The position numbers were made by a program, and so were the translations under genes. Below, piece after piece: positions 1 through 64,000 of a DNA stretch of 64,000 nucleotides. The notes beneath the pieces are model-generated. The model was not told the origin of the DNA. It saw only the letters and a program-made list of their open reading frames with translations, and did not search any database. The stretch is from assembly GCF_014202415.1 (NCBI RefSeq), contig NZ_JACHGR010000001.1:372001-436000 (forward strand). Reading direction: 5' to 3'. Position 1 is the first letter of the stretch. Each line of letters begins with the position of its first letter. This DNA comes from Tolumonas osonensis. Lineage in GTDB: Bacteria > Pseudomonadota > Gammaproteobacteria > Enterobacterales > Aeromonadaceae.

Positions 1-125
1 CGGCTTAATTGAACCTGTGGCTGTACTTGGTGGAAGCTCAAAAGACGGTTTTGGGTAGGGCTTTCTACAGCCTCTTTTACCATGGCTTTTAACTCATGAA
101 TGGTAGGTATTTTGTTGCTAGGCAT
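1..125 (-). CDS. Unknown protein, N-terminal 41 residues only (runs off the left edge)
   Basis: This is a minus-strand reading frame that opens with ATG at 125-123 and continues past base 1. A GGAG ribosome-binding site lies about nine bases upstream of the ATG, so the start is credible. The visible peptide begins MPSNKIPTIHELKAMV and is polar, with no signal peptide or motif I recognise. Before the transposon at 239-5430 inserted, this gene would have lain about 110 bp downstream of the unknown gene now ending at 5430, in the same direction. The two were probably neighbours in one accessory segment. Function unknown. Confidence 0.6.
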   Translation of the reverse strand, partial: MPSNKIPTIHELKAMVKEAVESPTQNRLLSFHQVQPQVQLS

Positions 126-232
126 TATCAATGCTCCTGTTTGTTAATGTGTGTTGCAGGAGCAATTCTTTCTCGTTTGATTAGATGAATGTGGGAGTTA
201 CTGAAAACTCCCTAGGAGTTATTAGTTATTTC

Positions 233-238
233 TAATTT
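233..238. repeat. Left target-site duplication (TAATTT) of the 5.2 kb transposon
   Basis: TAATTT directly abuts the left terminal inverted repeat. The same six bases directly abut the outer end of the right terminal repeat at 5431-5436. A matching direct repeat outside perfect inverted ends is the normal footprint of transposition. IS1595-family elements usually make 8-bp duplications, so the 6-bp length is slightly unusual for the transposase seen inside. Confidence 0.75.
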
Positions 239-263
239 GCGGAATTATGTAGCAAACGCACAA
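239..263 (+). repeat. Left terminal inverted repeat of the transposon
   Basis: These 25 bases, beginning GCGGAATTATGTAGC, are the exact reverse complement of 5406-5430. The repeat is preceded immediately by the TAATTT duplication. Confidence 0.88.
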
Positions 264-322
264 GACTAGCCCCCCGATCAAACCCAAATACCCCTGTTTC
301 CATCTCGGACAGGGTTATTTTC

Positions 323-751
323 ATGGCTGAATCTCATGTGGTTTCTGGCTTGGTCGCCAAACGGTCGGAAGTCTCTGGCCTGATCTCGCACTATCAGCAC
401 GAAATCGCTCGGCTACAAGACGATATGCAGCACCTTGATGCCACCATCAAGCTATTCGACCCGGAGTATTACTTACGTACCATCCGGGCCAAGCAAGTAA
501 GGCAGCACAGCCGCCTGTTTGCCAATGGCGAATGTCATCGGCTAATGCTGGAGGCGTTGCGAGAGATGGGTGGGCAAGGCAGTACCGGCGAGATTGCCCA
601 GCGCATTCATGCCCGCAAAGGCTTTGAAGTCAAGGCTGTTCATCATGGAGTGGACGCAATGCTGCGTCGCGCCGCCAGTTCTGGCTTGCTGGTGAAGGGT
701 GGCCGCAACGAATCCGGCAACCTGTGGAAACTGGCTGATTTGGCTCAGTGA
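323..751 (+). CDS. Unknown 142-residue transposon passenger protein
   Basis: This is the first gene inside the left end of the transposon. The start ATG lies about 60 bp from the terminal repeat. Residues 10-45 are rich in heptad-like charged and hydrophobic positions, suggesting a coiled coil. The C-terminal half (about residues 68-140) looks like a small winged-helix fold, with GSTGEIAQRIHARKG and a helical KAVHHGVDAMLRRA segment. A DNA-binding role would fit but is inference. Its 3' end overlaps by a few bases the C-terminal end of the decayed transposase on the other strand. No catalytic motif is visible. I do not recognise the family with certainty. Confidence 0.65.
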   Translation: MAESHVVSGLVAKRSEVSGLISHYQHEIARLQDDMQHLDATIKLFDPEYYLRTIRAKQVRQHSRLFANGECHRLMLEALREMGGQGSTGEIAQRIHARKGFEVKAVHHGVDAMLRRAASSGLLVKGGRNESGNLWKLADLAQ

Positions 752-1422
752 ACCAGGTGTTCCATCAGGCGCTTGTTGCCTTGCCAGTAGCCGCCAAAAT
801 CTCGCGAGGTGCACTTCATCAGGATATCGAAGAACATCTCACCGTTGCTCATGCGGCGATTGTCTTCCCGGTAGGCGGCTTCATTGGCGTAGTGGTTCAG
901 ATGCATGATGCCGAACTTGTGTACCTGACCGTACTGCATGCGGCGGAAGCGCGAGAAGTAGCTTTCAGCCACATTGGTAGTTACGCCCTATCCAACTCCA
1001 CCTCGCCATCCAGCTCGGTTTCATCGCGTTGAGTCATCAGCTATTCCCGAATCTTGTGCGCCAGGGCGAAGGCAGTCTTGTTCTGCACGTCCAGGTCACG
1101 CGCCAGTTGCAGTGCCGACAAGCCTTTCACTGCATTGCAGTAGATAGCGATGGCGGCGAGGTAGACCTTCAACGGTAGCTTGTGGCTGTCGAAGATCGTG
1201 CCGGACGTGACCGAGAAGGTGTGATTGCAGTCGCGGCAGCGCCATTGGCGGCGGATCTTGATGAAATAGTGCTTGGCAACGCTGGCAGCATGGGCAAATA
1301 GTGTCGTGATGGCCCCAACGGCTCTGCTTGAACATCTCGAATGCCTGATCGTCGCTGAGCGAAAAAATATTGCACAGTGACAGGGTACGAGCTTGGGCGG
1401 AGAGCAGGAAGTGTTGTGACAT
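745..1422 (-). pseudogene. Decayed IS1595-family (ISSod11-like) transposase
   Basis: The fragments are collinear with an IS1595-type transposase but broken in at least three ways. The N-terminal part starts at 1422 and carries half of a zinc ribbon (CPCC). A frameshift near 1300 moves reading to another frame, which has the second half (WRCRDCNHTFSVTSGTIFD) and continues to AHKIRE. An in-frame TAG follows at 1041-1039, then LMTQRDETELDGEVELD, the motif around the first catalytic aspartate. The sequence then jumps to the C-terminal VAESYFSRFRRMQYGQVHKFG. Roughly 100 or more residues holding the rest of the catalytic core are gone. Not functional. Confidence 0.85.
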
Positions 1423-1489
1423 GGCAGCAACTCGTTTCTACATATATGTGGATCACATGCCATATCTGCGCCTTATCAAACTTATATTT

Positions 1490-1503
1490 AGGGAAATATC
1501 CCT
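1490..1503. promoter_or_regulatory. Dyad AGGGA-N4-TCCCT upstream of the small regulator-like gene
   Basis: AGGGAAATATCCCT forms a 5-bp inverted repeat about 40 bp before the ATG at 1542. A TAGAAT hexamer at 1511-1516 could serve as a -10 element. A controller-protein operator would fit the position before a restriction-modification unit. No binding evidence exists in the sequence beyond symmetry. Confidence 0.3.
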
Positions 1504-1541
1504 TTTTTGGTAGAATATTCTTCATAAATAGCGAGGTTGCC

Positions 1542-1760
1542 ATGAATGAACAGACTTGGAATCAACGCGCCACCAACCTACTGAAGTCGCAGATGGTGCT
1601 GGCGGGGATGAGCTACGAGGAACTGATACAGCGTCTGGCCGCAATTGGCGTAGACGAGAGCTACAAGGGCATTGCCAACAAGATCAACCGGGGAACGTTC
1701 AGCTTTGTGTTCTTTATGCAATGCATGAAAGCGTTGGGTGTTAACGAAATTCGACTGTGA
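1542..1760 (+). CDS. Small DUF6471-like protein, possible controller of the R-M genes
   Basis: A 72-residue protein starting MNEQTWNQRATNLLKSQM, with the pattern LLKSQMVLAGMSYEELIQRLAAIG followed by KGIANKINRG and FFMQCMKALGV. This matches what I know of the DUF6471 family, small helix-turn-helix-like proteins. The ATG at 1542 was chosen because GAGG lies just upstream and because earlier ATGs would overlap the transposase relic. The gene ends eight bases before the start of the restriction gene, so the two are probably co-transcribed. A controller (C-protein-like) role is inference from this position. Confidence 0.7.
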   Translation: MNEQTWNQRATNLLKSQMVLAGMSYEELIQRLAAIGVDESYKGIANKINRGTFSFVFFMQCMKALGVNEIRL

Positions 1761-1767
1761 GCCGACT

Positions 1768-2463
1768 ATGTATCAAGAACTGACAGACCGACTGACCAGC
1801 GGCATAGCACGCTGTGTCACCGAAGAAGAAGTACGATTTCTCTGGCTGAGCGAACTGAAAAGCACGCTGGGCGTGCAATTTCAGGCTGAACGCGAACGAA
1901 ACGATGCCTACTACAACGGTGTTGTCATCGAATTCAAGAATGCTGGCCTGTTTGGCGGAAAGACCAGCAGTCCCGCATTCAAGGAGGCGGTGTACGACCG
2001 TCTGGATAAGTACATCAAGCGCCGTTCAGAGAATGAAGGTGAAGACCCCGCAGACTACATCGGTATTGCGACAGACGGCTGCCATGTCGCCTTCGCTTTT
2101 ATGCAGGACGACCAAATTGTGCATCGCCACCTGATGCCGATCTGCGAGTCATCGGTGTCGTTGGTCGCACAGGCACTGAAAGACGCCAAGCGCCGTGCAG
2201 TCACCCCAGAAAACCTGATTGAAGATTTCGGCCACATGTCCCCAACCGGTGCAGGCATGATGCAGGCGCTAGCTGATTCGCTCATGAGCCAGTTGGCCAC
2301 GAAAGGCCCGAACAAGATCAAGATGCTATTCGAGGAATGGCGTCACCTGTACGGGCAGGTGGCCGATCTGTCGGTCAATCAGGTTGATGACATCTTGCGC
2401 AGCATTGGCTTTAATCTGACCTGCAAGCAAGCAACAGCATCATTCCAGCCGCACTATTTGTAA
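1768..2463 (+). CDS. N-terminal nuclease portion of a frameshifted type IIG-like restriction enzyme
   Basis: 231 residues starting at ATG 1768 (MYQELTDRLTSGIARCV). Around residues 45-75 there is a PD-(D/E)XK-like pattern: an acidic stretch, then GVVIEFKNAG with the E-x-K signature, followed by FKEAVYDRLDKYI. The end, up to about residue 220, reads like the helical linker of single-chain restriction-methyltransferases. It stops at TAA 2461-2463. The next frame (codons from about 2451) continues as ALFVIHTYDSLLIKLLGAEI, the usual continuation of such proteins. A one-base deletion at about 2400-2460 therefore most likely split a protein of roughly 1050 residues. Whether the separated nuclease part still works is unknown. 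Confidence 0.75.
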   Translation: MYQELTDRLTSGIARCVTEEEVRFLWLSELKSTLGVQFQAERERNDAYYNGVVIEFKNAGLFGGKTSSPAFKEAVYDRLDKYIKRRSENEGEDPADYIGIATDGCHVAFAFMQDDQIVHRHLMPICESSVSLVAQALKDAKRRAVTPENLIEDFGHMSPTGAGMMQALADSLMSQLATKGPNKIKMLFEEWRHLYGQVADLSVNQVDDILRSIGFNLTCKQATASFQPHYL

Positions 2464-2516
2464 TTCACACCTATGACTCTCTCCTCATCAAGCTGCTCGG
2501 TGCCGAAATCGTCTCC

Positions 2517-4922
2517 ATGCTTGACGACCATACGGCTTACAAGGGCTTTGCCGAGGCAGCTTCGGTACTTGGTGATGGCGAACTGACTCAGCGCATTGCC
2601 GCCGAGATCGAACGCGGCGAATTCTTTAGCCGTGCAGGGATTCAGGGTTTTGTTGAAGAGGCCATTTTCAGTTGGTATCTTGACGCGGCTACCGATCCGG
2701 CACATGGAGACGACATCTGCCGTGGCCTGCGGCAAGTTCTGGTTAGCCTAGCGATGTACCGCACTGACAATCTGACCGTAGCCCGTTCTCGGGACGTGCT
2801 CAAACACTTCTACCAAGACTTGGTGCCCGATGCGCTGCGCAAGAGCTTGGGCGAGTTCTATACCCCGGACTGGTTGGTAGAGGTCACGCTCGACAAAACC
2901 GGCGTCTCTGACTGGATCGATAAACGCTTCCTTGACCCAACTTGTGGCTCTGGATCGTTCCTGCTGGCAACGATCAAGCGCATTCGTCAACAAGCCGAAG
3001 AGGCGGGTTGGTCACAAAAAGCCACGCTGGAACATATTACCCATAGTGTATGGGGCTTCGACCTTAACCCCTTGGCTGTGCAAGCGGCACGGGTCAATCT
3101 GCTGATTTCCATTACCGATTTACTGGCGGCCTGCCCTGGCTCTCGCATTGAACTGCCGGTTCTGCTGGCTGATGCGGTGTATTCACCTGCTCGCAATCCA
3201 GACAGCGATGAAGACACAGTGGAGTACACCATCGGTAGTCAGGTCGCCAACCTGAAAGTGACCTTGCCTGCTGCTTTGGCTCTGGATCGCAAACGCCTCG
3301 ACGCGGTGTTCTCGACTATGGGGGAACTGGTTGAAGCAGATACCGACTACCCTGACGTTGAGAAAAAGTTGATCGCTCGTCGCCAGTTAAGCCAAGGGGA
3401 AGCCGATTCTTGGCGTTTCCCTTTGTCGGAAACCTATGGGCGGGTGCTTGATCTGCATCGCAAGAACTGGAATGGCATCTGGTTTCGCATCGTGCGCAAC
3501 TTTTTCTGGTCGGCCACTGCTGGAGAATTTGACGTAGTGATCGGTAATCCGCCGTGGGTGCGTTGGTCGAAGCTGCCGGAGTTGTATCGGGAGCGGGTCA
3601 TGCCAACCTGCCGCGACTATGACATCTTCTCCAGTACGCCGCACCATGGCGGCAATGAGCTGGATATCTCTGCGATGATTTCTTACACGGTGTCCGATAA
3701 GTGGCTAAAGGAAGAAGGCCGACTGGCCTTCCTGGTCACGCAGACCCTGTTCCAGTCTCCCTCATCGGAAGGCTTCCGGCGCTTCCGCATCAAGGATGGC
3801 TATAACCTGATCCCCGAATCGGTAGACGACCTCAAGTCGCTTAAACCCTTCCCGGATGCGGCCAACAAGACGGCCATTTTTGTTGCCAGCAAAAGCCGGT
3901 CGCGTGTTCCTAGCTACCCGCTCCCCTACTATGTATGGAATGCTGCGCCTGGGGCCAAGAAAGTCATTTCGGCGTCACTGGACAAGGCCGCCGCGCTGTC
4001 CGGCGTGATCATTGACCAGCAGGAGGCTACCCCCGTTGGAGGTGCAGGCTCTCCGTGGGCGGTACTGCCAGTTGGGGCGTTTGTCTCGATGGCCTGCCTG
4101 ACCGGACAAAGCGAGTGGGCACAGGGCCGCAAAGGCGTCACCGTGGACTTGAACGGGATCTATTTCGTGTCAGTCACCCGCATCAGCGAAGACGGCAACT
4201 TGGTACAGATCGAAACCCGCCCCGAGGCAGGCAAGACCAACATTGGGCCAAAGCAGCGTCATTGGATTGAGCCGGACATGCTCTACCCGTTACTGAAAGG
4301 AGCCAGCGACTTTTCGGCTTGCTACGTCAGCCCGAAAGACGAGCTGTATGCCTTGGTGCCGAACCGGGGCATTACCAAGGAAGAGTACGATGGAGCCGAA
4401 GCGCTGATCGATGCCGATATGCCACAGTTGGGCCGCTATTTCGCGTCATTCAGCGAGCTGCTGGCCCGTCGTTCGACCTATCGCGGGCGGATGCCTAACG
4501 CACCGTACTACGCCGTCTACAACGTCGGAAACTATACCTTCGCGCCATGGAAAGTGATATGGGCAGAGCAGAAGGATTTCTGCGCCGCTGTCGTGTCCAC
4601 TGCTACCGTACCGGGTGCTGGCGAACGGGTTGTCGTGCCCGACCACAAGTTGTTCTTTGTGGATTTTGATGCAGCAGAACCGGCGTACTTTCTGTGCGGC
4701 ATGCTGAATACTGCGAAAGTGCACCAGTTCATCGAAAGCCACGTCATCAAGACCCAAATTGGCAACGTGTTCAAGCATCTGAGCGTGCCGCAGTTCGACG
4801 CGAAGAACCCACGGCACCGTGAACTGGCCGCACTAGTCGAGCAGGCGCACGCCGAACACGATCAGGCTAAACGGCAGGTGCTGCTGGCGAAAATCAGCGA
4901 CCTCGGCAGCAGGCTGCTGTAA
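2517..4922 (+). CDS. N6-adenine DNA methyltransferase portion of the type IIG-like system
   Basis: 801 residues from the first ATG in this frame. True reading probably continued from the upstream nuclease frame before a frameshift. Motif I is DPTCGSGSFLL (about residue 140), preceded by GEFYTPDWLVE, and the catalytic motif IV is GNPPWVRW (about residue 345). Together they mark a gamma-class N6-adenine methylase. The C-terminal 350 residues would hold the target-recognition region (for example MPNAPYYAVYNVGNYTFAPW). With an intact SAM site and NPPW, methylation activity may survive alone. The gene is followed within 40 bp by a small decayed ORF. This is the main cargo of the transposon. Confidence 0.82.
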   Translation: MLDDHTAYKGFAEAASVLGDGELTQRIAAEIERGEFFSRAGIQGFVEEAIFSWYLDAATDPAHGDDICRGLRQVLVSLAMYRTDNLTVARSRDVLKHFYQDLVPDALRKSLGEFYTPDWLVEVTLDKTGVSDWIDKRFLDPTCGSGSFLLATIKRIRQQAEEAGWSQKATLEHITHSVWGFDLNPLAVQAARVNLLISITDLLAACPGSRIELPVLLADAVYSPARNPDSDEDTVEYTIGSQVANLKVTLPAALALDRKRLDAVFSTMGELVEADTDYPDVEKKLIARRQLSQGEADSWRFPLSETYGRVLDLHRKNWNGIWFRIVRNFFWSATAGEFDVVIGNPPWVRWSKLPELYRERVMPTCRDYDIFSSTPHHGGNELDISAMISYTVSDKWLKEEGRLAFLVTQTLFQSPSSEGFRRFRIKDGYNLIPESVDDLKSLKPFPDAANKTAIFVASKSRSRVPSYPLPYYVWNAAPGAKKVISASLDKAAALSGVIIDQQEATPVGGAGSPWAVLPVGAFVSMACLTGQSEWAQGRKGVTVDLNGIYFVSVTRISEDGNLVQIETRPEAGKTNIGPKQRHWIEPDMLYPLLKGASDFSACYVSPKDELYALVPNRGITKEEYDGAEALIDADMPQLGRYFASFSELLARRSTYRGRMPNAPYYAVYNVGNYTFAPWKVIWAEQKDFCAAVVSTATVPGAGERVVVPDHKLFFVDFDAAEPAYFLCGMLNTAKVHQFIESHVIKTQIGNVFKHLSVPQFDAKNPRHRELAALVEQAHAEHDQAKRQVLLAKISDLGSRLL

Positions 4923-4959
4923 CAGCGACATTCAAACAGAAGTGCAAGAGGGAGGCCGC

Positions 4960-5370
4960 ATGCAACATGACGACATTCGCCATCGTTACCGTTGGCAGTT
5001 CAAAACAGGATGGGGAGTCGATAACAGAGTGCCGGATAGATGGCTGTCGGCTATATCCTCCCTATGCGCCAATGTCGATGTGCTGATTCAAGGCGAACTA
5101 CGTGAAGGCTTTCATTGGCTGGATATCAAAGAAAAAGCATAGGATGCTGTCGGTGTCTTATGCGGCTCCAGCATCCTAGCTGCCGGTTGATGGACTTGGC
5201 AAGCCGTTGTCTACATCGAGGATATGCCGCCCTCGCTACAGGTCCATTTCATGACGTGGCTGGAGCAGCAGCCGCTGTCCATTTCTCGCCCTCCGCTTGG
5301 CTTGCCAATACGGGGACAAGCCTACTTTGCTGAGGACGTACTGACTTCGATGGATTCCACCCCTCATTAA
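4960..5370 (+). pseudogene. Small ORF interrupted by two in-frame stops
   Basis: Starting at ATG 4960 behind GGAGG, the frame reads 60 residues (MQHDDIRHRYRWQFKTGWG to WLDIKEKA), meets TAG at 5140-5142, then continues DAVGVLCGSSILAAG to TGA at 5188-5190. It then runs WTWQAVVYIEDMPPS to a final TAA at 5368-5370. The later part keeps protein-like composition in the same frame, so this looks like one gene of about 135 codons that acquired two nonsense changes. It follows the methylase gene in the transposon. The family was not recognised. An alternative is that only the first 60 codons are a gene. Confidence 0.5.
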
Positions 5371-5377
5371 ATGCACA

Positions 5378-5399
5378 AAGCCCGCGATCTTGCGGGCTT
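5378..5399. terminator. Strong hairpin next to the right transposon end
   Basis: AAGCCCGC at 5378-5385 pairs perfectly with GCGGGCTT at 5392-5399 across a 6-base loop. The outer flanks GCACAAAG and CTTTGTGC (to 5411) extend the pairing into the terminal inverted repeat. It would stop transcription leaving the cargo genes. Confidence 0.6.
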
Positions 5400-5405
5400 C
5401 TGACT

Positions 5406-5430
5406 TTGTGCGTTTGCTACATAATTCCGC
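5406..5430 (-). repeat. Right terminal inverted repeat of the transposon
   Basis: Exact reverse complement of 239-263. The TAATTT duplication follows immediately at 5431-5436. The outermost base supplies the G of the TAG stop codon of the neighbouring minus-strand gene. Confidence 0.88.
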
Positions 5431-6290
5431 TAATTTGTTGCCTTGCTTAACCAATCGCGGATTGTTTTTGCGTCAGAAAATGGGATTTTGACTCCCTTTT
5501 TTGAACATAGCTTTTCAAGCTCTGTCATTAAGCCGTTAGCATTATTAACGAGCCCTTCCAATTTGGGGTGTATCAAGATCAATGTTTTAATCATGTCTGA
5601 TTGCTTAGCCGTGACTCTAAATTTGTTCTCGGGCAGGGTTTTTAATTCTTGTTCTCTATTTTTCTGAGCTAGTTCCGTATTGTTATAAATATTATCCAAC
5701 ACTCCGCCACCGTGAATGGCTTTGTATAATCGTTCAAGATCTGGACGAATTATGTAAATATCATTCAATTTCGGATCACTAACGCGGGTGTCATTTGGTG
5801 TATGAATGATTCCTCGGTATGTCCAACCATTTTCATCTGGTAGTGGGGAAAATATTTTAATCTCATTATCTATCCCACCTAATGAACCAAGTTCAGCAAG
5901 CACATCAGAGATATCCAGAATATAAAATGGGTCTATTGCCCAAAATCCTTCAAAATATACAGGAACGTCACAAACATCTTGAGCAGTCATTTTCACCAGA
6001 TCATCATGAAAGTACTCACTACTGAATGACTGGTCAAAGCTGGAATATAAAGAAATACGAGTTAAATCATAAGAATCCTCATATATCGCACGAATAAAAT
6101 CAGCAATTTCTTCGGTGCTTTTGGCTTTATCTACTTTTTCTATATCCAGTAAAAGACCTGACCCAGCGCCATTTAGACACAACTTTATAGCACCAATACT
6201 TCCCCAATGAAGTAGGTCTTGAACCTCACAATCCAATAATCTTGAAGCTCTTTCTAACGTGCAATATTCAAGCGGTAATAAGTTTTTCAT
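5430..6290 (-). CDS. Unknown 286-residue accessory protein, stop codon rebuilt by the transposon
   Basis: Begins MKNLLPLEYCTLERASRLL, which resembles a short helix-turn-helix-like N-terminus seen in several accessory proteins (CTLERASRLLDCEVQDLLHWG). The middle is acidic and the last 60 residues are charged and helical (KQSDMIKTLILIHPKLEGLV). No catalytic motif stands out. The TAG stop uses the terminal G of the transposon repeat. Reading across the ancestral junction (one TAATTT copy, then 232 downwards on the minus strand) also gives AAT TAG, so the protein length did not change. Lower G+C than the core genome. It lies 93 bp downstream of the integrase gene, in the same direction. Function unknown. 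Confidence 0.65.
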   Translation of the reverse strand: MKNLLPLEYCTLERASRLLDCEVQDLLHWGSIGAIKLCLNGAGSGLLLDIEKVDKAKSTEEIADFIRAIYEDSYDLTRISLYSSFDQSFSSEYFHDDLVKMTAQDVCDVPVYFEGFWAIDPFYILDISDVLAELGSLGGIDNEIKIFSPLPDENGWTYRGIIHTPNDTRVSDPKLNDIYIIRPDLERLYKAIHGGGVLDNIYNNTELAQKNREQELKTLPENKFRVTAKQSDMIKTLILIHPKLEGLVNNANGLMTELEKLCSKKGVKIPFSDAKTIRDWLSKATN

Positions 6291-6383
6291 GCTGCGCCCC
6301 TTGCGCTACCTGATTTGTTACTGGGTCAGGCTGGCAGGGTATCCAGCTTTTCGATTGGCCGATCTAGGCCCAGTAAATACTGG

Positions 6384-7607
6384 TTATGCTGTTCGATTAA
6401 ATGTTGCTGGTATGACGTTTTCTTGCGGTTCTGCCAGTAGTTCCAGACGGTCAAGATAACGATTCAATACCTGTAATTTTTCCTGCAGATACTCAGCCCG
6501 GTTGTAAATACTGAACACTCCACCAAGTTCATGACCTGCCAGCAATTCGACAACGTGTGGAGGTGCGCCTAAATCCGCATTCTTAGTGATGAAGGTGTGC
6601 CGCAAATTATGGACAGTCCAGCTCTCTTTATGCTTTAGCCGTTTGTAAAATCCTCTGGTGTTCTGGCTAACGGCTGTATCTTCTTTAAATTCACCAAGGA
6701 TAAATGGCCCTTCATTTCGTTGACGCATATCCACCAGCCAAGGCAAAACCCGATCTGGTATTGGTCTGGTGATTCTATTTCCGTTTTTGCTGTTTTCTTT
6801 AGGTACCGTCCAGAGTTTATTTTCTAAGTCCCATTCATCCCAGGTTGAAAGCCTAACCTCTTTCGTTCTGGCACAAAAAACCATGATCAGCTTCATCAGG
6901 TCTCTGTAATACGGCTGTACACCATCATTCATTAACCAGCACCACAAATCCCTAAGCTCATTATCTGTAAGTACTCTGTCGTCTTTTGCCTGTTTCTTGC
7001 CTACATCAGGGATTGTTAACCGCTCCAAAGCCATGCTGGTGGCATAGCCGCGCCTATCACAATATCTGAGCGCTTGTTTACACATTTGCAGGACATAACC
7101 AGCGGCAATCGGTGAACCTTTACGGGTTATTGCCTCCAAAGCATCCAGCCAGTGCCTGCGATCAGTTAGGTGTAGCGGTAGCGAACCAATGACGGGGTAA
7201 ATGTGTGCGCTTAACTGCGCCCTGTGGCGCTCATGGTTTTTACGGTTATAAACGGCATAGTTATCAAGCCAGTACTCAAGGGCATCCTTTACAGTGATAG
7301 GGGCCAATGATTGCTGGCTTTCTTTATCCAACATGAATCGAGGGTCTTTGCTTTCCGCCAGCCATGCTCGGCATTTGTCTTTTAGTTTTCTCGCTGCTGC
7401 TAGTGGCAGATCAGGGTATTTACCAAGACACAGGCGTTCTCCCTTACTTTCTCGTCCACCAAGCCGGTAGCGGTAATACCACGTTAGATTGCCGCTAATC
7501 TGTGCTCTGAGTGTTAATCCGTCACCATCAGCGATCCATGTTTCCTTTTGTGGCGGGTTTCTTAGCAAAGCCTTTAGTTTGTTATCGTTTAATTTGTTAA
7601 CACTCAT
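6384..7607 (-). CDS. P4-type tyrosine integrase of an accessory segment
   Basis: 407 residues, the usual length for P4-like integrases. The N-terminal domain (about 1-90) has GLTLRAQISGNLTWYYRYR and a GKYPDLPLAAAR segment typical of this family. A SAM-like core-binding domain follows. The catalytic domain shows the first arginine in FCARTKEVRL, then HNLRHTF, GHELGGVFSIYNRAE with the trailing histidine and probable nucleophile tyrosine. The gene is transcribed away from the core genome at the right, so this is probably the integrase at one end of an island extending left beyond the window. No tRNA or duplicated attachment core could be identified beside it. Four 12-bp tandem repeats sit just upstream of its start. 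Confidence 0.9.
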   Translation of the reverse strand: MSVNKLNDNKLKALLRNPPQKETWIADGDGLTLRAQISGNLTWYYRYRLGGRESKGERLCLGKYPDLPLAAARKLKDKCRAWLAESKDPRFMLDKESQQSLAPITVKDALEYWLDNYAVYNRKNHERHRAQLSAHIYPVIGSLPLHLTDRRHWLDALEAITRKGSPIAAGYVLQMCKQALRYCDRRGYATSMALERLTIPDVGKKQAKDDRVLTDNELRDLWCWLMNDGVQPYYRDLMKLIMVFCARTKEVRLSTWDEWDLENKLWTVPKENSKNGNRITRPIPDRVLPWLVDMRQRNEGPFILGEFKEDTAVSQNTRGFYKRLKHKESWTVHNLRHTFITKNADLGAPPHVVELLAGHELGGVFSIYNRAEYLQEKLQVLNRYLDRLELLAEPQENVIPATFNRTA

Positions 7608-7624
7608 AATGACTTACCCGCAAG

Positions 7625-7672
7625 ACCATGTGACATACCATGTGACACACCATGTGACACACCATGTGACAC
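7625..7672 (+). repeat. Four tandem 12-bp repeats upstream of the integrase
   Basis: The unit ACCATGTGACAC (first copy ends in AT) repeats at 7625, 7637, 7649 and 7661 without spacers. The last integrase codon-side copy is about 18 bp before the ATG. The 12-bp period is close to one helical turn, which would place bound proteins on one face. Integrase arm sites or an autoregulatory operator are possible roles. Confidence 0.8.
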
Positions 7673-7853
7673 ACGTAGTATAGTATCTATGCGAATTTAA
7701 AGGAAACAGGCAGAAACAAAGAGAGGGTAAAATACACATATATCACTTATTTATCATCAAGTTACTAACAATAAGCAGATACATCATGAAGCAATGAGAA
7801 ATTATTATTTTGATAACTGGATATGAACTAAGTTCCTACCGATAACGAACCGG

Positions 7854-7882
7854 AATGCACCGCCATTTATTTGCCGGTGCAT
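7854..7882 (+). terminator. Hairpin followed by T-run in the 500-bp gap between integrase and lipoprotein gene
   Basis: AATGCACCG (7854-7862) pairs with CGGTGCATT (7874-7882), followed by TTTTATTT. No plus-strand gene ends just before it. It may be the surviving terminator of a host gene displaced by the island, or an sRNA terminator. The rest of 7673-8100 shows no convincing gene. Confidence 0.5.
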
Positions 7883-8107
7883 TTTTATTTCTAGGTGGGG
7901 GAAACCCGCTGAATGAGCATCATGTGAGTCAGCGGTTCAATGAAGCAATTCGAAAGATTTCCGCGCTGTTTACGGAAAAACAATGCGTTATTGTGCATCT
8001 CAGCCGCTATCGAAACAATTTCCGGTCATTTCCGCTGTTATGAACGATACTTGAGGTAAGGAACCAGGGAAGAATGTATCGGAAAAAACAGTTCAGGAAG
8101 GTGTGAG

Positions 8108-8227
8108 ATGAAACAATTCATTGTGACTCCTCATCGGTTACCTCCTTATCACGAGCAACAGATACGCCGTATTATTCATACGATTGAAAAAATGCTCAGA
8201 CAGAATGACTCCGATAAGAAACGATGA
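8108..8227 (+). CDS. Possible 39-residue small protein
   Basis: ATG at 8108 is preceded by AGGAAGG at good spacing. The frame runs 39 codons (MKQFIVTPHRLPPYHEQQIR, then IIHTIEKMLRQ, ending KKR) to TGA at 8225-8227. The composition is basic with one amphipathic helix. It is too short for homology judgement by eye. The ribosome-binding site and protein-like composition argue for a real gene. It lies convergent to the glycine-zipper lipoprotein gene. Confidence 0.45.
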   Translation: MKQFIVTPHRLPPYHEQQIRRIIHTIEKMLRQNDSDKKR

Positions 8228-8318
8228 CAGGTTATGTTATCGTTCTGACCGACTGACGAATTACCAACCGTTTTTTCAATCAGGTCAGCAGGCAGGAATA
8301 CCGGCGCTATAAAAAACA

Positions 8319-8340
8319 AAACCCGCCAGATGGCGGGTTT
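8319..8340 (-). terminator. Terminator of the glycine-zipper lipoprotein gene
   Basis: AAACCCGCC (8319-8327) and GGCGGGTTT (8332-8340) form a 9-bp stem with a 4-base loop. On the minus strand it lies 20 bp after the stop at 8360 and is followed by TTTGTTTTTTATAG. Confidence 0.85.
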
Positions 8341-8359
8341 GAGATAAAGACCGGATGAA

Positions 8360-8887
8360 TTACTGAACCGGAGTATAACCTGGCTGCACAACAACCGGTG
8401 CTGCACCGGAATTGGTGTTGCTGACCAGAGAAGCGGTGGTACGACCACCTGCATCAACTAAACGTACACGCGAGCCAACCTGGAAGTTAGGATCGTTAGC
8501 CTGTACCACGGCGATGGACTGGCCATTGTCCAGACGGATTTCAAGCTCCATGCCAGTGGTTTTGTTAGCCTGGTTCTGGATCGCATTACCTGCCAGACCA
8601 CCAGCAACCACGCCGCCCACGGTAGCCAGTTGCTTACCGGTACCGCCACCCACGGAGTGACCCAGAATGCCACCCACAACAGCACCCGCAACCGCACCTA
8701 CCGGCAGATTGCTGCTGTCATCCTGAATAGTAACCTGACGAATATTAGTTACAGTACCGTAACTGACGTTCTGTACAATACCAGCACGATTTCCCTGATA
8801 AACATCCCCGGAATGGAGATTGGTACATCCCGCAGCAACGAACATTGAAGCGACAACGCTCAAAACGACACCTGATTTGAATTTCAT
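8360..8887 (-). CDS. SlyB/PcpY-like glycine-zipper outer-membrane lipoprotein
   Basis: 175 residues from ATG 8887, chosen because GGAAGG lies just upstream and because it gives a clean lipoprotein signal, MKFKSGVVLSVVASMFVAAG with the cysteine after VAAG. Residues about 62-105 form two glycine-zipper membrane hairpins (VGAVAGAVVGGILGHSVGGG, then GVVAGGLAGNAIQNQ), as in the 2TM-zipper family of SlyB, PcpY and similar proteins. The C-terminal domain (LEIRLDNGQSIAVVQ, VGSRVRLV) is the usual small beta domain. It is predicted to sit in the outer membrane and contribute to envelope integrity. Monocistronic, with its own terminator. Confidence 0.88.
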   Translation of the reverse strand: MKFKSGVVLSVVASMFVAAGCTNLHSGDVYQGNRAGIVQNVSYGTVTNIRQVTIQDDSSNLPVGAVAGAVVGGILGHSVGGGTGKQLATVGGVVAGGLAGNAIQNQANKTTGMELEIRLDNGQSIAVVQANDPNFQVGSRVRLVDAGGRTTASLVSNTNSGAAPVVVQPGYTPVQ

Positions 8888-9096
8888 AAGAGCCCTTCCA
8901 TTACACAATTTTTTCATCGCACCCTAATAATAAGAATATGGTGCATTACTACGGTGACCCTGATATTCAGTCAATGGCTGTAATATCGCCTATCTGGTTA
9001 AATATCCACGGCAACGATATAACTTTCCGGGACAAGACGCAATCTACTGCAAATCTGTTGCGTTACAATATGTACGACCTTATTTGAGAATAGATC

Positions 9097-9951
9097 ATGC
9101 AGCAGGTATTTCAGGATATATTCAGCGTTATTACCGAAGAAGAGCTATCGGAACATACCCATCAGCTGGTGTATGCCCGGGATACCTGTTCCCCCCCTTT
9201 ATACGCTTTTCAGGTGACGTTTCCCCGCCTGGAATGGGTTTTGTCCGGCAACTATCAGAATATACTCTGTGACAGCCATGGCGACAAAATCGAACAGCGT
9301 CTGACGACCGGACAGTTTCTGTTTGTGCCGGCCAACTGCTGGAACAAACCGGTATGGGAGGAGGATGTCTGCGTACTGAGTCTGTTGTTTGGCCGCCGGC
9401 AACTGGGCCTGAGTCTGGTGAACTGGAGTCAGCAGCAACAGAAGTTTATCGATGTGCAGAAATACAGTTATCCGCTCTCGGTGAAAAGCCCGGTGCACAG
9501 CATGTTACAGGCGCTGAGCGATTTGCAGCCCTCCGGAGCACAGAATCCACGTAGTCTGCAACTGCAGCTCATGAGCATACTGGCGTTTACCCAAGAATTG
9601 CTGCATCAGCCACAACCGGAAAAATATCAGCGGGCACAAAGTGTGTTTCAGCGGATCTGTATTTACGTGCAGGAAAACTTTCATAAAAACATCAGCCGGG
9701 AGACTGTCGCCCAGCGGTTTAACATCAGTCCGAATCATCTGTCCCGCCTGTTCCGTCAGCAAGGTCACATGAATTTCGCGGATTATATGGTGTATGTGCG
9801 CATCGACCGCGCGAAGTTTATGTTGCGTCGTTACCCGATGCATCTGGAGGAAATTGCGCATCGCTGCGGGTTCCGGGATACCAACTATTTTTGCCGGGTG
9901 TTCAAGAAAAAGACTGGCCGGACACCGACCGAATACCGCCTGGAAAAATAA
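9097..9951 (+). CDS. AraC-family transcription regulator (YijO/YpdC-like)
   Basis: 284 residues. The N-terminal half (about 1-165) is a cupin-like sensing domain. The C-terminal 100 residues hold two helix-turn-helix motifs: ETVAQRFNISPNHLSRLFR and LEEIAHRCGFRDTNYFCRVF, ending with the AraC signature KKTGRTPTEYR. In E. coli, related regulators of the same length stand beside PTS operons (yijO with frw genes, ypdC with fry genes). Here the gene is convergent with the PTS operon, only 7 bp between stop codons. Control of that operon is therefore likely, but inferred. The ligand is unknown. Confidence 0.88.
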   Translation: MQQVFQDIFSVITEEELSEHTHQLVYARDTCSPPLYAFQVTFPRLEWVLSGNYQNILCDSHGDKIEQRLTTGQFLFVPANCWNKPVWEEDVCVLSLLFGRRQLGLSLVNWSQQQQKFIDVQKYSYPLSVKSPVHSMLQALSDLQPSGAQNPRSLQLQLMSILAFTQELLHQPQPEKYQRAQSVFQRICIYVQENFHKNISRETVAQRFNISPNHLSRLFRQQGHMNFADYMVYVRIDRAKFMLRRYPMHLEEIAHRCGFRDTNYFCRVFKKKTGRTPTEYRLEK

Positions 9952-9958
9952 CGACGTC

Positions 9959-12457
9959 TTATATCTTTAATTCTTGCCGCAATACCTCACAGAGTGCCTG
10001 TTCATCCGGAGCCTGGCGCAGTTGCTGACGAAACTCCTCGTACATGATGCGGCGCGCCAGCCGGGAAAAAATACGCAGATGCTGTTCTCTGCCTTGCCGG
10101 TTGCTGAGAGTCAGCATGATCACCAGATCCACCGGCCGGCCGTCCAGCGCATCCCAGTCAACCGGTTGCGCCAAACGACAAATGGACAGTGCCGAGTGTT
10201 CGATTACATCGGACACCGCATGCGGGATCGCAATACCATGACCCAGCCCGGTGGAATAGGCCTCTTCCCGTGACCAGAGCGCCTCTTCCAATTGCAATGG
10301 TTGCGTGGTACAACCGGTCAGCCAGAGATGATCCGCCATTCCCTTGAGCACTTCGGCTTTGTTCCGCCAGTCCTGCCGCAAAATGATGTTTTCCGGACGC
10401 AGCATCGGACGAGGTTCACTAACCTCCGCGGCAGCCAGTAACGTCAGCACCTGCTCGCGGCTATCGGCATCGCATACCTGCCGGAGCAGCTGACGGCACC
10501 GACCGGCATGCAACTGCAATAACGCGCTTTTGTGCCCGCTGATCTGCCTGGCTGACAGACTGATTTCATCCAGACCCAGTCCGAGCAGTAACGGCAGAAA
10601 ACGCGGATCCCCTCCCAGCTCGCCGCAAAGACCAATCCAGCGGCCATGCTGATGCGCCTGCGTCACAATCTGTTGTAGCAACAGCCACAACGCCGGATGC
10701 GCATAGTGATAGTAATGGGCCACCCGGGGATTGTTCCGGTCTACGGCCAGCAGATACTGCGTCAGATCATTGCTGCCGATACTGAAAAAATCCGCCTGCG
10801 GACAGAAGGCCTCCAGTTGTAGTGCGGCGGCCGGTATCTCCAGCATCATTCCCAGCGCAAAAACGGCATAAGGCTGCTGCGCCGCCCTTAATTCCGCGAT
10901 TTCTTCATCAATGCGTTGCCGCACCCAGTGCAGCTCTTCCGGTTGTGACACCATCGGTAACATGACTTTCAGCGGACCGTGACAGGCCGCCCGCAGCAAG
11001 GCCCGCAGTTGTGAGCGAAACAGCGACTCGCAGTGCGGATAAAGCCGTATCCCGCGCAGCCCGAGAAATGGATTCAGTTCCGGCGGTAATGTCAGATAGG
11101 ACGCCGGCTTATCCCCCCCCATATCGAAGGTGCGGATAATCACCGGCTTTCCATCGGCGGCCTGCAGCACTGCCCGGTAGATCTGGTACTGCGTTTCCTC
11201 ATTCGGCGGGGTGTCCTGACCGATAAACAGCATTTCGGTGCGAAACAGACCGATCCCTTCGGCACCGGCCTGAAAGGCTGCCACGGCATCTGCTACCGAA
11301 GTGATATTGGCCGCGATTTCCAGCCGCTGCCGATCCGCGCTGTACCCGGCAGAATGGTTTTGTTGCTGTAACTGCTGCCGGTATTGCTGTTTTACCTGTA
11401 ACGCCAGCGCATAGTAACGTTCCGCCACCGCATCCGGCTGCAGCAGACAGCAACCGAGTTCGGCGTCGGCAATAATGGGTTGTCCGGCCATCGGCAGTAA
11501 CCGCTGATCCGTCAGCCCCGTCAGCACCGGAATACCGGCCGCCCGGGCCAGGATGATGGTATGCGAGGTTTGCCCGCCCTTGCTTAGCAACAAGGCCTGC
11601 AGATGGGTTTTATCCAGTTTAAGGAACTGACTGGGGGTCAGATCATCCGCCAGCACCACGCTGGCCGCTCGCAGTGCCGGTATTATTTCCCCGGCTTGTC
11701 CGGGATAAAGCAGTGTCAGCAACTGCTGACAGACATCGCGCAGATCCAGTTCGCGTTCCTGCAGATAATGGCTTTCGGATGTCCGGAACTGAGCCTGAAA
11801 ATGAGACTGTGTCTGCCGGATTGCCTCGGCGGCTGAAGTTACATCCGGCAAAAAATGGTGCAGGACCTGCTGAAATTCACGATCCGCGACCAGCGATAAA
11901 TGTGCCTGCAGCACCTGTGACACGGGGGCGTTCGCCTGCTGCAATTGTTCCTGGAACTGTTCCTGCAACTGTTCCAGCGCAGACTGTAACCGTTGCTGAC
12001 GCTGCGTCAGCGATTCCGCCAGCACTGCCAGTGGCAAAACCGGTTCTTTGGCCGACATCACGACCAGTTCGCCCCGACCAATCCCCGGACTGACCGCCAC
12101 GCCATACACCAGCGGACTTTGGGTCGCCTGCAGACTGCGCGGTATCTGAACAGGACCGAACGAGTTAGCTTCGGTTACCGCTTCCTGCAGCTCATAACGC
12201 AGAAAATGCAGCAACTCCCGAGCCGCTTTACCGGCATCATCACCTGACAACCGGAGTTCACACAGATCGCCATATAAGGTATCCGTTCCCAGCAAGGCCA
12301 GGACGCTTTTAGCATCCGCGCAACGCCCGTTTCGCTGGTTGCACCACTCAATCCGGGCACGGAACCGCTGGCAGACCACCTCTAACTGTGTGGCCGGCCG
12401 CGCATGCAGGCCATGCGGCAGACTGCAACGATATTCAATTTTGTAACTATCCATCAT
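9959..12457 (-). CDS. Fused PTS protein HPr-EI-EIIA, fructose type (FrwA/FryA-like)
   Basis: 832 residues, matching the approximately 830 of E. coli FrwA (PtsA) and FryA. Order: an HPr domain (1-90) with the phospho-histidine in HGLHARPAT (His18), enzyme I (about 110-670) with the active-site loop GGQTSHTIILARAAG and PEP-binding region FSIGSNDLTQYLLAVDRN, then EIIA-Fru (about 690-832) with GLGHGIAIPHAV. It passes phosphate from PEP directly to the EIIB encoded next, bypassing general PTS proteins. It is the last gene of the operon EIIC-EIIB-this gene. The ATG at 12457 is preceded by GGGAG. The sugar is not certain; a fructose-like substrate is the family expectation. Confidence 0.9.
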   Translation of the reverse strand: MMDSYKIEYRCSLPHGLHARPATQLEVVCQRFRARIEWCNQRNGRCADAKSVLALLGTDTLYGDLCELRLSGDDAGKAARELLHFLRYELQEAVTEANSFGPVQIPRSLQATQSPLVYGVAVSPGIGRGELVVMSAKEPVLPLAVLAESLTQRQQRLQSALEQLQEQFQEQLQQANAPVSQVLQAHLSLVADREFQQVLHHFLPDVTSAAEAIRQTQSHFQAQFRTSESHYLQERELDLRDVCQQLLTLLYPGQAGEIIPALRAASVVLADDLTPSQFLKLDKTHLQALLLSKGGQTSHTIILARAAGIPVLTGLTDQRLLPMAGQPIIADAELGCCLLQPDAVAERYYALALQVKQQYRQQLQQQNHSAGYSADRQRLEIAANITSVADAVAAFQAGAEGIGLFRTEMLFIGQDTPPNEETQYQIYRAVLQAADGKPVIIRTFDMGGDKPASYLTLPPELNPFLGLRGIRLYPHCESLFRSQLRALLRAACHGPLKVMLPMVSQPEELHWVRQRIDEEIAELRAAQQPYAVFALGMMLEIPAAALQLEAFCPQADFFSIGSNDLTQYLLAVDRNNPRVAHYYHYAHPALWLLLQQIVTQAHQHGRWIGLCGELGGDPRFLPLLLGLGLDEISLSARQISGHKSALLQLHAGRCRQLLRQVCDADSREQVLTLLAAAEVSEPRPMLRPENIILRQDWRNKAEVLKGMADHLWLTGCTTQPLQLEEALWSREEAYSTGLGHGIAIPHAVSDVIEHSALSICRLAQPVDWDALDGRPVDLVIMLTLSNRQGREQHLRIFSRLARRIMYEEFRQQLRQAPDEQALCEVLRQELKI

Positions 12458-12490
12458 ATCGCGCTCCCGGCCGCTCCGGACAGATCACCC

Positions 12491-12790
12491 TCAGGCTTCC
12501 AGTCGTTTAAAGACCGCTTTGGGATCTTTCAGTACATCCTGAATAGGGACTTTCAATACCGTCCGGTTATCGAAACGTTCCTCGCCTTCAATGACAATAT
12601 CGATTGCCATCAGTACCCTGTCTGCCGCTTTGATGTCATGGGACGAGAGTTCGTTTTCGATCCCCATCGCGCCCTGTGTTTCCACCTTGATCTCATGCCC
12701 CAGCGCTTTGGCCGTCGCCATCAGCTTCTCCGCTGCCATGTAGGTATGGGCAATGCCGGTCGGACAGGCAGTCACTGCCACGATTCTCAT
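12491..12790 (-). CDS. PTS fructose-like EIIB subunit (FrwB/FryB-like)
   Basis: 99 residues. The phosphorylated cysteine lies in VTACPTGIAHT (Cys9), the hallmark of fructose-type EIIB, followed by HTYMAAEKL and VETQGAMGIEN. Length and pattern are close to E. coli FrwB. It takes phosphate from the EIIA domain of the fused protein downstream and hands it to sugar bound by EIIC. It sits 16 bp after the EIIC gene and 33 bp before the fused HPr-EI-EIIA gene, all on the minus strand. Cytoplasmic, membrane-associated through EIIC. Confidence 0.92.
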   Translation of the reverse strand: MRIVAVTACPTGIAHTYMAAEKLMATAKALGHEIKVETQGAMGIENELSSHDIKAADRVLMAIDIVIEGEERFDNRTVLKVPIQDVLKDPKAVFKRLEA

Positions 12791-12806
12791 TGTTCGCTCC
12801 CTGTTA

Positions 12807-13844
12807 TCATTCCTGTTCGGCTACCACCGGGGCGCCGGAACGGGCTTTAAGAAAATTAGTCAGTAACGCCGTGACCACCACACCAACCGTGATCGCCACC
12901 AGGTACATCAGCCGGTTGTCTATCACCGGTAACACAATCGGACCGCCATGCGGGGCGTGGTCGGCTACGCCGGACAACATCGCAATGACACTGCCAACCG
13001 CCGAACCAAAACAGATCGTCGGAATGATCCGCAGCGGATCGGCAGCCGCAAACGGGATCGCGCCTTCCGTAATCCCGATACATCCCATCGCCAGCGCTGC
13101 AGAACCGGCTTCCTGTTCCTGGGCTGACCAGAGTTTTTTATTCAGTTTGGTCGCCAGGCCCAGCCCCAGCGGCGGAATACAGATTGCGGTGGCCACCGCG
13201 CCCATGATGGTCGGATTGCCTTCGGCGATCATGGCGGAACCAAAGAAAAAGGCAGTCTTATTGATTGGCCCGCCCATATCGAACGCCACCATCGCGCCCA
13301 GCACCGCTCCTAATACCACCGCATTCGCCGTGCCCATGCCTTTCAGCCATTCCGCCAGAAAAACCATGGCATTGGCCAGCGGCACCCCGACGACTTCAAA
13401 CATCAGCGCACCGACAATCAGGGCCGACAGAATGGGGATGATCAGGATCGGAGTCAGCGGCCGGAATGCCTTGGGAACCGGCATCTTTTTCAGCAACTCG
13501 ACGACCCAGCCGGCGAGTAATCCCGCCACCAGCGCCCCGATAAAGCCGGCATGGATCGTGGCGGAAATCTGTCCGCCCAGCATCCCGGCTACCAGTGCCG
13601 GTTTGCCGGCCCGGGCATACGCGATATAACCGGCCAGCACCGGCAGCAGCAACGCGAAGACCTGATTGCCGATATCCACGATCAGCTTCAGTACAGGGGA
13701 GCCACTGAATGACGGCCCCTGCGCCGTCATCGGAACAAAAGCCACAGCGAGCGCAATCAGGATCCCGCCACTGGCAATAAAAGGGATCACGTGAGACACG
13801 CCGGTCAGCAGATACTGCTTATAGCGCTGCAGCTGTTCTTTCAT
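12807..13844 (-). CDS. PTS fructose-like EIIC permease (FrwC-like)
   Basis: 345 residues from ATG 13844, preferred over the ATG at 13856 because GGAG stands six bases before it. It is highly hydrophobic with about nine or ten membrane spans. Conserved EIIC-Fru signatures are visible: GVSHVIPFIASGG near the N-terminus, AFDMGGPINKTAF in the middle, ICIPPLGLGLAT, and GITEGAIPFAAADPLR with the catalytic GITEGAIPF motif. It most resembles E. coli FrwC. It is the first gene of a three-gene operon. The 240-bp gap upstream, shared with the sdaA 3' side, should contain the promoter; I could not single out an operator. Confidence 0.9.
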   Translation of the reverse strand: MKEQLQRYKQYLLTGVSHVIPFIASGGILIALAVAFVPMTAQGPSFSGSPVLKLIVDIGNQVFALLLPVLAGYIAYARAGKPALVAGMLGGQISATIHAGFIGALVAGLLAGWVVELLKKMPVPKAFRPLTPILIIPILSALIVGALMFEVVGVPLANAMVFLAEWLKGMGTANAVVLGAVLGAMVAFDMGGPINKTAFFFGSAMIAEGNPTIMGAVATAICIPPLGLGLATKLNKKLWSAQEQEAGSAALAMGCIGITEGAIPFAAADPLRIIPTICFGSAVGSVIAMLSGVADHAPHGGPIVLPVIDNRLMYLVAITVGVVVTALLTNFLKARSGAPVVAEQE

Positions 13845-14046
13845 ATCTGGCTCCATTCGTGTTCGGATGTGTTGTTATTCTTATTAAACGGATCATTATT
13901 CCAGCCTGACGACAGGACGGTATTGGAAAAAGCACTCATCAACTGGAATTTTGTAACATTAATAAGGCTTTGTGACTGAGATCGGCTTTCCATTCTGAAT
14001 ATTCTGTATTTGCCAATTTCAGCTGGGAGACAAACAGGAAACAGGA

Positions 14047-14067
14047 TCTGCTGATTTAATCAGCAGA
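14047..14067. terminator. Hairpin between sdaA and the PTS operon promoter region
   Basis: TCTGCTGAT (14047-14055) and ATCAGCAGA (14059-14067) form a 9-bp stem with a 3-base loop, 18 bp beyond the sdaA stop. No long T-run follows on either strand, so termination strength is uncertain. Confidence 0.45.
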
Positions 14068-14084
14068 CCCGTAAATGATGCGGG

Positions 14085-15461
14085 TTAGCATTCCGTAATA
14101 TTAATTGCCAGCCCGCCACGGGAGGTTTCTTTGTATTTATCCAGCATATCCTTGCCGGTATCCCGCATGGTGGCGATGACCTTATCCAGCGAAACGAAAT
14201 GCTGACCATCCCCGCGCAGCGCCATACTGGCGGCATTAATGGCTTTGACCGACGCCATCGCATTGCGCTCAATACAGGGAATTTGTACCAATCCGGCCAC
14301 CGGATCACAGGTTAAACCCAGGTTATGTTCCATGCCGATTTCCGCGGCGTTTTCTACCTGATCCGGCGTACCACCCAGCACCGCCGCCAACCCGGCGGCC
14401 GCCATCGCACAGGCTGAACCGACCTCGCCCTGACAACCGACTTCCGCCCCGGAAATCGAGGCATTGAGTTTGCACAGCATGCCGATCGCGGCGGCTGTCA
14501 GCAAAAATTCGCGGACTTTCGCCGTCGCAGCCTGGGTACTGAATTGCGGACAGAACTGCATGTAGTAATGCAATACGGCCGGAATGATCCCGGCAGCGCC
14601 ATTGGTCGGCGCGGTCACTACCCGCCCGCCAGCGGCATTTTCTTCATTGACGGCCAGCGCATACAGGTTCACCCACTCCATTGCATTCCAGCCGGGTGAA
14701 CCGAGCTGTTTTAGCAGGCTTTCATGTAGCTTTGCCGCCCGCCGCCGGACATTCAATCCTCCCGGCAGAATTCCCTGCTGCTGGATGCCGCGTTGCACAC
14801 AATGCTGCATGGTGTGCCAGATCTGCTCTATACCGGTGTTAATCTCCGCGTCACTGCGCCATACCCGCTCATTCGCCAGCATCAATTCGGCGATCGATAA
14901 CTGATGCTGATGGCAAAGTGCAATCAGCCCGGCGGCCGAGGTAAACGGATAAGGTACACCGGCCGCATCTGCGGCAACCGCGTTGTCCTGCTCGTCGTCA
15001 TCGACCACAAACCCGCCACCGACGGAATAGTAGGTTTTGGTCAGCAGGGTTTGTCCCGTGGCATCAAATGCAAACAGCTGCAGGCCATTGGTATGCCGTG
15101 GCAGGCATTCCCAGCGCAGGACAACGTCACGGGTTTCATCGAATGCAATAGCATGCTGGCCGGCCAGTGTTAATTCCGCGCCGGCCTGCAGCGCCTGATA
15201 ACGGGTGTTGATCCAGTCCGGATCCACCGACTCCGGCTGAGCCCCTTCCAGACCCAGCAGCAGCGCCGGAGGCGTGCCGTGGCCTTTGCCGGTCGCAGCC
15301 AGTGAGCCGTAGAAAATGACTTGAACCCGCGCGACACGAGTTAATAATCCCGTCTGCTGCAATAACTGACTGAACAGATAACCGGCCTTCATCGGCCCGA
15401 CCGTATGTGAACTGGACGGACCGATACCGATTTTGAAGAGATCAAACAAACTGATAGTCAT
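14085..15461 (-). CDS. sdaA: L-serine dehydratase (L-serine ammonia-lyase), single chain
   Basis: 458 residues, close to E. coli SdaA/SdaB. The N-terminal beta domain starts SLFDLFKIGIGPSSSHTVGP, the serine/allosteric-type signature of this family. The C-terminal alpha domain holds the cysteines expected to bind the [4Fe-4S] cluster: IGMLCKLN, GAEVGCQGEVGSAC, LTCDPV and IPCIERNA. It deaminates L-serine to pyruvate and ammonia and is oxygen-sensitive, in keeping with an anaerobic lifestyle. It is monocistronic; a hairpin at 14047-14067 follows the stop. I cannot distinguish sdaA from sdaB by context, so the symbol is by family. Confidence 0.93.
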   Translation of the reverse strand: MTISLFDLFKIGIGPSSSHTVGPMKAGYLFSQLLQQTGLLTRVARVQVIFYGSLAATGKGHGTPPALLLGLEGAQPESVDPDWINTRYQALQAGAELTLAGQHAIAFDETRDVVLRWECLPRHTNGLQLFAFDATGQTLLTKTYYSVGGGFVVDDDEQDNAVAADAAGVPYPFTSAAGLIALCHQHQLSIAELMLANERVWRSDAEINTGIEQIWHTMQHCVQRGIQQQGILPGGLNVRRRAAKLHESLLKQLGSPGWNAMEWVNLYALAVNEENAAGGRVVTAPTNGAAGIIPAVLHYYMQFCPQFSTQAATAKVREFLLTAAAIGMLCKLNASISGAEVGCQGEVGSACAMAAAGLAAVLGGTPDQVENAAEIGMEHNLGLTCDPVAGLVQIPCIERNAMASVKAINAASMALRGDGQHFVSLDKVIATMRDTGKDMLDKYKETSRGGLAINITEC

Positions 15462-15606
15462 TACAGATCCTGCTATTACCTTGAATTCAGAAAAACGCGC
15501 TAAAGATAGCGCATATTAAAGAAACAAATAACATTCCAGCAGGAATAATCAGCATAATGCGTTATCAGTCATGCTAATGACGTGAAATTGTTCTGAATGA
15601 AAACAT

Positions 15607-16980
15607 TCAAATCACGCGGGAGAATTGCTGCTGACGCGCTTTCTGCCGCAGATAGACATCAAAACACATGCAGATATTGCGGATCAGCAGACGCCCGGTC
15701 GCGGTCACCCGCAGACACTGATCTTCCACTTCCACCAGACCGTCATTCACGAACGGCTGCAGCAGCTTCAGATCTTCGGCGAAATACGCCGCAAACGAGA
15801 TGCCGTAAATGGCCTCAATCTGTTTTGGATCCAGCGTGAAATTGCAGATCAGCTGCTTGATCACGTCACGGCGGATCAGATCGTCCCGCTCCAGCGCACA
15901 GCCCTTCCACTGCGCATGACCAAGCTGCGTCACCTGATCGTAATACACCTGCAGCTCTTTCTGATTCTGCGAATAGGCATCGCCCAGCATACTGATGGCC
16001 GAGACGCCCAGCCCCAGCAGATCGCAATCACCCTGCGTGGTATAACCCTGGAAATTGCGGTGCAGCACACCTTCCCGCTGCGCCTGAGCCAGCTCATCGT
16101 CCGGTTTGGCAAAATGATCCATGCCGATGTAGAGATAGCCCTGCGAGGTCAGGTATTCGATGGTTTCCTGCAACATCGCCAGTTTTTCCGCCGGAGATGG
16201 CAGCAACTCTTCCTTGATTTTGTGCTGTCCGGCAAAACGGGCTGGCAGGTGCGCGTAGTTGAACACCGACAGGCGATCGGGTTGTAATTCGGCGATCTGT
16301 TCCAGCGTATGGCGGAAGCTTGCCCGCGTTTGCAGCGGTAAGCCGTAAATCAGATCGAGGTTGGTCGAGCGGAAACCGAGTTCTTTCGCCCGGCGGATCA
16401 TGGCACGGATAAAGTCGTTATCCTGCTCGCGGTTCACCACTTCCTGCACGCGCTTGTCAAAATCCTGCACGCCGAGGCTGATGCGGTTAAAACCGACCTG
16501 TTTCAGCAGATCCAGTGTATCCAGCGAGATTTCCCGCGGATCAATCTCGATGCTGAACTCGCCTTCGGCTGCGAACCGGAAATTATTCTTCAGCATGGTC
16601 ATCAGGCGGGCGATCTGTTCATGCGACAGATAGGTTGGCGTGCCGCCGCCCCAGTGCAGTTGCGTCACGGTGCGTCCGGCAAACAGCTTCGCCTGCTGCT
16701 GGATCTCTTTTTCCAGATAGCCCAGATACTCTTCGGCCTTATGCCGCTGCCGCGTCACGATCTTGTTGCAGGCACAGTAGTAGCAAAGCTTGTGACAGAA
16801 CGGGATATGCACATACAGCGACAGTGGCCGCTGCGGATATTGCTGTGCGGCGCGCACGAACTGCGGGTAATCAAACGACTCGGAAAACTCCAGCGCAGTA
16901 GGATAGGACGTATAACGCGGGCCGCTGTAATTGTATTTCTGGATCAGGGCATCATCCCAGATCACATGCTGTGTCGACAT
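15607..16980 (-). CDS. hemN: Oxygen-independent coproporphyrinogen III dehydrogenase
   Basis: 457 residues from the ATG at 16980, matching the E. coli length and N-terminus (MSTQHVIWDDALIQKYNYSG). The radical-SAM cysteines are in CHKLCYYCACNK, the extended CxxxCxxCxC form specific to HemN. GGGTPTYL follows as the SAM-binding segment. It performs oxidative decarboxylation of coproporphyrinogen III to protoporphyrinogen IX without oxygen, for heme synthesis during anaerobic growth. Monocistronic here. A palindrome ACTTAAAAAGTTAAGT lies at 17014-17029 in the leader. No convincing FNR box was found. Confidence 0.97.
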   Translation of the reverse strand: MSTQHVIWDDALIQKYNYSGPRYTSYPTALEFSESFDYPQFVRAAQQYPQRPLSLYVHIPFCHKLCYYCACNKIVTRQRHKAEEYLGYLEKEIQQQAKLFAGRTVTQLHWGGGTPTYLSHEQIARLMTMLKNNFRFAAEGEFSIEIDPREISLDTLDLLKQVGFNRISLGVQDFDKRVQEVVNREQDNDFIRAMIRRAKELGFRSTNLDLIYGLPLQTRASFRHTLEQIAELQPDRLSVFNYAHLPARFAGQHKIKEELLPSPAEKLAMLQETIEYLTSQGYLYIGMDHFAKPDDELAQAQREGVLHRNFQGYTTQGDCDLLGLGVSAISMLGDAYSQNQKELQVYYDQVTQLGHAQWKGCALERDDLIRRDVIKQLICNFTLDPKQIEAIYGISFAAYFAEDLKLLQPFVNDGLVEVEDQCLRVTATGRLLIRNICMCFDVYLRQKARQQQFSRVI

Positions 16981-17013
16981 GAATGTAAGCAACCTAATTG
17001 ATTGAATAGAGAG

Positions 17014-17029
17014 ACTTAAAAAGTTAAGT
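17014..17029. promoter_or_regulatory. Palindrome in the hemN leader
   Basis: ACTTAA-AAAG-TTAAGT is a perfect 6-bp inverted repeat starting 34 bp upstream of the hemN ATG. It could be an operator or a small leader hairpin. Nothing else was recognised in 16981-17228. Confidence 0.3.
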
Positions 17030-17228
17030 CACACGCATGGTATAGCTATAGCAAAAAATCACGTATCGTGCAGATGGTTATATCCGGTGTACGACGCACA
17101 CTGACATTCAGATCATCATCACACTTACTATACACAACTTTCTTGCTATAGCCCGCCACAACATCCAACGGTGCTTACCCGACAAACGTGCTTACCCGGC
17201 AGAAAACTACAGCAGCCCTTGCCTTCGG

Positions 17229-18029
17229 TTACGGCAGCAGATTCAACATATGGATGATGGTTTTCATGACACCATCTTCATCGTTGGAACGCGCGATATA
17301 ATTGGCAACCGCTTTGGTTTCATCAAAGGCATTGCGCATGGCAAAACTATAGGCGCCTTTTTCCATCAGCTCGATGTCGTTCAGACCATCACCAAACACC
17401 ATGGTTTTCTCCGGGGCGACACCCAGCATAGTCTGCAGTTTTTCTACTGTGGTTCCTTTATGGACACCGGCATCAGCAATATCGATCCAGGCGGCTTCCG
17501 ACACTACGATATAGGCTTTATCAAAGAATTCGGCCAGATGCGGTTTGGTATCGTGACAACGACCCTGTTCGTCATACACGGTGATTTTGACGAAATCGTC
17601 TGTCAGCTCGGCATAATCGCCAACTAACCGCACATTGGTGTAAGACTTTCTGACTTTATTCAGTAAATGCGGAGCAATAGAGCCTTTAACCACAGCACCA
17701 TTCGGCGTACAGGCGATCACCACATGGTCATCCCGAACTGATTCCAGCGTATTTATAATTTCAAGGCCCAGACTATTTTTAATCAGCGACTGATAGACAT
17801 ATTCGCCCTTGTGTTTGATACGGGTCGCGCTGTCACCCAGGATCCAGAAGTTATGGACATCATCACCAAATAACTCTTCCACGCGTTCACATTGTTTACC
17901 AGTACATAAAGCAAACTTAACGCCTTTGGTATGCATAAGCTCTTTTACTTCGGCAAATAAGGGCCGGTTAAAATCACCATGACTATTTAAGAAGGTACCA
18001 TCCATATCGGTGATAATTAATTTAATCAT
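17229..18029 (-). CDS. HAD-superfamily phosphatase (Cof type)
   Basis: 266 residues. Motif I is TDMDGTFLNS with the nucleophile aspartate (residue 8) near the N-terminus. Motif II falls around ALCTGKQ. Motif IV is MVFGDGLNDIELM near residue 215, preceded by the conserved lysine region KGTTVEKL. Size and the C2-type cap between motifs match the Cof/YbiV sugar-phosphatase group. It is the second gene after the DeoR-type repressor, 18 bp downstream, so the repressor and the phosphatase are co-transcribed. A sugar-phosphate substrate is the family expectation; the exact one is unknown. A paralogous HAD gene lies at 19282-20094 on the opposite side of the control region. Confidence 0.88.
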   Translation of the reverse strand: MIKLIITDMDGTFLNSHGDFNRPLFAEVKELMHTKGVKFALCTGKQCERVEELFGDDVHNFWILGDSATRIKHKGEYVYQSLIKNSLGLEIINTLESVRDDHVVIACTPNGAVVKGSIAPHLLNKVRKSYTNVRLVGDYAELTDDFVKITVYDEQGRCHDTKPHLAEFFDKAYIVVSEAAWIDIADAGVHKGTTVEKLQTMLGVAPEKTMVFGDGLNDIELMEKGAYSFAMRNAFDETKAVANYIARSNDEDGVMKTIIHMLNLLP

Positions 18030-18047
18030 AACTGTTCCTTTAAAATG

Positions 18048-18815
18048 CTATTCGTTATACAGAACCAAGCCGCCGGCATCGGTTACCTGCTTTTCCAATT
18101 GGGTATTACTGGTTGTATATAAAATCAAATGATCGATATCTTTCGTATCCATGATTTTATACGGTGCGTATTTATCGATTTTATCCTGCGTACATAAGAC
18201 CGCGATTTCACCGGCGCGATCAATCAGCGTGCGTTTGAATTGCGCATCCTGATAATCGACAGCAGAAAAACCACTTTCACTGCTCCAGGAACAGACCCCG
18301 ACCAGTGCCAGATCGAATTTGAAAATAGCCAGTTCCTGGATCGCCTTGCTATCGACCGCGCCGCCGATCAGTGGATTTAACTCCCCGCCCAGCACGATCG
18401 TTCTGATCCCTGAATGTTCTAATAAACGTGTGGCGATACTGACGCTGTTGGTCACGACCGTCAGGTTTTTATCCCGCGGCAGCAGACCCGCCAGAAGTAA
18501 ATGCGTGGTGCTGGCATCCAGAAAGATCACCTGATTGTTTTTAATCAGACGCAGTGCCGCAATCGCCAGTGCGTTTTTTTCATCCGAGCTGATGGATTTA
18601 CGTTCCAGCGGCGTCGCGATGATGGCGGACTGCGCCAACGCACCGCCATGGATGCGTTTGCATAAACTATGGTCAGACAAATAGCGCAGATCCCGGCGAA
18701 TGGTCGCTTCCGTCGTGTTTAATCGCGCCGCCAGATCCATCGCCAGCACTTTTCCTTCGGCCTGCAATAAATCCAGAATGATTTGCTGACGCTCTTCAGG
18801 AGCCAGTTTTTCCAC
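18048..18815 (-). CDS. DeoR-family transcription repressor
   Basis: 255 residues starting with GTG at 18815 (MEKLAPEERQQIIL), chosen because the frame's DeoR N-terminus begins exactly there and GAGG lies upstream. Residues about 20-55 form the winged helix: AARLNTTEATIRRDLRYLSD, followed by KRIHGGAL, the DeoR signature. The C-terminal sensor domain includes IFLDASTTHLLLAGLL, TVVTNSV and VLGGELNP, expected for binding a phosphorylated sugar. It is probably autoregulated: direct repeats AATGAACA at 18857 and 18867, and a related site in the divergent promoter, resemble DeoR/GlpR half-sites. The target pathway includes the HAD phosphatase downstream. Confidence 0.9.
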   Translation of the reverse strand: MEKLAPEERQQIILDLLQAEGKVLAMDLAARLNTTEATIRRDLRYLSDHSLCKRIHGGALAQSAIIATPLERKSISSDEKNALAIAALRLIKNNQVIFLDASTTHLLLAGLLPRDKNLTVVTNSVSIATRLLEHSGIRTIVLGGELNPLIGGAVDSKAIQELAIFKFDLALVGVCSWSSESGFSAVDYQDAQFKRTLIDRAGEIAVLCTQDKIDKYAPYKIMDTKDIDHLILYTTSNTQLEKQVTDAGGLVLYNE

Positions 18816-18856
18816 TTTTCATAACCTCAACATCGACATTCAGGTCAGTATAAAGA

Positions 18857-18874
18857 AATGAACACCAATGAACA
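18857..18874. promoter_or_regulatory. Two AATGAACA direct repeats before the deoR-type gene
   Basis: AATGAACA occurs at 18857-18864 and 18867-18874, a 10-bp spacing equal to one helical turn. On the minus strand these read TGTTCATT, close to half-sites of DeoR/GlpR-type repressors. They lie 42 to 59 bp before the GTG start. Confidence 0.5.
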
Positions 18875-18882
18875 TTACCCAC

Positions 18883-18904
18883 AAAATGTAACCGGTTACA
18901 TTTT
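18883..18904. promoter_or_regulatory. Perfect 22-bp palindrome centred on ACCGGT
   Basis: A fully symmetrical 22-bp sequence with core TGTAACCGGTTACA. The central CCGG and flanks follow the LacI/GalR operator pattern and are related to, but distinct from, the second palindrome at 19239-19252. It lies between the tiny ORF at 18926-19009 and the DeoR-type gene. It is the likely site for the LacI-family regulator at 20137 or a paralogue. Confidence 0.65.
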
Positions 18905-18925
18905 TAGGTAAAAATAAGTTCCCGC

Positions 18926-19009
18926 TTACTGTTCTGCAATGATCTCAATCAGATTGCCATCTTGTTTGTTCATCTTCCAGGTCCAGAGAACGATGTGCCC
19001 TACTTTCAT
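18926..19009 (-). CDS. Possible 27-residue leader peptide or small protein
   Basis: ATG at 19009 is preceded by GAGGAG at ideal spacing, a stronger ribosome-binding site than most in the window. The frame reads MKVGHIVLWTWKMNKQDGN and ends IIAEQ with TAA at 18928-18926. It is transcribed toward the DeoR-type gene from the promoter at 19120-19148, so it would be the first ORF of that operon. The composition is plausible for a protein. No family recognised. Confidence 0.45.
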   Translation of the reverse strand: MKVGHIVLWTWKMNKQDGNLIEIIAEQ

Positions 19010-19119
19010 GCCAACTCCTCAATAGAAATTCGGGGTGATCACACACGCAGTAAAGCGGCTTTGCCTCGCTGCTGCGATTTCTCCATCCGGTTCAGCCTGT
19101 TCAGATAAGAAACAGGCGG

Positions 19120-19148
19120 AATATACATAAATGAACATAAGCGATCAA
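19120..19148 (-). promoter_or_regulatory. Predicted minus-strand promoter of the DeoR/HAD operon with overlapping operator
   Basis: On the minus strand TTGATC (19148-19143) and TATATT (19125-19120) are separated by 17 bp. The spacer contains TTATGTTCATTTAT (19142-19129), which carries the same TGTTCATT word found before the deoR-type gene. Repressor binding there would block RNA polymerase directly. Confidence 0.5.
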
Positions 19149-19172
19149 TGCAAATTAACACATTCGTACATT

Positions 19173-19188
19173 TGTGATTAATGTCACA
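19173..19188. promoter_or_regulatory. Consensus CRP-binding site between two divergent operons
   Basis: TGTGATTAATGTCACA matches the CRP consensus TGTGA-N6-TCACA at every conserved base. It lies about 55 bp before the expected plus-strand start site (about 19235) and about 67 bp before the expected minus-strand one (about 19113). It could therefore activate both HAD/repressor operons when glucose is absent. Confidence 0.8.
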
Positions 19189-19198
19189 CTCATAGTGC

Positions 19199-19228
19199 TT
19201 GGCACAATAACCCAACCGGGACTATTAT
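19199..19228 (+). promoter_or_regulatory. Predicted promoter of the HAD-LacI operon
   Basis: TTGGCA (19199-19204) and TATTAT (19223-19228) are separated by 18 bp. The operator palindrome at 19239-19252 begins just after the expected start point, and a CRP box lies upstream. Confidence 0.6.
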
Positions 19229-19238
19229 TTTTACAAAC

Positions 19239-19252
19239 TGAAACCGGTTTCA
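19239..19252. promoter_or_regulatory. LacI-family operator palindrome
   Basis: TGAAACCGGTTTCA is a perfect 14-bp palindrome identical to the type of site bound by AscG/GalR-type LacI-family repressors. It overlaps the start of the transcript for the HAD phosphatase and the LacI-family gene at 20137, which points to autoregulation. Confidence 0.75.
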
Positions 19253-19281
19253 CCTGTTCATGTATTTTTCAGGGTAGGTAT

Positions 19282-20094
19282 ATGTCTGCACAGGGTTTTA
19301 ACGACACCATCAAGCTAATTGTCGTAGATATGGATGGCACATTTCTGAACGATCAGATGACTTATGACATCGAGCGGTTCAAACGACAATATGCACTGAT
19401 GAAGGAACGAAACATCAAATTTGTGGTTGCCAGCGGGAATCAGTATTACCAGCTGAAATCCTTTTTTGAACCCTTCCAGGACGAGTTGGCCTATGTCGCC
19501 GAAAACGGGGCACTGGTGGTTGACGAGGCCAAGATTATTCATGTGAATGATATCCCCGGCCAGGTTGTGGACGACGTGATTGCCTGTTTACAGCAGCATC
19601 CGTCATTAAGACCGATCATCTGTGGTGTTAACAGCGCTTATATCCTGAACGATGCGGATGAGACGCTGTATAACCATGCCTCCCGTTATTATCACCGGCT
19701 GAAGAAAATCGGCAGTTATGACGAAATCGATGACGTCATCATTAAATTCGCGTTAACGACGCCTGATGTCAGCTATTTTGAAAATCAGCTGACAACTCAA
19801 CTCCCCCGCGAAATAACACTGGTCACCAGCGGCCATGACAGCATCGATTTAATTTCCAATAACAGCCATAAAGCGGCCGGAATCGCCAAATTGCTCACCC
19901 GCTGGAAAACCAGTTTCGATAAATGCATGGCGTTCGGTGACAGTAATAATGATCTTGAAATGCTGCATAGCGCCAAATACAGCTATGCCATGGCCAATGG
20001 CAACGATAACGTGAAGCGAGTCGCGAACTACATCGCACCGGGCAACAATGAACATGGGGTATTGTGTGTCATTGATGAATATTTAAATCATTAG
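19282..20094 (+). CDS. HAD-superfamily phosphatase (Cof type), LacI-linked
   Basis: 270 residues from ATG 19282, chosen because AGGGTAGG lies just upstream and the earlier ATG would place the operator within the gene. Motif I is VVDMDGTFLND, motif II FVVASGNQ, and motif IV MAFGDSNNDLEML near residue 218, with the usual lysine region SHKAAGIAKLL before it. It belongs to the same group as the product of 17229-18029 but is clearly divergent, so an ancient duplication or independent acquisition is possible. It is probably co-transcribed with the LacI-family gene 42 bp downstream. Likely a sugar-phosphate phosphatase. Confidence 0.88.
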   Translation: MSAQGFNDTIKLIVVDMDGTFLNDQMTYDIERFKRQYALMKERNIKFVVASGNQYYQLKSFFEPFQDELAYVAENGALVVDEAKIIHVNDIPGQVVDDVIACLQQHPSLRPIICGVNSAYILNDADETLYNHASRYYHRLKKIGSYDEIDDVIIKFALTTPDVSYFENQLTTQLPREITLVTSGHDSIDLISNNSHKAAGIAKLLTRWKTSFDKCMAFGDSNNDLEMLHSAKYSYAMANGNDNVKRVANYIAPGNNEHGVLCVIDEYLNH

Positions 20095-20136
20095 CGCAAA
20101 GACCAACCAAATATAAAGATAACTCAGGAGACTACG

Positions 20137-21201
20137 ATGGTTAAAATGGACGATATCGCACAATTAGCGGGTGTTTCAAAAGCCTCTGTCTCCCGGGTTA
20201 TTAATAACAAACAGGTTTCGCCAGAGATCAGGGAGAAAGTAGAGAAGATCATCAATGAACTGCATTATCAGCCCAACCTGATTGCGCAGTCGTTAACGAC
20301 CAAAACCACCAATGTCATCGGTCTGATCATTCCGACCAGAAGCAATTACTATATTAATACGTATGATTTTATTACCACCTGCATCGATTTATTGGCGGAA
20401 CGGGGCAAGGTGGCCATCGTCGTTGAAATGGATGACTCGGAATCTTCGTTTATCGATTCGGTCAATAAACTGATGGTGCATCAGTGCGATGGCATCATCT
20501 ATTACCACAGCTCCTTTATCAATGTGGATTTCACCAGTGAAAACATCCGGAGTGCGCTGGATCATTTACAGAAACCCATCGCTATTCTGAACAAGAAAGG
20601 TGAGCAGCAGACAGAAAAATATTTCTGGTTCGATAATGAAAAAATCGCCGCGCTGGCTACAGAGTTTCTGTTATCGAACGGGCACGAAAAGATCGCCTAT
20701 CTGTCAGCCCCGCTGTCGGAAGAAACCGCCCGCACCCGGATCACCGGCTTTAAAAACACCATAGCAAAACACGATAAGATCTTCCCGCTCAGCCATTTCT
20801 CCGAAGGGACCCGGGATATTGATGGCGGTTATTCCGCCTGCAGAGACTTGCTCCGCAAAACCAAGGATTTCACCGGCTTACTCTGTTTTAACGATGCGAT
20901 GGCATTAGGCGCGGTGAAATATCTGTCCGAAGTCCATGACATAGCACAAGGCGATATCGCCATCGTGGGCATGGGTGCCGATCCATTGATCAACAAGATC
21001 TACCCGTCACTGGTGACCGTCTATACGCCGTTAAGAGAATTGATTGCTAACGCGGTGAGTTATGTTCTGGGGGAAAACAGCGACATTCTGGAAAATGAAC
21101 TGCCGGGCATGCTGTATATGGATGAACGTCTGCAGAAGGCGAGCCGTAGCCACACGAAATATCCCGTGTGGCTACAGAATTCCTATCAGTCTTCTTTATA
21201 G
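20137..21201 (+). CDS. LacI-family transcription repressor
   Basis: 354 residues. The N-terminal helix-turn-helix reads MDDIAQLAGVSKASVSRVIN, followed by the hinge helix region PNLIAQSLTTKTTNVIGLI, both standard for LacI/GalR proteins. The remaining 290 residues form the periplasmic-binding-protein-like effector domain. AGGAGA before the ATG supports the start. The perfect palindromes at 19239-19252 and perhaps 18883-18904 are its likely operators, making it a regulator of its own operon and possibly of the divergent one. Its last 16 bp overlap the 3' end of the convergent yihI gene. The inducer is unknown. Confidence 0.9.
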   Translation: MVKMDDIAQLAGVSKASVSRVINNKQVSPEIREKVEKIINELHYQPNLIAQSLTTKTTNVIGLIIPTRSNYYINTYDFITTCIDLLAERGKVAIVVEMDDSESSFIDSVNKLMVHQCDGIIYYHSSFINVDFTSENIRSALDHLQKPIAILNKKGEQQTEKYFWFDNEKIAALATEFLLSNGHEKIAYLSAPLSEETARTRITGFKNTIAKHDKIFPLSHFSEGTRDIDGGYSACRDLLRKTKDFTGLLCFNDAMALGAVKYLSEVHDIAQGDIAIVGMGADPLINKIYPSLVTVYTPLRELIANAVSYVLGENSDILENELPGMLYMDERLQKASRSHTKYPVWLQNSYQSSL

Positions 21202-21767
21202 CGGCTGTCAAACTGGCTCGGATCAAAATCGTTGTCGATAAAGCGCTGCAGCAACTCATCCTGATCGCTGCTGCCTTCTTTATCTTCTTCATTCAGACCC
21301 AGCAGCTTCAGCAGTTCCTGATGACGCGCCAGTTTCTTGTCCAGCCATTCCTGTTCTTCCTCAGAAACCGGCTGTTCCAGCTCCAGCTTGTCCAGTAACG
21401 CGTTCAGACGATCGTCGTTTTCCAGCTTGTCCAGCTCGCGTTCCCATTTGGCAATCTGCTGTTCCGGGGCCACTTCTTTCTTTTCTGGCTTTGGCTCTGC
21501 TGGTTTGACTGGTTTCACCGCTTTGACCGGCGCCTCTGCCACCAGCGCGACCGGTTTGCGGGAACCGACACGCGCATCCTTGTTTTTCGCTTCACGCGCC
21601 TGTTTCTGTTCTTTGCTTTCCACACTATTACGTGCGCCTGGCTTCAGACCTTTGCGTTTCGCATCTTTTTTCTGATCACGGCCATCCTGAGCAGTAAATA
21701 CCGGTTTTTTCTTCTTGCTGTCAGGGCGTTTTGCATTCCCAACTGATTTCGCTGGCTTGGTCGCCAT
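21186..21767 (-). CDS. yihI: Der GTPase-activating protein YihI
   Basis: 193 residues. The N-terminal half is lysine-rich and probably disordered (AKRPDSKKKKP, KKDAKRKGLKPGARN). A proline/lysine linker follows. The C-terminal part carries the conserved YihI core NDDRLNALLDKLELEQPVSE and EWLDKKLARHQELLKLLGL, then an acidic tail ending in RYKED. In E. coli YihI stimulates GTP hydrolysis by the ribosome-assembly GTPase Der. The gene is often near hemN, as here. The 16-bp overlap with the convergent LacI-family gene is visible in the sequence. Confidence 0.9.
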   Translation of the reverse strand: MATKPAKSVGNAKRPDSKKKKPVFTAQDGRDQKKDAKRKGLKPGARNSVESKEQKQAREAKNKDARVGSRKPVALVAEAPVKAVKPVKPAEPKPEKKEVAPEQQIAKWERELDKLENDDRLNALLDKLELEQPVSEEEQEWLDKKLARHQELLKLLGLNEEDKEGSSDQDELLQRFIDNDFDPSQFDSRYKED

Positions 21768-21887
21768 GATTTACTCCAAAACTCGACTGGTTATCTGATT
21801 GTCTATTCTACATAACAGCATGGATTGCGCGTAGTCACGTTTCAAGTTTCGCTGTTATTCATTCGGGAAAATATCAATAAAACCCGA

Positions 21888-22808
21888 TTAATCGAGTGCA
21901 AACCCGATCGCCAGCAACAGATTAAATAACAAACTGCCAATGGCGGTGCGTTTTAACTGTTTATCCAGCAACACCGGATCCTGACTGGTCTCCACGATCC
22001 AGGCGGCCCGCAGCAAAGGTATCCATGCCGGCAGACAGAGCAATGGCCAGAGCGAATGCGCCCGCAACGCGATATAAATCAGGGCGGTCAGGCCACCGCC
22101 AACCACCAGGAACCAGTGGTAACGTCGCGCCCAGCTGCGTCCTATCCGCACCGCAAATGTCAGTTTGCCGCTGGCAACATCCGTATCCATATCGCGGATA
22201 TTATTGATATTCAGCACGGCAGTCGCCAGAAAACCACAGCCCGCCGCCGGCAGGATCAGATACGGATCAAATTGCCGGGTAAACAGATAATAGGTTCCCA
22301 GTACGCCGAGCAGACCAAAAAACAGAAAAACCGACAGATCACCCAGCCCCCGGTAGCCATACGGTCTGCGGCCGACGGTATAAGTCACGGCCGCTATCAG
22401 TGCCAGTCCGCCAAAACCGATAAAGGTCAGGATCGCCGGCCAGTCGCCGGAAAAGGCGGTCCATAACAGACTCAGACCACTCAGAATCGTCAATCCGGCC
22501 ACCAGCGCCATGGCGCGCTGCATCTGTTCTCTGGTGATCAGACCACTCACCACGGTGCGCTGCGGGCCGACCCGATCTTCATTATCAGCCCCGGAAACGG
22601 CATCACCGTAATCATTCGCCAGATTCGACAAAATCTGCAGACCAATCGCAGTCAGCAGACATAATGCGAATACGCTGCCGCGAAACTGATCCGCGCCGGC
22701 TGCCAGTCCACTCCCTAAAAACACCGCCGCACAGGCCAGTGGCAACGTCCGCAGACGCGCTGCCTGCATCCAGATTTTCCAACGTGGTTTATTCATCAGA
22801 CCACTCAT
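21888..22808 (-). CDS. menA: 1,4-dihydroxy-2-naphthoate polyprenyltransferase
   Basis: 306 residues with about eight to nine membrane spans. The prenyl-diphosphate site is ANDYGDAVSGADNEDRVGP near residue 65. A second aspartate-rich motif is NNIRDMDTDVASGK near residue 195. It attaches the polyprenyl chain to DHNA, forming demethylmenaquinone. The start could be ATG 22808 or 22796; both give the full domain. It diverges from menF across a 189-bp gap, so the whole menaquinone pathway from chorismate to demethylmenaquinone, except thioesterase and methylation, is grouped in 21.9-30 kb. Confidence 0.95.
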   Translation of the reverse strand: MSGLMNKPRWKIWMQAARLRTLPLACAAVFLGSGLAAGADQFRGSVFALCLLTAIGLQILSNLANDYGDAVSGADNEDRVGPQRTVVSGLITREQMQRAMALVAGLTILSGLSLLWTAFSGDWPAILTFIGFGGLALIAAVTYTVGRRPYGYRGLGDLSVFLFFGLLGVLGTYYLFTRQFDPYLILPAAGCGFLATAVLNINNIRDMDTDVASGKLTFAVRIGRSWARRYHWFLVVGGGLTALIYIALRAHSLWPLLCLPAWIPLLRAAWIVETSQDPVLLDKQLKRTAIGSLLFNLLLAIGFALD

Positions 22809-22997
22809 TTCCTTTCATCCGACAGTGACTTGGCGTCACAACTGATACAGGTGGGTTTACCCTTGGTGCACTCAGCCCTATACTGATGCGATTCTTCGGG
22901 CGGACGCCGCTCCTGCAAAGGGCGTACTATACCGGATGCCAACGCCTTTTGGCAGTTTCCCGCCCCTATCGCGACCGATGGCATCCCGATTTATGCG

Positions 22998-24326
22998 ATG
23001 ATTCCCATGCTGGCTCAAACTCGTTTACTGGAACAACTCGATTCGCTTCCTGCCGCCGAACAACATGGCTTTGTTCGCCTGCGCACAGCGATGGACGTCA
23101 CCTCACTGATTGGCTGGTTAAAGGCACAGCCGCTGTTTCCCCGCATTTACTGGCATGCCCGTGAGCGCGACCGGGAGTTTGCCGTACTGGGGGCCATCCG
23201 CGAACTGACGGATCCGGCTCAGCTTTCAGCGCTCACCGGTCAGCCCCGCCCGTCCGCCGGCAGCTATCCCCGTTATTACGGCGGCTTGGCTTTTGATTAT
23301 CAGCAACCGGTCAACGGCGAATGGCAGGACTTCGGACAATGTCGTTTCGTGCTGCCACGCATCGAACTGATCCGGCAGGGCAATCAGACGGAACTGGTCT
23401 GTAACCTCTTGTTTGACGGACAGAATACGCAGCAGGAACTGGCCGCAGCGCGCAGCGCGCTGACGCAGTTACAACCGGAAAAAACGTTGCAGAAATATCT
23501 GCCGGCCCAGCGCAGCCGCCAGGATATGCCGGACAAGCCCCACTGGCAGCAATGGCTGTCGCAGGTATTGCATCCGGACGCATTAAAAACGATCCCGAAA
23601 GTCGTGCTATCCCGCCGTTCTGCGCTGACCTTCAGCGAACCGTTGGAACCCTGGTCACTGCTGGCCAGCTGGCAGAGCGCGACGCCGGCCTGTTTCCATA
23701 TCGGGTTCCAGTTTTCGCCGGAGAGCTGCTTTATCGCCAGTTCCCCGGAACGACTTTACCGCCGGCAGGATCGGGCGCTGTCCAGCGAGGCGCTGGCCGG
23801 CAGCATGCCCCGGACCGGCGAACCGGAACAGGATGCCGAACTGGCGGAGCTGTTACTGCAGGATGGCAAAAACCGTCTCGAAAACCGCTTCGTCCATACC
23901 GATATTCTGACCCGCCTGGACGGACTGGCGGATACCGCAGTGGTCTCGGAAGCCCGGATCCTGCCACTACGACATATCCAGCATATCAAACGCGAAATTG
24001 AAGCGACGCTGCGGCCGGATACTTCCGACTGGCAGTTACTGAAAAACCTGCATCCGACCCCGGCCGTCGGTGGTAGCCCCCGCCGCAAGGCACTGGCTCA
24101 GATCCGGGCGCTGGAACAGCATCAGCGTGGCTGGTATGCCGGCGCCTGTGGCTTCATCAGTGAAGATGTCTCGGAATTTACCGTCGCTATCCGCAGCGGT
24201 CTGTGGCATGACAATCAGCTGTATCTGTATACCGGTGCCGGGATCCTGAACGGTTCCGATGCCGACGCCGAATGGCAGGAACTGGATACCAAACTCAACA
24301 GCATGCTGGGTGTCTGGCATGACTGA
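22998..24326 (+). CDS. menF: Menaquinone-specific isochorismate synthase
   Basis: 442 residues of the chorismate-utilising enzyme family. The C-terminal catalytic domain shows SSPERLYRR, EALAGSMPRTG, HPTPAVGGSPRRKA, and GWYAGACGFISEDVSEFTVAIRSG in part, all conserved in MenF/EntC. It converts chorismate to isochorismate, the first step of menaquinone synthesis. ATG 22998 or ATG 23007 may be the start; neither has a strong ribosome site. Its end overlaps menD by 8 bp (ATGACTGA), indicating coupled translation. Confidence 0.95.
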   Translation: MIPMLAQTRLLEQLDSLPAAEQHGFVRLRTAMDVTSLIGWLKAQPLFPRIYWHARERDREFAVLGAIRELTDPAQLSALTGQPRPSAGSYPRYYGGLAFDYQQPVNGEWQDFGQCRFVLPRIELIRQGNQTELVCNLLFDGQNTQQELAAARSALTQLQPEKTLQKYLPAQRSRQDMPDKPHWQQWLSQVLHPDALKTIPKVVLSRRSALTFSEPLEPWSLLASWQSATPACFHIGFQFSPESCFIASSPERLYRRQDRALSSEALAGSMPRTGEPEQDAELAELLLQDGKNRLENRFVHTDILTRLDGLADTAVVSEARILPLRHIQHIKREIEATLRPDTSDWQLLKNLHPTPAVGGSPRRKALAQIRALEQHQRGWYAGACGFISEDVSEFTVAIRSGLWHDNQLYLYTGAGILNGSDADAEWQELDTKLNSMLGVWHD

Positions 24327-26040
24327 GCCGTGGTCATCGCTGGACAGTCAGAATGCCTTGTGGAGTGCCTTGCTGATTGAAGAGCTGACCCGGCTGGGCG
24401 TACAGGATATCTGTATTGCCCCAGGCTCCCGTTCTGCCCCGCTGACACTGGCCGCCGCCGCCCATCCCCGGCTCCGTACCCATCTGCATTTTGACGAACG
24501 CGGTCTGGGCTTTCTGGCGCTGGGGCTGGCGCAGGGCCATCAGCGTCCGGTCGCCCTGATTGTCACTTCCGGCAGTGCCGTCGCCAATCTGCTGCCGGCG
24601 GTGGTGGAAGCCCGGCAATCCGGTATTCCGTTATGGCTACTGACCGCCGATCGTCCGGCCGAGCTGATTGCCTGCGGCGCCAATCAGGCCATCGAACAGT
24701 CACAGATCTTTGCCGGTTATCCGGTACATCAGCTGCAGCTCCCGGTACCGGACAACGGCATCGCGCCTTCCTGGTTACTGGCCGCCCTTGATCAGGCCGC
24801 CTTTCAGCAGCAACAGATCCCCGGCCCGGTACAGGTGAATTGCCCGTTCCGGGAACCCTTGTACCCGGTAGCCGGACAGCAACTGCCACCCGATGCCCTG
24901 CGCGGACTGGACACCTGGCTCGGCAGCACGCAACCCTGGACACAGTATCAGGCGATGCAGCCGGTCTGTCCGGCCAGCCCGCTATGGCCACAGGTACGCC
25001 AGAGCAAAGGCATTATTGTGGCCGGCCGGCTATCTCGCCGTGAAGATGCGGCCGCCGTGCTCCAGCTGGCACAACAAACTGGCTGGCCACTGCTGGCCGA
25101 TATCCAGTCACAACTGCGGTTTCATCCGCAGGCTGTGACCTATGCTGATCTGGCACTACATCACCCGCAATTCAGGAAAGAACTGGCCCAGGCAGAGACG
25201 CTGCTGCTGTTTGGCGGTCGTCTGGTGTCAAAACGCCTGCAGACCTTTCTGAACGACCATCCCTGGCAGCACTGCTGGCAAATTGACAGCCGTTCAGAAC
25301 GGCTGGATAACGGTCTGTCCGTACAGCAACGCTTCGTCGTCTCACCGGAATCCTGGTGCCGGACGCATCACTGTGAACCGCAGCGCATCCCGTGGTTGCC
25401 GTTACAGACCTGGGAGCAGAAACTGGCCGGGCTGATTGCAAGCAACCTGCCGGACTGGGGCGAGATCACGCTGTGTCATCAGCTGAACCGTCAGTTGCAG
25501 GGCATCCTGTTTGCCGGTAACAGCATGCCGATCCGGCTGCTGGATATGCTGGGAAGCGCAGGCGTTCACCCCGCGCATGTCTATACCAACCGCGGCGCCT
25601 CCGGCATTGATGGCCTGATCGCCACGGCCGCCGGCGTTGCCAAAGCGCATCCGGAGCAGGCGACGACCTTGCTGCTCGGGGATACCTCGGCACTGTTTGA
25701 TCTGAACAGCCTGGCCTTGCTGCGCACCCTGACCACGCCGTTTGTATTAATCATTATTAACAACGATGGCGGCAATATTTTTCATCTGCTGCCGGTGCCG
25801 GAACAGAATCGGATCCGCGAACAGTATTATCAATTACCACACGGGCTCAAGTTCCGGGCCGGTGCGGAACAGTTCGAACTGGCTTATGCCGCGCCGACTG
25901 ATGCGCCGACCTTCCATCAGGCCTATCAGACAGCCCTGACGCAGCCGCGGGCCACTGTGCTGGAATGTCGGGTTGCAACCGGTGAAGCGGCCGACTGGCT
26001 GAAAAATTTCGCCCTGCAGGTGCGGAGCCTGCCAGCGTGA
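24319..26040 (+). CDS. menD: SEPHCHC synthase (2-oxoglutarate-dependent)
   Basis: 573 residues starting at the ATG overlapping the menF stop. It is a thiamine-diphosphate enzyme: the N-terminal PYR domain has IAPGSRSAPLTLAAA and FDERGLGFLALGLA, and the C-terminal PP domain has GDTSALFDLNSL and INNDGGNIFHLLP for Mg2+/ThDP binding. It adds succinyl semialdehyde-ThDP from 2-oxoglutarate to isochorismate. The stop TGA overlaps the GTG start of menH by 4 bp (GTGA). The second gene of the menFDHBCE operon. Confidence 0.96.
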   Translation: MTEPWSSLDSQNALWSALLIEELTRLGVQDICIAPGSRSAPLTLAAAAHPRLRTHLHFDERGLGFLALGLAQGHQRPVALIVTSGSAVANLLPAVVEARQSGIPLWLLTADRPAELIACGANQAIEQSQIFAGYPVHQLQLPVPDNGIAPSWLLAALDQAAFQQQQIPGPVQVNCPFREPLYPVAGQQLPPDALRGLDTWLGSTQPWTQYQAMQPVCPASPLWPQVRQSKGIIVAGRLSRREDAAAVLQLAQQTGWPLLADIQSQLRFHPQAVTYADLALHHPQFRKELAQAETLLLFGGRLVSKRLQTFLNDHPWQHCWQIDSRSERLDNGLSVQQRFVVSPESWCRTHHCEPQRIPWLPLQTWEQKLAGLIASNLPDWGEITLCHQLNRQLQGILFAGNSMPIRLLDMLGSAGVHPAHVYTNRGASGIDGLIATAAGVAKAHPEQATTLLLGDTSALFDLNSLALLRTLTTPFVLIIINNDGGNIFHLLPVPEQNRIREQYYQLPHGLKFRAGAEQFELAYAAPTDAPTFHQAYQTALTQPRATVLECRVATGEAADWLKNFALQVRSLPA

Positions 26041-26783
26041 GCAAACCGGTTCTCGTGTTGTTACATGGCTTTCTCGGTGCCGCCAGCGACTGGCAGGAAC
26101 TGCAAACGAACTTACCTGACGTCCACTGTGTTGCCTTGGATCTGCCCGGTCATGGCGCGTCAGCAGACATGCCGTTACACCGCATGGCCGATTTTCCGGC
26201 ATGGCTGCACCAGCAGTTAACCTGCCGGAACATCCGCCACTATCATCTGCTGGGCTATTCACTGGGCGGGCGACTGGCGCTGCAGTTTGCGGTAACCCGA
26301 CCAGAGGGCCTGCAAAGCCTGATCCTGGAAAATGCCCATCCCGGCCTTGATTCGCCAACCGCGCGCGCCAACCGGGCACAGGCCGATGCCCGCTGGGCAA
26401 AACGCTTTTACCGGGAAAAGCTGACTGAGGTGCTGGCCGATTGGTATCAGCAGCCGGTCTTTCATGACTTAAGCCCGCATGAACGCGCACAACTGATTAT
26501 TGCCCGCAGCCACAACCAGCCGCGTGCACTGGCCAGCATGCTCTGCCGCTGTTCCCTCGCCAGACAGGCCAGCTATCAGGACTGGATCAAAACCACCTCG
26601 CTGCCGATGCTGTATCTTTGCGGTGAACAGGATCTGAAATTCCGAACGGTCGGAGAACAACTGGCCGCGACAAATCCGCAGTTACACGTAACCTGTCTGG
26701 CCGGTGGTCATAATCTGCACCGGGCCAATCCCGATTCCATGGCTGTTGCCCTCCGGCAGTGGCTGAATGCCTTCACTTTTTGA
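26037..26783 (+). CDS. menH: SHCHC synthase (alpha/beta hydrolase fold)
   Basis: 248 residues starting with GTG at 26037, coupled to the menD stop by GTGA. The oxyanion region is LLHGFLGAASDW, the nucleophile elbow LLGYSLGGRLAL (Ser about residue 84), the acid is in LCGEQDLKF and the histidine in GGHNLHRANP. It eliminates pyruvate from SEPHCHC to give SHCHC. Length and motifs match the family. It lies between menD and menB as in enteric bacteria. Confidence 0.93.
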   Translation: MSKPVLVLLHGFLGAASDWQELQTNLPDVHCVALDLPGHGASADMPLHRMADFPAWLHQQLTCRNIRHYHLLGYSLGGRLALQFAVTRPEGLQSLILENAHPGLDSPTARANRAQADARWAKRFYREKLTEVLADWYQQPVFHDLSPHERAQLIIARSHNQPRALASMLCRCSLARQASYQDWIKTTSLPMLYLCGEQDLKFRTVGEQLAATNPQLHVTCLAGGHNLHRANPDSMAVALRQWLNAFTF

Positions 26784-26795
26784 TGAGAGAAAAAT

Positions 26796-27656
26796 ATGCA
26801 ACTTCACGATGACGACGCCCGCTGGTACGCCCCCATCGAATGGCAGGATTGCAGTGCCGGTTATCAGGATATCCGCTATCACAAATCCGCAGAAGGTATT
26901 GCCAAAATCACCATCAACCGGCCACAGGTGCGCAATGCGTTCCGTCCGCTGACCGTGATCGAAATGATGAAAGCGCTGCAGGATGCCCGCTTCGATGCCG
27001 GCGTCGGCGTGATCATCCTGACCGGTGAAGGCGATCTGGCGTTCTGCTCCGGCGGCGACCAGAAAGTGCGCGGTGATTACGGTGGATACAAGGATGACGA
27101 AGGCACCCACCACCTGAACGTGCTCGACTTCCAGCGCCAGATCCGTACCTGCCCGAAACCGGTCGTGGCGATGGTCGCCGGTTATGCGATCGGTGGTGGC
27201 CACGTGCTGCATATGCTGTGCGATCTGACCATCGCCGCGGAAAATGCCCGCTTCGGCCAGACCGGTCCGAAAGTCGGCTCCTTCGACGGCGGCTGGGGCG
27301 CCTCCTATATGGCGCGTTTGGTGGGTCAGAAAAAAGCCCGCGAAATCTGGTTCCTCTGCCGTCAGTATGACGCCAAGGAAGCGCTGGATATGGGGCTGGT
27401 CAACACCGTTGTTCCACTGGCCGATCTGGAAAAAGAAACCGTACGCTGGTGCCGTGAAATCCTGCAGCACAGCCCGATGGCGATCCGTTGCCTGAAAGCA
27501 GCACTGAACGCCGACTGTGATGGTCAGGCCGGCCTGCAGGAGCTGGCCGGTAATGCCACCATGCTGTTCTACATGACTGAAGAAGGTCAGGAAGGCCGCA
27601 ACGCCTTTAACGAAAAACGGGAACCCGACTTCAGCAAATTCCCGCGTAACCCATAA
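26796..27656 (+). CDS. menB: 1,4-dihydroxy-2-naphthoyl-CoA synthase
   Basis: 286 residues, the standard length. It is a crotonase-fold enzyme with [20 protein letters not shown], the oxyanion-hole segment [25 protein letters not shown], and [14 protein letters not shown], which carries the MenB-specific residues. It closes the second ring of DHNA-CoA from o-succinylbenzoyl-CoA. It begins 12 bp after menH. Codon use looks more highly expressed than the neighbouring men genes. A GC-rich hairpin follows at 27671-27694 before menC. Confidence 0.97.
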
Positions 27657-27670
27657 GCGACAGATGATAA

Positions 27671-27694
27671 CCCGGTGCCGATCCCGGCACCGGG
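27671..27694. terminator. Intercistronic GC hairpin between menB and menC
   Basis: CCCGGTGCCG (27671-27680) and CGGCACCGGG (27685-27694) form a perfect 10-bp stem with a 4-base loop. No T-run follows on the plus strand. It may stabilise the upstream mRNA or partly terminate, lowering menC and menE output relative to menB. Confidence 0.55.
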
Positions 27695-27749
27695 ATTCTG
27701 GTATAAGATGATAGAAGACTCGTTTTATCGCGGATAAGGACAGCCCATC

Positions 27750-28676
27750 ATGGATATCACTCTGTACCGCTATCAACTGCCCCTCACCCAGCCCATGACC
27801 TTCCACGATCAGACGATCGCACAGCGTGAGGGCCTGTTACTGCACTGGGGAAGCAGCTGGAGTGAAATAGCTCCGTTACCCGGCTTCTCCCGCGAAACAC
27901 TGGAGCAGGCGCAGCAGGAAACTATTGCCTTTCTGACCGCATTCAAACAGGGCAAGACCATTCCGGTTACGTATCCTTCGGTCCAGTTTGGTCTGGATTG
28001 TGCCCGTCGCAGCTGGCCGATACTGAAACATACGCCGCTGCCACCCTACCTGCTGCTGCAGGGATCCCCGGACGATATTATCTGGAGCTGGAAAGAGTGG
28101 CTGTATGACTACCCCTCCCGGGTGAAACTGAAAGTGGCCCGTTATCCGATGCGGGATGAACTGGCCATGATCCGGGAGTTGATACGCCTGGCACCGAAAA
28201 CCAGATTTATCCTTGATGCCAACCAGCAATGGACCCGGGAAGAAGCTTGGACATTTATGGCACAGCTGGATCCGTCACATATTGAATATGTTGAGGATCC
28301 CTGCCCCAGCTATGCCGATATCCGCTCCGTCGCCACGCATACCGGGGTCGGTGTCGCCCTGGATGAGATCCTGTGTTGTGAAGGGCACTGGGACTTTTTC
28401 CCACAGCTTAAAGCCTTGATTCTGAAGCCCATGCTGATCGGTTCTCTGGAAAAATGTCACGATCTGGTGGTCAAGGCCAAAGCCAATAACGTGAAGGTAA
28501 TAATTTCATCCAGTCACGAATCACAGCTTGGTAACCGCCTGCTGGCCTTGCTGGCTGCGGAATGGTCACCGGAGCAGGCACCGGGGCTGGATACATTGCG
28601 TTATTTCACCGATACCGTTCTCGATGACAAGCAACAGATCGATATCAAGAAATTACAGGTCGTATGGAAGAGTTAA
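27750..28676 (+). CDS. menC: o-succinylbenzoate synthase
   Basis: 308 residues of the enolase superfamily. The catalytic lysine region is VKLKVARYPM, followed by metal ligands in FILDANQQW (Asp), EYVEDPC (Glu) and VALDEILCC (Asp), and a second lysine in LILKPMLIG. It dehydrates SHCHC to o-succinylbenzoate. It lies 93 bp after menB and overlaps menE by 13 bp. Confidence 0.94.
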   Translation: MDITLYRYQLPLTQPMTFHDQTIAQREGLLLHWGSSWSEIAPLPGFSRETLEQAQQETIAFLTAFKQGKTIPVTYPSVQFGLDCARRSWPILKHTPLPPYLLLQGSPDDIIWSWKEWLYDYPSRVKLKVARYPMRDELAMIRELIRLAPKTRFILDANQQWTREEAWTFMAQLDPSHIEYVEDPCPSYADIRSVATHTGVGVALDEILCCEGHWDFFPQLKALILKPMLIGSLEKCHDLVVKAKANNVKVIISSSHESQLGNRLLALLAAEWSPEQAPGLDTLRYFTDTVLDDKQQIDIKKLQVVWKS

Positions 28677-30031
28677 CCTGTCCAATCCGGTGGCGGGCAC
28701 AACAAAATCCAGCCTCGCCGGCATTATGGGATGCCGGCGTGACCCTCAGCTACCAGCAACTGGATGCCCGTCTGAATGCGTTGCAGCAGCAACTGCAACA
28801 AGCTGGCATCCGGGCCGGTGAGCATCTTTTTATCTGCAGTAAAAACAGCGCCGAGCTGGTCATGCTGCTCTGGGTCTGCTGGCGCGAACAAATCGTCTGC
28901 TGCCCCGTGAATCCGGCATTTCCGCTGGCACGACAGCAGGCATTGCTGCAGCAGGTTCATGCCACCCATTGCTGGCCCTCGCCCGGATTGCAGTTTGATT
29001 TTTCACAGGAAATGCCTGCGACCAAGGCGTGCCGGCTGGATGAGGATCAGCTCAGCAATCTGATTTTTACCTCCGGCAGCAGCGGCTCGCCCAAAATCGT
29101 CGCTCACCGCCTAGGGAATCATCTGGCCAATGCTCGCGGCAGTCTCGTTCCAATCGGCGAGAATGACGGCTGGCTATTATCCCTGCCACTGTTTCATGTG
29201 GGCGGATTGGCCATCCTGTTTCGCTGTTTTCTCGCCGGCGCCTGTGTGGTGTTACCCGATCCTGCCTGTGCACTGCCGGAGCTGCTGCAAAAGGCCCCTG
29301 TCACTCACCTGTCACTGGTACCAACGCAGCTTTACCGTCTGCTGCAACAACCTGATTTTCACTTCTCGGCCACCCGGGTAAAGCATCTGCTGCTGGGCGG
29401 CGCCCCGCTGCCGGAGAGCCTGATCGCCGCCTGTCGCGAACAGCAGCTACGGCCCTGGGTCAGCTATGGCTTATCCGAAATGGCCTCGCAGGTGTGTACG
29501 GCCGCTGCCGGGCAACCGGGTCTGGTTGGTAAGGCCTTGTCCGGCCGGGAAGTCACAATCAAGCACCACGAGATTTGCGTCCGGGGACAAACCCTGTTTG
29601 CCGGCTATTACCAGCCGGATGGTTCGCTGTTACTTCCTCTGGATGACGAAGGCTGGTTTCATACCGGCGATGCCGGCTACTGGCAGGACGACGCGCTGGT
29701 GATCAACGGGCGTATCGACAACCAGTTCATCAGCGGCGGCGAAAACATCCAGCCGGAACAGATCGAACAGCAATTGCTGCAACATCCGGCGGTCGCGCAG
29801 GCCGTGGTGGTGCCAGTCCCGGATGCGGAATGGGGCATGCGTAGCGTCTGTTTTATCGACTGGCAACACTCCGCCATTGCATTCAGCGAACTGACCGACT
29901 GGCTACGCCAATACCTTCCCGCCTACATGCTGCCCAAGCAATGGCTGCCGTGGCCACAACTGCCTGCCGGACAACTGAAAATACAACGCGCGGAATTTAA
30001 ACGACTGGCGGCATCCGGGAAAGCCTCCTGA
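28664..30031 (+). CDS. menE: o-succinylbenzoate-CoA ligase
   Basis: 455 residues of the AMP-forming acyl-CoA synthetase family. The P-loop-like motif is LIFTSGSSGSPKIV. Further motifs are LLLGGAPLPES, VSYGLSEMAS, GWFHTGDAGYW and GRIDNQFISGGENIQPEQIE, with the late catalytic lysine in GQLKIQRAEF. It makes o-succinylbenzoyl-CoA for MenB. The start overlaps the end of menC. Last gene of the men cluster. Convergent with the acetyltransferase/nitrilase gene, 15 bp apart. Confidence 0.95.
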   Translation: MEELTCPIRWRAQQNPASPALWDAGVTLSYQQLDARLNALQQQLQQAGIRAGEHLFICSKNSAELVMLLWVCWREQIVCCPVNPAFPLARQQALLQQVHATHCWPSPGLQFDFSQEMPATKACRLDEDQLSNLIFTSGSSGSPKIVAHRLGNHLANARGSLVPIGENDGWLLSLPLFHVGGLAILFRCFLAGACVVLPDPACALPELLQKAPVTHLSLVPTQLYRLLQQPDFHFSATRVKHLLLGGAPLPESLIAACREQQLRPWVSYGLSEMASQVCTAAAGQPGLVGKALSGREVTIKHHEICVRGQTLFAGYYQPDGSLLLPLDDEGWFHTGDAGYWQDDALVINGRIDNQFISGGENIQPEQIEQQLLQHPAVAQAVVVPVPDAEWGMRSVCFIDWQHSAIAFSELTDWLRQYLPAYMLPKQWLPWPQLPAGQLKIQRAEFKRLAASGKAS

Positions 30032-30046
30032 CCATCCCGGACAGAA

Positions 30047-31621
30047 CTACTCGATGGGTTCGTCAATCCACTCCACCCGGTACAGCTCATGCCGCCGGTC
30101 GTTGTAATTACGAACTCCGCCTTCATAACGAAGCTGCTTCAATTTCTCCAGCTCCAGATCGGTGATCAGCAGCATTTCCGTATTCGGGGTACTCTCCGAC
30201 AAGATAGAATCATGCGGAAAACAAAAATCAGACGGCGTAAAAACGGCAGACTGCGCATACTGAATATTCACGTTATCCAAGCGGGGCAAATTACCGACAC
30301 TGCCACTGATAGCCACATAGCATTCATTTTCAATCGCACGCGCCTGAGCGCAATACCGAACCCGCAGATAGCCATTTTTCGTTTCTGTCCAGAACGGAAT
30401 AAACAGGATCTGCAGGCCTTGATCCATCAGCAGACGGCCCAGCTCCGGAAACTCACAGTCGTAACAGATCAGAATGCCTACCTTGCCGGCATCGGTATTA
30501 AAGATCCGGAGTTTGTTCCCCCCTTTCATATTCCACAGGCGGCGTTCGGTCGGCGTGATATGTAATTTGTACTGACAATCCTGAGTACCGTCACGGCGGA
30601 ACAGATAAGCAACGTTATACATTTCGCCTTCTTCCAGCTGCGGCAGACTCCCGGCAATAATATTGATGTTGTAATGCACCGCCATCCGTGCAATTTCTTC
30701 GCAAAGCGGCGCGGTGTATTCGGATGCCAGCAAGCGCATCGCTTCGGCAGTCGGTGTATCCAATGGGAATTGCCCCATCAGCGGCACATTGAACAGCTCC
30801 GGCAATACCGCAAAATCCGCTTTATAGTCCGCCAACGCATCAATGAAATATTCCACCTGATGCACCAGTTCCTCCAAGGATTCCACCCGGCGCATTTGCC
30901 ATTGAATCGTGCCAATACGGACATTGCTCTTCTTGCCGCCGACCAGCGGACGTGGCCGGGCCTGATAATCATGATTTTCCCAATACAGCAGGGTGGCATA
31001 ACCGGAAGAGTCCTTGTCCTCTGGCAAATAACCCTCCAGTAATCCCTGCACCTCAAAATCATTTGAAAGCTGGAAGCTCAAGACCGGATCGTAAAACTCT
31101 TTTGCCTTTACCTTTTCAATATATTCCTCCGGGGACATGCTATCCATATGGTCGTGATAGCCGGGAATACGCCCCCCCGCAATGATGGCCTTGAGATTGA
31201 ACTTGCGACACAACTCCTTGCGGGCATCATACAACCGCCGCCCCAGCCGCATACTCCGATATTCCGGCTTGATAAAGACATCGACACCATAAAGGACATC
31301 CCCTTGAGGATCATGCGTCGACAGGGTGCAATTGTCGGTAATTTCAGAATAAGTGTGCTGGTTACCAAAAGTCTGATAATCGACAATCATCGCCAGCGCT
31401 GCGGCGACCACTTTGCCATTATCTTCAATACAGAGCTGTCCTTCGGGAAAGCGGGCAATCTGCTGGCGGTATTTGGTCTTGGTCAGCCGGAACAGCCCGC
31501 CCAGTCCGCCATAAACTTCCTGCCATACGGCTTTGATATCGTCGAAATCCTGAGGTCTGAGCTGACGTAAACGCAACTTATGTGATGCTTCGGGAATAAC
31601 CGTGTCCTGGATATCAGTCAT
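30047..31621 (-). CDS. Fused GNAT acetyltransferase and nitrilase-family amidohydrolase
   Basis: 524 residues in two domains. Residues about 14-205 form a GNAT fold with YRSMRLGRRLYDARKELCRK as the acetyl-CoA pyrophosphate loop region. Residues about 225-515 form a carbon-nitrogen hydrolase with Glu in AVLPELFNVP, Lys in YKLHITPTERR and the nucleophile Cys in GILICYDCEFPELG, a complete Glu-Lys-Cys triad. The fusion occurs as a known two-domain family in proteobacteria, but its substrate is not established to my knowledge. It was the immediate downstream neighbour of rnpB before the island at 31.9-40 kb inserted. Cytoplasmic. Confidence 0.9.
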   Translation of the reverse strand: MTDIQDTVIPEASHKLRLRQLRPQDFDDIKAVWQEVYGGLGGLFRLTKTKYRQQIARFPEGQLCIEDNGKVVAAALAMIVDYQTFGNQHTYSEITDNCTLSTHDPQGDVLYGVDVFIKPEYRSMRLGRRLYDARKELCRKFNLKAIIAGGRIPGYHDHMDSMSPEEYIEKVKAKEFYDPVLSFQLSNDFEVQGLLEGYLPEDKDSSGYATLLYWENHDYQARPRPLVGGKKSNVRIGTIQWQMRRVESLEELVHQVEYFIDALADYKADFAVLPELFNVPLMGQFPLDTPTAEAMRLLASEYTAPLCEEIARMAVHYNINIIAGSLPQLEEGEMYNVAYLFRRDGTQDCQYKLHITPTERRLWNMKGGNKLRIFNTDAGKVGILICYDCEFPELGRLLMDQGLQILFIPFWTETKNGYLRVRYCAQARAIENECYVAISGSVGNLPRLDNVNIQYAQSAVFTPSDFCFPHDSILSESTPNTEMLLITDLELEKLKQLRYEGGVRNYNDRRHELYRVEWIDEPIE

Positions 31622-31828
31622 AAGAATGCCTTCCTTAATTCAGAACAAGAAGAGTTGTGCACGGATGACATGCCTCTGAATAACAAGAGAAAACGATACA
31701 CCCTCTCCCTGAATCAATGGACCGGGAACGCCAAATCGCAACCCCGGATAAAAAAGATACCAGTAAAAAGTGTAGTTCATATGGCGTGACAGAAGGCGAA
31801 AGCGGTTAACTACGGCTCCTGCCCATAA

Positions 31829-31862
31829 ACAAAAAGCCCAACGGTCAAACCGTCAGGCTTTT
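31829..31862 (-). terminator. Displaced original terminator of rnpB
   Basis: On the minus strand this reads as a hairpin AAGCC-TGACGGT-loop-ACCGTTGGGCTTTTTG, closely matching the hairpin that now follows rnpB at 39917-39949. It is stranded 8 kb from rnpB by the island. Confidence 0.75.
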
Positions 31863-31873
31863 GATTTTCTTGA

Positions 31874-31897
31874 ATTAGTGGGGTTGGCCTGTAAGCC
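31874..31897 (-). repeat. Left attachment repeat: copy of the rnpB 3' end
   Basis: These 24 bases are identical to 39961-39984, which is the 3' end of rnpB including the strand that closes its P1 helix. Homology continues outwards through the terminator but stops at once on the inner side (CGCAAG here, GGGTTC in rnpB). This marks the left end of an island integrated into rnpB. Confidence 0.92.
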
Positions 31898-32443
31898 CGC
31901 AAGCCAACTCCAGTTTAAGAAATGACTTAACGGAAGTTGTTGAAAAATAGAGAGTGATTAAAAATCATACTCTGGCTTGTTCCCCAAAGTGTTGCACAGT
32001 TTGTATCACAGTTCCAATCTCGGCCCCAGAAATTCACAGCCACGCCCCACAACCTTTAACCATCGTCCAACAGCAAGATCTCAAAGCGAAGCCTCAGCGG
32101 TGCTGAGTGAGCGAGCTAGTGCATACCAAATAGAATCATAAAAAAAATTAAAACCCCAAACGGATCCGCATCACTCTATCTGGCTGCTGGTGAGATAGCA
32201 GACTCAATCAATAACGAAGCTGATATAACTGACTAAAAACTGACTTCGGTCAAAAGCCTAGATTGAATCCAATACAGAATGAGACTAGGATAAAATTTGT
32301 CTGTCTTATCTGACAGAAATAGGCCTAGATCGCACTTATGTGATCCTGCGGTAGCTTTGTCTGACAAAAAATGAAATATGGAAAAAATCCGTATAAGCGC
32401 ACTGGATTCGTATAAATTACGGAATTATTCTTGATAATAAATT
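31898..32443. other. Gene-free left end of the island
   Basis: No convincing gene was seen. It includes a 28-bp segment at 31977-32004 matching 26 of 28 bases of the integrase 5' end at 39879-39906, and a small dyad TCTGTC-N6-GACAGA near 32300. A promoter for the first cassette and an attI-like site could lie just before GTTAGGC at 32444. Confidence 0.5.
31977..32004 (-). repeat. Left copy of the 28-bp direct repeat
   Basis: Matches the integrase 5' coding DNA. On the minus strand the in-frame reading is KLCNTLGNKPEYDF followed by TAA, against KLCNKLGNK in the integrase. It lies 79 bp inside the left attachment repeat. Confidence 0.65.
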
Positions 32444-32450
32444 GTTAGGC
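32444..32450 (+). other. Cassette junction core site GTTAGGC opening the array
   Basis: GTTAGGC fits the integron core GTTRRRY and is the exact complement of the R'' box GCCTAAC of the first attC (33217-33223). That complementarity is expected because one cassette circle supplies both. The sequence to its left does not look like an attC, so this could be an attI-like site or a truncated one. Confidence 0.65.
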
Positions 32451-32474
32451 TTTCATTTCAAGTAAGGTGAATCA

Positions 32475-33197
32475 TTGAAAAAACAAAACTTTAACATAGC
32501 TGTTTATATAGACATGGAAAACGTGTCATCCTCAGATTTCATTCTCGAAGATTTAATGAATGCCTTGTTAAGTACCGATGATGGTTTAAATTGCATATTT
32601 GCAATTAAATCTGCATACGGAAATCAATCTATATCTAAAAAAACACTGAAAGAACAAATTATAAACCATAATTTCACCATATTAGACACACCTAAAATTG
32701 GTACAGAGAAAAATCGTGCTGATTTATTTATTAGCATGGATGCTTTCGAAACCTTATATCTTGGAAATCCACAAATAGATCGATATTGCTTTCTTACAAG
32801 TGATTCTGATTTCACAGTCATTGGCGATCGACTAAGGAAATTTGGTAAAGAAGTTTGGCTTGTATGCAAACGTAAAGATAAAGATCGAGCCATCCTAGCT
32901 AAATCATTCGATAATTTACTTTTCCTAGAAGACTTTTCACATAAAAACTCTATTAAAATCGACAATGAAATTGAGCGTCTTTTTGTTGCTGCCATAAAAA
33001 ATATAAATAGAGACAAACTGCCTAATAATGTATCAATTGCAAACTCAGGGATGAAGGTTTTAGATCCTAGCTTTGATATATCAAAAACTGAATATAAAGT
33101 ATTCATGAACTTAATACGAGAGATGGGCACTAAAGGTTATATAAAATACGAAATATTGCCTTCTGGTTTAAACAGACTAACTGAAATATTGATATGA
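32475..33197 (+). CDS. NYN/PIN-like nuclease with C-terminal LOTUS-like domain (cassette 1)
   Basis: 240 residues. The start is TTG at 32475, preceded by AAGGTG; starting at the next in-frame ATG would delete the first catalytic acidic motif. The N-terminal NYN domain shows AVYIDMENV, then KNRADLFISMDAFE and FLTSDSDFTVIGDRLRK, the acidic residues that bind metal in this PIN-like RNase fold. The last 70 residues (RLFVAAIKNINRD to YIKYEILPSG) resemble a winged OST-HTH/LOTUS domain often fused to NYN. Probable ribonuclease. A role in defence or RNA turnover is inference. A+T rich, in its own integron cassette. Confidence 0.82.
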   Translation: MKKQNFNIAVYIDMENVSSSDFILEDLMNALLSTDDGLNCIFAIKSAYGNQSISKKTLKEQIINHNFTILDTPKIGTEKNRADLFISMDAFETLYLGNPQIDRYCFLTSDSDFTVIGDRLRKFGKEVWLVCKRKDKDRAILAKSFDNLLFLEDFSHKNSIKIDNEIERLFVAAIKNINRDKLPNNVSIANSGMKVLDPSFDISKTEYKVFMNLIREMGTKGYIKYEILPSGLNRLTEILI

Positions 33198-33216
33198 CGT
33201 TAAAAATCAACTGAAA

Positions 33217-33274
33217 GCCTAACAAAAAATTAGTGTCGGATGGCTTTCAGCCACCGCACAATTCGAAGTTAAAT
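33217..33274 (+). other. attC site of cassette 1
   Basis: R'' GCCTAAC (33217-33223) and R' GTTAAAT (33268-33274) border an imperfect hairpin: TGTCGGATGGCT pairs with AGCCACCGCACA around a TTC loop, with an extra unpaired base on one arm, as attC sites have. It follows the NYN stop by 20 bp. R'' is complementary to the GTTAGGC that opens the same cassette. Confidence 0.85.
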
Positions 33275-33298
33275 TACTTTTCAGCCTCAAGGAATGTC

Positions 33299-34105
33299 AT
33301 GTTTTTAAATGAATTATTGAGCATCTATGGTCTTGAGCCAAGTGATATTAAGTTACACATGGCTATGGGCGAAAAGGTGAAAATTGAGCCTCTACTTGCA
33401 TTTACTAATGGTGATTTTAAAACATGGCAAGAAGGTCAACGTAACGCATACTTTGGAAGAAAATACATTCTAAGCCTCATATATCTCAGGAATAATGAAT
33501 GGCTATTCGGTGGTGTCTATTCCGTTAATGGTTGTAATCAAGTAAGTGAAAAAAAATTCAAATATGATACGACCCTGCAGGCTTATGGTTCAGATTTAAT
33601 CGGCCGAGTTGTTTTATACTATGAGAAAAATTTTAGAAATAACTATCTGATTGCAGAAAACCACATTTCTAACATGCAATTAATTGAAATTCTTAGAGAT
33701 AAATTCATATGCGATCCATTCCCCGGTTACGCCAACGCAACAATATCTTATGAACAATTAAAACAAATTACAATCACTGAAGAAAATAGCTGGAAAACAG
33801 CATTATCAATAGTAAATGGCATATACGTCATTACTGATATTTCGACAGGAAAGCTATATATAGGCAAAGCTGATGGTGAAGAAGGCTTATGGCAACGTTG
33901 GTGCTATTATGCTTCAACTGGGCATGGTAGTAACATTGATCTTATAGAACTACTCAAAAATAAAAGCGAAGATTATAAATTAAACTTCCAATACACAATT
34001 CTTGAGGTTATTCCTAAAGCATCCAATCAAGAATTTATTAATGAGCGCGAAACGTATTGGAAAGATGTGTTCTGCACCAGAAAGCATGGCCACAACAAAA
34101 ATTAA
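33299..34105 (+). CDS. GIY-YIG nuclease-domain protein (cassette 2)
   Basis: 268 residues from ATG 33299, which has AAGGA at good spacing and lies 30 bp inside its cassette, just as the first gene does. The N-terminal 165 residues are of unknown fold. The C-terminal domain has NGIYVITDISTGKLYIGKAD, with the GIY and YIG motifs, then WQRWCYYASTGHGSN with the arginine of the family, and a later glutamate in ERETYWKD. The usual catalytic tyrosine, arginine and glutamate all appear present. Probably a DNA endonuclease. An A+T-rich cassette gene; a restriction-like or defence role is inference. Confidence 0.85.
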   Translation: MFLNELLSIYGLEPSDIKLHMAMGEKVKIEPLLAFTNGDFKTWQEGQRNAYFGRKYILSLIYLRNNEWLFGGVYSVNGCNQVSEKKFKYDTTLQAYGSDLIGRVVLYYEKNFRNNYLIAENHISNMQLIEILRDKFICDPFPGYANATISYEQLKQITITEENSWKTALSIVNGIYVITDISTGKLYIGKADGEEGLWQRWCYYASTGHGSNIDLIELLKNKSEDYKLNFQYTILEVIPKASNQEFINERETYWKDVFCTRKHGHNKN

Positions 34106-34160
34106 TTTAACAAAAACTTGGTGTTGGATTGCTTCGCAACCCCACAAGTAAAAGTTATGC
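34105..34160 (+). other. attC site of cassette 2
   Basis: R'' ATTTAAC (34105-34111) is the exact complement of the GTTAAAT opening this cassette, and R' is GTTATGC (34154-34160). Between them ACTTGGTGTTGGATTGC pairs with GCAACCCCACAAGT around a TTC loop with unpaired bases. R'' overlaps the last base of the stop codon. Confidence 0.87.
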
Positions 34161-34215
34161 ATTTATATCGTTCTCCACTATTAACCCTGTGTATCATCTA
34201 CTTCAAGGATATAAA

Positions 34216-34758
34216 ATGAAATATGATAAAATCATTGAAAAAATCAATTCAAAGACATTGTCACGAGCAGAATTATCAAAAATAAAACAAAATGCAGAAC
34301 TTAAAAATAGACAAGGTGATACTGATGCAATACATGTTATAAATGCAATACATCAAGCAACCCCAGCTGATGCATATATTCTCTTCATGGGATTCTGCCC
34401 TAGTGCTGACATCCATAACAGATTAGATATTGAATGGCGACAAAAAGGAATTTGTCGATTTGATTTTTTAGAAAGCGAACATCAAGCTGCTAGATTTAAT
34501 ACAATCTGTGCTGGTGATTTGGTTATTCTGAAAAAAAGAGAACAATTTGGTAAAACGATGAAATTGTATGGACATGGCCGTGTTACTGGTGTCGCATATG
34601 ATAAAGATAATATCAGATACCTTACTATGAATTGGTCTGAACAAGATAAAGTAATTGAAGTCCCGTTAATAGGGTGTAATTCAACAGTCGATGTAAAATC
34701 AATCGAATTAGTCGAAAATGAAATGCCAAATGAATTTTATGAGTGGCTAAATACATAA
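34216..34758 (+). CDS. Unknown 180-residue cassette protein (cassette 3)
   Basis: Starts at ATG 34216 with AAGGA upstream. The N-terminal third is lysine-rich and helical (MKYDKIIEKINSKTL). The rest reads RFDFLESEHQAARFNTICAG, then DLVILKKREQFGKTMKLYGH, and GRVTGVAYDKDN, a beta-rich pattern faintly like PUA/EVE-type modified-base readers. That likeness is weak. I do not recognise the family. It is strictly bounded by cassette junctions, so it is an integron cassette gene. Composition is strongly A+T rich. Confidence 0.72.
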   Translation: MKYDKIIEKINSKTLSRAELSKIKQNAELKNRQGDTDAIHVINAIHQATPADAYILFMGFCPSADIHNRLDIEWRQKGICRFDFLESEHQAARFNTICAGDLVILKKREQFGKTMKLYGHGRVTGVAYDKDNIRYLTMNWSEQDKVIEVPLIGCNSTVDVKSIELVENEMPNEFYEWLNT

Positions 34759-34816
34759 CAAAAATTTGGTGTTGGATGTGGACTTCACCCACTTTTTCGG
34801 ACACGCAAAGTTATAA
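34753..34816 (+). other. attC site of cassette 3
   Basis: R'' ACATAAC (34753-34759) complements the opening GTTATGC with one end mismatch. R' is GTTATAA (34810-34816). The inner left arm TTTGGTGTTGGATGTGG is nearly the same as in the second attC. The right arm is CGGACACGCAAA. The hairpin is less regular than in the other two. Confidence 0.78.
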
Positions 34817-34859
34817 CTATGAGCAAATATCAGCATTTACCCATAGTCAAAAATATAAA

Positions 34860-35162
34860 TCAGAAATTCATGCCTATATGACGACCGTCAGGTAATTGGA
34901 CATCAACTGTCAACTTCCCGCCCATCGCTTCAACATAGCGTTTCAGTGAAGACAGTTTAATTTCCTGACCTCGTTTTTCCAGATTCGCTACAGAGGGTTG
35001 TGAAATACCTAAACGGTGTGCCATTTCGACTTGTGATAATTCCAACTGCTCACGAAGCATCGACAACCTGAGCTCCAGTATTTCCTGCTCTGCTTGTTCT
35101 TTTGCCGCCTGAACAACGTCAGGGTTTACTTTTTTAAGTAACTCATTCAGTGGTTTAGCCAT
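34860..35162 (-). CDS. HigA-type antitoxin (XRE family)
   Basis: 100 residues. The helix-turn-helix reads LSQVEMAHRLGISQPSVANL around residues 42-62, within an XRE domain, followed by KLSSLKRYVEAMGGKL, a feature of HigA-type antitoxins. It is preceded by the toxin gene with a 3-bp gap, the toxin-first order typical of higBA. It should neutralise the toxin and repress the operon through the dyad at 35535-35568. It lies within what would be cassette 4 (opening GTTATAA at 34810), but in reverse orientation and with no attC at the far side. Confidence 0.87.
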   Translation of the reverse strand: MAKPLNELLKKVNPDVVQAAKEQAEQEILELRLSMLREQLELSQVEMAHRLGISQPSVANLEKRGQEIKLSSLKRYVEAMGGKLTVDVQLPDGRHIGMNF

Positions 35163-35165
35163 AGC

Positions 35166-35510
35166 TCACCTCAGTGTGTCCAGATGGTCTAAAAACTCCT
35201 GTTCAGCTATCGGGAGCATCGTTTCATAAAAACGCTTATTCCCTGTTTTATCGCCACCACACAACATGACAGCTTGTCTGAGTGGGTCAAATGCAAAGAA
35301 AATCCGATAGGGTTTTCCGCTATGCTGAACACGAAGTTCTTTGAGGTTTTTAACTTTTTTGGTGCCAGCTAAGGTGTCTACATCTGGACGCCCTAACATG
35401 GGACCAAGCTCTTGAAGTTTGAATACGCCGGTTAAAATACTTTTCTGCTCACTTTCATCAAGATTCAGAAACCATTCATCAAACCGCTCTACGGTGACAA
35501 CAGTCCACAT
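35166..35510 (-). CDS. HigB-type toxin (RelE/ParE superfamily, Gp49-like)
   Basis: 114 residues. The pattern FDEWFLNLDESEQKSILTGV, then GRPDVDTLAGTKKVKNLKEL, RVQHSGKPYRIFFAFDP and AVMLCGGDKTGNKRFYE matches the HigB/Gp49-like (DUF891) group. Members are usually ribosome-dependent mRNA interferases that stop translation. The conserved R-x-x-Y-R-I-F and K-x-x-x-K/RFY segments are present, so activity is plausible. First gene of the toxin-antitoxin operon, which may stabilise the cassette array or the island. Confidence 0.88.
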   Translation of the reverse strand: MWTVVTVERFDEWFLNLDESEQKSILTGVFKLQELGPMLGRPDVDTLAGTKKVKNLKELRVQHSGKPYRIFFAFDPLRQAVMLCGGDKTGNKRFYETMLPIAEQEFLDHLDTLR

Positions 35511-35534
35511 ACAAGCTCCTATGTATGCATAAAT

Positions 35535-35568
35535 TATAGCTCATAACCTATATAGCGCAAGAGCTATA
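35535..35568. promoter_or_regulatory. Inverted repeat operator of the toxin-antitoxin operon
   Basis: TATAGCTC (35535-35542) and GAGCTATA (35561-35568) form an inverted repeat 25 bp upstream of the toxin start. A further GAGCTAT lies at 35591. This placement suits repression by the antitoxin. The remaining part of 35511-35800 shows no gene. Confidence 0.6.
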
Positions 35569-35799
35569 TGCTGATAACAAATATCCAGATCAGGAGCTAT
35601 TCGCATAAGCACAGCATCAGATCACGTACCCTATCTTCTATTTATTTCAAAATATTTCATATGAGACCCACAAAAGGTAACACCTATCCGAGAAAGCTAT
35701 CAAAACACCATAATTTGTAGAATTTAAATTTCTCACCACAAAAAGGCAGAACTTGTCTGATTTTTAATGTCTTTTTTCTTTGCGGTAACTGTATAGGCT

Positions 35800-35917
35800 C
35801 GTATCAACAAACCTTCGTTATCTGATACTAGTTAATGTGGTGATTTTTTGGTATCAACAAAATAGTATTTGATATTTATGATACCAGCGTTTATTATTGA
35901 TACCGTTAAGTGATACC
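35800..35917. promoter_or_regulatory. Cluster of GTATCA/TGATAC repeats upstream of the serine recombinase
   Basis: GTATCA or its complement TGATAC occurs at about 35801, 35823, 35851, 35879, 35898 and 35911, several extended to TGATACC/GGTATCA. The clustering directly before a resolvase-type gene suggests paired recombinase subsites (a res-like site), also usable for autoregulation. Confidence 0.65.
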
Positions 35918-35940
35918 AATAAACTTAGAAGGATACGGAT

Positions 35941-36510
35941 ATGAGTAGAATTTTTGCGTATTGCCGTGTTAGCACCACAGAGCAAACGACTGAGAATCAA
36001 ATTCAAGCCATTAAAAGACATGGTTATGACGTTCGAGATGACCGTATAGTGTCTGAAACTATATCTGGCAGTGTTCAGGCAATGCAGAGAGCTGAGTTTG
36101 CTAATTTGGTCACTCACAAAATGGAGTTAGGCGATACGCTAGTGGTCTTAAAGCTGGATAGACTCGGAAGAGATAACATTGACATTCAGCAAACGATTCA
36201 AATGCTAACAACGAAAGGGATTAAAGTTGTTTGCTTAGATCTGCCTGTGCCTGACCTTAGCAGTTCAGAAGGCAAGTTAATGCTCCAAATGTTCTCAGCT
36301 TTTGCAGAATTTGAGAGAAATAGGATTAAAGAACGAACCAGAGATGGTCTGGAACGCGCTAAGACAGAAGGAAAGACATTAGGTAGACCAGAAGCCATCG
36401 AGACCACGGAAAAGGTTCTGGAAGCGAAAGCAGAAGGGTTATCTCAGAGTGCTGTAGCTAAAAAGCTGAGTATCAGCATTGCTACTGTTAAGCGTCATTG
36501 GAATAAGTAA
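35941..36510 (+). CDS. Serine recombinase (resolvase/invertase family)
   Basis: 189 residues, full length for small resolvases. The N-terminal catalytic domain starts RIFAYCRVSTTEQTTENQI with the nucleophile serine at residue 10, and continues VVLKLDRLGRDNIDIQQTI and FAEFERNRIKERTRDGLERA with the conserved arginines. The C-terminal helix-turn-helix is LSQSAVAKKLSISIATVKRH. The repeated GTATCA words upstream are its likely recombination or control sites. It may resolve island multimers or invert a segment; no second inverted site was found. Confidence 0.92.
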   Translation: MSRIFAYCRVSTTEQTTENQIQAIKRHGYDVRDDRIVSETISGSVQAMQRAEFANLVTHKMELGDTLVVLKLDRLGRDNIDIQQTIQMLTTKGIKVVCLDLPVPDLSSSEGKLMLQMFSAFAEFERNRIKERTRDGLERAKTEGKTLGRPEAIETTEKVLEAKAEGLSQSAVAKKLSISIATVKRHWNK

Positions 36511-36800
36511 AAGGTATTAATTGGGTTAGACGTTGGTGAAAAAACCACGGAAGATTCGTTTACTTTCCACCGTAAGACGTGATGATTTAACGTGTTAATT
36601 TATATAAAAACAGGCAATTACAGCAAGATTAATAGGCTTTTTATGTAATAAATTGTATGTTAGTTAATCAGATGTAAAGCAATAGAAAATCTTGCTGTGA
36701 CTGGCTGCAATTTTATCATTATCAATATTGATAATTTATTTGTTTTTAAAAAATAAAATTAAAATGAGGGAGAGAAGGCTTTTGTTAAGCAAAACAGCCA

Positions 36801-37388
36801 TTAAGCTGCTTGTCTGTAATTCTCTTTATCAGTAATGGATTTTAACTGCGTCATATTGAACATTCTTTCAGAGCTATCAGTTTTTTGAGACGTTTTGCAT
36901 AAATAACTTAAACCATATATTACATCATCAAATTTTTTGACATCCGCCCGTCTGAGCAATCCAACGGAGTTTCTTTCGCCTTTTGCTGCATCATATCGCC
37001 CTACCGAACCGAATAGACCAGTCTTCAATGTCCACCAGCACAACAGATGTTTCATGTGTTTATAGTCTGATTTGTATTTATGTCCATTCAGGAAAATAAC
37101 AACATGATAGTGTTTACCTTGTTTGCCATGCTCATTGGAGTTCTCACAACTCCAGGCATAACCGAAGAAGTCAGAGCCATATTTGTCTTTTGCTTTAGCA
37201 ATTAAGAATTGTATGTCTTTATGGTCTGGTAAGCTGTGAGCTAATAAGTCTAATCGACAAACCAGTATCTTCTCATGCCTATCAATTAGTGTTTCAAGCA
37301 AGTTAATTAGTTTTGTAAATTGACGTGAGTTTGGAGCGGCTTGATATGTTGGTGTACTCGGATAGTTTTTTGTTTGTTTTCTTTTCAT
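36801..37388 (-). CDS. Inovirus Gp2/YagK-like protein, possible HUH replication protein
   Basis: 195 residues. The central GKHYHVVIFLNGHKYKSDYK holds an H-x-H pair resembling the HUH metal site of rolling-circle replication proteins. YGLSYLCKTSQKT further on matches the end of the YagK/YfjJ family. Such proteins are common in inovirus-related elements and P4-like or phage-satellite islands. The gene is A+T rich. Immediately upstream (37389-38110) is a dyad-rich gap that could be the cognate origin. Replication of the excised island is inference. Confidence 0.7.
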   Translation of the reverse strand: MKRKQTKNYPSTPTYQAAPNSRQFTKLINLLETLIDRHEKILVCRLDLLAHSLPDHKDIQFLIAKAKDKYGSDFFGYAWSCENSNEHGKQGKHYHVVIFLNGHKYKSDYKHMKHLLCWWTLKTGLFGSVGRYDAAKGERNSVGLLRRADVKKFDDVIYGLSYLCKTSQKTDSSERMFNMTQLKSITDKENYRQAA

Positions 37389-38110
37389 CCATTCTCCTTT
37401 AGTTATTGTATGTAATGTAATACTTGTCTACTAACGTAGTATTTCATAAAAACCCACCAGTATTGTGTGTTAGCTAAAACCCATAAACCCCACATATACA
37501 CAGTATTGTGGTTTAATTAACGCGCAAAAGCCCCACATACAGTGTATGTAGGGTAAAATCATTCAATTTATTTCGGCTTGAAATGAGTGATTTTTTTAAT
37601 CAGAATCATCACTTTTTTAGCATACCTTGTTTTTAATTAAAAAGCAACAAAAATAAGGTTCAAACTAAGGTATCGCGTTAGGTGTACGTATCTAATCTAA
37701 GTCTGAGCCTGCTTTTGTTGCGTCAACTATCTTGTAATAGCACCTATTACACCGTTCTTTAGCCCACTTTACGAGCCTAGAATCAATTCTTTTGGTATTG
37801 CCAATACCTATCCATAGGATGGCTGGTTAGAATTGATTTTAGCGTTCATAGAGGGCTTTTTATTGCAGGTTTCTTTGAAGCATGGGAATGCCTTAAACTG
37901 TCAAATTTAGAAGCAAGATTAAGCCTCATGATAAACATAGAGTTTAAGGCCTCTTAGAGCGATTTTAAGCGTTTCTGATAGCTCATGAATGGAAACCCAT
38001 TGCCTATACCATAGAAATTGATTCTAGGGCCTTTATGTGGGTGTTTTAGCTAAGGTTTTATGTGGTATTGCTGGTGGTTTTTTGTGTGACCCACCAGCGC
38101 TGATAATTAA
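37389..38110. other. Dyad-rich gene-free stretch, candidate replication origin or control region
   Basis: About 720 bp without a convincing gene. It contains an 11-bp hairpin at 37531-37553 (CCCCACATACA, then TGTATGTAGGG, one G-T pair) and GGTATTG-C-CAATACC at 37793-37807. Related words TAGAATCAATTCT (37779), TAGAATTGATTTTA (37828) and TAGAAATTGATTCTAG (38012) appear in both orientations. Iteron-like repetition between the Gp2-like gene and the integrase would suit an origin. Confidence 0.45.
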
Positions 38111-39913
38111 TTACCAAGGCAAACAGTCAACAACACAAGTTAAGTCCTGAACTGGGAAAACATGTGTGTATCGGTCAGTAATTGTTTTATTAGTTTGATG
38201 TCCTACAACCTTCTGCAATACAGGGTCTGTAATGCCTTTAGAACGAGCTTTTGTTATTAGTGAATGCCTTAGGCTATGAAAGACGCGGCGTTGCTCATAT
38301 TCATTTTCATGCGGTATAGCAAGGGTTTCTCTTGCTTTTCTCAGTTCATCGTTTATTAACTCAGGCTTCTTAGAATAAAGTTTCTGGTTAGGTCTTAACT
38401 GATTCAAATATTCGATTAAACCTGTAGCTTCTAATTTTTTACTAATCGGAATGACACGACGGGCAGCATCTGTTTTGCCTTTCTCAATAAAAATATAGTT
38501 ATAGCCTGATTCTGTGTCATGCTTGACCGATTCTGATGTTAAATTACATATTTCACTCAGACGCATTCCAGTATAACAAGCCGTTAATATAACCAACTGT
38601 TTGTCTGAAATTTCTTGTTGTTCATAGTAACTAACAATCGAATTCATTTGTAAATCTGTATAATTTGCATACGGAATTGATTGATATTTAAAGGTAACGT
38701 TTTCAGTAGGCGATTTCGTTAATATATCTTTTGATTTAAATAAGTAAGCAGAGAAGAAAGACTGATAAGATTTCAGCGTTTCTCTGACCGACTTAGAAGA
38801 TACACGATGCTCCTCTGGAATTTCGATTAAATCGTTTTTGATCGCGTAAACAACAGCCTTCAATCCCTGCTCTTTATAAGGTTTTAAACTCATTTTTGGC
38901 ATTTCGGATTTTATTTGCAAAGACTCTTTTATATCTTGTTTGGTCACTCGATTAACAGGTTTATCACCTATCGAAAAAATCAAAAACTCAAGATCTCTTT
39001 TGTATCCATTGATAATATCTTCTGATCTGCTTCGTTCATCCCACGATAAAAAATCAGGAATATAATGAGAAATAACTGGCAAATCTTGTTCTTTTTTTAT
39101 TGGTTGTGATTGCTGAATAACTTGCTGGTTTGTAAGCTTTTCTTTCAAATCTGCTATAGTTGTTTCAGTTAAAACACGCTGATATTTAGAGTTTAAATCT
39201 GCAGAAATAGCATTCAACCTATTGGTATCATCAGAAATCATTGCCTCACCCAATTCCATCGGCATCTTCCAATGAGTATTAAAATACATTTTTAAAGTTT
39301 CTCTTAAAAAATCTTCACCATATTCATCATAAATAGGTTTGAATCTAGCATAGAAACATGATTCTAATTTGTCACTATTATTTTTTATATCCTCAACCAA
39401 ATCACTCACCACCATCTTAAAAGCTATACTTCTCTCAATTAGTGAAGAAGATAAATATTCATTCAGATCCGAGCAATAATTATCGGACAATTCTGATGAG
39501 GAGTTTTCATAATTTTCTATTTTATCTAAGTAATCATCCTCATAGCTTTCAAGGTTATTGATAGCAATTTCTAAAAAACCACGTTTAATTTGTAGCAATG
39601 ACTTATCTGAATCATCCATTTGAATACCTTTAATCCTATTTGTCATACCAGTATCAAAGGGAGCCAATATAGCAGTTAATTTATCTGTATTGCGATTTTG
39701 GGAGGCTTCTTTTGCAGATGTTATGACATCAATCAATTTAGATTGGCGTTGTTTAGCTATGAGAACATCTCTTGTTCTCAGGCTGTAACGAAGGACTCTG
39801 GGTTTATCGACTAACGAGCTGGGGACACGATAGCAAAAGTAGAAAATACCGTTGCGATTGGTCAGGTATGACGGGGTTTTGTTCCCCAATTTGTTGCACA
39901 GTTTGTTGCTCAT
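38111..39913 (-). CDS. Tyrosine integrase of the rnpB island
   Basis: 600 residues from ATG 39913. The N-terminus YLTNRNGIFYFCYRVPSSLV and RYSLRTRDVLIAKQR is the DUF6538-type domain of large phage-like integrases. The middle 250 residues are acidic and helical. The catalytic domain has TACYTGMRLSEICNL (first arginine), HSLRHSLITKARSKG, VVGHQTNKTITDRYTHVF with trailing histidine and tyrosine. The start overlaps the segment next to the rnpB terminator, so its promoter must lie inside the terminator/att region and be split or formed by integration. It is far larger than IntI (about 320-340 residues) and is not an integron integrase. Confidence 0.92.
   Translation of the reverse strand: MSNKLCNKLGNKTPSYLTNRNGIFYFCYRVPSSLVDKPRVLRYSLRTRDVLIAKQRQSKLIDVITSAKEASQNRNTDKLTAILAPFDTGMTNRIKGIQMDDSDKSLLQIKRGFLEIAINNLESYEDDYLDKIENYENSSSELSDNYCSDLNEYLSSSLIERSIAFKMVVSDLVEDIKNNSDKLESCFYARFKPIYDEYGEDFLRETLKMYFNTHWKMPMELGEAMISDDTNRLNAISADLNSKYQRVLTETTIADLKEKLTNQQVIQQSQPIKKEQDLPVISHYIPDFLSWDERSRSEDIINGYKRDLEFLIFSIGDKPVNRVTKQDIKESLQIKSEMPKMSLKPYKEQGLKAVVYAIKNDLIEIPEEHRVSSKSVRETLKSYQSFFSAYLFKSKDILTKSPTENVTFKYQSIPYANYTDLQMNSIVSYYEQQEISDKQLVILTACYTGMRLSEICNLTSESVKHDTESGYNYIFIEKGKTDAARRVIPISKKLEATGLIEYLNQLRPNQKLYSKKPELINDELRKARETLAIPHENEYEQRRVFHSLRHSLITKARSKGITDPVLQKVVGHQTNKTITDRYTHVFPVQDLTCVVDCLPW
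39879..39906 (-). repeat. Right copy of a 28-bp direct repeat (26/28 match to 31977-32004)
   Basis: The 28 bases covering integrase codons 3-11 recur near the left end of the island with two mismatches, in the same orientation. They may be an integrase-binding arm site or the relic of a related integrase gene. Confidence 0.65.
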
Positions 39914-39916
39914 AAA

Positions 39917-39949
39917 CAAAAGGCCTAACGGTTAAACCGCTAAGCCTTT
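39917..39949 (-). terminator. Terminator following rnpB, supplied by the island
   Basis: On the minus strand AAGGC-TTAGCGGT-TTA-ACCGTTA-GGCCTTTTG forms a hairpin with a short T-run. It lies between the rnpB end and the integrase ATG and resembles the displaced copy at 31829-31862. Confidence 0.75.
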
Positions 39950-39962
39950 GATTTTCTTAGAT

Positions 39963-40343
<381 letters not shown>

Positions 40344-40349
40344 GCGCGC

Positions 40350-40355
40350 ATTATA
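40350..40355 (-). promoter_or_regulatory. -10 box of the rnpB promoter
   Basis: TATAAT on the minus strand followed by GCGCGC and then the 5' end of the RNA about seven bases downstream. The GC-rich discriminator is typical of growth-rate-controlled stable RNA promoters. The rsmI stop lies 25 bp upstream. Confidence 0.75.
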
Positions 40356-40379
40356 GGGAGTATCGCCCTCTGCGGCAAA

Positions 40380-41225
40380 CTATCTCTCAGAATTCTGCTT
40401 TTCCAGGCCCCAGGCATACAGTGCATTCTTCTTCACACCGTAGATTTCCGCCGTCAGCGCAGCCGCTTTTTTCAGCGGTAAATCGTTCATCAGCAGCGTC
40501 AGCGTACGCAATACTTCCGCTGGTAACTCATCGCTATTATCTGCTTTACCGGCAACCATCAGCACAAACTCGCCACGGGTACGGTTGTCATCTTCCTGTA
40601 GCCACGGGATCATTTCCGATAATGGCAACGCGTGAATGGTTTCAAATGTTTTGGTTAGTTCGCGGGCGGCCACCACCAGCCGTTCGCCGAACACTTTCTG
40701 CATCGATTCCAGCGTATCAATCACCCGGCGCGGCGACTCGTAGAACACCATGGTGCGGGTTTCATCCGCCAGGGCCTGCAGGCGATCTTCTTTCCCCTTT
40801 TCCTTGGCTGGCAGAAAACCTTCAAACACAAAGCGATCCGTCGGCAAACCGGCCGCGCTTAAGGCGGTAATGGCCGCGCACGGCCCCGGCAATGGCACGA
40901 CTTTGACTCCGGCATCCCGGCAGGCTTTCACCAGATGATAGCCCGGATCACTAATCAGCGGCGTACCGGCATCAGAGATCAGCGCGATGCTTTGCCCTTG
41001 CTGAATACGCTGGATCAGCAGGCCAGCCCGTTGCTGTTCGTTATGATCGTGCAACGCCAGCATCGGAGCTTTGACGTCCAGATGCTGCAACAGCACCCCG
41101 CTGTGCCGGGTATCTTCTGCCGCAATGCAGTCCACGGATTTTAGAACCTCTATCGCCCGCAGTGTAATATCCGACAGGTTACCAATGGGGGTCGGTACGA
41201 TATACAGACAAGGTGAGATAGTCAT
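40380..41225 (-). CDS. rsmI: 16S rRNA C1402 2'-O-methyltransferase
   Basis: 281 residues from ATG 41225, which has GGAG upstream and gives the family N-terminus ([19 protein letters not shown]). Further conserved segments are [26 protein letters not shown], and [12 protein letters not shown], placing it in the tetrapyrrole-methylase-fold RsmI group. It methylates the ribose of C1402 in the decoding centre. It diverges from lpoA as in E. coli (yraL next to yraM). Confidence 0.96.
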
Positions 41226-41306
41226 GAAAACTCCTGTCGAAAATTTGTGTCGTTCCGGTGTGACGATTACACTAGAGACCAGACGTAGGTAGGTTGGAGA
41301 TAAATC

Positions 41307-43190
41307 TTGAGCCGGATTAGCAAGTTGCGCACTGTACCACATTTCTGGTGGCTGTTTGCCATTGTCCTGTTGTTATCAGGCTGTGCCGCCGGAGACCGGA
41401 GCGGCAGTTACGCCGATAATGCACCGTTATCAGCATTCGGCCCATTAACTCACGACAGTCAATGGTATCTGTCACAGATTGATAACGCGGCCCCCGAGGA
41501 TCGCTTTGCGTTACAGGTACTGGCCACCCGTCGCCTGATTGCGGATGGCGATAACTCGCAGGCCACCGCCATCCAGCAACAACTGGCCAGAGAAGCGATT
41601 ACGCCACGGCAAAAAGTCGCGCTCCGCTTGCTGAATGCATTGCAACTGGGTAAACAAGGCCAGTCCAGCAAGGCGCTGAACCGGATCGCCGGCATCGATT
41701 TGCGTCCGTTAGACAGCCCGACGGTACAATTTTACTACCGTCTACAATCTGAACTGTTGTTAAAGACCGGTCAGAAAACGGCCGCGGCTAACAGCCTTAT
41801 CTCGCTGGATCCTTACCTGTCAGGGGATCTGGTCAGCAAAAACGAGCAACAAATCTGGCTGTTATTAAAAGACAGCGACAGCAATACGCTGAAAAACTAC
41901 AGCAATGCCGCGATCCGCATGAAACGTGAAAAAGCGGCCGGTTGGTTTGAATTGGCCCAGATCGCCAAAGCATCAACCAATCAGAGTCAGTTGTTCGCAG
42001 ACTGGCAGCAACGCTATCCGCAGCATCCGGCCGGCGCGTTCTTTACGCCTGCAGCCGAATCGCAGCAGCCGGCTATCACAGACAGTAGTGGTATCACCGC
42101 TACCGCAGATATTCAGAAGGTAGCGGTATTGTTGCCTTTATCCGGCAAGCTGGCTGAACCGGCCAATGCGCTTAAAGCCGGTCTGGAACAGGCCAATCTG
42201 GCCGCTGGCAACAAGCTCTCCTTTAGCTATTACGATGAAAACAGCCTGCCAATGCCGGAATTACTGGCGAAAGTACAGCAGAATGGTGCTCAGCTGGTGA
42301 TCGGACCGTTGCAGAAGAACAAGGTAGAACAGCTGTCTGCCAGCCACGTTGCCATTCCTGTGCTGGCACTGAACCAGCTGGGGAATCAGCCGGCGGCCGA
42401 TAATCTCTACTACTTCTCGCTGTCACCGGAAGATGAAGCAGCTCAGATTGCTCAGAAAATCCATGAGGATGGTCTGAAGAATCCGCTGTTACTGCTGCCG
42501 TCGAATGCCCTGGGCGATCGGACCGCGGCCGGATTTAACAGCTACTGGCAATCACTGGAAATCGGTGAGGCCACCGTTGCCAAATTCCGCAGCCGGGATG
42601 AATTGCTGAGTTTATTACGCCAGAAATTAGGCGGCAGCGCTACCGGCGCACCACTGCAGGCCGGTCAGGTTCAGTCGCTGGCCGATGATCCGGCGAATGA
42701 TCCGAACCGGGTTGACGCCATCTTCATGCTGGCATCGGCCTTTGAGGCGTCCAACATCAAATCCAGCATTGATATGATGCTGGGTGATTCACCGGTACGC
42801 CCAACCTACTATCTGGGTTCAAAAAGCAACAGTAGCGGTCTGCGCGCCGATGTCGCACTGGCACTCAACGGGATGCAACTGGGCGATATGCCATGGATGC
42901 TGAACCGTATGCCAGAGGAATTCGCTATCGCCAAAACCGCGTTACCTCAAGCTTCCGGCGATCAGTTACGTCTGTATGCGATGGGCTATGACGCCGCCAA
43001 ACTCGTCAGCCAGCTGAGTGAACTACGCCAGAATCCGGATATGACCATGAATGGCCTGACCGGGATATTGCGTGTCACCACCGATGGCGTCATTTTGCAT
43101 GACCTGTTCTGGACCCGCTACACCAACGGACAATTGGCAACCGATGAATCAACCCTCTCTCAACCCGCCGTCCAGCAACCGGCGCAGTAA
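41307..43190 (+). CDS. lpoA: Outer-membrane lipoprotein activator of PBP1A
   Basis: 627 residues with a TTG start at 41307, preceded by GGAGA; no other in-frame start keeps the signal peptide. The signal [13 protein letters not shown] ends in a lipobox with the cysteine at about residue 26. Residues up to about 250 are TPR-like helical repeats. The C-terminal part ([20 protein letters not shown] onward) is a periplasmic-binding-protein-like domain, as known for LpoA. It spans from the outer membrane to stimulate the peptidoglycan synthase PBP1A. Overlaps yraN by 47 bp. Confidence 0.94.
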
Positions 43191-43518
43191 GGGACAGTAC
43201 TACGAACAACAGGCCCGTCGCTTTCTCGAGCAACAGGGGCTGCTGTTTGTCTGTGCCAATTATCACTGCCGTCAGGGCGAATTAGATTTAATCATGCGGG
43301 AACAGGACACCCTGGTCTTCATTGAGGTGCGTTACCGGGCCTCGCGTGACTATGGCGGCGCGTTATCTTCTGTTACCCCTGCCAAACAACATAAAATCCG
43401 TCATACTGCCCGTTATTATCTGATGAGTCAGAGAATAAACGAGGCGCATCAGGCTTGCCGTTTTGACATAGTGTCGTACGATGACGGGCAATGTAACTGG
43501 TTAAAAAATGCATTTTAG
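43144..43518 (+). CDS. yraN: UPF0102 (YraN) nuclease-fold protein
   Basis: 124 residues from ATG 43144, inside the lpoA end. The core ARRFLEQQGLLFVCANYHC, then GELDLIMREQDTLVFIEVRY and IRHTARYYL, is the YraN family. GELDLI and FIEVRYR form a PD-(D/E)XK-like arrangement. Exact function is not established. The 47-bp overlap with lpoA indicates tight co-expression, as in other gammaproteobacteria. Confidence 0.92.
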   Translation: MNQPSLNPPSSNRRSKGQYYEQQARRFLEQQGLLFVCANYHCRQGELDLIMREQDTLVFIEVRYRASRDYGGALSSVTPAKQHKIRHTARYYLMSQRINEAHQACRFDIVSYDDGQCNWLKNAF

Positions 43519-43527
43519 GAGAAAGGT

Positions 43528-44106
43528 TTGGATCGGATCAGAGAAAACTTTACCGAGAGTATTCAGACAAAAATAGCGGCCGCCGAAGTGCTTTCCGAAA
43601 GCATTCAGACGGCCGCGCAGATGCTGGCGATTTGTCTGCTGAACGGTAACAAGATCCTGGCCTGTGGCAACGGCGCCTCCGGTGCCCTGGCCCAGCTGTT
43701 CGTCTCGCATCTGATGAGCCGTTTTGAAACAGCCCGGCCATCGCTGCCGGCCATCGCGCTGACCTGTGACGGCAATCTGATGAGTTCGCTCAGTCATTAC
43801 GGTAAATTCGCGGATGTCTACGCGCATCAGATCCGGGCGCTTGGCCAGCAGGGTGACATTCTGTTGCTGATCACAACCGAAGAAAACAATCAGGAACTGA
43901 TTCATGCGGCAGAAGCGGCATTATCCCGCGATATGACGATGGTGATCCTGAATACCGGCAACGGTGGTGAACTCGCCGGTCTGCTCGGCCCGAGCGATGT
44001 CGAAATCCGTTGTCCTTCCGCCCGCTTTTCCCGCATTCTGGAAGTACATCTGCTGGTCCTGAATTGTCTGAGCGATCTGATTGACCAGACCTTGTTCCCC
44101 CAATAA
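43528..44106 (+). CDS. diaA: DnaA initiator-associating protein
   Basis: 192 residues with a TTG start at 43528 behind AGGAGAAAGG. It is a SIS-domain protein related to phosphoheptose isomerase GmhA: ILACGNGASGALAQLFVSHL and DGNLMSSLSHYGKFADVYAHQ, with LLLITTEENNQELIHA. In E. coli the DiaA tetramer binds DnaA and promotes orderly replication initiation. The position between yraN and dolP is the conserved one. Confidence 0.93.
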   Translation: MDRIRENFTESIQTKIAAAEVLSESIQTAAQMLAICLLNGNKILACGNGASGALAQLFVSHLMSRFETARPSLPAIALTCDGNLMSSLSHYGKFADVYAHQIRALGQQGDILLLITTEENNQELIHAAEAALSRDMTMVILNTGNGGELAGLLGPSDVEIRCPSARFSRILEVHLLVLNCLSDLIDQTLFPQ

Positions 44107-44122
44107 CCATTGAGGAATTGTT

Positions 44123-44701
44123 ATGTTGCGTAAACTGCTCCCGTTATCACTGGCCAGTTTATTACTGCTGCAAGGCTGTGTCGGCGTACTGCTGGCTGGC
44201 GGCGCCACTACCGGTGTCATGGTGGCAAAAGACCGGCGCACGGTAACTGCGCAGATGGATGATCAAAAGATCGAATTAAATACCCGGCATGAGCTGTCTG
44301 AACGCACCGATATCTCACGGATCAGCCACATTTCGATAAACAGCCACAACGGCATTGTATTGCTGGTCGGACAAACCCCTTATCGCAAACACAGCGATGA
44401 AGTGCGCGCCATGGCAGAACGTCAGAATGGTGTGCGCAAGGTGTATAACGAAATCAAGGTTGGCGAACCGATTGGCTATGATATCCGTACCAATGACAGC
44501 TGGATCACCTCAAAAGTCCGGACCCGGCTGATTGCAGAGAAAAACTTTGATAGCAGCAATATCAAGGTCATCACAGAAGACAGTCAGGTATTTCTGATGG
44601 GACTGGTAACCCGGGATGAAGGTGAGCTGGCGGTAGAAATTGCCCGTAACGTTTCCGGCGTGTCCAAAGTGATCCGGGTTTTTGAGTACGTACAGCAGTA
44701 A
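44123..44701 (+). CDS. dolP: Dual BON-domain outer-membrane lipoprotein
   Basis: 192 residues. The signal peptide LLPLSLASLLLLQGC ends in a lipobox cysteine at about residue 18. Two BON domains follow: ISHISINSHNGIVLLVGQTP (first) and IKVITEDSQVFLMGLVT (second). DolP (YraP) binds anionic lipids at the outer membrane and supports envelope integrity. Last gene of the lpoA-yraN-diaA-dolP group and followed by a bidirectional terminator. Confidence 0.94.
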   Translation: MLRKLLPLSLASLLLLQGCVGVLLAGGATTGVMVAKDRRTVTAQMDDQKIELNTRHELSERTDISRISHISINSHNGIVLLVGQTPYRKHSDEVRAMAERQNGVRKVYNEIKVGEPIGYDIRTNDSWITSKVRTRLIAEKNFDSSNIKVITEDSQVFLMGLVTRDEGELAVEIARNVSGVSKVIRVFEYVQQ

Positions 44702-44726
44702 ACCGGCTGTAGCCGATAGCATCAAG

Positions 44727-44756
44727 AAAAAAGGGAATCATCAGATTCCCTTTTTT
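44727..44756. terminator. Bidirectional terminator between dolP and sspB
   Basis: AAAAAAGGGAATC (44727-44739) and GATTCCCTTTTTT (44744-44756) form a perfect stem with a 4-base loop. Runs of T follow on both strands, serving the convergent genes. Confidence 0.93.
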
Positions 44757-44764
44757 GTCTCGCG

Positions 44765-45220
44765 TTACTTGACGACACGTAACGTCGGCCGACCATCCGG
44801 ACGGGACGTTGCGGCAGTCTCATCAGCCTTCGGCTTTGCTTCTGCATCCGCGGTTTTTGGGTCAGCGGCTGCATCAGCCTCTGTCCAGGCCGCATAAGCC
44901 GGTTCCGGCGGGAAGAACGTGCCGGCACCGTTTTCACGGGAATGGATCGCCAGCACAGCTGCCATCGGAATGTAAAGCTGATGCGGAACACCACCAAACC
45001 GGGCATTAAAGCTGATCGCCTCATTGTCCATGGTGAATGCCACCACAGCCTGCGGAGCAATATTCAGAACAATCTGCCCGTCCCGCGCGTACTGCTGCGG
45101 CACTTGTACCATTTTGGCTTTTGCGTCCACCAGCAGATGGGGTGTCATCCCGTTATCAAGCAACCATTCATAGAATGCCCGCAACAGATACGGGCGACTG
45201 GGCGTCATGTTCGGTGCCAT
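44765..45220 (-). CDS. sspB: ClpXP specificity-enhancing factor
   Basis: 151 residues. The N-terminal 105 residues form the ssrA-tag-binding domain (SRPYLLRAFYEWLLDNGMTP, ISFNARFGG, LYIPMAAVLAIHSRENG). The rest is a low-complexity acidic and alanine-rich linker ending in PTLRVVK, the ClpX-docking tail. It delivers ssrA-tagged proteins to ClpXP. Its ATG shares one base with the sspA stop (TAATG), so translation is coupled. Confidence 0.96.
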   Translation of the reverse strand: MAPNMTPSRPYLLRAFYEWLLDNGMTPHLLVDAKAKMVQVPQQYARDGQIVLNIAPQAVVAFTMDNEAISFNARFGGVPHQLYIPMAAVLAIHSRENGAGTFFPPEPAYAAWTEADAAADPKTADAEAKPKADETAATSRPDGRPTLRVVK

Positions 45221-45852
45221 TACAGTTGTCCGCTACGCATTTCACGTTCGATATCGGTCAGCGAAGCCTGGAATGATTCACGCTCAAACAAGCGGCTCAT
45301 ATAGGCTTTCAGCTCTTTTGCACCTTTACCGGTGAATTCAATACCCATTACCGGCAGACGCCACAGCAACGGCGCCATGTAGCAGTCTACCTGGCTGAAC
45401 TCTTCGTTCATGAAATAAGGATATTCCTGGAACAGTGGCGCCATCGCCTGCAGATTTTCACGCAGTTGTTTCCGGGCCACTTCTGCATCCGGTGCATTGT
45501 TCAGGATCTTGTCTGCCAGGGAATACCAGTCCAGTTCGATACGGTGCATCATCAGACGGCAGTTACCACGGGCGACCGGATAAACCGGCATCAGCGGCGG
45601 ATGTGGGAAACGCTCGTCCAGATATTCCATGATGATGCGGGAGGTGTAGAGCACCAGATCACGATCAACCAGAGTGGGCACAGAGTTATACGGGTTTAAC
45701 TCCAGCAATTCTTCCGGCAGATTATTTACATCCACCATGCAGATATCAAAGGTCACACCTTTCTCGGCCAGGACGATACGCACCTGGTGACTAAACATGT
45801 CATTGCCGGAGAACAGGGTCATGACGGAGCGCTTGTTGGCAGCGAAAGCCAT
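45220..45852 (-). CDS. sspA: Stringent starvation protein A
   Basis: 210 residues from ATG 45852, which has GGAGGG upstream and gives the standard N-terminus (MAFAANKRSVMTLFSG). It has a glutathione-transferase-like fold: thioredoxin-like residues 10-85 (NPYNSVPTLVDRDLVLY), then an all-helical C-terminal domain. It binds RNA polymerase and alters promoter choice under starvation and acid stress. Operon with sspB. Confidence 0.96.
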   Translation of the reverse strand: MAFAANKRSVMTLFSGNDMFSHQVRIVLAEKGVTFDICMVDVNNLPEELLELNPYNSVPTLVDRDLVLYTSRIIMEYLDERFPHPPLMPVYPVARGNCRLMMHRIELDWYSLADKILNNAPDAEVARKQLRENLQAMAPLFQEYPYFMNEEFSQVDCYMAPLLWRLPVMGIEFTGKGAKELKAYMSRLFERESFQASLTDIEREMRSGQL

Positions 45853-46046
45853 TGTTCCCTCCATTCAGAACAAGAAAAACACGATGGCCACAGCCATCAT
45901 TAATCCGGGGTGTATTACGTGGGTAACACAAGCAGGCTGGCTAGTATATCAAATTTTCAGCAGTTTGAGGATAGAACAATGTCAGTTGTTCGCCTTGATA
46001 TTTGCATCTGGTAAACTGATCATCACCATTATCCCGGAGGAATGTT

Positions 46047-46445
46047 ATGCCGGAAGCAACTGACAACAGTGAAGTCCGCCTTGATAAGTGGCTCTGGGCC
46101 GCCCGTTTTTACAAAACACGGGCACTGGCGCGCAGCATGGTCGAAGGTGGTAAGGTGCATTACAACGGCCAGCGGTCCAAGCCCGGGAAGCTGGTTGAAA
46201 TCGGCGCTATGCTCCGGATCCGTCAGGGATATGACGACAAAGAAGTGCGGGTGCTGGCGCTGAGTGTCCAGCGGTTATCTGCACTCCAGGCACAATTACT
46301 GTATGCCGAAACAGAAGAAAGCATTAAGAAACGTGAACGTAATGCCGAAGCGCACCGGCTGAACGCATTATATGCGCCACACCCCGACAGTAAGCCGGAT
46401 AAGAAACAGCGACGCGATCTGCTGCGCTTTAAACAGGGTGAGTGA
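46047..46445 (+). CDS. hslR: Ribosome-associated heat-shock protein Hsp15
   Basis: 132 residues. The S4 RNA-binding domain is VRLDKWLWAARFYKTRALAR and VHYNGQRSKPGKLVEIG. The C-terminal third is basic (KKRERN, KKQRRDLLRFK). Hsp15 binds free 50S subunits carrying nascent chains and helps rescue stalled translation after heat shock. It precedes hslO by 42 bp in the usual order. Confidence 0.95.
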   Translation: MPEATDNSEVRLDKWLWAARFYKTRALARSMVEGGKVHYNGQRSKPGKLVEIGAMLRIRQGYDDKEVRVLALSVQRLSALQAQLLYAETEESIKKRERNAEAHRLNALYAPHPDSKPDKKQRRDLLRFKQGE

Positions 46446-46487
46446 TGCTCCGGCGTCGTTCCGAATTTAACATTGAGAATATCTGAT

Positions 46488-47384
46488 ATGAGCCAAACTC
46501 CGGATCAACTGCATCGTTTTATTTTTGAAAATTATGAAGTCCGTGGCGAGCTGGTACAGCTGAACCAGACCACCAAGGATATGCTGGGCGGCCATCATTA
46601 TCCGCTGGCGATCCAGCGTTTACTGAGCGAGCTGCTGGTTGCTACCAGTCTGCTGACCGCGACGCTGAAATTTGAAGGTTCCATTACCGTTCAACTGCAG
46701 GGCGATGGCCCGGTACGTTTTGCGGTCATTAATGGTGATCATCAGCAACAATTGCGTGGTGTGGCCCGCTACGAAGGTGTGATTGCCGAAAATGCCGGTC
46801 TGCATGAACTGATTGGCAAAGGTCATATGATGATCACCGTGATCCCGAACGAAGGCGAACGCTATCAGGGGATTGTCGCGCTGGATGGCGATACCCTGGC
46901 CGCGTGTCTGGAAAGCTATTTTGCCCAGTCGGAACAGTTACCAACCCGCATCTGGCTGAAAACGGAACAGCACGAAGAACAGCCGAAGGCCGCCGGGATG
47001 CTGATTCAGGCGATGCCAAACAGCAACAGCGAACAGCATGCGCTGGATTATGAGCATGTGGTCACGCTGACAGACACCATCAAAAGTGAAGAACTGCTGG
47101 ATCTGCCGGCCGGAGAAGTCCTGTATCGCTTATACCATCAGGAAGAAGTGCGTCTGTTTGAACCGCAGGATGTCAGTTTTGTCTGTACCTGTTCGCGCGC
47201 CCGTTGTGAAGCGGCACTGCTGCAGTTAGGAAAAAGCGAAGTGGACTCATTACTGGAAGAACACGACGAAATCAGAATGGACTGCGATTACTGCGGTACG
47301 GAATATCATTTTTCCGCCAGTGATGTCGCCGTACTCTTCAATGATCAGCTGACGCCGCCGGAAGCGCCGCACAAACTGCACTAA
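46488..47384 (+). CDS. hslO: Redox-regulated chaperone Hsp33
   Basis: 298 residues from ATG 46488. The C-terminal zinc centre has [10 protein letters not shown] and [10 protein letters not shown], giving the CxC and CxxC cysteines that form disulfides when oxidised and activate the chaperone. The N-terminal core includes LRGVARYEG and [20 protein letters not shown] strong hairpin terminator follows. In the same operon as hslR. Confidence 0.96.
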
Positions 47385-47402
47385 AATATAATATCGAATA
47401 AA

Positions 47403-47440
47403 AACCACCAGTTAGCAGATTTAGCTGTTAACTGGTGGTT
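47403..47440 (+). terminator. Terminator of hslRO
   Basis: AACCACCAGTTA (47403-47414) and TAACTGGTGGTT (47429-47440) form a perfect 12-bp stem with a 14-base loop, 19 bp after the hslO stop. Confidence 0.8.
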
Positions 47441-47639
47441 CTCTGACTTGTCTTAACGGCGTATTCTGCCATCTCAAATGGCTACGTTCTGTTGCCATGA
47501 TCGCAAAACAAACTTAATCCGTAAAAACTGTAAGCTTATCCTCATTATTTGAAGTCGCCGCTATAAATCACGCCAGAAGCTCCTAAACTGAATCCAGTTG
47601 TACCGACTCCCTTAATTGGTCACATACAGGAGCACTATT

Positions 47640-49247
47640 ATGACTACTGCCCGTTTAGACCTTGAACGCTATGGTATTGTTAACGTAAAAGAAATCGTCC
47701 GTAATCCCTCTTATGATCAGTTATATGAAGAAGAACTGAATCCGGATCTGGTTGGCTATGAACGCGGTGTTGTCACCAAATTAGGTGCCATTAACGTCAA
47801 AACCGGCATTTTTACCGGCCGTTCCCCGAAAGACAAATACCTGGTCATGGATGATACGACCCGCGACACCGTCTGGTGGTCTGAGGGTGGCAAAAATGAC
47901 AACAAACCAATCACACCGGCGATCTGGTCTGAACTGAAAAAACTGGTAGCAGAAGAACTTTCCGGAAAACGTCTGTTTGTCATTGACGGTTTCTGCGGCG
48001 CCAATCCTGACAGCCGCCTCGCGGTGCGCATTATTACCGAAGTCGCCTGGCAGGCTCACTTTGCCAAAAATATGTTTATCCGCCCCAGCGAAGAAGAGCT
48101 GGTGGGTTTTGAGCCTGATTTCGTGGTGCTGAACGGCGCGGAAACCGTGAATCCGAACTGGAAAGAACAGGGTCTGAATTCGGAAAACTTTGTCGCCTTC
48201 AACCTGACAGAAAAAATGCAGGTCATCGGTGGCACCTGGTATGGCGGCGAAATGAAGAAAGGGCTGTTCTCTGTCATGAACTACCTGCTGCCGCTGCGTG
48301 GTATTGCCTCCATGCACTGCTCTGCCAACGTCGGTAAAGACGGTGATGTGGCTATCTTCTTTGGTTTGTCCGGTACCGGCAAAACCACGCTGTCTGCGGA
48401 TCCGAAACGCCTGCTGATCGGTGATGACGAACATGGCTGGGACGATGACGGTGTCTTCAACTTTGAAGGCGGCTGCTATGCAAAAACCATCAAGCTGAGC
48501 AAAGAAGCCGAGCCGGATATCTATAATGCCATCCGTCGTGATGCCCTGCTGGAAAACGTGACCGTGGATGCCGAAGGCAATGTCGATTTTGATGACGGCT
48601 CAATCACGGAAAATACTCGGGTATCCTATCCGATCTATCACATTGATAATATTGTCAAACCGGTATCGAAAGCCGGTCCGGCGAAAAAAGTGATCTTCCT
48701 GACCGCCGACGCCTTCGGGGTATTGCCACCGGTCTCCAAACTAACGCATGACCAGACTCAGTATCACTTCCTGGCAGGCTTTACCGCCAAACTGGCCGGG
48801 ACAGAACGCGGAGTCACCGAACCGACACCGACGTTCTCGGCCTGCTTCGGCAAGGCGTTCCTGACGCTGCATCCGACCCAGTACAGTGAAGTGCTGGTAA
48901 AACGCATGGAAGCCTCTGGTGCTGACTGCTATCTGGTCAATACCGGCTGGAACGGCACCGGCAAACGTATCTCGATCCATGATACCCGCGCCATTATTGA
49001 TGCCATCCTGGACGGCTCCATTGATAAGGCACCGATGAAAACCTTGCCGATCTTTAACCTGGCAATGCCGATTGATCTGCCGGGCGTAAATCCGCAGATC
49101 CTGGATCCTCGGGACACGTACACGGATCCGGCAGAATGGCAACGTAAAGCGGAAGATCTGGCGCAGCGTTTCATCAAAAACTTTGTGCAATACACTGACA
49201 ATGAACAGGGTAAACGCCTGATTGCCGCCGGTCCGCAACTGCCCTGA
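47640..49247 (+). CDS. pckA: ATP-dependent phosphoenolpyruvate carboxykinase
   Basis: 535 residues from ATG 47640 (GGAG seven bases upstream). The P-loop is [16 protein letters not shown], the metal site [13 protein letters not shown] and the active-site segment [16 protein letters not shown]. It interconverts oxaloacetate plus ATP with PEP plus CO2 plus ADP. In fermenting bacteria it may run towards oxaloacetate to make C4 acids, which fits the oxaloacetate decarboxylase genes near 62 kb. Monocistronic, with a terminator at 49291-49311. Confidence 0.97.
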
Positions 49248-49290
49248 TTTTATATCCGGGTAGCGGCGTAACAGCTTGTTTACATCTCCG

Positions 49291-49311
49291 GGAGCCACAT
49301 AATGTGGCTCC
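49291..49311 (+). terminator. Terminator of pckA
   Basis: GGAGCCACAT (49291-49300) and ATGTGGCTCC (49302-49311) are perfectly complementary and followed by TTTATTTTA. Confidence 0.9.
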
Positions 49312-49442
49312 TTTATTTTACTAAAATACATTGCTTTTTCTGCAGCCCTTATCTGGCAAGGGCTACAGGATTTTCAAGTGATTCTGTCACACAAAGAACA
49401 CTTTTTTTCACTGATGAAGCGCTATCCAAATCTTGCGATTCC

Positions 49443-49456
49443 CTGTTTTAGATCAA
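49443..49456. promoter_or_regulatory. Possible FNR site upstream of nrdD
   Basis: CTGTT-TTAG-ATCAA has a perfect right half and a degenerate left half compared with TTGAT-N4-ATCAA. It is placed before an anaerobic gene and before the NrdR boxes. Weak by sequence alone. Confidence 0.35.
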
Positions 49457-49486
49457 AAAAATACCAACTATCTTTCTGCAGAAAAT

Positions 49487-49532
49487 CGCAATATATAGTT
49501 AAATTCGCTCCAACTTGAACTATATATAGTAG
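49487..49532. promoter_or_regulatory. Paired NrdR-like boxes of nrdD
   Basis: Box 1 CGCAATATATAGTTAA (49487-49502) and box 2 GAACTATATATAGTAG (49517-49532) match the NrdR consensus around a TATAT core. Their centres are 30 bp apart, about three helical turns, the typical paired arrangement. NrdR senses dATP/ATP and represses ribonucleotide reductase genes. Confidence 0.82.
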
Positions 49533-49579
49533 TACCACCACAACGACACACAATGTCGGATTAGCACGAGGGCTAAGAA

Positions 49580-51703
49580 ATGCAAGCAAAACCGCTGGTA
49601 ATCAAACGCGACGGATGCCGCGTATCGTTTGATGGCTCACGCATATGGCAGGCGGTGGCAAAAGCCGCTGAAGCCGTAAACGTAAGAGACGACGCGTATT
49701 GCGCCTCAGTAGCTGGTCAGATCGCGTCACAGTTAGCCGGACGTGATGAAGTCGATATCAGTGAAGTACAGACGCTGGTCGAAAACCTGTTGATGGAAGG
49801 TCCGCACAAGAAGCTGGCGCGTGCCTACATTGAATATCGCCACGACCGTGATTTAGCGCGTGAAAAACAAGGCCGTTTGAATAAAGAGATCCAGGGACTG
49901 ATCCATCAGACCAATGCCGAGCTGCTGAACGAAAACGCCAACAAAGACAGCAAGGTGATCCCGACCCAGCGCGACCTGCTGGCCGGTATCGTTGCCAAAC
50001 ACTACGCCAAACAGCATATGCTGCCGCGTGACGTCGTGCAGGCACATGAAAGTGGCGAGATCCATTTCCATGATCTCGACTATTCGCCGTTCTTCCCGAT
50101 GTTCAACTGTATGCTGATTGATATCGAAGGCATGCTGACCCATGGTTTCAAAATGGGTAATGCAGAAATTGATACCCCGAAATCAATCTCTACCGCGACG
50201 GCGGTAACGGCTCAGATCATCGCTCAGGTTGCCAGCCATATCTATGGCGGTACCACCATCAACCGCATTGATGAAGTTCTGGCACCGTACGTGACCCAGA
50301 GTTTCGAAAAACACCGCAAGGTTGCGGAAGAGTGGTCGATTGCGGACGTGGAAGGCTATGCGCATGCGCGTACCGAAAAAGAGTGTTATGACGCCTTCCA
50401 GTCACTGGAATATGAAGTCAACACGCTGCATACCGCCAATGGTCAGACACCGTTTGTGACCTTCGGTTTTGGCCTGGGTGAAAGCTGGGAATCCCGCCTG
50501 ATCCAGAAGTCGATCCTGCAGAACCGTATTGCCGGTCTGGGTAAGAACCACAAGACAGCCGTGTTCCCGAAACTGGTGTTTGCGATCCGTGACGGCATCA
50601 ATCACAAGAAAACCGACCCGAACTACGATATCAAGCAACTGGCGCTGGAATGTGCCAGCAAGCGGATGTATCCGGATATTCTGAACTACGATCAGGTCGT
50701 AAAAGTGACCGGTTCGTTCAAAACGCCGATGGGCTGCCGCAGCTTCTTGGGTGTTTACGAAGAGAACGGTAAACAGTATCACGAAGGCCGTAACAACCTG
50801 GGTGTAGTCAGTCTGAACCTGCCTCGTATCGCACTGGAAGCCCGTGACGAAGCCCATTTCTTCGACCTGCTGGATAGTCGTCTGCGTCTGTGCAAAAAGG
50901 CTCTGATGGCACGTATCGAGCGTCTGAATGGCGTGAAAGCGCGGGTAGCGCCGATCCTGTATATGGAAGGTGCCTGTGGCGTTCGTCTGAAAGCTGATGA
51001 TGATGTTTCTCAGATCTTCAAAAATGGCCGCGCCTCTATTTCGCTGGGCTATATCGGCGTGCATGAAACCATCAATGCGCTGTATGGCAATCAGAAACAC
51101 GTATTCGATGATGAAGTGCTGCGTCAGAAAGCGGTGGCAATCGTGCAGAAACTGCGTGATGCGGTTGATGCCTGGAAACAGGAAACCGGCTACGGTTTCA
51201 GCCTGTACAGCACACCAAGCGAAAACCTGTGCAACCGTTTCTGCCACCTGGATACCAAAACCTTTGGTATGCGTGACGGTGTAACCGATAAAGGCTATTA
51301 CACCAACAGTTTCCACCTGGATGTGGAGAAGAAGGTAGATCCTTACGCGAAGATCGATTTCGAGATGGCTTATCCGCCTATCGCGAACGGTGGTTTCATC
51401 TGCTACGGTGAATATCCTAACATTCAGCACAATCTGGAAGCGCTGGAAAATGTCTGGGATTACAGCTACGACCGGGTGCCTTACTACGGTACCAACACCC
51501 CGATCGATGAGTGTTACGAATGTGGTTTTACCGGTGAGTTCGAGTGTACCAGCAAAGGTTTCACCTGCCCGAAATGCGGCAACCACGACTCGACCAAGGT
51601 ATCGGTGACCCGTCGTGTCTGCGGCTACCTCGGCAGTCCGGATGCCCGTCCGTTCAACGCAGGTAAACAGGAAGAAGTAAAACGCCGGGTGAAACATCTC
51701 TGA
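49580..51703 (+). CDS. nrdD: Anaerobic ribonucleoside-triphosphate reductase, catalytic subunit
   Basis: 707 residues. The N-terminal ATP-cone is VIKRDGCRVSFDGSRIWQAV. The catalytic domain carries YFHDLDYSPF-like metal/formate motifs (HFHDLDYSPFFPMFNC). A C-terminal zinc site has YECGFTGEFEC and CPKCGN, and the glycyl-radical loop is RRVCGYLGSPDARPFN. It reduces NTPs to dNTPs without oxygen. The activase gene nrdG, normally next to it, is absent here; a lipoprotein gene follows the terminator instead. Regulated by NrdR and perhaps FNR sites upstream. Confidence 0.97.
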   Translation: MQAKPLVIKRDGCRVSFDGSRIWQAVAKAAEAVNVRDDAYCASVAGQIASQLAGRDEVDISEVQTLVENLLMEGPHKKLARAYIEYRHDRDLAREKQGRLNKEIQGLIHQTNAELLNENANKDSKVIPTQRDLLAGIVAKHYAKQHMLPRDVVQAHESGEIHFHDLDYSPFFPMFNCMLIDIEGMLTHGFKMGNAEIDTPKSISTATAVTAQIIAQVASHIYGGTTINRIDEVLAPYVTQSFEKHRKVAEEWSIADVEGYAHARTEKECYDAFQSLEYEVNTLHTANGQTPFVTFGFGLGESWESRLIQKSILQNRIAGLGKNHKTAVFPKLVFAIRDGINHKKTDPNYDIKQLALECASKRMYPDILNYDQVVKVTGSFKTPMGCRSFLGVYEENGKQYHEGRNNLGVVSLNLPRIALEARDEAHFFDLLDSRLRLCKKALMARIERLNGVKARVAPILYMEGACGVRLKADDDVSQIFKNGRASISLGYIGVHETINALYGNQKHVFDDEVLRQKAVAIVQKLRDAVDAWKQETGYGFSLYSTPSENLCNRFCHLDTKTFGMRDGVTDKGYYTNSFHLDVEKKVDPYAKIDFEMAYPPIANGGFICYGEYPNIQHNLEALENVWDYSYDRVPYYGTNTPIDECYECGFTGEFECTSKGFTCPKCGNHDSTKVSVTRRVCGYLGSPDARPFNAGKQEEVKRRVKHL

Positions 51704-51731
51704 TAGCCCACCTGGCACCAGTTCAGGGAAA

Positions 51732-51764
51732 AAAACCGCCGGACGGGAAACTGCCGGCGGTTTT
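51732..51764 (+). terminator. Terminator of nrdD
   Basis: AAAACCGCCGG (51732-51742) pairs with CCGGCGGTTTT (51754-51764) around an 11-base loop, followed by CTTTTC. Confidence 0.92.
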
Positions 51765-51828
51765 CTTTTCCGCGCGATCCGAAAAAGTGAGCTATCATGC
51801 CGCTCATTTCTGACTGTAGTAGATGTAG

Positions 51829-52440
51829 ATGAAGACTCCACTGTTTGCAAAACCGGCCGGTGCGGTGCCGGCGAGACATGCCTGTCGTTTTCTGCTGGCC
51901 ACGCTGCTTTGCTCCGGTCTGGCCTTATCCGGTTGTACCCGTTTCGAACCTGATGCAGCAAAAAACAGTGCTCAGAGTACCCTGAAGCAACCATCACTGC
52001 CGGGGCAAACATGTTCCCCTGCCCGCCCGCAGACCGGACTGGTCGGCCTGCTGGATGAAACGCTGGCGAAAACCAAAGAGGCGAAGGCATGGCCGGTCAG
52101 CAAGAGTGATCGCTGCAAGCATCAGTTTCCCTATCACTTCACCGTGATTTCCGTCTCGCCGGTGCTGGTTATAGGGACACCGCTGACCTCCCCGGCAGAG
52201 GCAAACTGCGTCTCCGGCAATGCCTCCATTCATTGTCTGCGCTCGGAACGGTTTGCCGGCAGATATGAAGTGGCCGATACATTTACCCACGCGTCGGGAC
52301 TGGTCTGGTTTTCCCCGGAACATGGTCCCCGGTTGTTCGATATTCCCCAGCATGCAAAAAGTATGTATCTGCTGATCAATGGCAAATCGCTCAGACTTAA
52401 GCGGAAGGGAAACCAGTGGGTATTTGCCCATAAGCGGTAG
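51829..52440 (+). CDS. Unknown lipoprotein
   Basis: 203 residues. The basic start MKTPLFAKPAGAVPARHA is followed by a hydrophobic stretch and lipobox LALSGC (cysteine about residue 36), so it is probably a lipoprotein anchored in the envelope. The mature part has five or six further cysteines (QTCSPARP, SDRCKHQF, EANCVSGN, IHCLRSE), so disulfides in the periplasm are likely. The C-terminal portion is beta-rich (LFDIPQHAKSMYLLINGKSL). I do not recognise the family. Its stop codon abuts, with no spacer, the stop of the convergent CHASE-PAS gene. Confidence 0.75.
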   Translation: MKTPLFAKPAGAVPARHACRFLLATLLCSGLALSGCTRFEPDAAKNSAQSTLKQPSLPGQTCSPARPQTGLVGLLDETLAKTKEAKAWPVSKSDRCKHQFPYHFTVISVSPVLVIGTPLTSPAEANCVSGNASIHCLRSERFAGRYEVADTFTHASGLVWFSPEHGPRLFDIPQHAKSMYLLINGKSLRLKRKGNQWVFAHKR

Positions 52441-53751
52441 TTATCTGAAGCGGCTGATATCAAACATCACCCCTTCCAGCCACAGCGGTGTGCCGGATTC
52501 ATCATAAAGAACGCGGCCCCGTAGGTTGCTCCACAGGATCCGGCCGTCATCACGCTTGATCCGGAGTGTGACATCGAAGGCGGCCGGCCGGGTTTTCGCC
52601 TCAGTCACCGCCGCCGTAAACCGGGCCTGATCATCCGGATGGATCACCTGATCCAGGGATAACGCTTTCGTCAGGAAACGCTCCTGCGGGATGCCGGTCA
52701 GCGCTTCAATGCCATGCCCGATATATTGTACCTGCCATGGGAATTCCGGTTTGACCCGGAATACCGCGCCAGAAAGATGCTCTTCCAGCCGGTTAAAATT
52801 CTCGTCAGTCAGCTCCAGCCTGACCGTCAGTTCACGGATCGTGCGCAGACGATTGCTATTAATAAACAGCACAACAAACAAGAGCAGATCCAGCGCCATG
52901 CCGCCGAAGCGGATGATTGCAGGTAACCAGCTGATGGTACTTTCCTCAAATTCCGGTGTGCTGCGAAAATGAAGTGTCCAGATATGGCCATCGATCGCGA
53001 GTTCTCGTTCTGTGGCGTAGCGGGTCGCCGGATCACTTGATGTGGAGGAATACAGTAGATTTTCCCGGACGGGTTTCCCGTCAAATAACTCAATGACCAC
53101 ATCACGATTAACCTGTTCCGCCAGAACACTTTGCATGAATTCCGCAGCCCGGAACGGGATATAGGCAAAACCGAGCAATGCCCGGCGCCGGGCTGGTATC
53201 GTATCGACGGGCTCATGCTGCTGATAAATAGCCAAATACAGCACAAAATTCGCTGGTTCCAGGGCATCGGTCGTCAGTCCGGAGGTTATCCGGCGTGACA
53301 GCGTGATCTGACCACTGTCGCGGGCCTGCTCCATGGCCATACGCAGCACTGGATCGGCGTTCAGATGATCACCTGGTGGTTCAATGAATACCACCTTGCC
53401 GAGCGGATCCTGAATGCCTAAGCCTCGGCTACCGGCCAGATATCGTTCCGGTTTCAGCGTACTGACATAGTCATGCCAGCTGGCCCGGGTGACCTCATCG
53501 GCGGTGGCAAACAGTCCGGCCGTCGCATGCAGAGCCTGAATGTAATCCTGCAGCCGGTTCACAATACCGGTTTTTTGTTTTTCCACCCGGGAGTGAAAGC
53601 GATCCAGTGACTGGTTAATCAGCGTGATTTCCGCGTATTGCCATAAGCCGGTGGTCGCGGTCAGCATGCAGACCAGCGCGAACCAGGGAAAACCTTTGCC
53701 GGAAAAACAGCTGCGGAGCCACTGCAATACAGGCGCTTTGATGCCAGACAT
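52441..53751 (-). CDS. Membrane sensor with CHASE and PAS domains but no output domain
   Basis: 436 residues from ATG 53751 (GGGGGTG upstream). A first membrane span lies near residues 20-40 (GFPWFALVCMLTATTGLW). Residues about 75-265 form a periplasmic CHASE domain (RGLGIQDPLG, LLGFAYIPFRAAEFMQSVL). A second span lies near 285-310. A PAS domain with its PAC segment follows (about 325-436; VQYIGHGIEALTGIP, RIKRDDGRILWSNLRGRVLY). The chain stops at FDISRFR, exactly where GGDEF, EAL or histidine-kinase modules usually begin. It is therefore either truncated or acts by protein contact. Convergent with the lipoprotein gene. Confidence 0.82.
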   Translation of the reverse strand: MSGIKAPVLQWLRSCFSGKGFPWFALVCMLTATTGLWQYAEITLINQSLDRFHSRVEKQKTGIVNRLQDYIQALHATAGLFATADEVTRASWHDYVSTLKPERYLAGSRGLGIQDPLGKVVFIEPPGDHLNADPVLRMAMEQARDSGQITLSRRITSGLTTDALEPANFVLYLAIYQQHEPVDTIPARRRALLGFAYIPFRAAEFMQSVLAEQVNRDVVIELFDGKPVRENLLYSSTSSDPATRYATERELAIDGHIWTLHFRSTPEFEESTISWLPAIIRFGGMALDLLLFVVLFINSNRLRTIRELTVRLELTDENFNRLEEHLSGAVFRVKPEFPWQVQYIGHGIEALTGIPQERFLTKALSLDQVIHPDDQARFTAAVTEAKTRPAAFDVTLRIKRDDGRILWSNLRGRVLYDESGTPLWLEGVMFDISRFR

Positions 53752-53949
53752 CGTCACCCCCGTAAAATCAGTCGTCCTATTTATAAGTATATAAGAGTTC
53801 CGGAGGCTGTAGTCCGGACCAGGAGATCTGCAGGTTATCTGTCGCAAAGTCGACGAAAAAAGCGGTGGATGCACTTGTATACTTTCTGCCGGGACACCAT
53901 AACTAATGACAGGACTTCGTTAACCAGCTTCGAACCTGAGGAGGCTTTT

Positions 53950-54882
53950 ATGCCACTGATTGTTACTCTGACGCTGACTCCGTCACTGGACACCGCGACC
54001 AGCACCGCAAAAGTATATCCGGAAGGAAAACTGCGCTGTCTGACGCCGGTGTTTGAACCCGGTGGTGGCGGTATCAACGTCGCCCGCGCCATCACGCACC
54101 TCGGCGGACAGGCTACCGCCCTACTCCCCTCCGGTGGCCCGACCGGCGCCCATCTGGTGGAGCTGCTGCAGCAGGAAGGGGTTACCGTGGATGCCCTGCA
54201 GACCCATGACTGGACCCGGCAGAACCTGCATGTGGTATCCGACGCCACCGGTGAACAGTTCCGCTTTGTCATGCCGGGTGCGGCATTGCATGACGATGAA
54301 TGGCAGCAGTTGCTGGCGAAAATCGCGCAATTACCGGCCGGTACATTACTGGTGCTGAGTGGCAGTTTGCCGCCGAATATGACCACTGTCGCCGTGACGG
54401 AACTGCTGCAATGTGCCCGGCAACATGGGCTGCGCACTATCGTCGACAGCTCCGGCGAGGCACTGAAAGCCGCCGTTGCCTTTGGTGGTTTGGAACTGTT
54501 AAAACCCAACCAGTCCGAACTGGCCGAGCTGACCGGGCAATCACTGGAACAGCCCGATCAGGTAGTGAATGCGGCCCGGGCACTGATTAGTCAGGGCGCC
54601 GCGAAACGTATTGTGGTCTCGCTGGGTCCACAGGGTGCGCTGGCGGTAGATGCGGAACAATGCATTCAGGTGGTACCACCGCCGGTCATCAAACGCAGCA
54701 CGGTCGGCGCTGGTGACAGTATGGTTGGCGCCATGGTGCTAAAACTGGCCGAAGATGCGCCGCTGGCGGATATGGTGCGTTTCGGTGTCGCCGCCGGCAC
54801 CGCCGCCACCATGAATCTCGGCACCAAACTGTGCAGTAAAAAGGATACGGAAAAACTGTATCAGTATCTGCAGCAGCAATAA
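53950..54882 (+). CDS. pfkB: 6-phosphofructokinase II
   Basis: 310 residues from ATG 53950, with GAGGAGG six bases upstream. It is a ribokinase-family enzyme: FEPGGGGINVARAITHLGG (substrate-binding glycines), LKPNQSELAELTGQ, and STVGAGDSMVGAMVL with the catalytic aspartate. It is very close in pattern to E. coli PfkB (YPEGKLRCLTPVFEPGGGG). It phosphorylates fructose-6-phosphate with ATP. Monocistronic, with a hairpin downstream. Confidence 0.94.
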   Translation: MPLIVTLTLTPSLDTATSTAKVYPEGKLRCLTPVFEPGGGGINVARAITHLGGQATALLPSGGPTGAHLVELLQQEGVTVDALQTHDWTRQNLHVVSDATGEQFRFVMPGAALHDDEWQQLLAKIAQLPAGTLLVLSGSLPPNMTTVAVTELLQCARQHGLRTIVDSSGEALKAAVAFGGLELLKPNQSELAELTGQSLEQPDQVVNAARALISQGAAKRIVVSLGPQGALAVDAEQCIQVVPPPVIKRSTVGAGDSMVGAMVLKLAEDAPLADMVRFGVAAGTAATMNLGTKLCSKKDTEKLYQYLQQQ

Positions 54883-54895
54883 GGATTTCCGGCAG

Positions 54896-54915
54896 CCGGA
54901 CAGAACGCTGTCCGG
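54896..54915. terminator. Hairpin between convergent pfkB and Fe-S protein genes
   Basis: CCGGACAG (54896-54903) and CTGTCCGG (54908-54915) form a perfect stem with a 4-base loop. There is no T-run, so termination is uncertain. Confidence 0.5.
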
Positions 54916-54925
54916 TCTGATCCGG

Positions 54926-56287
54926 TTATTCCGGCTCTTGCGCCAGCGCCTGCCGCAGCAGCGTCGCTAAATGCAGGGGATGTCGTCCGGCGGTAACTTT
55001 GATCTGGTGCGCACAGCCAAAACCGTTACAGACCACCAGCGCATCCGGCGCTGCCTGCAAAGCCGGCACCAGTGATTGCTGCGCCATCTGGTGCGAGTAG
55101 TCAACGTGTTCAGCCTCCAGCCCAAACGTACCTGCCATGCCACAGCAGGATGACTCAATAAAACTGAACTCCAGCCCGGGCACCGTTTTCAACACCCGCC
55201 GCACCGATTTCATCGCACCAATCGCTTTCTGATGACAATGACCGTGGATCAGCACAGGCTGCGTGATTTTACCGGCCTGAAATGGCACCCGGAAACCACC
55301 CCGCGTCAGTTCGGCGGCAATAAATTCTTCCAGCAGCATGGCCTGTTTTGCCAGTGTAACCGCCGGTTGCCCTAACCCCAGCGTTTTATATTCATCACGC
55401 AGCATCAGTAAGCTGGATGGTTCCAGACCCACGACCGCCAGACCTTGCTCCACATACGGTGACAATACCGTCAGTAACTGTTTTGCCAGCGAACGAGTCT
55501 CATTGACCAGTCCGAAGGTCAGCAGGGAACGGCCGCTGTCGAGCACCTCGCCTTTGACCGATAACGGGTGGATCACATGCACCGTGAACCCGGCCAGCCG
55601 CAGTAAATGCAGTGCGTCTTCCGCCTGTTGCGGTGCAAACAGCGTGGAAAAGCTGTCCAGCCAGAGTACCACGGTACGGGCTTCACCAGACGGATGCGCT
55701 ACTAACGGCGCAAAACTGCATTCTGCCGGTGCAAAAGGATGTAGCGCAACCTCCGGCAACGGGACTTTCGCCGCAATGCCCAGTAACCGCTCTCCCCACT
55801 GCGCCAGCAAGGGCGAGCGATTGCGCCAGTGGATCAGTTTGCCTAACCACGCATAACGATTCAGCCACAGGGGGGAATAGGCAAACAGGCGACTGCGCCA
55901 GAGCAGAGGCTGGTTTTTCAGTTGCTGCGCCAGATATTCGATCTTGATCTGCGCCATATCGACATTGTTTTCGCATTCCCGCTTGCAGCCTTTGCAGGCC
56001 ACACAGAGATCCATCGCTTCGGCCAGTTCCCGATCAGACGTCAGCGCCTCAGCATCACTATTCAGTGCCCGTTTCAGCAACTGCACCCGTCCGCCCGGAG
56101 AAAGCAGCGGTTTTTCTGTTATCCGGAAGCTCGGACACATCACACCCCGGCCATGTTGTTCACACACGCCACTGCGGATACAAACCGCCACGGCTTTGGC
56201 AAAATCCCCGCCCGCCCTGGGAATATCGGCATAGGCATCGCCCATACCGCGGTCCTGATAGTCTGACCAGTCTAATTCTGTGCGCAT
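54926..56287 (-). CDS. Fe-S/CCG-domain protein resembling the C-terminal half of a D-lactate dehydrogenase
   Basis: 453 residues. Two 4Fe-4S motifs lie at about residues 36-52 (CIRSGVCEQHGRGVMCPSF) and 94-105 (CVACKGCKRECENN). Two CCG-type segments follow (LIHGHCHQKAIGA and ESSCCGMAGTFG). This is the arrangement at the C-terminus of FAD/Fe-S 2-hydroxyacid dehydrogenases (YdiJ/Dld-II type). The FAD-binding half that normally precedes it is missing: the start region (MRTELDWSDYQDRGMGDAYA) begins just before the first cluster, and the upstream gene is unrelated and on the other strand. It may pair with a separate FAD subunit elsewhere or be a remnant that remains open. Confidence 0.8.
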   Translation of the reverse strand: MRTELDWSDYQDRGMGDAYADIPRAGGDFAKAVAVCIRSGVCEQHGRGVMCPSFRITEKPLLSPGGRVQLLKRALNSDAEALTSDRELAEAMDLCVACKGCKRECENNVDMAQIKIEYLAQQLKNQPLLWRSRLFAYSPLWLNRYAWLGKLIHWRNRSPLLAQWGERLLGIAAKVPLPEVALHPFAPAECSFAPLVAHPSGEARTVVLWLDSFSTLFAPQQAEDALHLLRLAGFTVHVIHPLSVKGEVLDSGRSLLTFGLVNETRSLAKQLLTVLSPYVEQGLAVVGLEPSSLLMLRDEYKTLGLGQPAVTLAKQAMLLEEFIAAELTRGGFRVPFQAGKITQPVLIHGHCHQKAIGAMKSVRRVLKTVPGLEFSFIESSCCGMAGTFGLEAEHVDYSHQMAQQSLVPALQAAPDALVVCNGFGCAHQIKVTAGRHPLHLATLLRQALAQEPE

Positions 56288-56473
56288 CCGTCTGTCCTGC
56301 GATCGTTTTATCCGATCCCATCAAGAAAGATGCCGGAATGGTTTATAGAGATAACAAGGAGTTAGAGATCATCGCTGCGTCACAAAGCAGACAAAGTGAC
56401 AAGAATCCGCGCAGTATGCCGGCTTGCAGTCGCTATCAGTTATGGTCAGAATAGCGAAAAAAGGAGCGTTGCC

Positions 56474-56755
56474 ATGTTCGGTAAATTATTTAAATCCCTG
56501 TTTTCCGGCGCAGAAAAAACCGTCGCCCCCGTCGAACCGGTGGAATATAAAGGTTATCTGATTTATGCCGAACCGATGGAGGAAGGCAGTCAGTACCGTC
56601 TGGCCGGCCGGATCTGCAAAGAAATTAACGGCGAGACGAAGACCCATACCTTCATCCGTTCTGATCTGCTGCCTTCCAAAGAAGAGGCCTGTCAGTGGAT
56701 GGTGCGTAAAGCCGAGCTGTTTATCGATCAAAGCGGCGACAGTATGTTCAAATAA
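56474..56755 (+). CDS. HlyU-family protein
   Basis: 93 residues from ATG 56474 behind AAGGAG. The sequence FGKLFKSLFSGAEKTVAP, then YKGYLIYAEPMEEGSQYRLA, GRICKEI and HTFIRSDLLPSKEEACQWMV matches the short HlyU group (PF10115). This group was named after a Vibrio regulator of haemolysin but is widespread in gammaproteobacteria. A DNA-binding role is not evident from sequence. Monocistronic. Confidence 0.85.
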   Translation: MFGKLFKSLFSGAEKTVAPVEPVEYKGYLIYAEPMEEGSQYRLAGRICKEINGETKTHTFIRSDLLPSKEEACQWMVRKAELFIDQSGDSMFK

Positions 56756-56809
56756 AGGCAGGTTTGGCAGACTGATTTCGCAGTCTGCCTTACTAATCGG
56801 CGCACGGAG

Positions 56810-57661
56810 CTACGCGGCAGCCCGAGCGCGTTTTGGCCGCAGCCATAATTCCAGCAGGAGAGAGGCAAATACGATCAGCACACCCAGCCACTGCCAGTGA
56901 TTGAGCGCCTCATGCATCAGTATGCTTCCCGCCAGTACCGCCGTCAGCGGATTCAGCAATGTCATCAGTCCCAGACGATTCAGGGGGATATTGGCCATGC
57001 CCCACAGCCAGAGCACGTAGGCCAGCGCCGAGTTCAGTAAAATCAGCCACGCCAGACCAAACCAGTCATCCCCTGCCGGAATGGGCATGCTTCCCTCCAT
57101 CCAGACAGCCAGTGGCAGAATCATCAGCCCGCCGAGCAGCAACTGCCAGCCGGTAAAGCTGATCAGCTCGCCATGCCAGGGACGCTGCTGTAACAATAAA
57201 CTGCAGACGCCAATCAGCAGCGTCGATGTCAGTGCGGCGCCGACTCCGATCCAGTTCAGTTCAGCGCCCGGACCCAGCAGCAGGATAATGCCGCCCAAGC
57301 CCAGCAGCGCACAGATCAGCGCCTGACGGGAGGGACGCTTATGCAAGAACAGCCACTGCAGTCCCAGCAGCAGCAGCGGCAATGTCGCCGCTAATGTACC
57401 GGCCACCGATCCTGGCAGATACAGTGCGGACACAAACAATAACGGGAAAAATCCACCGATATACAGAAAGCTGATCAGGAGCAGATACGGCACCTGCCGC
57501 CACGGCACTTTGGCCGGACGGATGGCCAGTAATAACAATCCCGGCGGGATCGCCCGCATCACCGACAGCCACAGGGCGGGCCATTCCGCGAGGTATTTCC
57601 CGGTAATAAAGTAGGTCGTTCCCCACAGGATCGGCGTCAGTGCCACGAGAATGGGCGGCAT
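56810..57661 (-). CDS. EamA-family (DMT) transporter
   Basis: 283 residues from ATG 57661, giving the family start PPILVALTPILWGTTYFITG. About ten hydrophobic spans in two repeated EamA halves, the second including LNSALAYVLWLWGMANIP and LNPLTAVLAGSILMHE. It is an inner-membrane drug/metabolite exporter of unknown substrate. It diverges from the MarR-type gene at 57761, and two matched palindromes lie in the 99-bp gap, so repression by that regulator is likely. Confidence 0.88.
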   Translation of the reverse strand: MPPILVALTPILWGTTYFITGKYLAEWPALWLSVMRAIPPGLLLLAIRPAKVPWRQVPYLLLISFLYIGGFFPLLFVSALYLPGSVAGTLAATLPLLLLGLQWLFLHKRPSRQALICALLGLGGIILLLGPGAELNWIGVGAALTSTLLIGVCSLLLQQRPWHGELISFTGWQLLLGGLMILPLAVWMEGSMPIPAGDDWFGLAWLILLNSALAYVLWLWGMANIPLNRLGLMTLLNPLTAVLAGSILMHEALNHWQWLGVLIVFASLLLELWLRPKRARAAA

Positions 57662-57680
57662 ATATGTCTCAACACAAAGA

Positions 57681-57744
57681 ATCTTTACATGGAGATATTT
57701 TGGCTTGTTTTTGCCCTTTCCGTCAACTATCTTTATGTGAAGAT
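57681..57744. promoter_or_regulatory. Two matched MarR-type operators between exporter and regulator
   Basis: ATCTTTACATGGAGAT (57681-57696) and ATCTTTATGTGAAGAT (57729-57744) share the same 16-bp dyad form ATCTT-N6-(G/A)AGAT. Their centres are 48 bp apart. One lies close to each divergent start, as expected for a regulator controlling itself and the exporter. Confidence 0.72.
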
Positions 57745-57760
57745 AAAAAGGAGGTAAACA

Positions 57761-58282
57761 ATGCAAACGGATCATGTCGATCGCATTCTCAGTCAGTGGC
57801 AACACGAACGTCCGGAGCTGGATCTGCTGGCAATGAGTATTTTTGGCCGCTTGTGGCGCCTGAATGCCATCGCCGGCAAGGCCATCGAACAGGTGCACCT
57901 GCAGTTCGGACTGACCCAGCCGGAATTCGATGTCCTGGTCGCGCTGCGTCGCAGTGGCGAACCTTACACCTTAAGCCCGACCGCACTCTATACCTCGCTG
58001 CTGCTCTCCTCCGGCGCCATGACCAACCGACTGGATAAACTGGAAGCCCGTGGTCTTATTTACCGCGAACCCTCACCGGAAGATCGCCGCAGCATGCTGG
58101 TCTCCCTGAGCAAAAAAGGACTGGCGCTGATCAATGAAACCATGACCGCGCATGTCGCCAATGAACAGCGGTTGTTAAGCTCGCTGGATCGGGAGCAGCA
58201 ACAGCAACTGGCTGACTTGCTGCGAACGTTACTGCTGCATATCGGTAAGGATCAGGCAGAAGCCGGGCAATCTGAGCAATAA
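57761..58282 (+). CDS. MarR-family transcription regulator
   Basis: 173 residues, behind AAGGAGG. The winged helix is LSPTALYTSLLLSSGAMTNR, followed by LDKLEARGLIYREPSPEDRR, the MarR signature wing. The long N-terminal helix and C-terminal dimer helices are present. It probably represses itself and the divergent EamA exporter through the two dyads in between, and releases DNA on binding a phenolic or similar ligand (family knowledge). Confidence 0.9.
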   Translation: MQTDHVDRILSQWQHERPELDLLAMSIFGRLWRLNAIAGKAIEQVHLQFGLTQPEFDVLVALRRSGEPYTLSPTALYTSLLLSSGAMTNRLDKLEARGLIYREPSPEDRRSMLVSLSKKGLALINETMTAHVANEQRLLSSLDREQQQQLADLLRTLLLHIGKDQAEAGQSEQ

Positions 58283-58411
58283 CCGTGGTTTTTATGGTTT
58301 TTATCATATTTAATGCGTTAATTGGTTTTTGCGATTGCCTGCGAAGAGAGTCACGGAATGCAGGCAATCAACCCTTATAATGGCCGCCCGATTCAAATCT
58401 TTACGAATAAA

Positions 58412-60058
58412 ATGCGCTTAAAACCCTTGCTGAAGCCTTATGCCACCAGCATGACTTTTCAAAACCGTCTGTTTTTGTTGCTTATACTGGTAATCGGCCT
58501 GCAACTGCTGGTTATTGGTGTTTTTGTGCATCACCGCATCGCGGATATTCTGGATAAAGAAGTCGGTAACAGAGCGCTGATGCAGGCCCGGCAGATTGCG
58601 ACCCGCCCGACCATCATTGAAGGGATAGAGACGCATAATTATGATGAAATCAAAGCCTACGTCGATGAGCTGCAGACATTTTATTCTGATGCCAGCTTTA
58701 TTGTCGTCGGCGATGCCAAAGGCATACGCATCGCGCACCCCGATCCGGGCAAAGTCGGCTTCCCGATGGTGGGTGATGACAATACCCTCGCGCTAATCAA
58801 CAAGAAATCTTATGTTTCACTGAGTAAAGGCACGCTGGGCTTTGGTATGCGGGGCAAGGCGCCGGTACTGAACAGAAAAGGGGATGTGATCGGCATCGTC
58901 TCGGTGGGCTATCTGCTGAACAGTATCGCATCTTGGCGCAATCTTTATCTCAGTCCCGTCATGGCGATGCTGGCCATCATGCTGCTGAGTGCCATTGTGG
59001 CCGCTTACTTCTTTTCGCGCCATATCAAAAAACAGATGCTGAATATGGAACCGGATGAGATAGCGCTTTCCCTGCGGATGGAGTCCGCCATTCTGGAATC
59101 TGTCTATGAAGGTGTTGTCGCCATTGACCATGAAGGTCTGATTTATTCCATCAATCAGAATGCACGCCGGATACTGGGGATCAGCAGCAACACAGAACAA
59201 CTTCACGGCACCCCCATCAACGCACTAATCACACCTAGTGATTTCTTTATTCCGGGATCACAGCAAACCGCACAACATGCGGTGAAAGATGAAATTCTCT
59301 CCCTGAACGGTGACTACGTCATTGCCAGCCGGGTACCCTGCCTGCTAGACGGTAAAGCCTTAGGCTGGGTGATCAGTTTCCGGCGTAAGGATGATATCAA
59401 TACGCTTTCCCTCCAGTTATCTCAGGTTCAGCAACATGCGGAAAACCTGCGGGTCATGCGCCATGAATACGCGAATAAACTGTCTACCGTTGCCGGGTTG
59501 ATACAACTGGGCGCCTACGAGGATGCATTAAAAACCATCCGCAAGGAAACAACACAGCAACAGCAACTGGTCGATTTTTTCATTACCCGCTTTAACAACA
59601 ACCGGGTCGCCGGTCTGCTGCTCAGCAAATATATCCGCGCGCAGGAACTAGGCCTAGAACTGATCCTGGATCCGGGCTGTGAAATGCGCAAGGCATTACC
59701 CGATGCACTCGACACCGATGCATTGACCACCATTCTGGGCAACTTGCTGGATAACGCGTATGAAGCGACGTTGAAGAATCCGGCAAGTTCCAAAAAAATC
59801 ACGCTCCTGCTGACCGATGCCGGTGACGAACTGGTTATTGAGGTGGCAGACAATGGGACAGGGATTGCCCCTGCTGTCGCAGACACACTGTTTGAGCGCG
59901 GTGTTACAACAAAAAAAGAAGATGGGCACGGTTATGGAATGTATTTGATTAACCGCTATGTCAGACATGCTGGCGGCTACATCATCATTGATGAGGCCGA
60001 TCCGGTTGGTGCCATCATTTCTCTGTTTATACCGTTAAAAGGACCTGCTTATGAATAA
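58412..60058 (+). CDS. CitA/DcuS-type sensor histidine kinase
   Basis: 548 residues from ATG 58412 (ATG 58451 is an alternative; neither has a clear ribosome site). A TM helix lies near residues 18-38, then a periplasmic PAS-like (PDC) domain (about 40-175; ILDKEVGNRALMQARQIATR, GIVSVGYLL) and a second TM helix. A cytoplasmic PAS follows (about 215-320; ILESVYEGVVAIDHEG). The kinase core has H-box LRVMRHEYANKLSTVAGLI, N-box NLLDNAYEA, DNGTGIAP and GHGYGMYLINRYV. The family senses citrate, malate or other C4/C6 acids. It overlaps its response regulator by 8 bp. The adjacent oxaloacetate decarboxylase genes suggest a citrate- or C4-acid signal. Confidence 0.9.
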   Translation: MRLKPLLKPYATSMTFQNRLFLLLILVIGLQLLVIGVFVHHRIADILDKEVGNRALMQARQIATRPTIIEGIETHNYDEIKAYVDELQTFYSDASFIVVGDAKGIRIAHPDPGKVGFPMVGDDNTLALINKKSYVSLSKGTLGFGMRGKAPVLNRKGDVIGIVSVGYLLNSIASWRNLYLSPVMAMLAIMLLSAIVAAYFFSRHIKKQMLNMEPDEIALSLRMESAILESVYEGVVAIDHEGLIYSINQNARRILGISSNTEQLHGTPINALITPSDFFIPGSQQTAQHAVKDEILSLNGDYVIASRVPCLLDGKALGWVISFRRKDDINTLSLQLSQVQQHAENLRVMRHEYANKLSTVAGLIQLGAYEDALKTIRKETTQQQQLVDFFITRFNNNRVAGLLLSKYIRAQELGLELILDPGCEMRKALPDALDTDALTTILGNLLDNAYEATLKNPASSKKITLLLTDAGDELVIEVADNGTGIAPAVADTLFERGVTTKKEDGHGYGMYLINRYVRHAGGYIIIDEADPVGAIISLFIPLKGPAYE

Positions 60059-60731
60059 ATTCGACGTGCTGATTGTCGAGGATGAATTACGCATCGCCGA
60101 ATTGCATTCGCAATTCATTCACCAGCATCCCCGGTTTAAGCCTGTTGGTATTGCCAGTACCCAGGCTGAAGCCCGGCGTATGATTCGTGTACTGAAACCC
60201 GACCTGATCCTGCTGGATAATTTTTTGCCGGATGGACTGGGCATCGAAGTGATGCGCGATTTGCTGGCCGAAAAACAGGCACCGGATGTGATCTTTATTA
60301 CCGCGGCCAGTGATATTGAAACCGTGCGTGAAGCCGTACGCTGCGGCGCTTTTGATTATCTGCTAAAACCGATTGGTTATGACCGTCTGCAGGATACGTT
60401 ACAGCGTTATCTGCGCTACCGCAGTTCAATCAATGCCAGTGATAATGTCAGCCAGCGTCATGTGGATGAGATGTTTAACCTTCAGGCCCGGGAACTGACT
60501 TATCGTAATTTGCCGAAAGGCATTGATGAACTGACATTGGAAAAAGTAAAAGAAGCCTTTATGTCAGGTGACACCTTCCACACCGCAGAATCATTAGGCG
60601 AGTTGATCGGTATTAGTAAAACGACCGCCCGCCGTTATCTGGAACACTGTGCCGCACTCACCTATCTGCATGCGGAGGTCGTACATGGAAAAGTGGGCCG
60701 TCCGGAACGGATTTATCGCAAAGCCGGATAA
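60051..60731 (+). CDS. CitB/DpiA-type response regulator
   Basis: 226 residues. The receiver domain has VLIVEDELRIAELH, phosphoacceptor LILLDNFLPDGLG (Asp about residue 54), and LLKPIGYDRLQ. The C-terminal HTH is typical of the CitB/DcuR class (FHTAESLGELIGISKTTARR). It should activate genes for uptake and breakdown of citrate or C4 acids. The stop codon is followed by a hairpin at 60738-60785. Its targets probably include the divergent decarboxylase operon beyond the hairpin. Confidence 0.93.
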   Translation: MNKFDVLIVEDELRIAELHSQFIHQHPRFKPVGIASTQAEARRMIRVLKPDLILLDNFLPDGLGIEVMRDLLAEKQAPDVIFITAASDIETVREAVRCGAFDYLLKPIGYDRLQDTLQRYLRYRSSINASDNVSQRHVDEMFNLQARELTYRNLPKGIDELTLEKVKEAFMSGDTFHTAESLGELIGISKTTARRYLEHCAALTYLHAEVVHGKVGRPERIYRKAG

Positions 60732-60737
60732 AAAAAG

Positions 60738-60785
60738 CCTGCAGGATGACGACGGAGAAATAATCATCCTGCAGGTATCCCTCAT
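60738..60785 (-). terminator. Terminator between the response regulator and FAH-family genes
   Basis: CCTGCAGGATGA (60738-60749) and TCATCCTGCAGG (60774-60785) form a perfect 12-bp stem with a 24-base loop. On the minus strand it is followed by CTTTTTTTATCC, so it terminates the FAH-family gene and perhaps both. Confidence 0.88.
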
Positions 60786-60794
60786 GGAACACGG

Positions 60795-61646
60795 TCAGAG
60801 CAATTTACTTTCACTGATTATCTGATTTCGTAAACGGCCTATTTTTTCAATTTCAACTTCAACAATATCCCCCTCTTTTAAAAACAAAGGAGGCGTTCTT
60901 TTTTTGCCAACACCACCCGGCGATCCGGTAATAATGACATCGCCCGGTGATAAAATGGCAAAGGTGCTGATATATTCAATCAGCTCGACAACGGAACGAA
61001 CCATATTCCCGGTATTATCATCCTGCACTAATTGTGCATTTAAATAAGTTCGTATATCCAATTCATTAGGGTTGGCTATTTCATCACAGGTGACCAGCCA
61101 GGGGCCGAAAGCGCCCGTCTCCGGCCAGTTTTTACCCGCAGTGAACCAGCTATGCTGCCAGTCGCGGACTGAGCCATCCATATAACAACTATACCCGGCA
61201 ATATAATCCAGTGCGTTTTCACGGGTGATATGCTTGCCGGCTTTTCCGATAATAACCGCAAGCTCACCTTCATAATCAAATTCATTACTGATATCGGGTT
61301 TTAACAAATAGCAGTCGTGACCGGTCTGTGAATCAGGAAATCGCACGAACAGTGTCGGTGCGTCATTATGTTCATCAAACTCCTGTCGTTTGGCCTGATA
61401 ATTCATGCCGACACAAAGTATTTTATTCGGCGTCTCCACGACAGGCAGAAATTTAATTTCATCCACCTGATAATCAACCGGCTCGCCGATAAATTTTTCC
61501 GCAAGCGTTAAGGCTTCCGCTTTTAACAGCTCTTTAATATTCCGGAATTTAAAGCTTAATCTCAGCCCTAAATCTATGACACCATCCCCCTGAAACAGGC
61601 CATAACTCTTGCTGCCATCGGGACGGATAAAACTTAACAGTTTCAT
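60795..61646 (-). CDS. Fumarylacetoacetate hydrolase-family protein
   Basis: 283 residues from ATG 61646 (MKLLSFIRPDGSKSYGLFQG). The conserved C-terminal domain has KILCVGMNYQAKRQEF, metal ligands in FDYEGELAVIIGK, the DGSVRDWQ segment, TGAFGPWLVT and ITGSPGGVG. The family hydrolyses or decarboxylates acylpyruvates and related 2-oxo acids; some members decarboxylate or tautomerise oxaloacetate. The position directly beside oadB and the CitAB-type system makes oxaloacetate chemistry a reasonable but unproven guess. Confidence 0.87.
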   Translation of the reverse strand: MKLLSFIRPDGSKSYGLFQGDGVIDLGLRLSFKFRNIKELLKAEALTLAEKFIGEPVDYQVDEIKFLPVVETPNKILCVGMNYQAKRQEFDEHNDAPTLFVRFPDSQTGHDCYLLKPDISNEFDYEGELAVIIGKAGKHITRENALDYIAGYSCYMDGSVRDWQHSWFTAGKNWPETGAFGPWLVTCDEIANPNELDIRTYLNAQLVQDDNTGNMVRSVVELIEYISTFAILSPGDVIITGSPGGVGKKRTPPLFLKEGDIVEVEIEKIGRLRNQIISESKLL

Positions 61647-61751
61647 TTGTCTTGTTCTCGTATTTATTCTGAATAAACAAACAGTGTTATAAATACGAAA
61701 TAAGATAAAGAAACTTATATGCTTTTTATTTCCACAAAACAAAAAAATAAA

Positions 61752-61771
61752 GAGTGGCTTTACAGCCACTC
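61752..61771 (-). terminator. Terminator of the oad operon
   Basis: GAGTGGCT (61752-61759) and AGCCACTC (61764-61771) form a stem with a 4-base loop. On the minus strand it is followed by TTTATTTTTTTG, eight bases after the oadB stop. Confidence 0.88.
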
Positions 61772-61778
61772 CTTTTTA

Positions 61779-63080
61779 TTACATAGCAAGGATATATTTA
61801 ATCATGACGCCGGCAGCGATTGCCGACCCGATAACACCCGCAACGTTCGGGCCCATCGCATGCATCAGCAGGAAGTTTTGGTGATTGGCTTCCAGACCCA
61901 GTTTGTTAGACACACGCGCCGCCATCGGTACCGCCGAGACACCCGCAGAACCGATCAGTGGATTGATTTTGTTCTTGCTGAAAACGTTCATCAATTTGGC
62001 CATCAGTACGCCACTGGCTGTACCGATACCAAATGCAATGACCCCAAGGACCAGAATCCCCAGCGTTTGCGGTTGCAGGAACTTATCCGCCATCAGCTTT
62101 GAACCAACCGACAGACCCAGGAAGATGGTCACAATGTTGATCAGCGCATTCTGAACCGTGTCACTCAGGCGTTCCACCACACCACATTCACGCATCAGGT
62201 TACCAAAGCAGAACATCCCCAGCAGCGGTGCCGCATCCGGCAGAATCAATGCCACCAGCAACAGCAGAGTCACCGGGAACATGATTTTCTCCCGCTTTGA
62301 GACGACACGTAACTGGGTCATGACGATCTGACGCTCTTGCTCTGTGGTCAGCGCACGCATGATCGGCGGCTGGATCAACGGAACCAGTGCCATGTAGGAA
62401 TAGGCGGCAACCGCAATCGCTCCCAGCAGTTCCGGCGCCAGAATACTGGAAAGATAGATCGCGGTCGGACCGTCCGCACCACCGATGATACCGATAGCCG
62501 CCGCCTGTGGTAGCGTAAAGCTGATGACCCCCAGCATATTCAGTAACAATGCGCCGATAATGGTCGAGAAAATACCAAACTGAGCCGCAGCGCCCAGTAA
62601 CAAGGTACGCGGGTTGGCCAGCAGCGGACCAAAATCGGTCATCGCGCCAACCCCCATAAAGATCACCAGCGGCGCAACACCTGAGGCAATCGCGACCTTG
62701 TAAAAGGTATATTGCACACCATCACTGTAACCGAAGTTGGATACCAGCTGTTCAATGCTATGCATAATTGCCGGCGACACTGTCGGTAATGCCGCTTTGA
62801 TAGCCGCAGCGTCCGGCAGACTGCCGACCTTGTCAGCAATAGCGGCAATCACATCCGGTTGTGCCCGGTATAACGCCATTTCCAGTGCGGAATAGGCCAA
62901 CCCTGCGTCCGGAATGTTGGCCAGCAAACCACCGAAACCAATAGGCATCAGCAGTAAAGGCTCGAACTTCTTGACGATAGCCAGCCATAGCAGCAGTAAG
63001 CTGATCACGAGCATCACCGCCTGACCACCGGTCAGGCTCATGATGCCCAGTCCCTGAAATAATGCTTGTAAGCGATCCAT
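61779..63080 (-). CDS. oadB: Oxaloacetate decarboxylase, Na+-pump beta subunit
   Basis: 433 residues with about ten to eleven membrane spans. Key segments are [20 protein letters not shown] with the Na+-coordinating aspartate, [15 protein letters not shown], and the C-terminal [20 protein letters not shown]. It couples decarboxylation of carboxybiotin to Na+ export across the inner membrane. It is 12 bp downstream of oadA; the gamma subunit gene is expected beyond the right edge. The arrangement oadA-oadB is standard. Confidence 0.96.
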
Positions 63081-63092
63081 GTGACCTACCTC

Positions 63093-64000
63093 TTATGCCA
63101 ATGTCAGCATACAGTCACCCACCGCAACCGCATCGCCTTCTTTCACCTGCACGGCGCTCACCACCCCGGCGCGGGCCGCACGAATTTCGGTTTCCATCTT
63201 CATGGCTTCCAGGATCACAACGACATCCCCTTCCTGAATGTTCTGTCCTGCTTTCACCAGCACCTTCCAGATATTCCCGGCCAGCGGTGCAGTTACCGGT
63301 TCAGCATTTGCTGCAGGGGCTGCGACAGGCGCGGAGACAGGTGTAGCCGGTGCAGATGCCGCCTGGTTAGCAACTTCATGGAAATGCTGAATATCCCCGC
63401 CTTCGCTGACTTTCACCACATAACTGCGACCTTCCACCTCAATGGTGTAAACCGCCGGTTCTTCCGTTTTTGCCGGAGCAGGCGCAGTTGCCGCTTCAGC
63501 CTTCGCTACCGGAGCGGCGGAAAGAACAGGATGAGGTTCAAAAGCTGCCGGATTACCGCGGTTCTCCAAGAATTTCCACGCAATTTGCGGGAACAGCGCC
63601 ACGGTCAGCACATCATCAATCGGCGTTGCAGCCAGTTTAATGCCTTTTTTCGCGGCTTCCTCAATGACGCTGGTTTCCAGTTTATCCATTTCCGGCAACA
63701 GGTTATCCGCCGGACGGCAGGTGATCGGCAGCTCGCCATCGGCGAGGACGCGCTGCTGCAATTCCGCATTCACCGGGGCTGGGGTTGCACCGTATTCCCC
63801 TTTCAGAATGCCGGCGGTTTCTTTGGCAATACTCTTATAGCGTTCGCCCATCAGCACATTCAGTACAGCCTGCGTACCCACGATTTGAGAAGTTGGCGTC
63901 ACCAGCGGGATGAACCCCAGATCTTCACGGACCCGCGGGATTTCCGCCAGTACCTGATCCAGCTTGTCGCCGGCGTTCTGCTGCTTCAGCTGACTTTCCA
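63093..64000 (-). CDS. oadA: Oxaloacetate decarboxylase alpha subunit, C-terminal half (runs off the right edge)
   Basis: About 302 codons of the 3' part are present; the frame is open through base 64000. The end of the carboxyltransferase region ([38 protein letters not shown]) is followed by an alanine/proline-rich linker ([14 protein letters not shown]). The biotinyl domain then has [14 protein letters not shown], with the biotin attached to the lysine of AMKM. It transfers the carboxyl group of oxaloacetate to biotin. The full protein is about 590-600 residues, so about half is outside the window. Confidence 0.96.

Follow-up and report, generated by a model that had tools for sequence, protein, structure and literature searches.

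A Tolumonas osonensis island integrated at rnpB very probably carries an integrase-less integron

The window analysed here is a 64-kb stretch of the Tolumonas osonensis draft genome (contig C1:372001-436000; assembly G000, 3.29 Mb in 30 contigs, 99.9% complete), and positions given without a contig or locus name are those of the window. It contains an 8.1-kb island lying against the intact target gene rnpB (39963-40343, minus strand; RF00010, 333 bits), with its right end at the 3' end of that gene (39907-39984) and its left end in an incomplete duplicate of the 3' end and terminator of rnpB (31820-31897), an attL/attR-type repeat. The two end repeats are 87% identical, lie 8,087 bp apart, and comprise the final 22 nt of rnpB with its terminator region. 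At the same place the related genomes G009 and G010 are island-free, the nitrilase gene that is the island's left neighbour here being found within ~260 bp of rnpB. An earlier note on this DNA had placed a cassette array inside an rnpB island, and this location was borne out by the rnpB-end repeat together with the island-free rnpB-nitrilase junction of these relatives, the two features by which such an island is recognised. The island runs from its left end through a platform with its putative attI, an NYN cassette with attC1, a UzuA cassette with attC2, a third cassette with attC3, and a reversed toxin-antitoxin (TA) cassette with a cut attC4, and then through a backbone of resolvase, Rep-like protein and tyrosine integrase up to rnpB.

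The backbone consists of a serine resolvase (35941-36510, plus strand; PF00239, E = 5e-36), a replication-like protein with a YagK/YfjJ C-terminal domain (36801-37388, minus strand; PF11726, E = 5.3e-7), and a tyrosine integrase of 602 amino acids (38111-39919, minus strand; PF00589 and PF20172). The reading of this large integrase as something other than an IntI was correct: the protein scores 22.9 bits with TIGR02249, for which the cut-off is 265. The integrase was not found in other genomes of the genus, and a query against the genome-contig collection returned no relatives; in another member of the Aeromonadaceae (G050), a 35%-identical integrase adjoins rnpB. An island bearing the platform was not found in any other genome. 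The rnpB island is presumably mobile. Elsewhere in the window, an int-alpA RNA (RF02996, 48.8 bits) at 6308-6374 points to a second integrated element.

The array extends from ~32444 to 35581 and holds four cassettes. The first encodes, from a TTG start, an NYN-domain protein with a PIN-like nuclease fold (32475-33197, plus strand; PF01936, E = 2.5e-17), and the second a GIY-YIG nuclease of the UzuA family from the candidate anti-phage system Uzume (33299-34105, plus strand; PADLOC UzuA, E = 6.9e-63). The UzuA profile matched over 266 residues, which places the protein in Uzume by profile, with a candidate role in defence. Its homologue at 32% identity is itself a cassette, located in the G005 array between the attC sites L119:6696-6755 and 5807-5866; plasmids often carry relatives at ~35-37% identity (397 records), and none was returned from the genome-contig collection. 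The third cassette encodes a protein (34216-34758, plus strand) that gave no family match in profile searches and no homologue in 40 related genomes or in plasmids. There follow, on the minus strand, an HTH antitoxin (34860-35162; PF01381), 96-98% identical in amino acids to array cassettes of G005 and G009, and a Gp49/RelE-type toxin (35166-35510; PF05973, E = 3.8e-22). As a pair, they share 93-98% amino acid identity with cassettes of the G009 (two copies) and G005 arrays, and the DNA homology to these sister cassettes (85-89%) runs from an R' at ~34807 to an R'' at 35581. Judged by this homology, the HTH/Gp49 pair at 34860-35510 is a fourth cassette, which the earlier note had missed. The homology stops at 35581 and attC4 is gone beyond its R'', so that only TGATAAC and 3 nt are left of it (35572-35581, plus strand) at the right edge of the array.

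The attC sites were scored with two covariance models. The first, R1, described the attC fold from five aligned sites (an R''/R' stem, a spacer, an L''/L' stem with bulged bases and a terminal stem), with candidates in the same genome located by pattern; one such pattern match, at C1:302772, was dismissed as an attC on reading the sequence. The second, R2, was made from 150 sites collected and aligned with R1, the sites of the window being excluded, and was run over the whole 64-kb window with filters off. It matched all three sites that had been proposed at 33217, 34105 and 34753, all on the plus strand: attC1 (33217-33274; 75.4 bits, E = 7.6e-15) and attC2 (34105-34160; 67.4 bits, E = 5.7e-13) are canonical, and attC3 (34753-34816; 20.9 bits, E = 0.05) keeps R'', L'' and R', the rest of its right half being the end of an insertion sequence (IS). 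The best score elsewhere in the window was 13.4 bits. Thus, the proposal of three attC sites following three genes stood for the first two sites, and has to be amended for a third site that is IS-scarred and for an array of four cassettes instead of three. Among the first five attC sites, eight pairs vary on both sides yet stay paired, and their covariation score was reached by none of 500 shuffles. In single-strand DNA folding, the bottom strand of attC1 folds as an attC and strongly so (z = -3.3); the folding energies of attC2 and attC3 were no better than those of their own shuffles, and attC2 retains the attC shape. The case for attC2 is therefore one of family membership, not of folding energy. 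Altogether, the attC of an integron, with its conserved bottom-strand fold, is found here, the third site being degenerate. That the three co-directional and closely spaced genes form a normal operon, unrelated to integrons, whose hairpins arose by chance is hardly credible and can be regarded as refuted, given the 75 and 67 bits of the attC models and a last pair that is an antisense TA cassette occurring in true arrays.

The complementarity between each R'' box and the core site opening the same cassette is as the earlier note had described it (GTTAGGC with GCCTAAC, GTTAAAT with ATTTAAC, and GTTATGC with ACATAAC with one mismatch): the R'' matches its own cassette start fully in cassettes 1 and 2, and cassettes 3 and 4 each have a single mismatch. 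We evaluated this on 99 attC sites defined by covariance model and 97 cassettes of the closed genome G003, using the three variable bases of R''. These three bases fully match the start of their own cassette in 78 of 97 cases and the start of the cassette that follows in 12 of 97, with a mean match of 2.66 out of 3, compared to 1.56 in shuffled pairs (maximum 1.81 in 2000 shuffles). Complementarity between R'' and the core site of the same cassette is a property of this attC family.

In attC3, the left half is followed by 29 nt, GTGGACTTCACCCACTTTTTCGGACACGC (34778-34806), and then directly by R'. Exactly this 29-nt sequence forms the left end of an IS3-like element (with OrfA and a rve-type OrfB) that sits between two attC halves at other loci, e.g., in T. 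auensis (L098:11822-13090) and on contig C5 of our own genome (L099:250-1520), with further loci at L089 and L101:6400-6470. Thus, attC3 is an attC with an IS scar, and, with its L' side gone, it would probably recombine weakly or not at all. Among ten copies of the left end in the genus, the left half of an attC clearly precedes six, including that of the window, and probably a seventh, but not the other three; in these six or seven of ten, the insertion position within the attC is the same, after the GGA of L''. By its sites of insertion, the IS3-like element is a candidate for an IS that targets attC sites without belonging to the IS1111 group. The IS1111-attC insertion sequences likewise insert into attC sites but are of the DEDD type, whereas the Tolumonas element is IS3-like with OrfA and a rve-type OrfB.

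The array opens on a conserved platform (32204-32447, plus strand; 245 bp by homology), made of an upstream element (GATCGCACTTATGTGATCCTGCGGTAGC at 32328-32355) and an attI-like site, TTACGGAATTATTC-TTGA-TAATAAATTGTTAGG (32417-32449, plus strand), with a putative crossover G|TT at 32444-32446. It is 82% identical over 249 nt to a locus at 1620 kb of the comparison genome, T. auensis TA 4T (G007; PMC3236046), and 81% identical over 224 nt to C2:1121-1344 of the same T. osonensis genome, the homology to both spanning ~245 bp and ending at GTTA. The attI-like stretch directly precedes the first cassette of the large arrays of G003 (L090), G005 (L102) and G009 (L104), and also stands before mini-arrays of T. 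auensis (L096, L097 and L098) and of our own contig C2 (L017 and L115); platform and attI-like site together occur at several loci of both the T. osonensis and T. auensis genomes. An attI at the head of the cassettes is thus recognisable by its conservation at the heads of sister arrays, and position and conservation suggest that 32417-32449 acts as attI.

Since the array opens at an attI-like site within the platform that heads the arrays of the genus, we interpret it as an integrase-less integron and not as a stray attC cluster. More precisely, the island very probably bears an integron devoid of integrase that derives, platform and cassettes alike, from the chromosomal integron system of the genus. 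A stray cluster would have arisen by single insertions of cassettes by IntI at an attG-like site of the island, without any attI. This alternative would account for an array starting exactly at G|TT with no intI nearby, and insertion by IntI at attG is known, having been described by Loot et al. (2024), as cited in PMC12901181. Nevertheless, sister arrays open on conserved counterparts of the 245-bp platform and of the 32 nt leading up to the junction, as would not be expected of a random attG, so that this alternative is improbable and largely refuted.

The upstream element of the platform, GATCG-N-TCCTGCGGTAGC, occurs in 6 of 11 genomes of the genus, and the copies that were inspected stand at array heads or close to them; a search of 50 other Aeromonadaceae genomes yielded none. 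About 80 nt before attI at array heads, TAGGAT, paired TGTCAG/CTGACA and GATCG...TCCTGCGGTAGC are conserved (window 32255-32356, L090:6790-6870, L104:8345-8260 and L115:1213-1310). This element may be a regulatory or structured RNA or a region bound by IntI; covariation within it is weak (two pairs), and an Rfam search of 31900-32480 gave no match to a known RNA in the platform. A scan for a Pc promoter reading into the cassettes gave scores no better than those of shuffles.

The absence of IntI from the island, also put forward earlier, was verified and extended: there is none in the window and none above the TIGR02249 cut-off in the whole G000 assembly, and no intI adjoins the attI of the array as it would in a complete integron. 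Full-length IntI above the cut-off was found in G002, G003, G005, G009 and G010, and broken copies of intI in G007 and G008. What G000 holds is a remnant, a 90-codon frame (C5:314705-314977) corresponding to approximately the first 70 residues of IntI. The locus of this remnant (C5:314679-314977, L016), beside yoaA, has its broken end fused to the upstream element of the platform and continues with a cassette and an attC, i.e., a decayed integron head. A full intI could in principle be absent from the draft assembly, several contigs of which end in integron repeats. As G000 keeps only a truncated intI, movement of single cassettes is probably off, and the cassettes of this genome are probably frozen unless an IntI comes from outside.

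In the closed genome G003 (one contig), intI lies at 3,446,721, the array at 947,442-1,036,196 and the platform at 946,842; intI and array are thus ~2.5 Mb apart in map coordinates and at least 1.4 Mb apart on the circle. In G002, G003, G005 and G009, the 20-kb regions around intI proved free of attC sites, and these four genomes share the flanks of the gene. The closed genome and the shared, attC-free surroundings of intI argue that the separation of intI from the arrays is a property of the genus and not an effect of draft assembly. The arrays of the same four genomes hold from 99 to at least 150 attC sites of a homogeneous family, which recurs in hundreds of copies in sister arrays, always on one strand within each array. 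The source of the cassettes thus has the large arrays and homogeneous attC sites of a sedentary chromosomal integron. Large arrays were located at L085 and L090-L095 in G003, at L086, L101, L102 and L119-L125 in G005, and at L087, L103, L104 and L126-L131 in G009. The attC arrays of G000 and G007 are fragmented and dispersed. Contigs C5 and C7 of G000 start with the same stretch of ~220 bp (L018:1-230 and L099:1-230), followed by degenerate attC sites; the draft assembly breaks within integron repeats. For the genus, it is plausible that an IntI from a separate locus would serve the arrays in trans.

CALINs are defined in IntegronFinder by at least two attC sites and no intI nearby, and average ~6 attC sites, attI being poorly described outside class 1 (PMC9024848). 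The array has at least two attC sites and no neighbouring intI, and its description in the earlier note as a CALIN within an rnpB island fits that definition; the platform and attI-like site at the left edge, the fourth cassette and the IS scar had been missed. An attI-like site with its platform is more than membership of the CALIN class implies. A CALIN within an island would by itself be of a known kind. What is new is a conserved attI platform apart from intI, in a genus with 100 to at least 150 cassettes. With the sedentary chromosomal integrons of the Vibrio and Xanthomonas type, the sister species share homogeneous attC sites, at least 100 cassettes of ~0.8 kb and a single orientation, and TA and candidate defence cassettes likewise occur in Tolumonas; in contrast, Tolumonas has intI at a separate locus, so that an attI platform heads the array alone, and the window has only a four-cassette piece on an island. 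The rnpB-end repeat and the integrase beside rnpB are shared with other rnpB-integrated islands with large tyrosine integrases, from which this island differs by carrying an integron platform. It resembles the mobile integrons of transposons and plasmids as an integron on a mobile element, but has no intI, and its attC sites belong to the family of the host genus. In the open literature, where most subscription journals lie outside coverage and earlier reports are possible, nothing was found on Tolumonas integrons or on integrons in rnpB islands.

The usual view of integrase-less attC clusters is that they are integrons in decay. Should IntI act in trans, the term CALIN can also denote a working array, and islands could exchange cassettes with the chromosome without an integrase of their own. 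We propose that Tolumonas integrons could be split, with attI-cassette platforms that are separate from intI, occur in several copies and can ride islands, one integrase serving all of them in trans; loss of intI would then freeze all platforms at once, as in G000. We give this model an even chance. The intact (G003, G005 and G009), broken (T. auensis) and truncated (G000) cases provide natural states for studying the loss of intI and the fragmentation and freezing of arrays.

In the history that we propose for the integrase-less integron, the order and timing of whose steps we infer, an ancestral IntI would have assembled the array at attI, acting in trans by inserting cassettes at attI and by cutting the folded bottom strand of attC. 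Platform and first cassettes would then have joined the rnpB island. This fragment of a chromosomal array could have got there without IntI, through an IS or through recombination, homologous or illegitimate; this alternative is about the route alone and would leave the identity as an integrase-less integron untouched. The right edge cut inside attC4 with no R', the IS end in attC3, and the broken and dispersed arrays of G000 and G007 speak for such a transfer, but G000 yielded no donor copy with its cassettes in this order; we regard this route as a serious possibility, leaning slightly against it. The island integrase would have put the island into the rnpB 3' end, as the repeat and the island-free relatives support. 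Later, an IS would have scarred attC3, a deletion would have taken the end of attC4, and intI would have decayed in the lineage. The array would now be inherited with the island and would travel with it if the island integrase works, and cassettes 1 and 2 would still be excisable singly if an IntI enters the cell. Beside the platform, a stretch of 59 nt (31985-32043) is 80% identical to L114:1662-1720, at the 1620-kb locus of T. auensis. It contains TTGCACAGTTTGT, which is found at either end of the island (31992 and 39894); this sequence may serve an integrase as an arm site and could point to an earlier association of platform and island.
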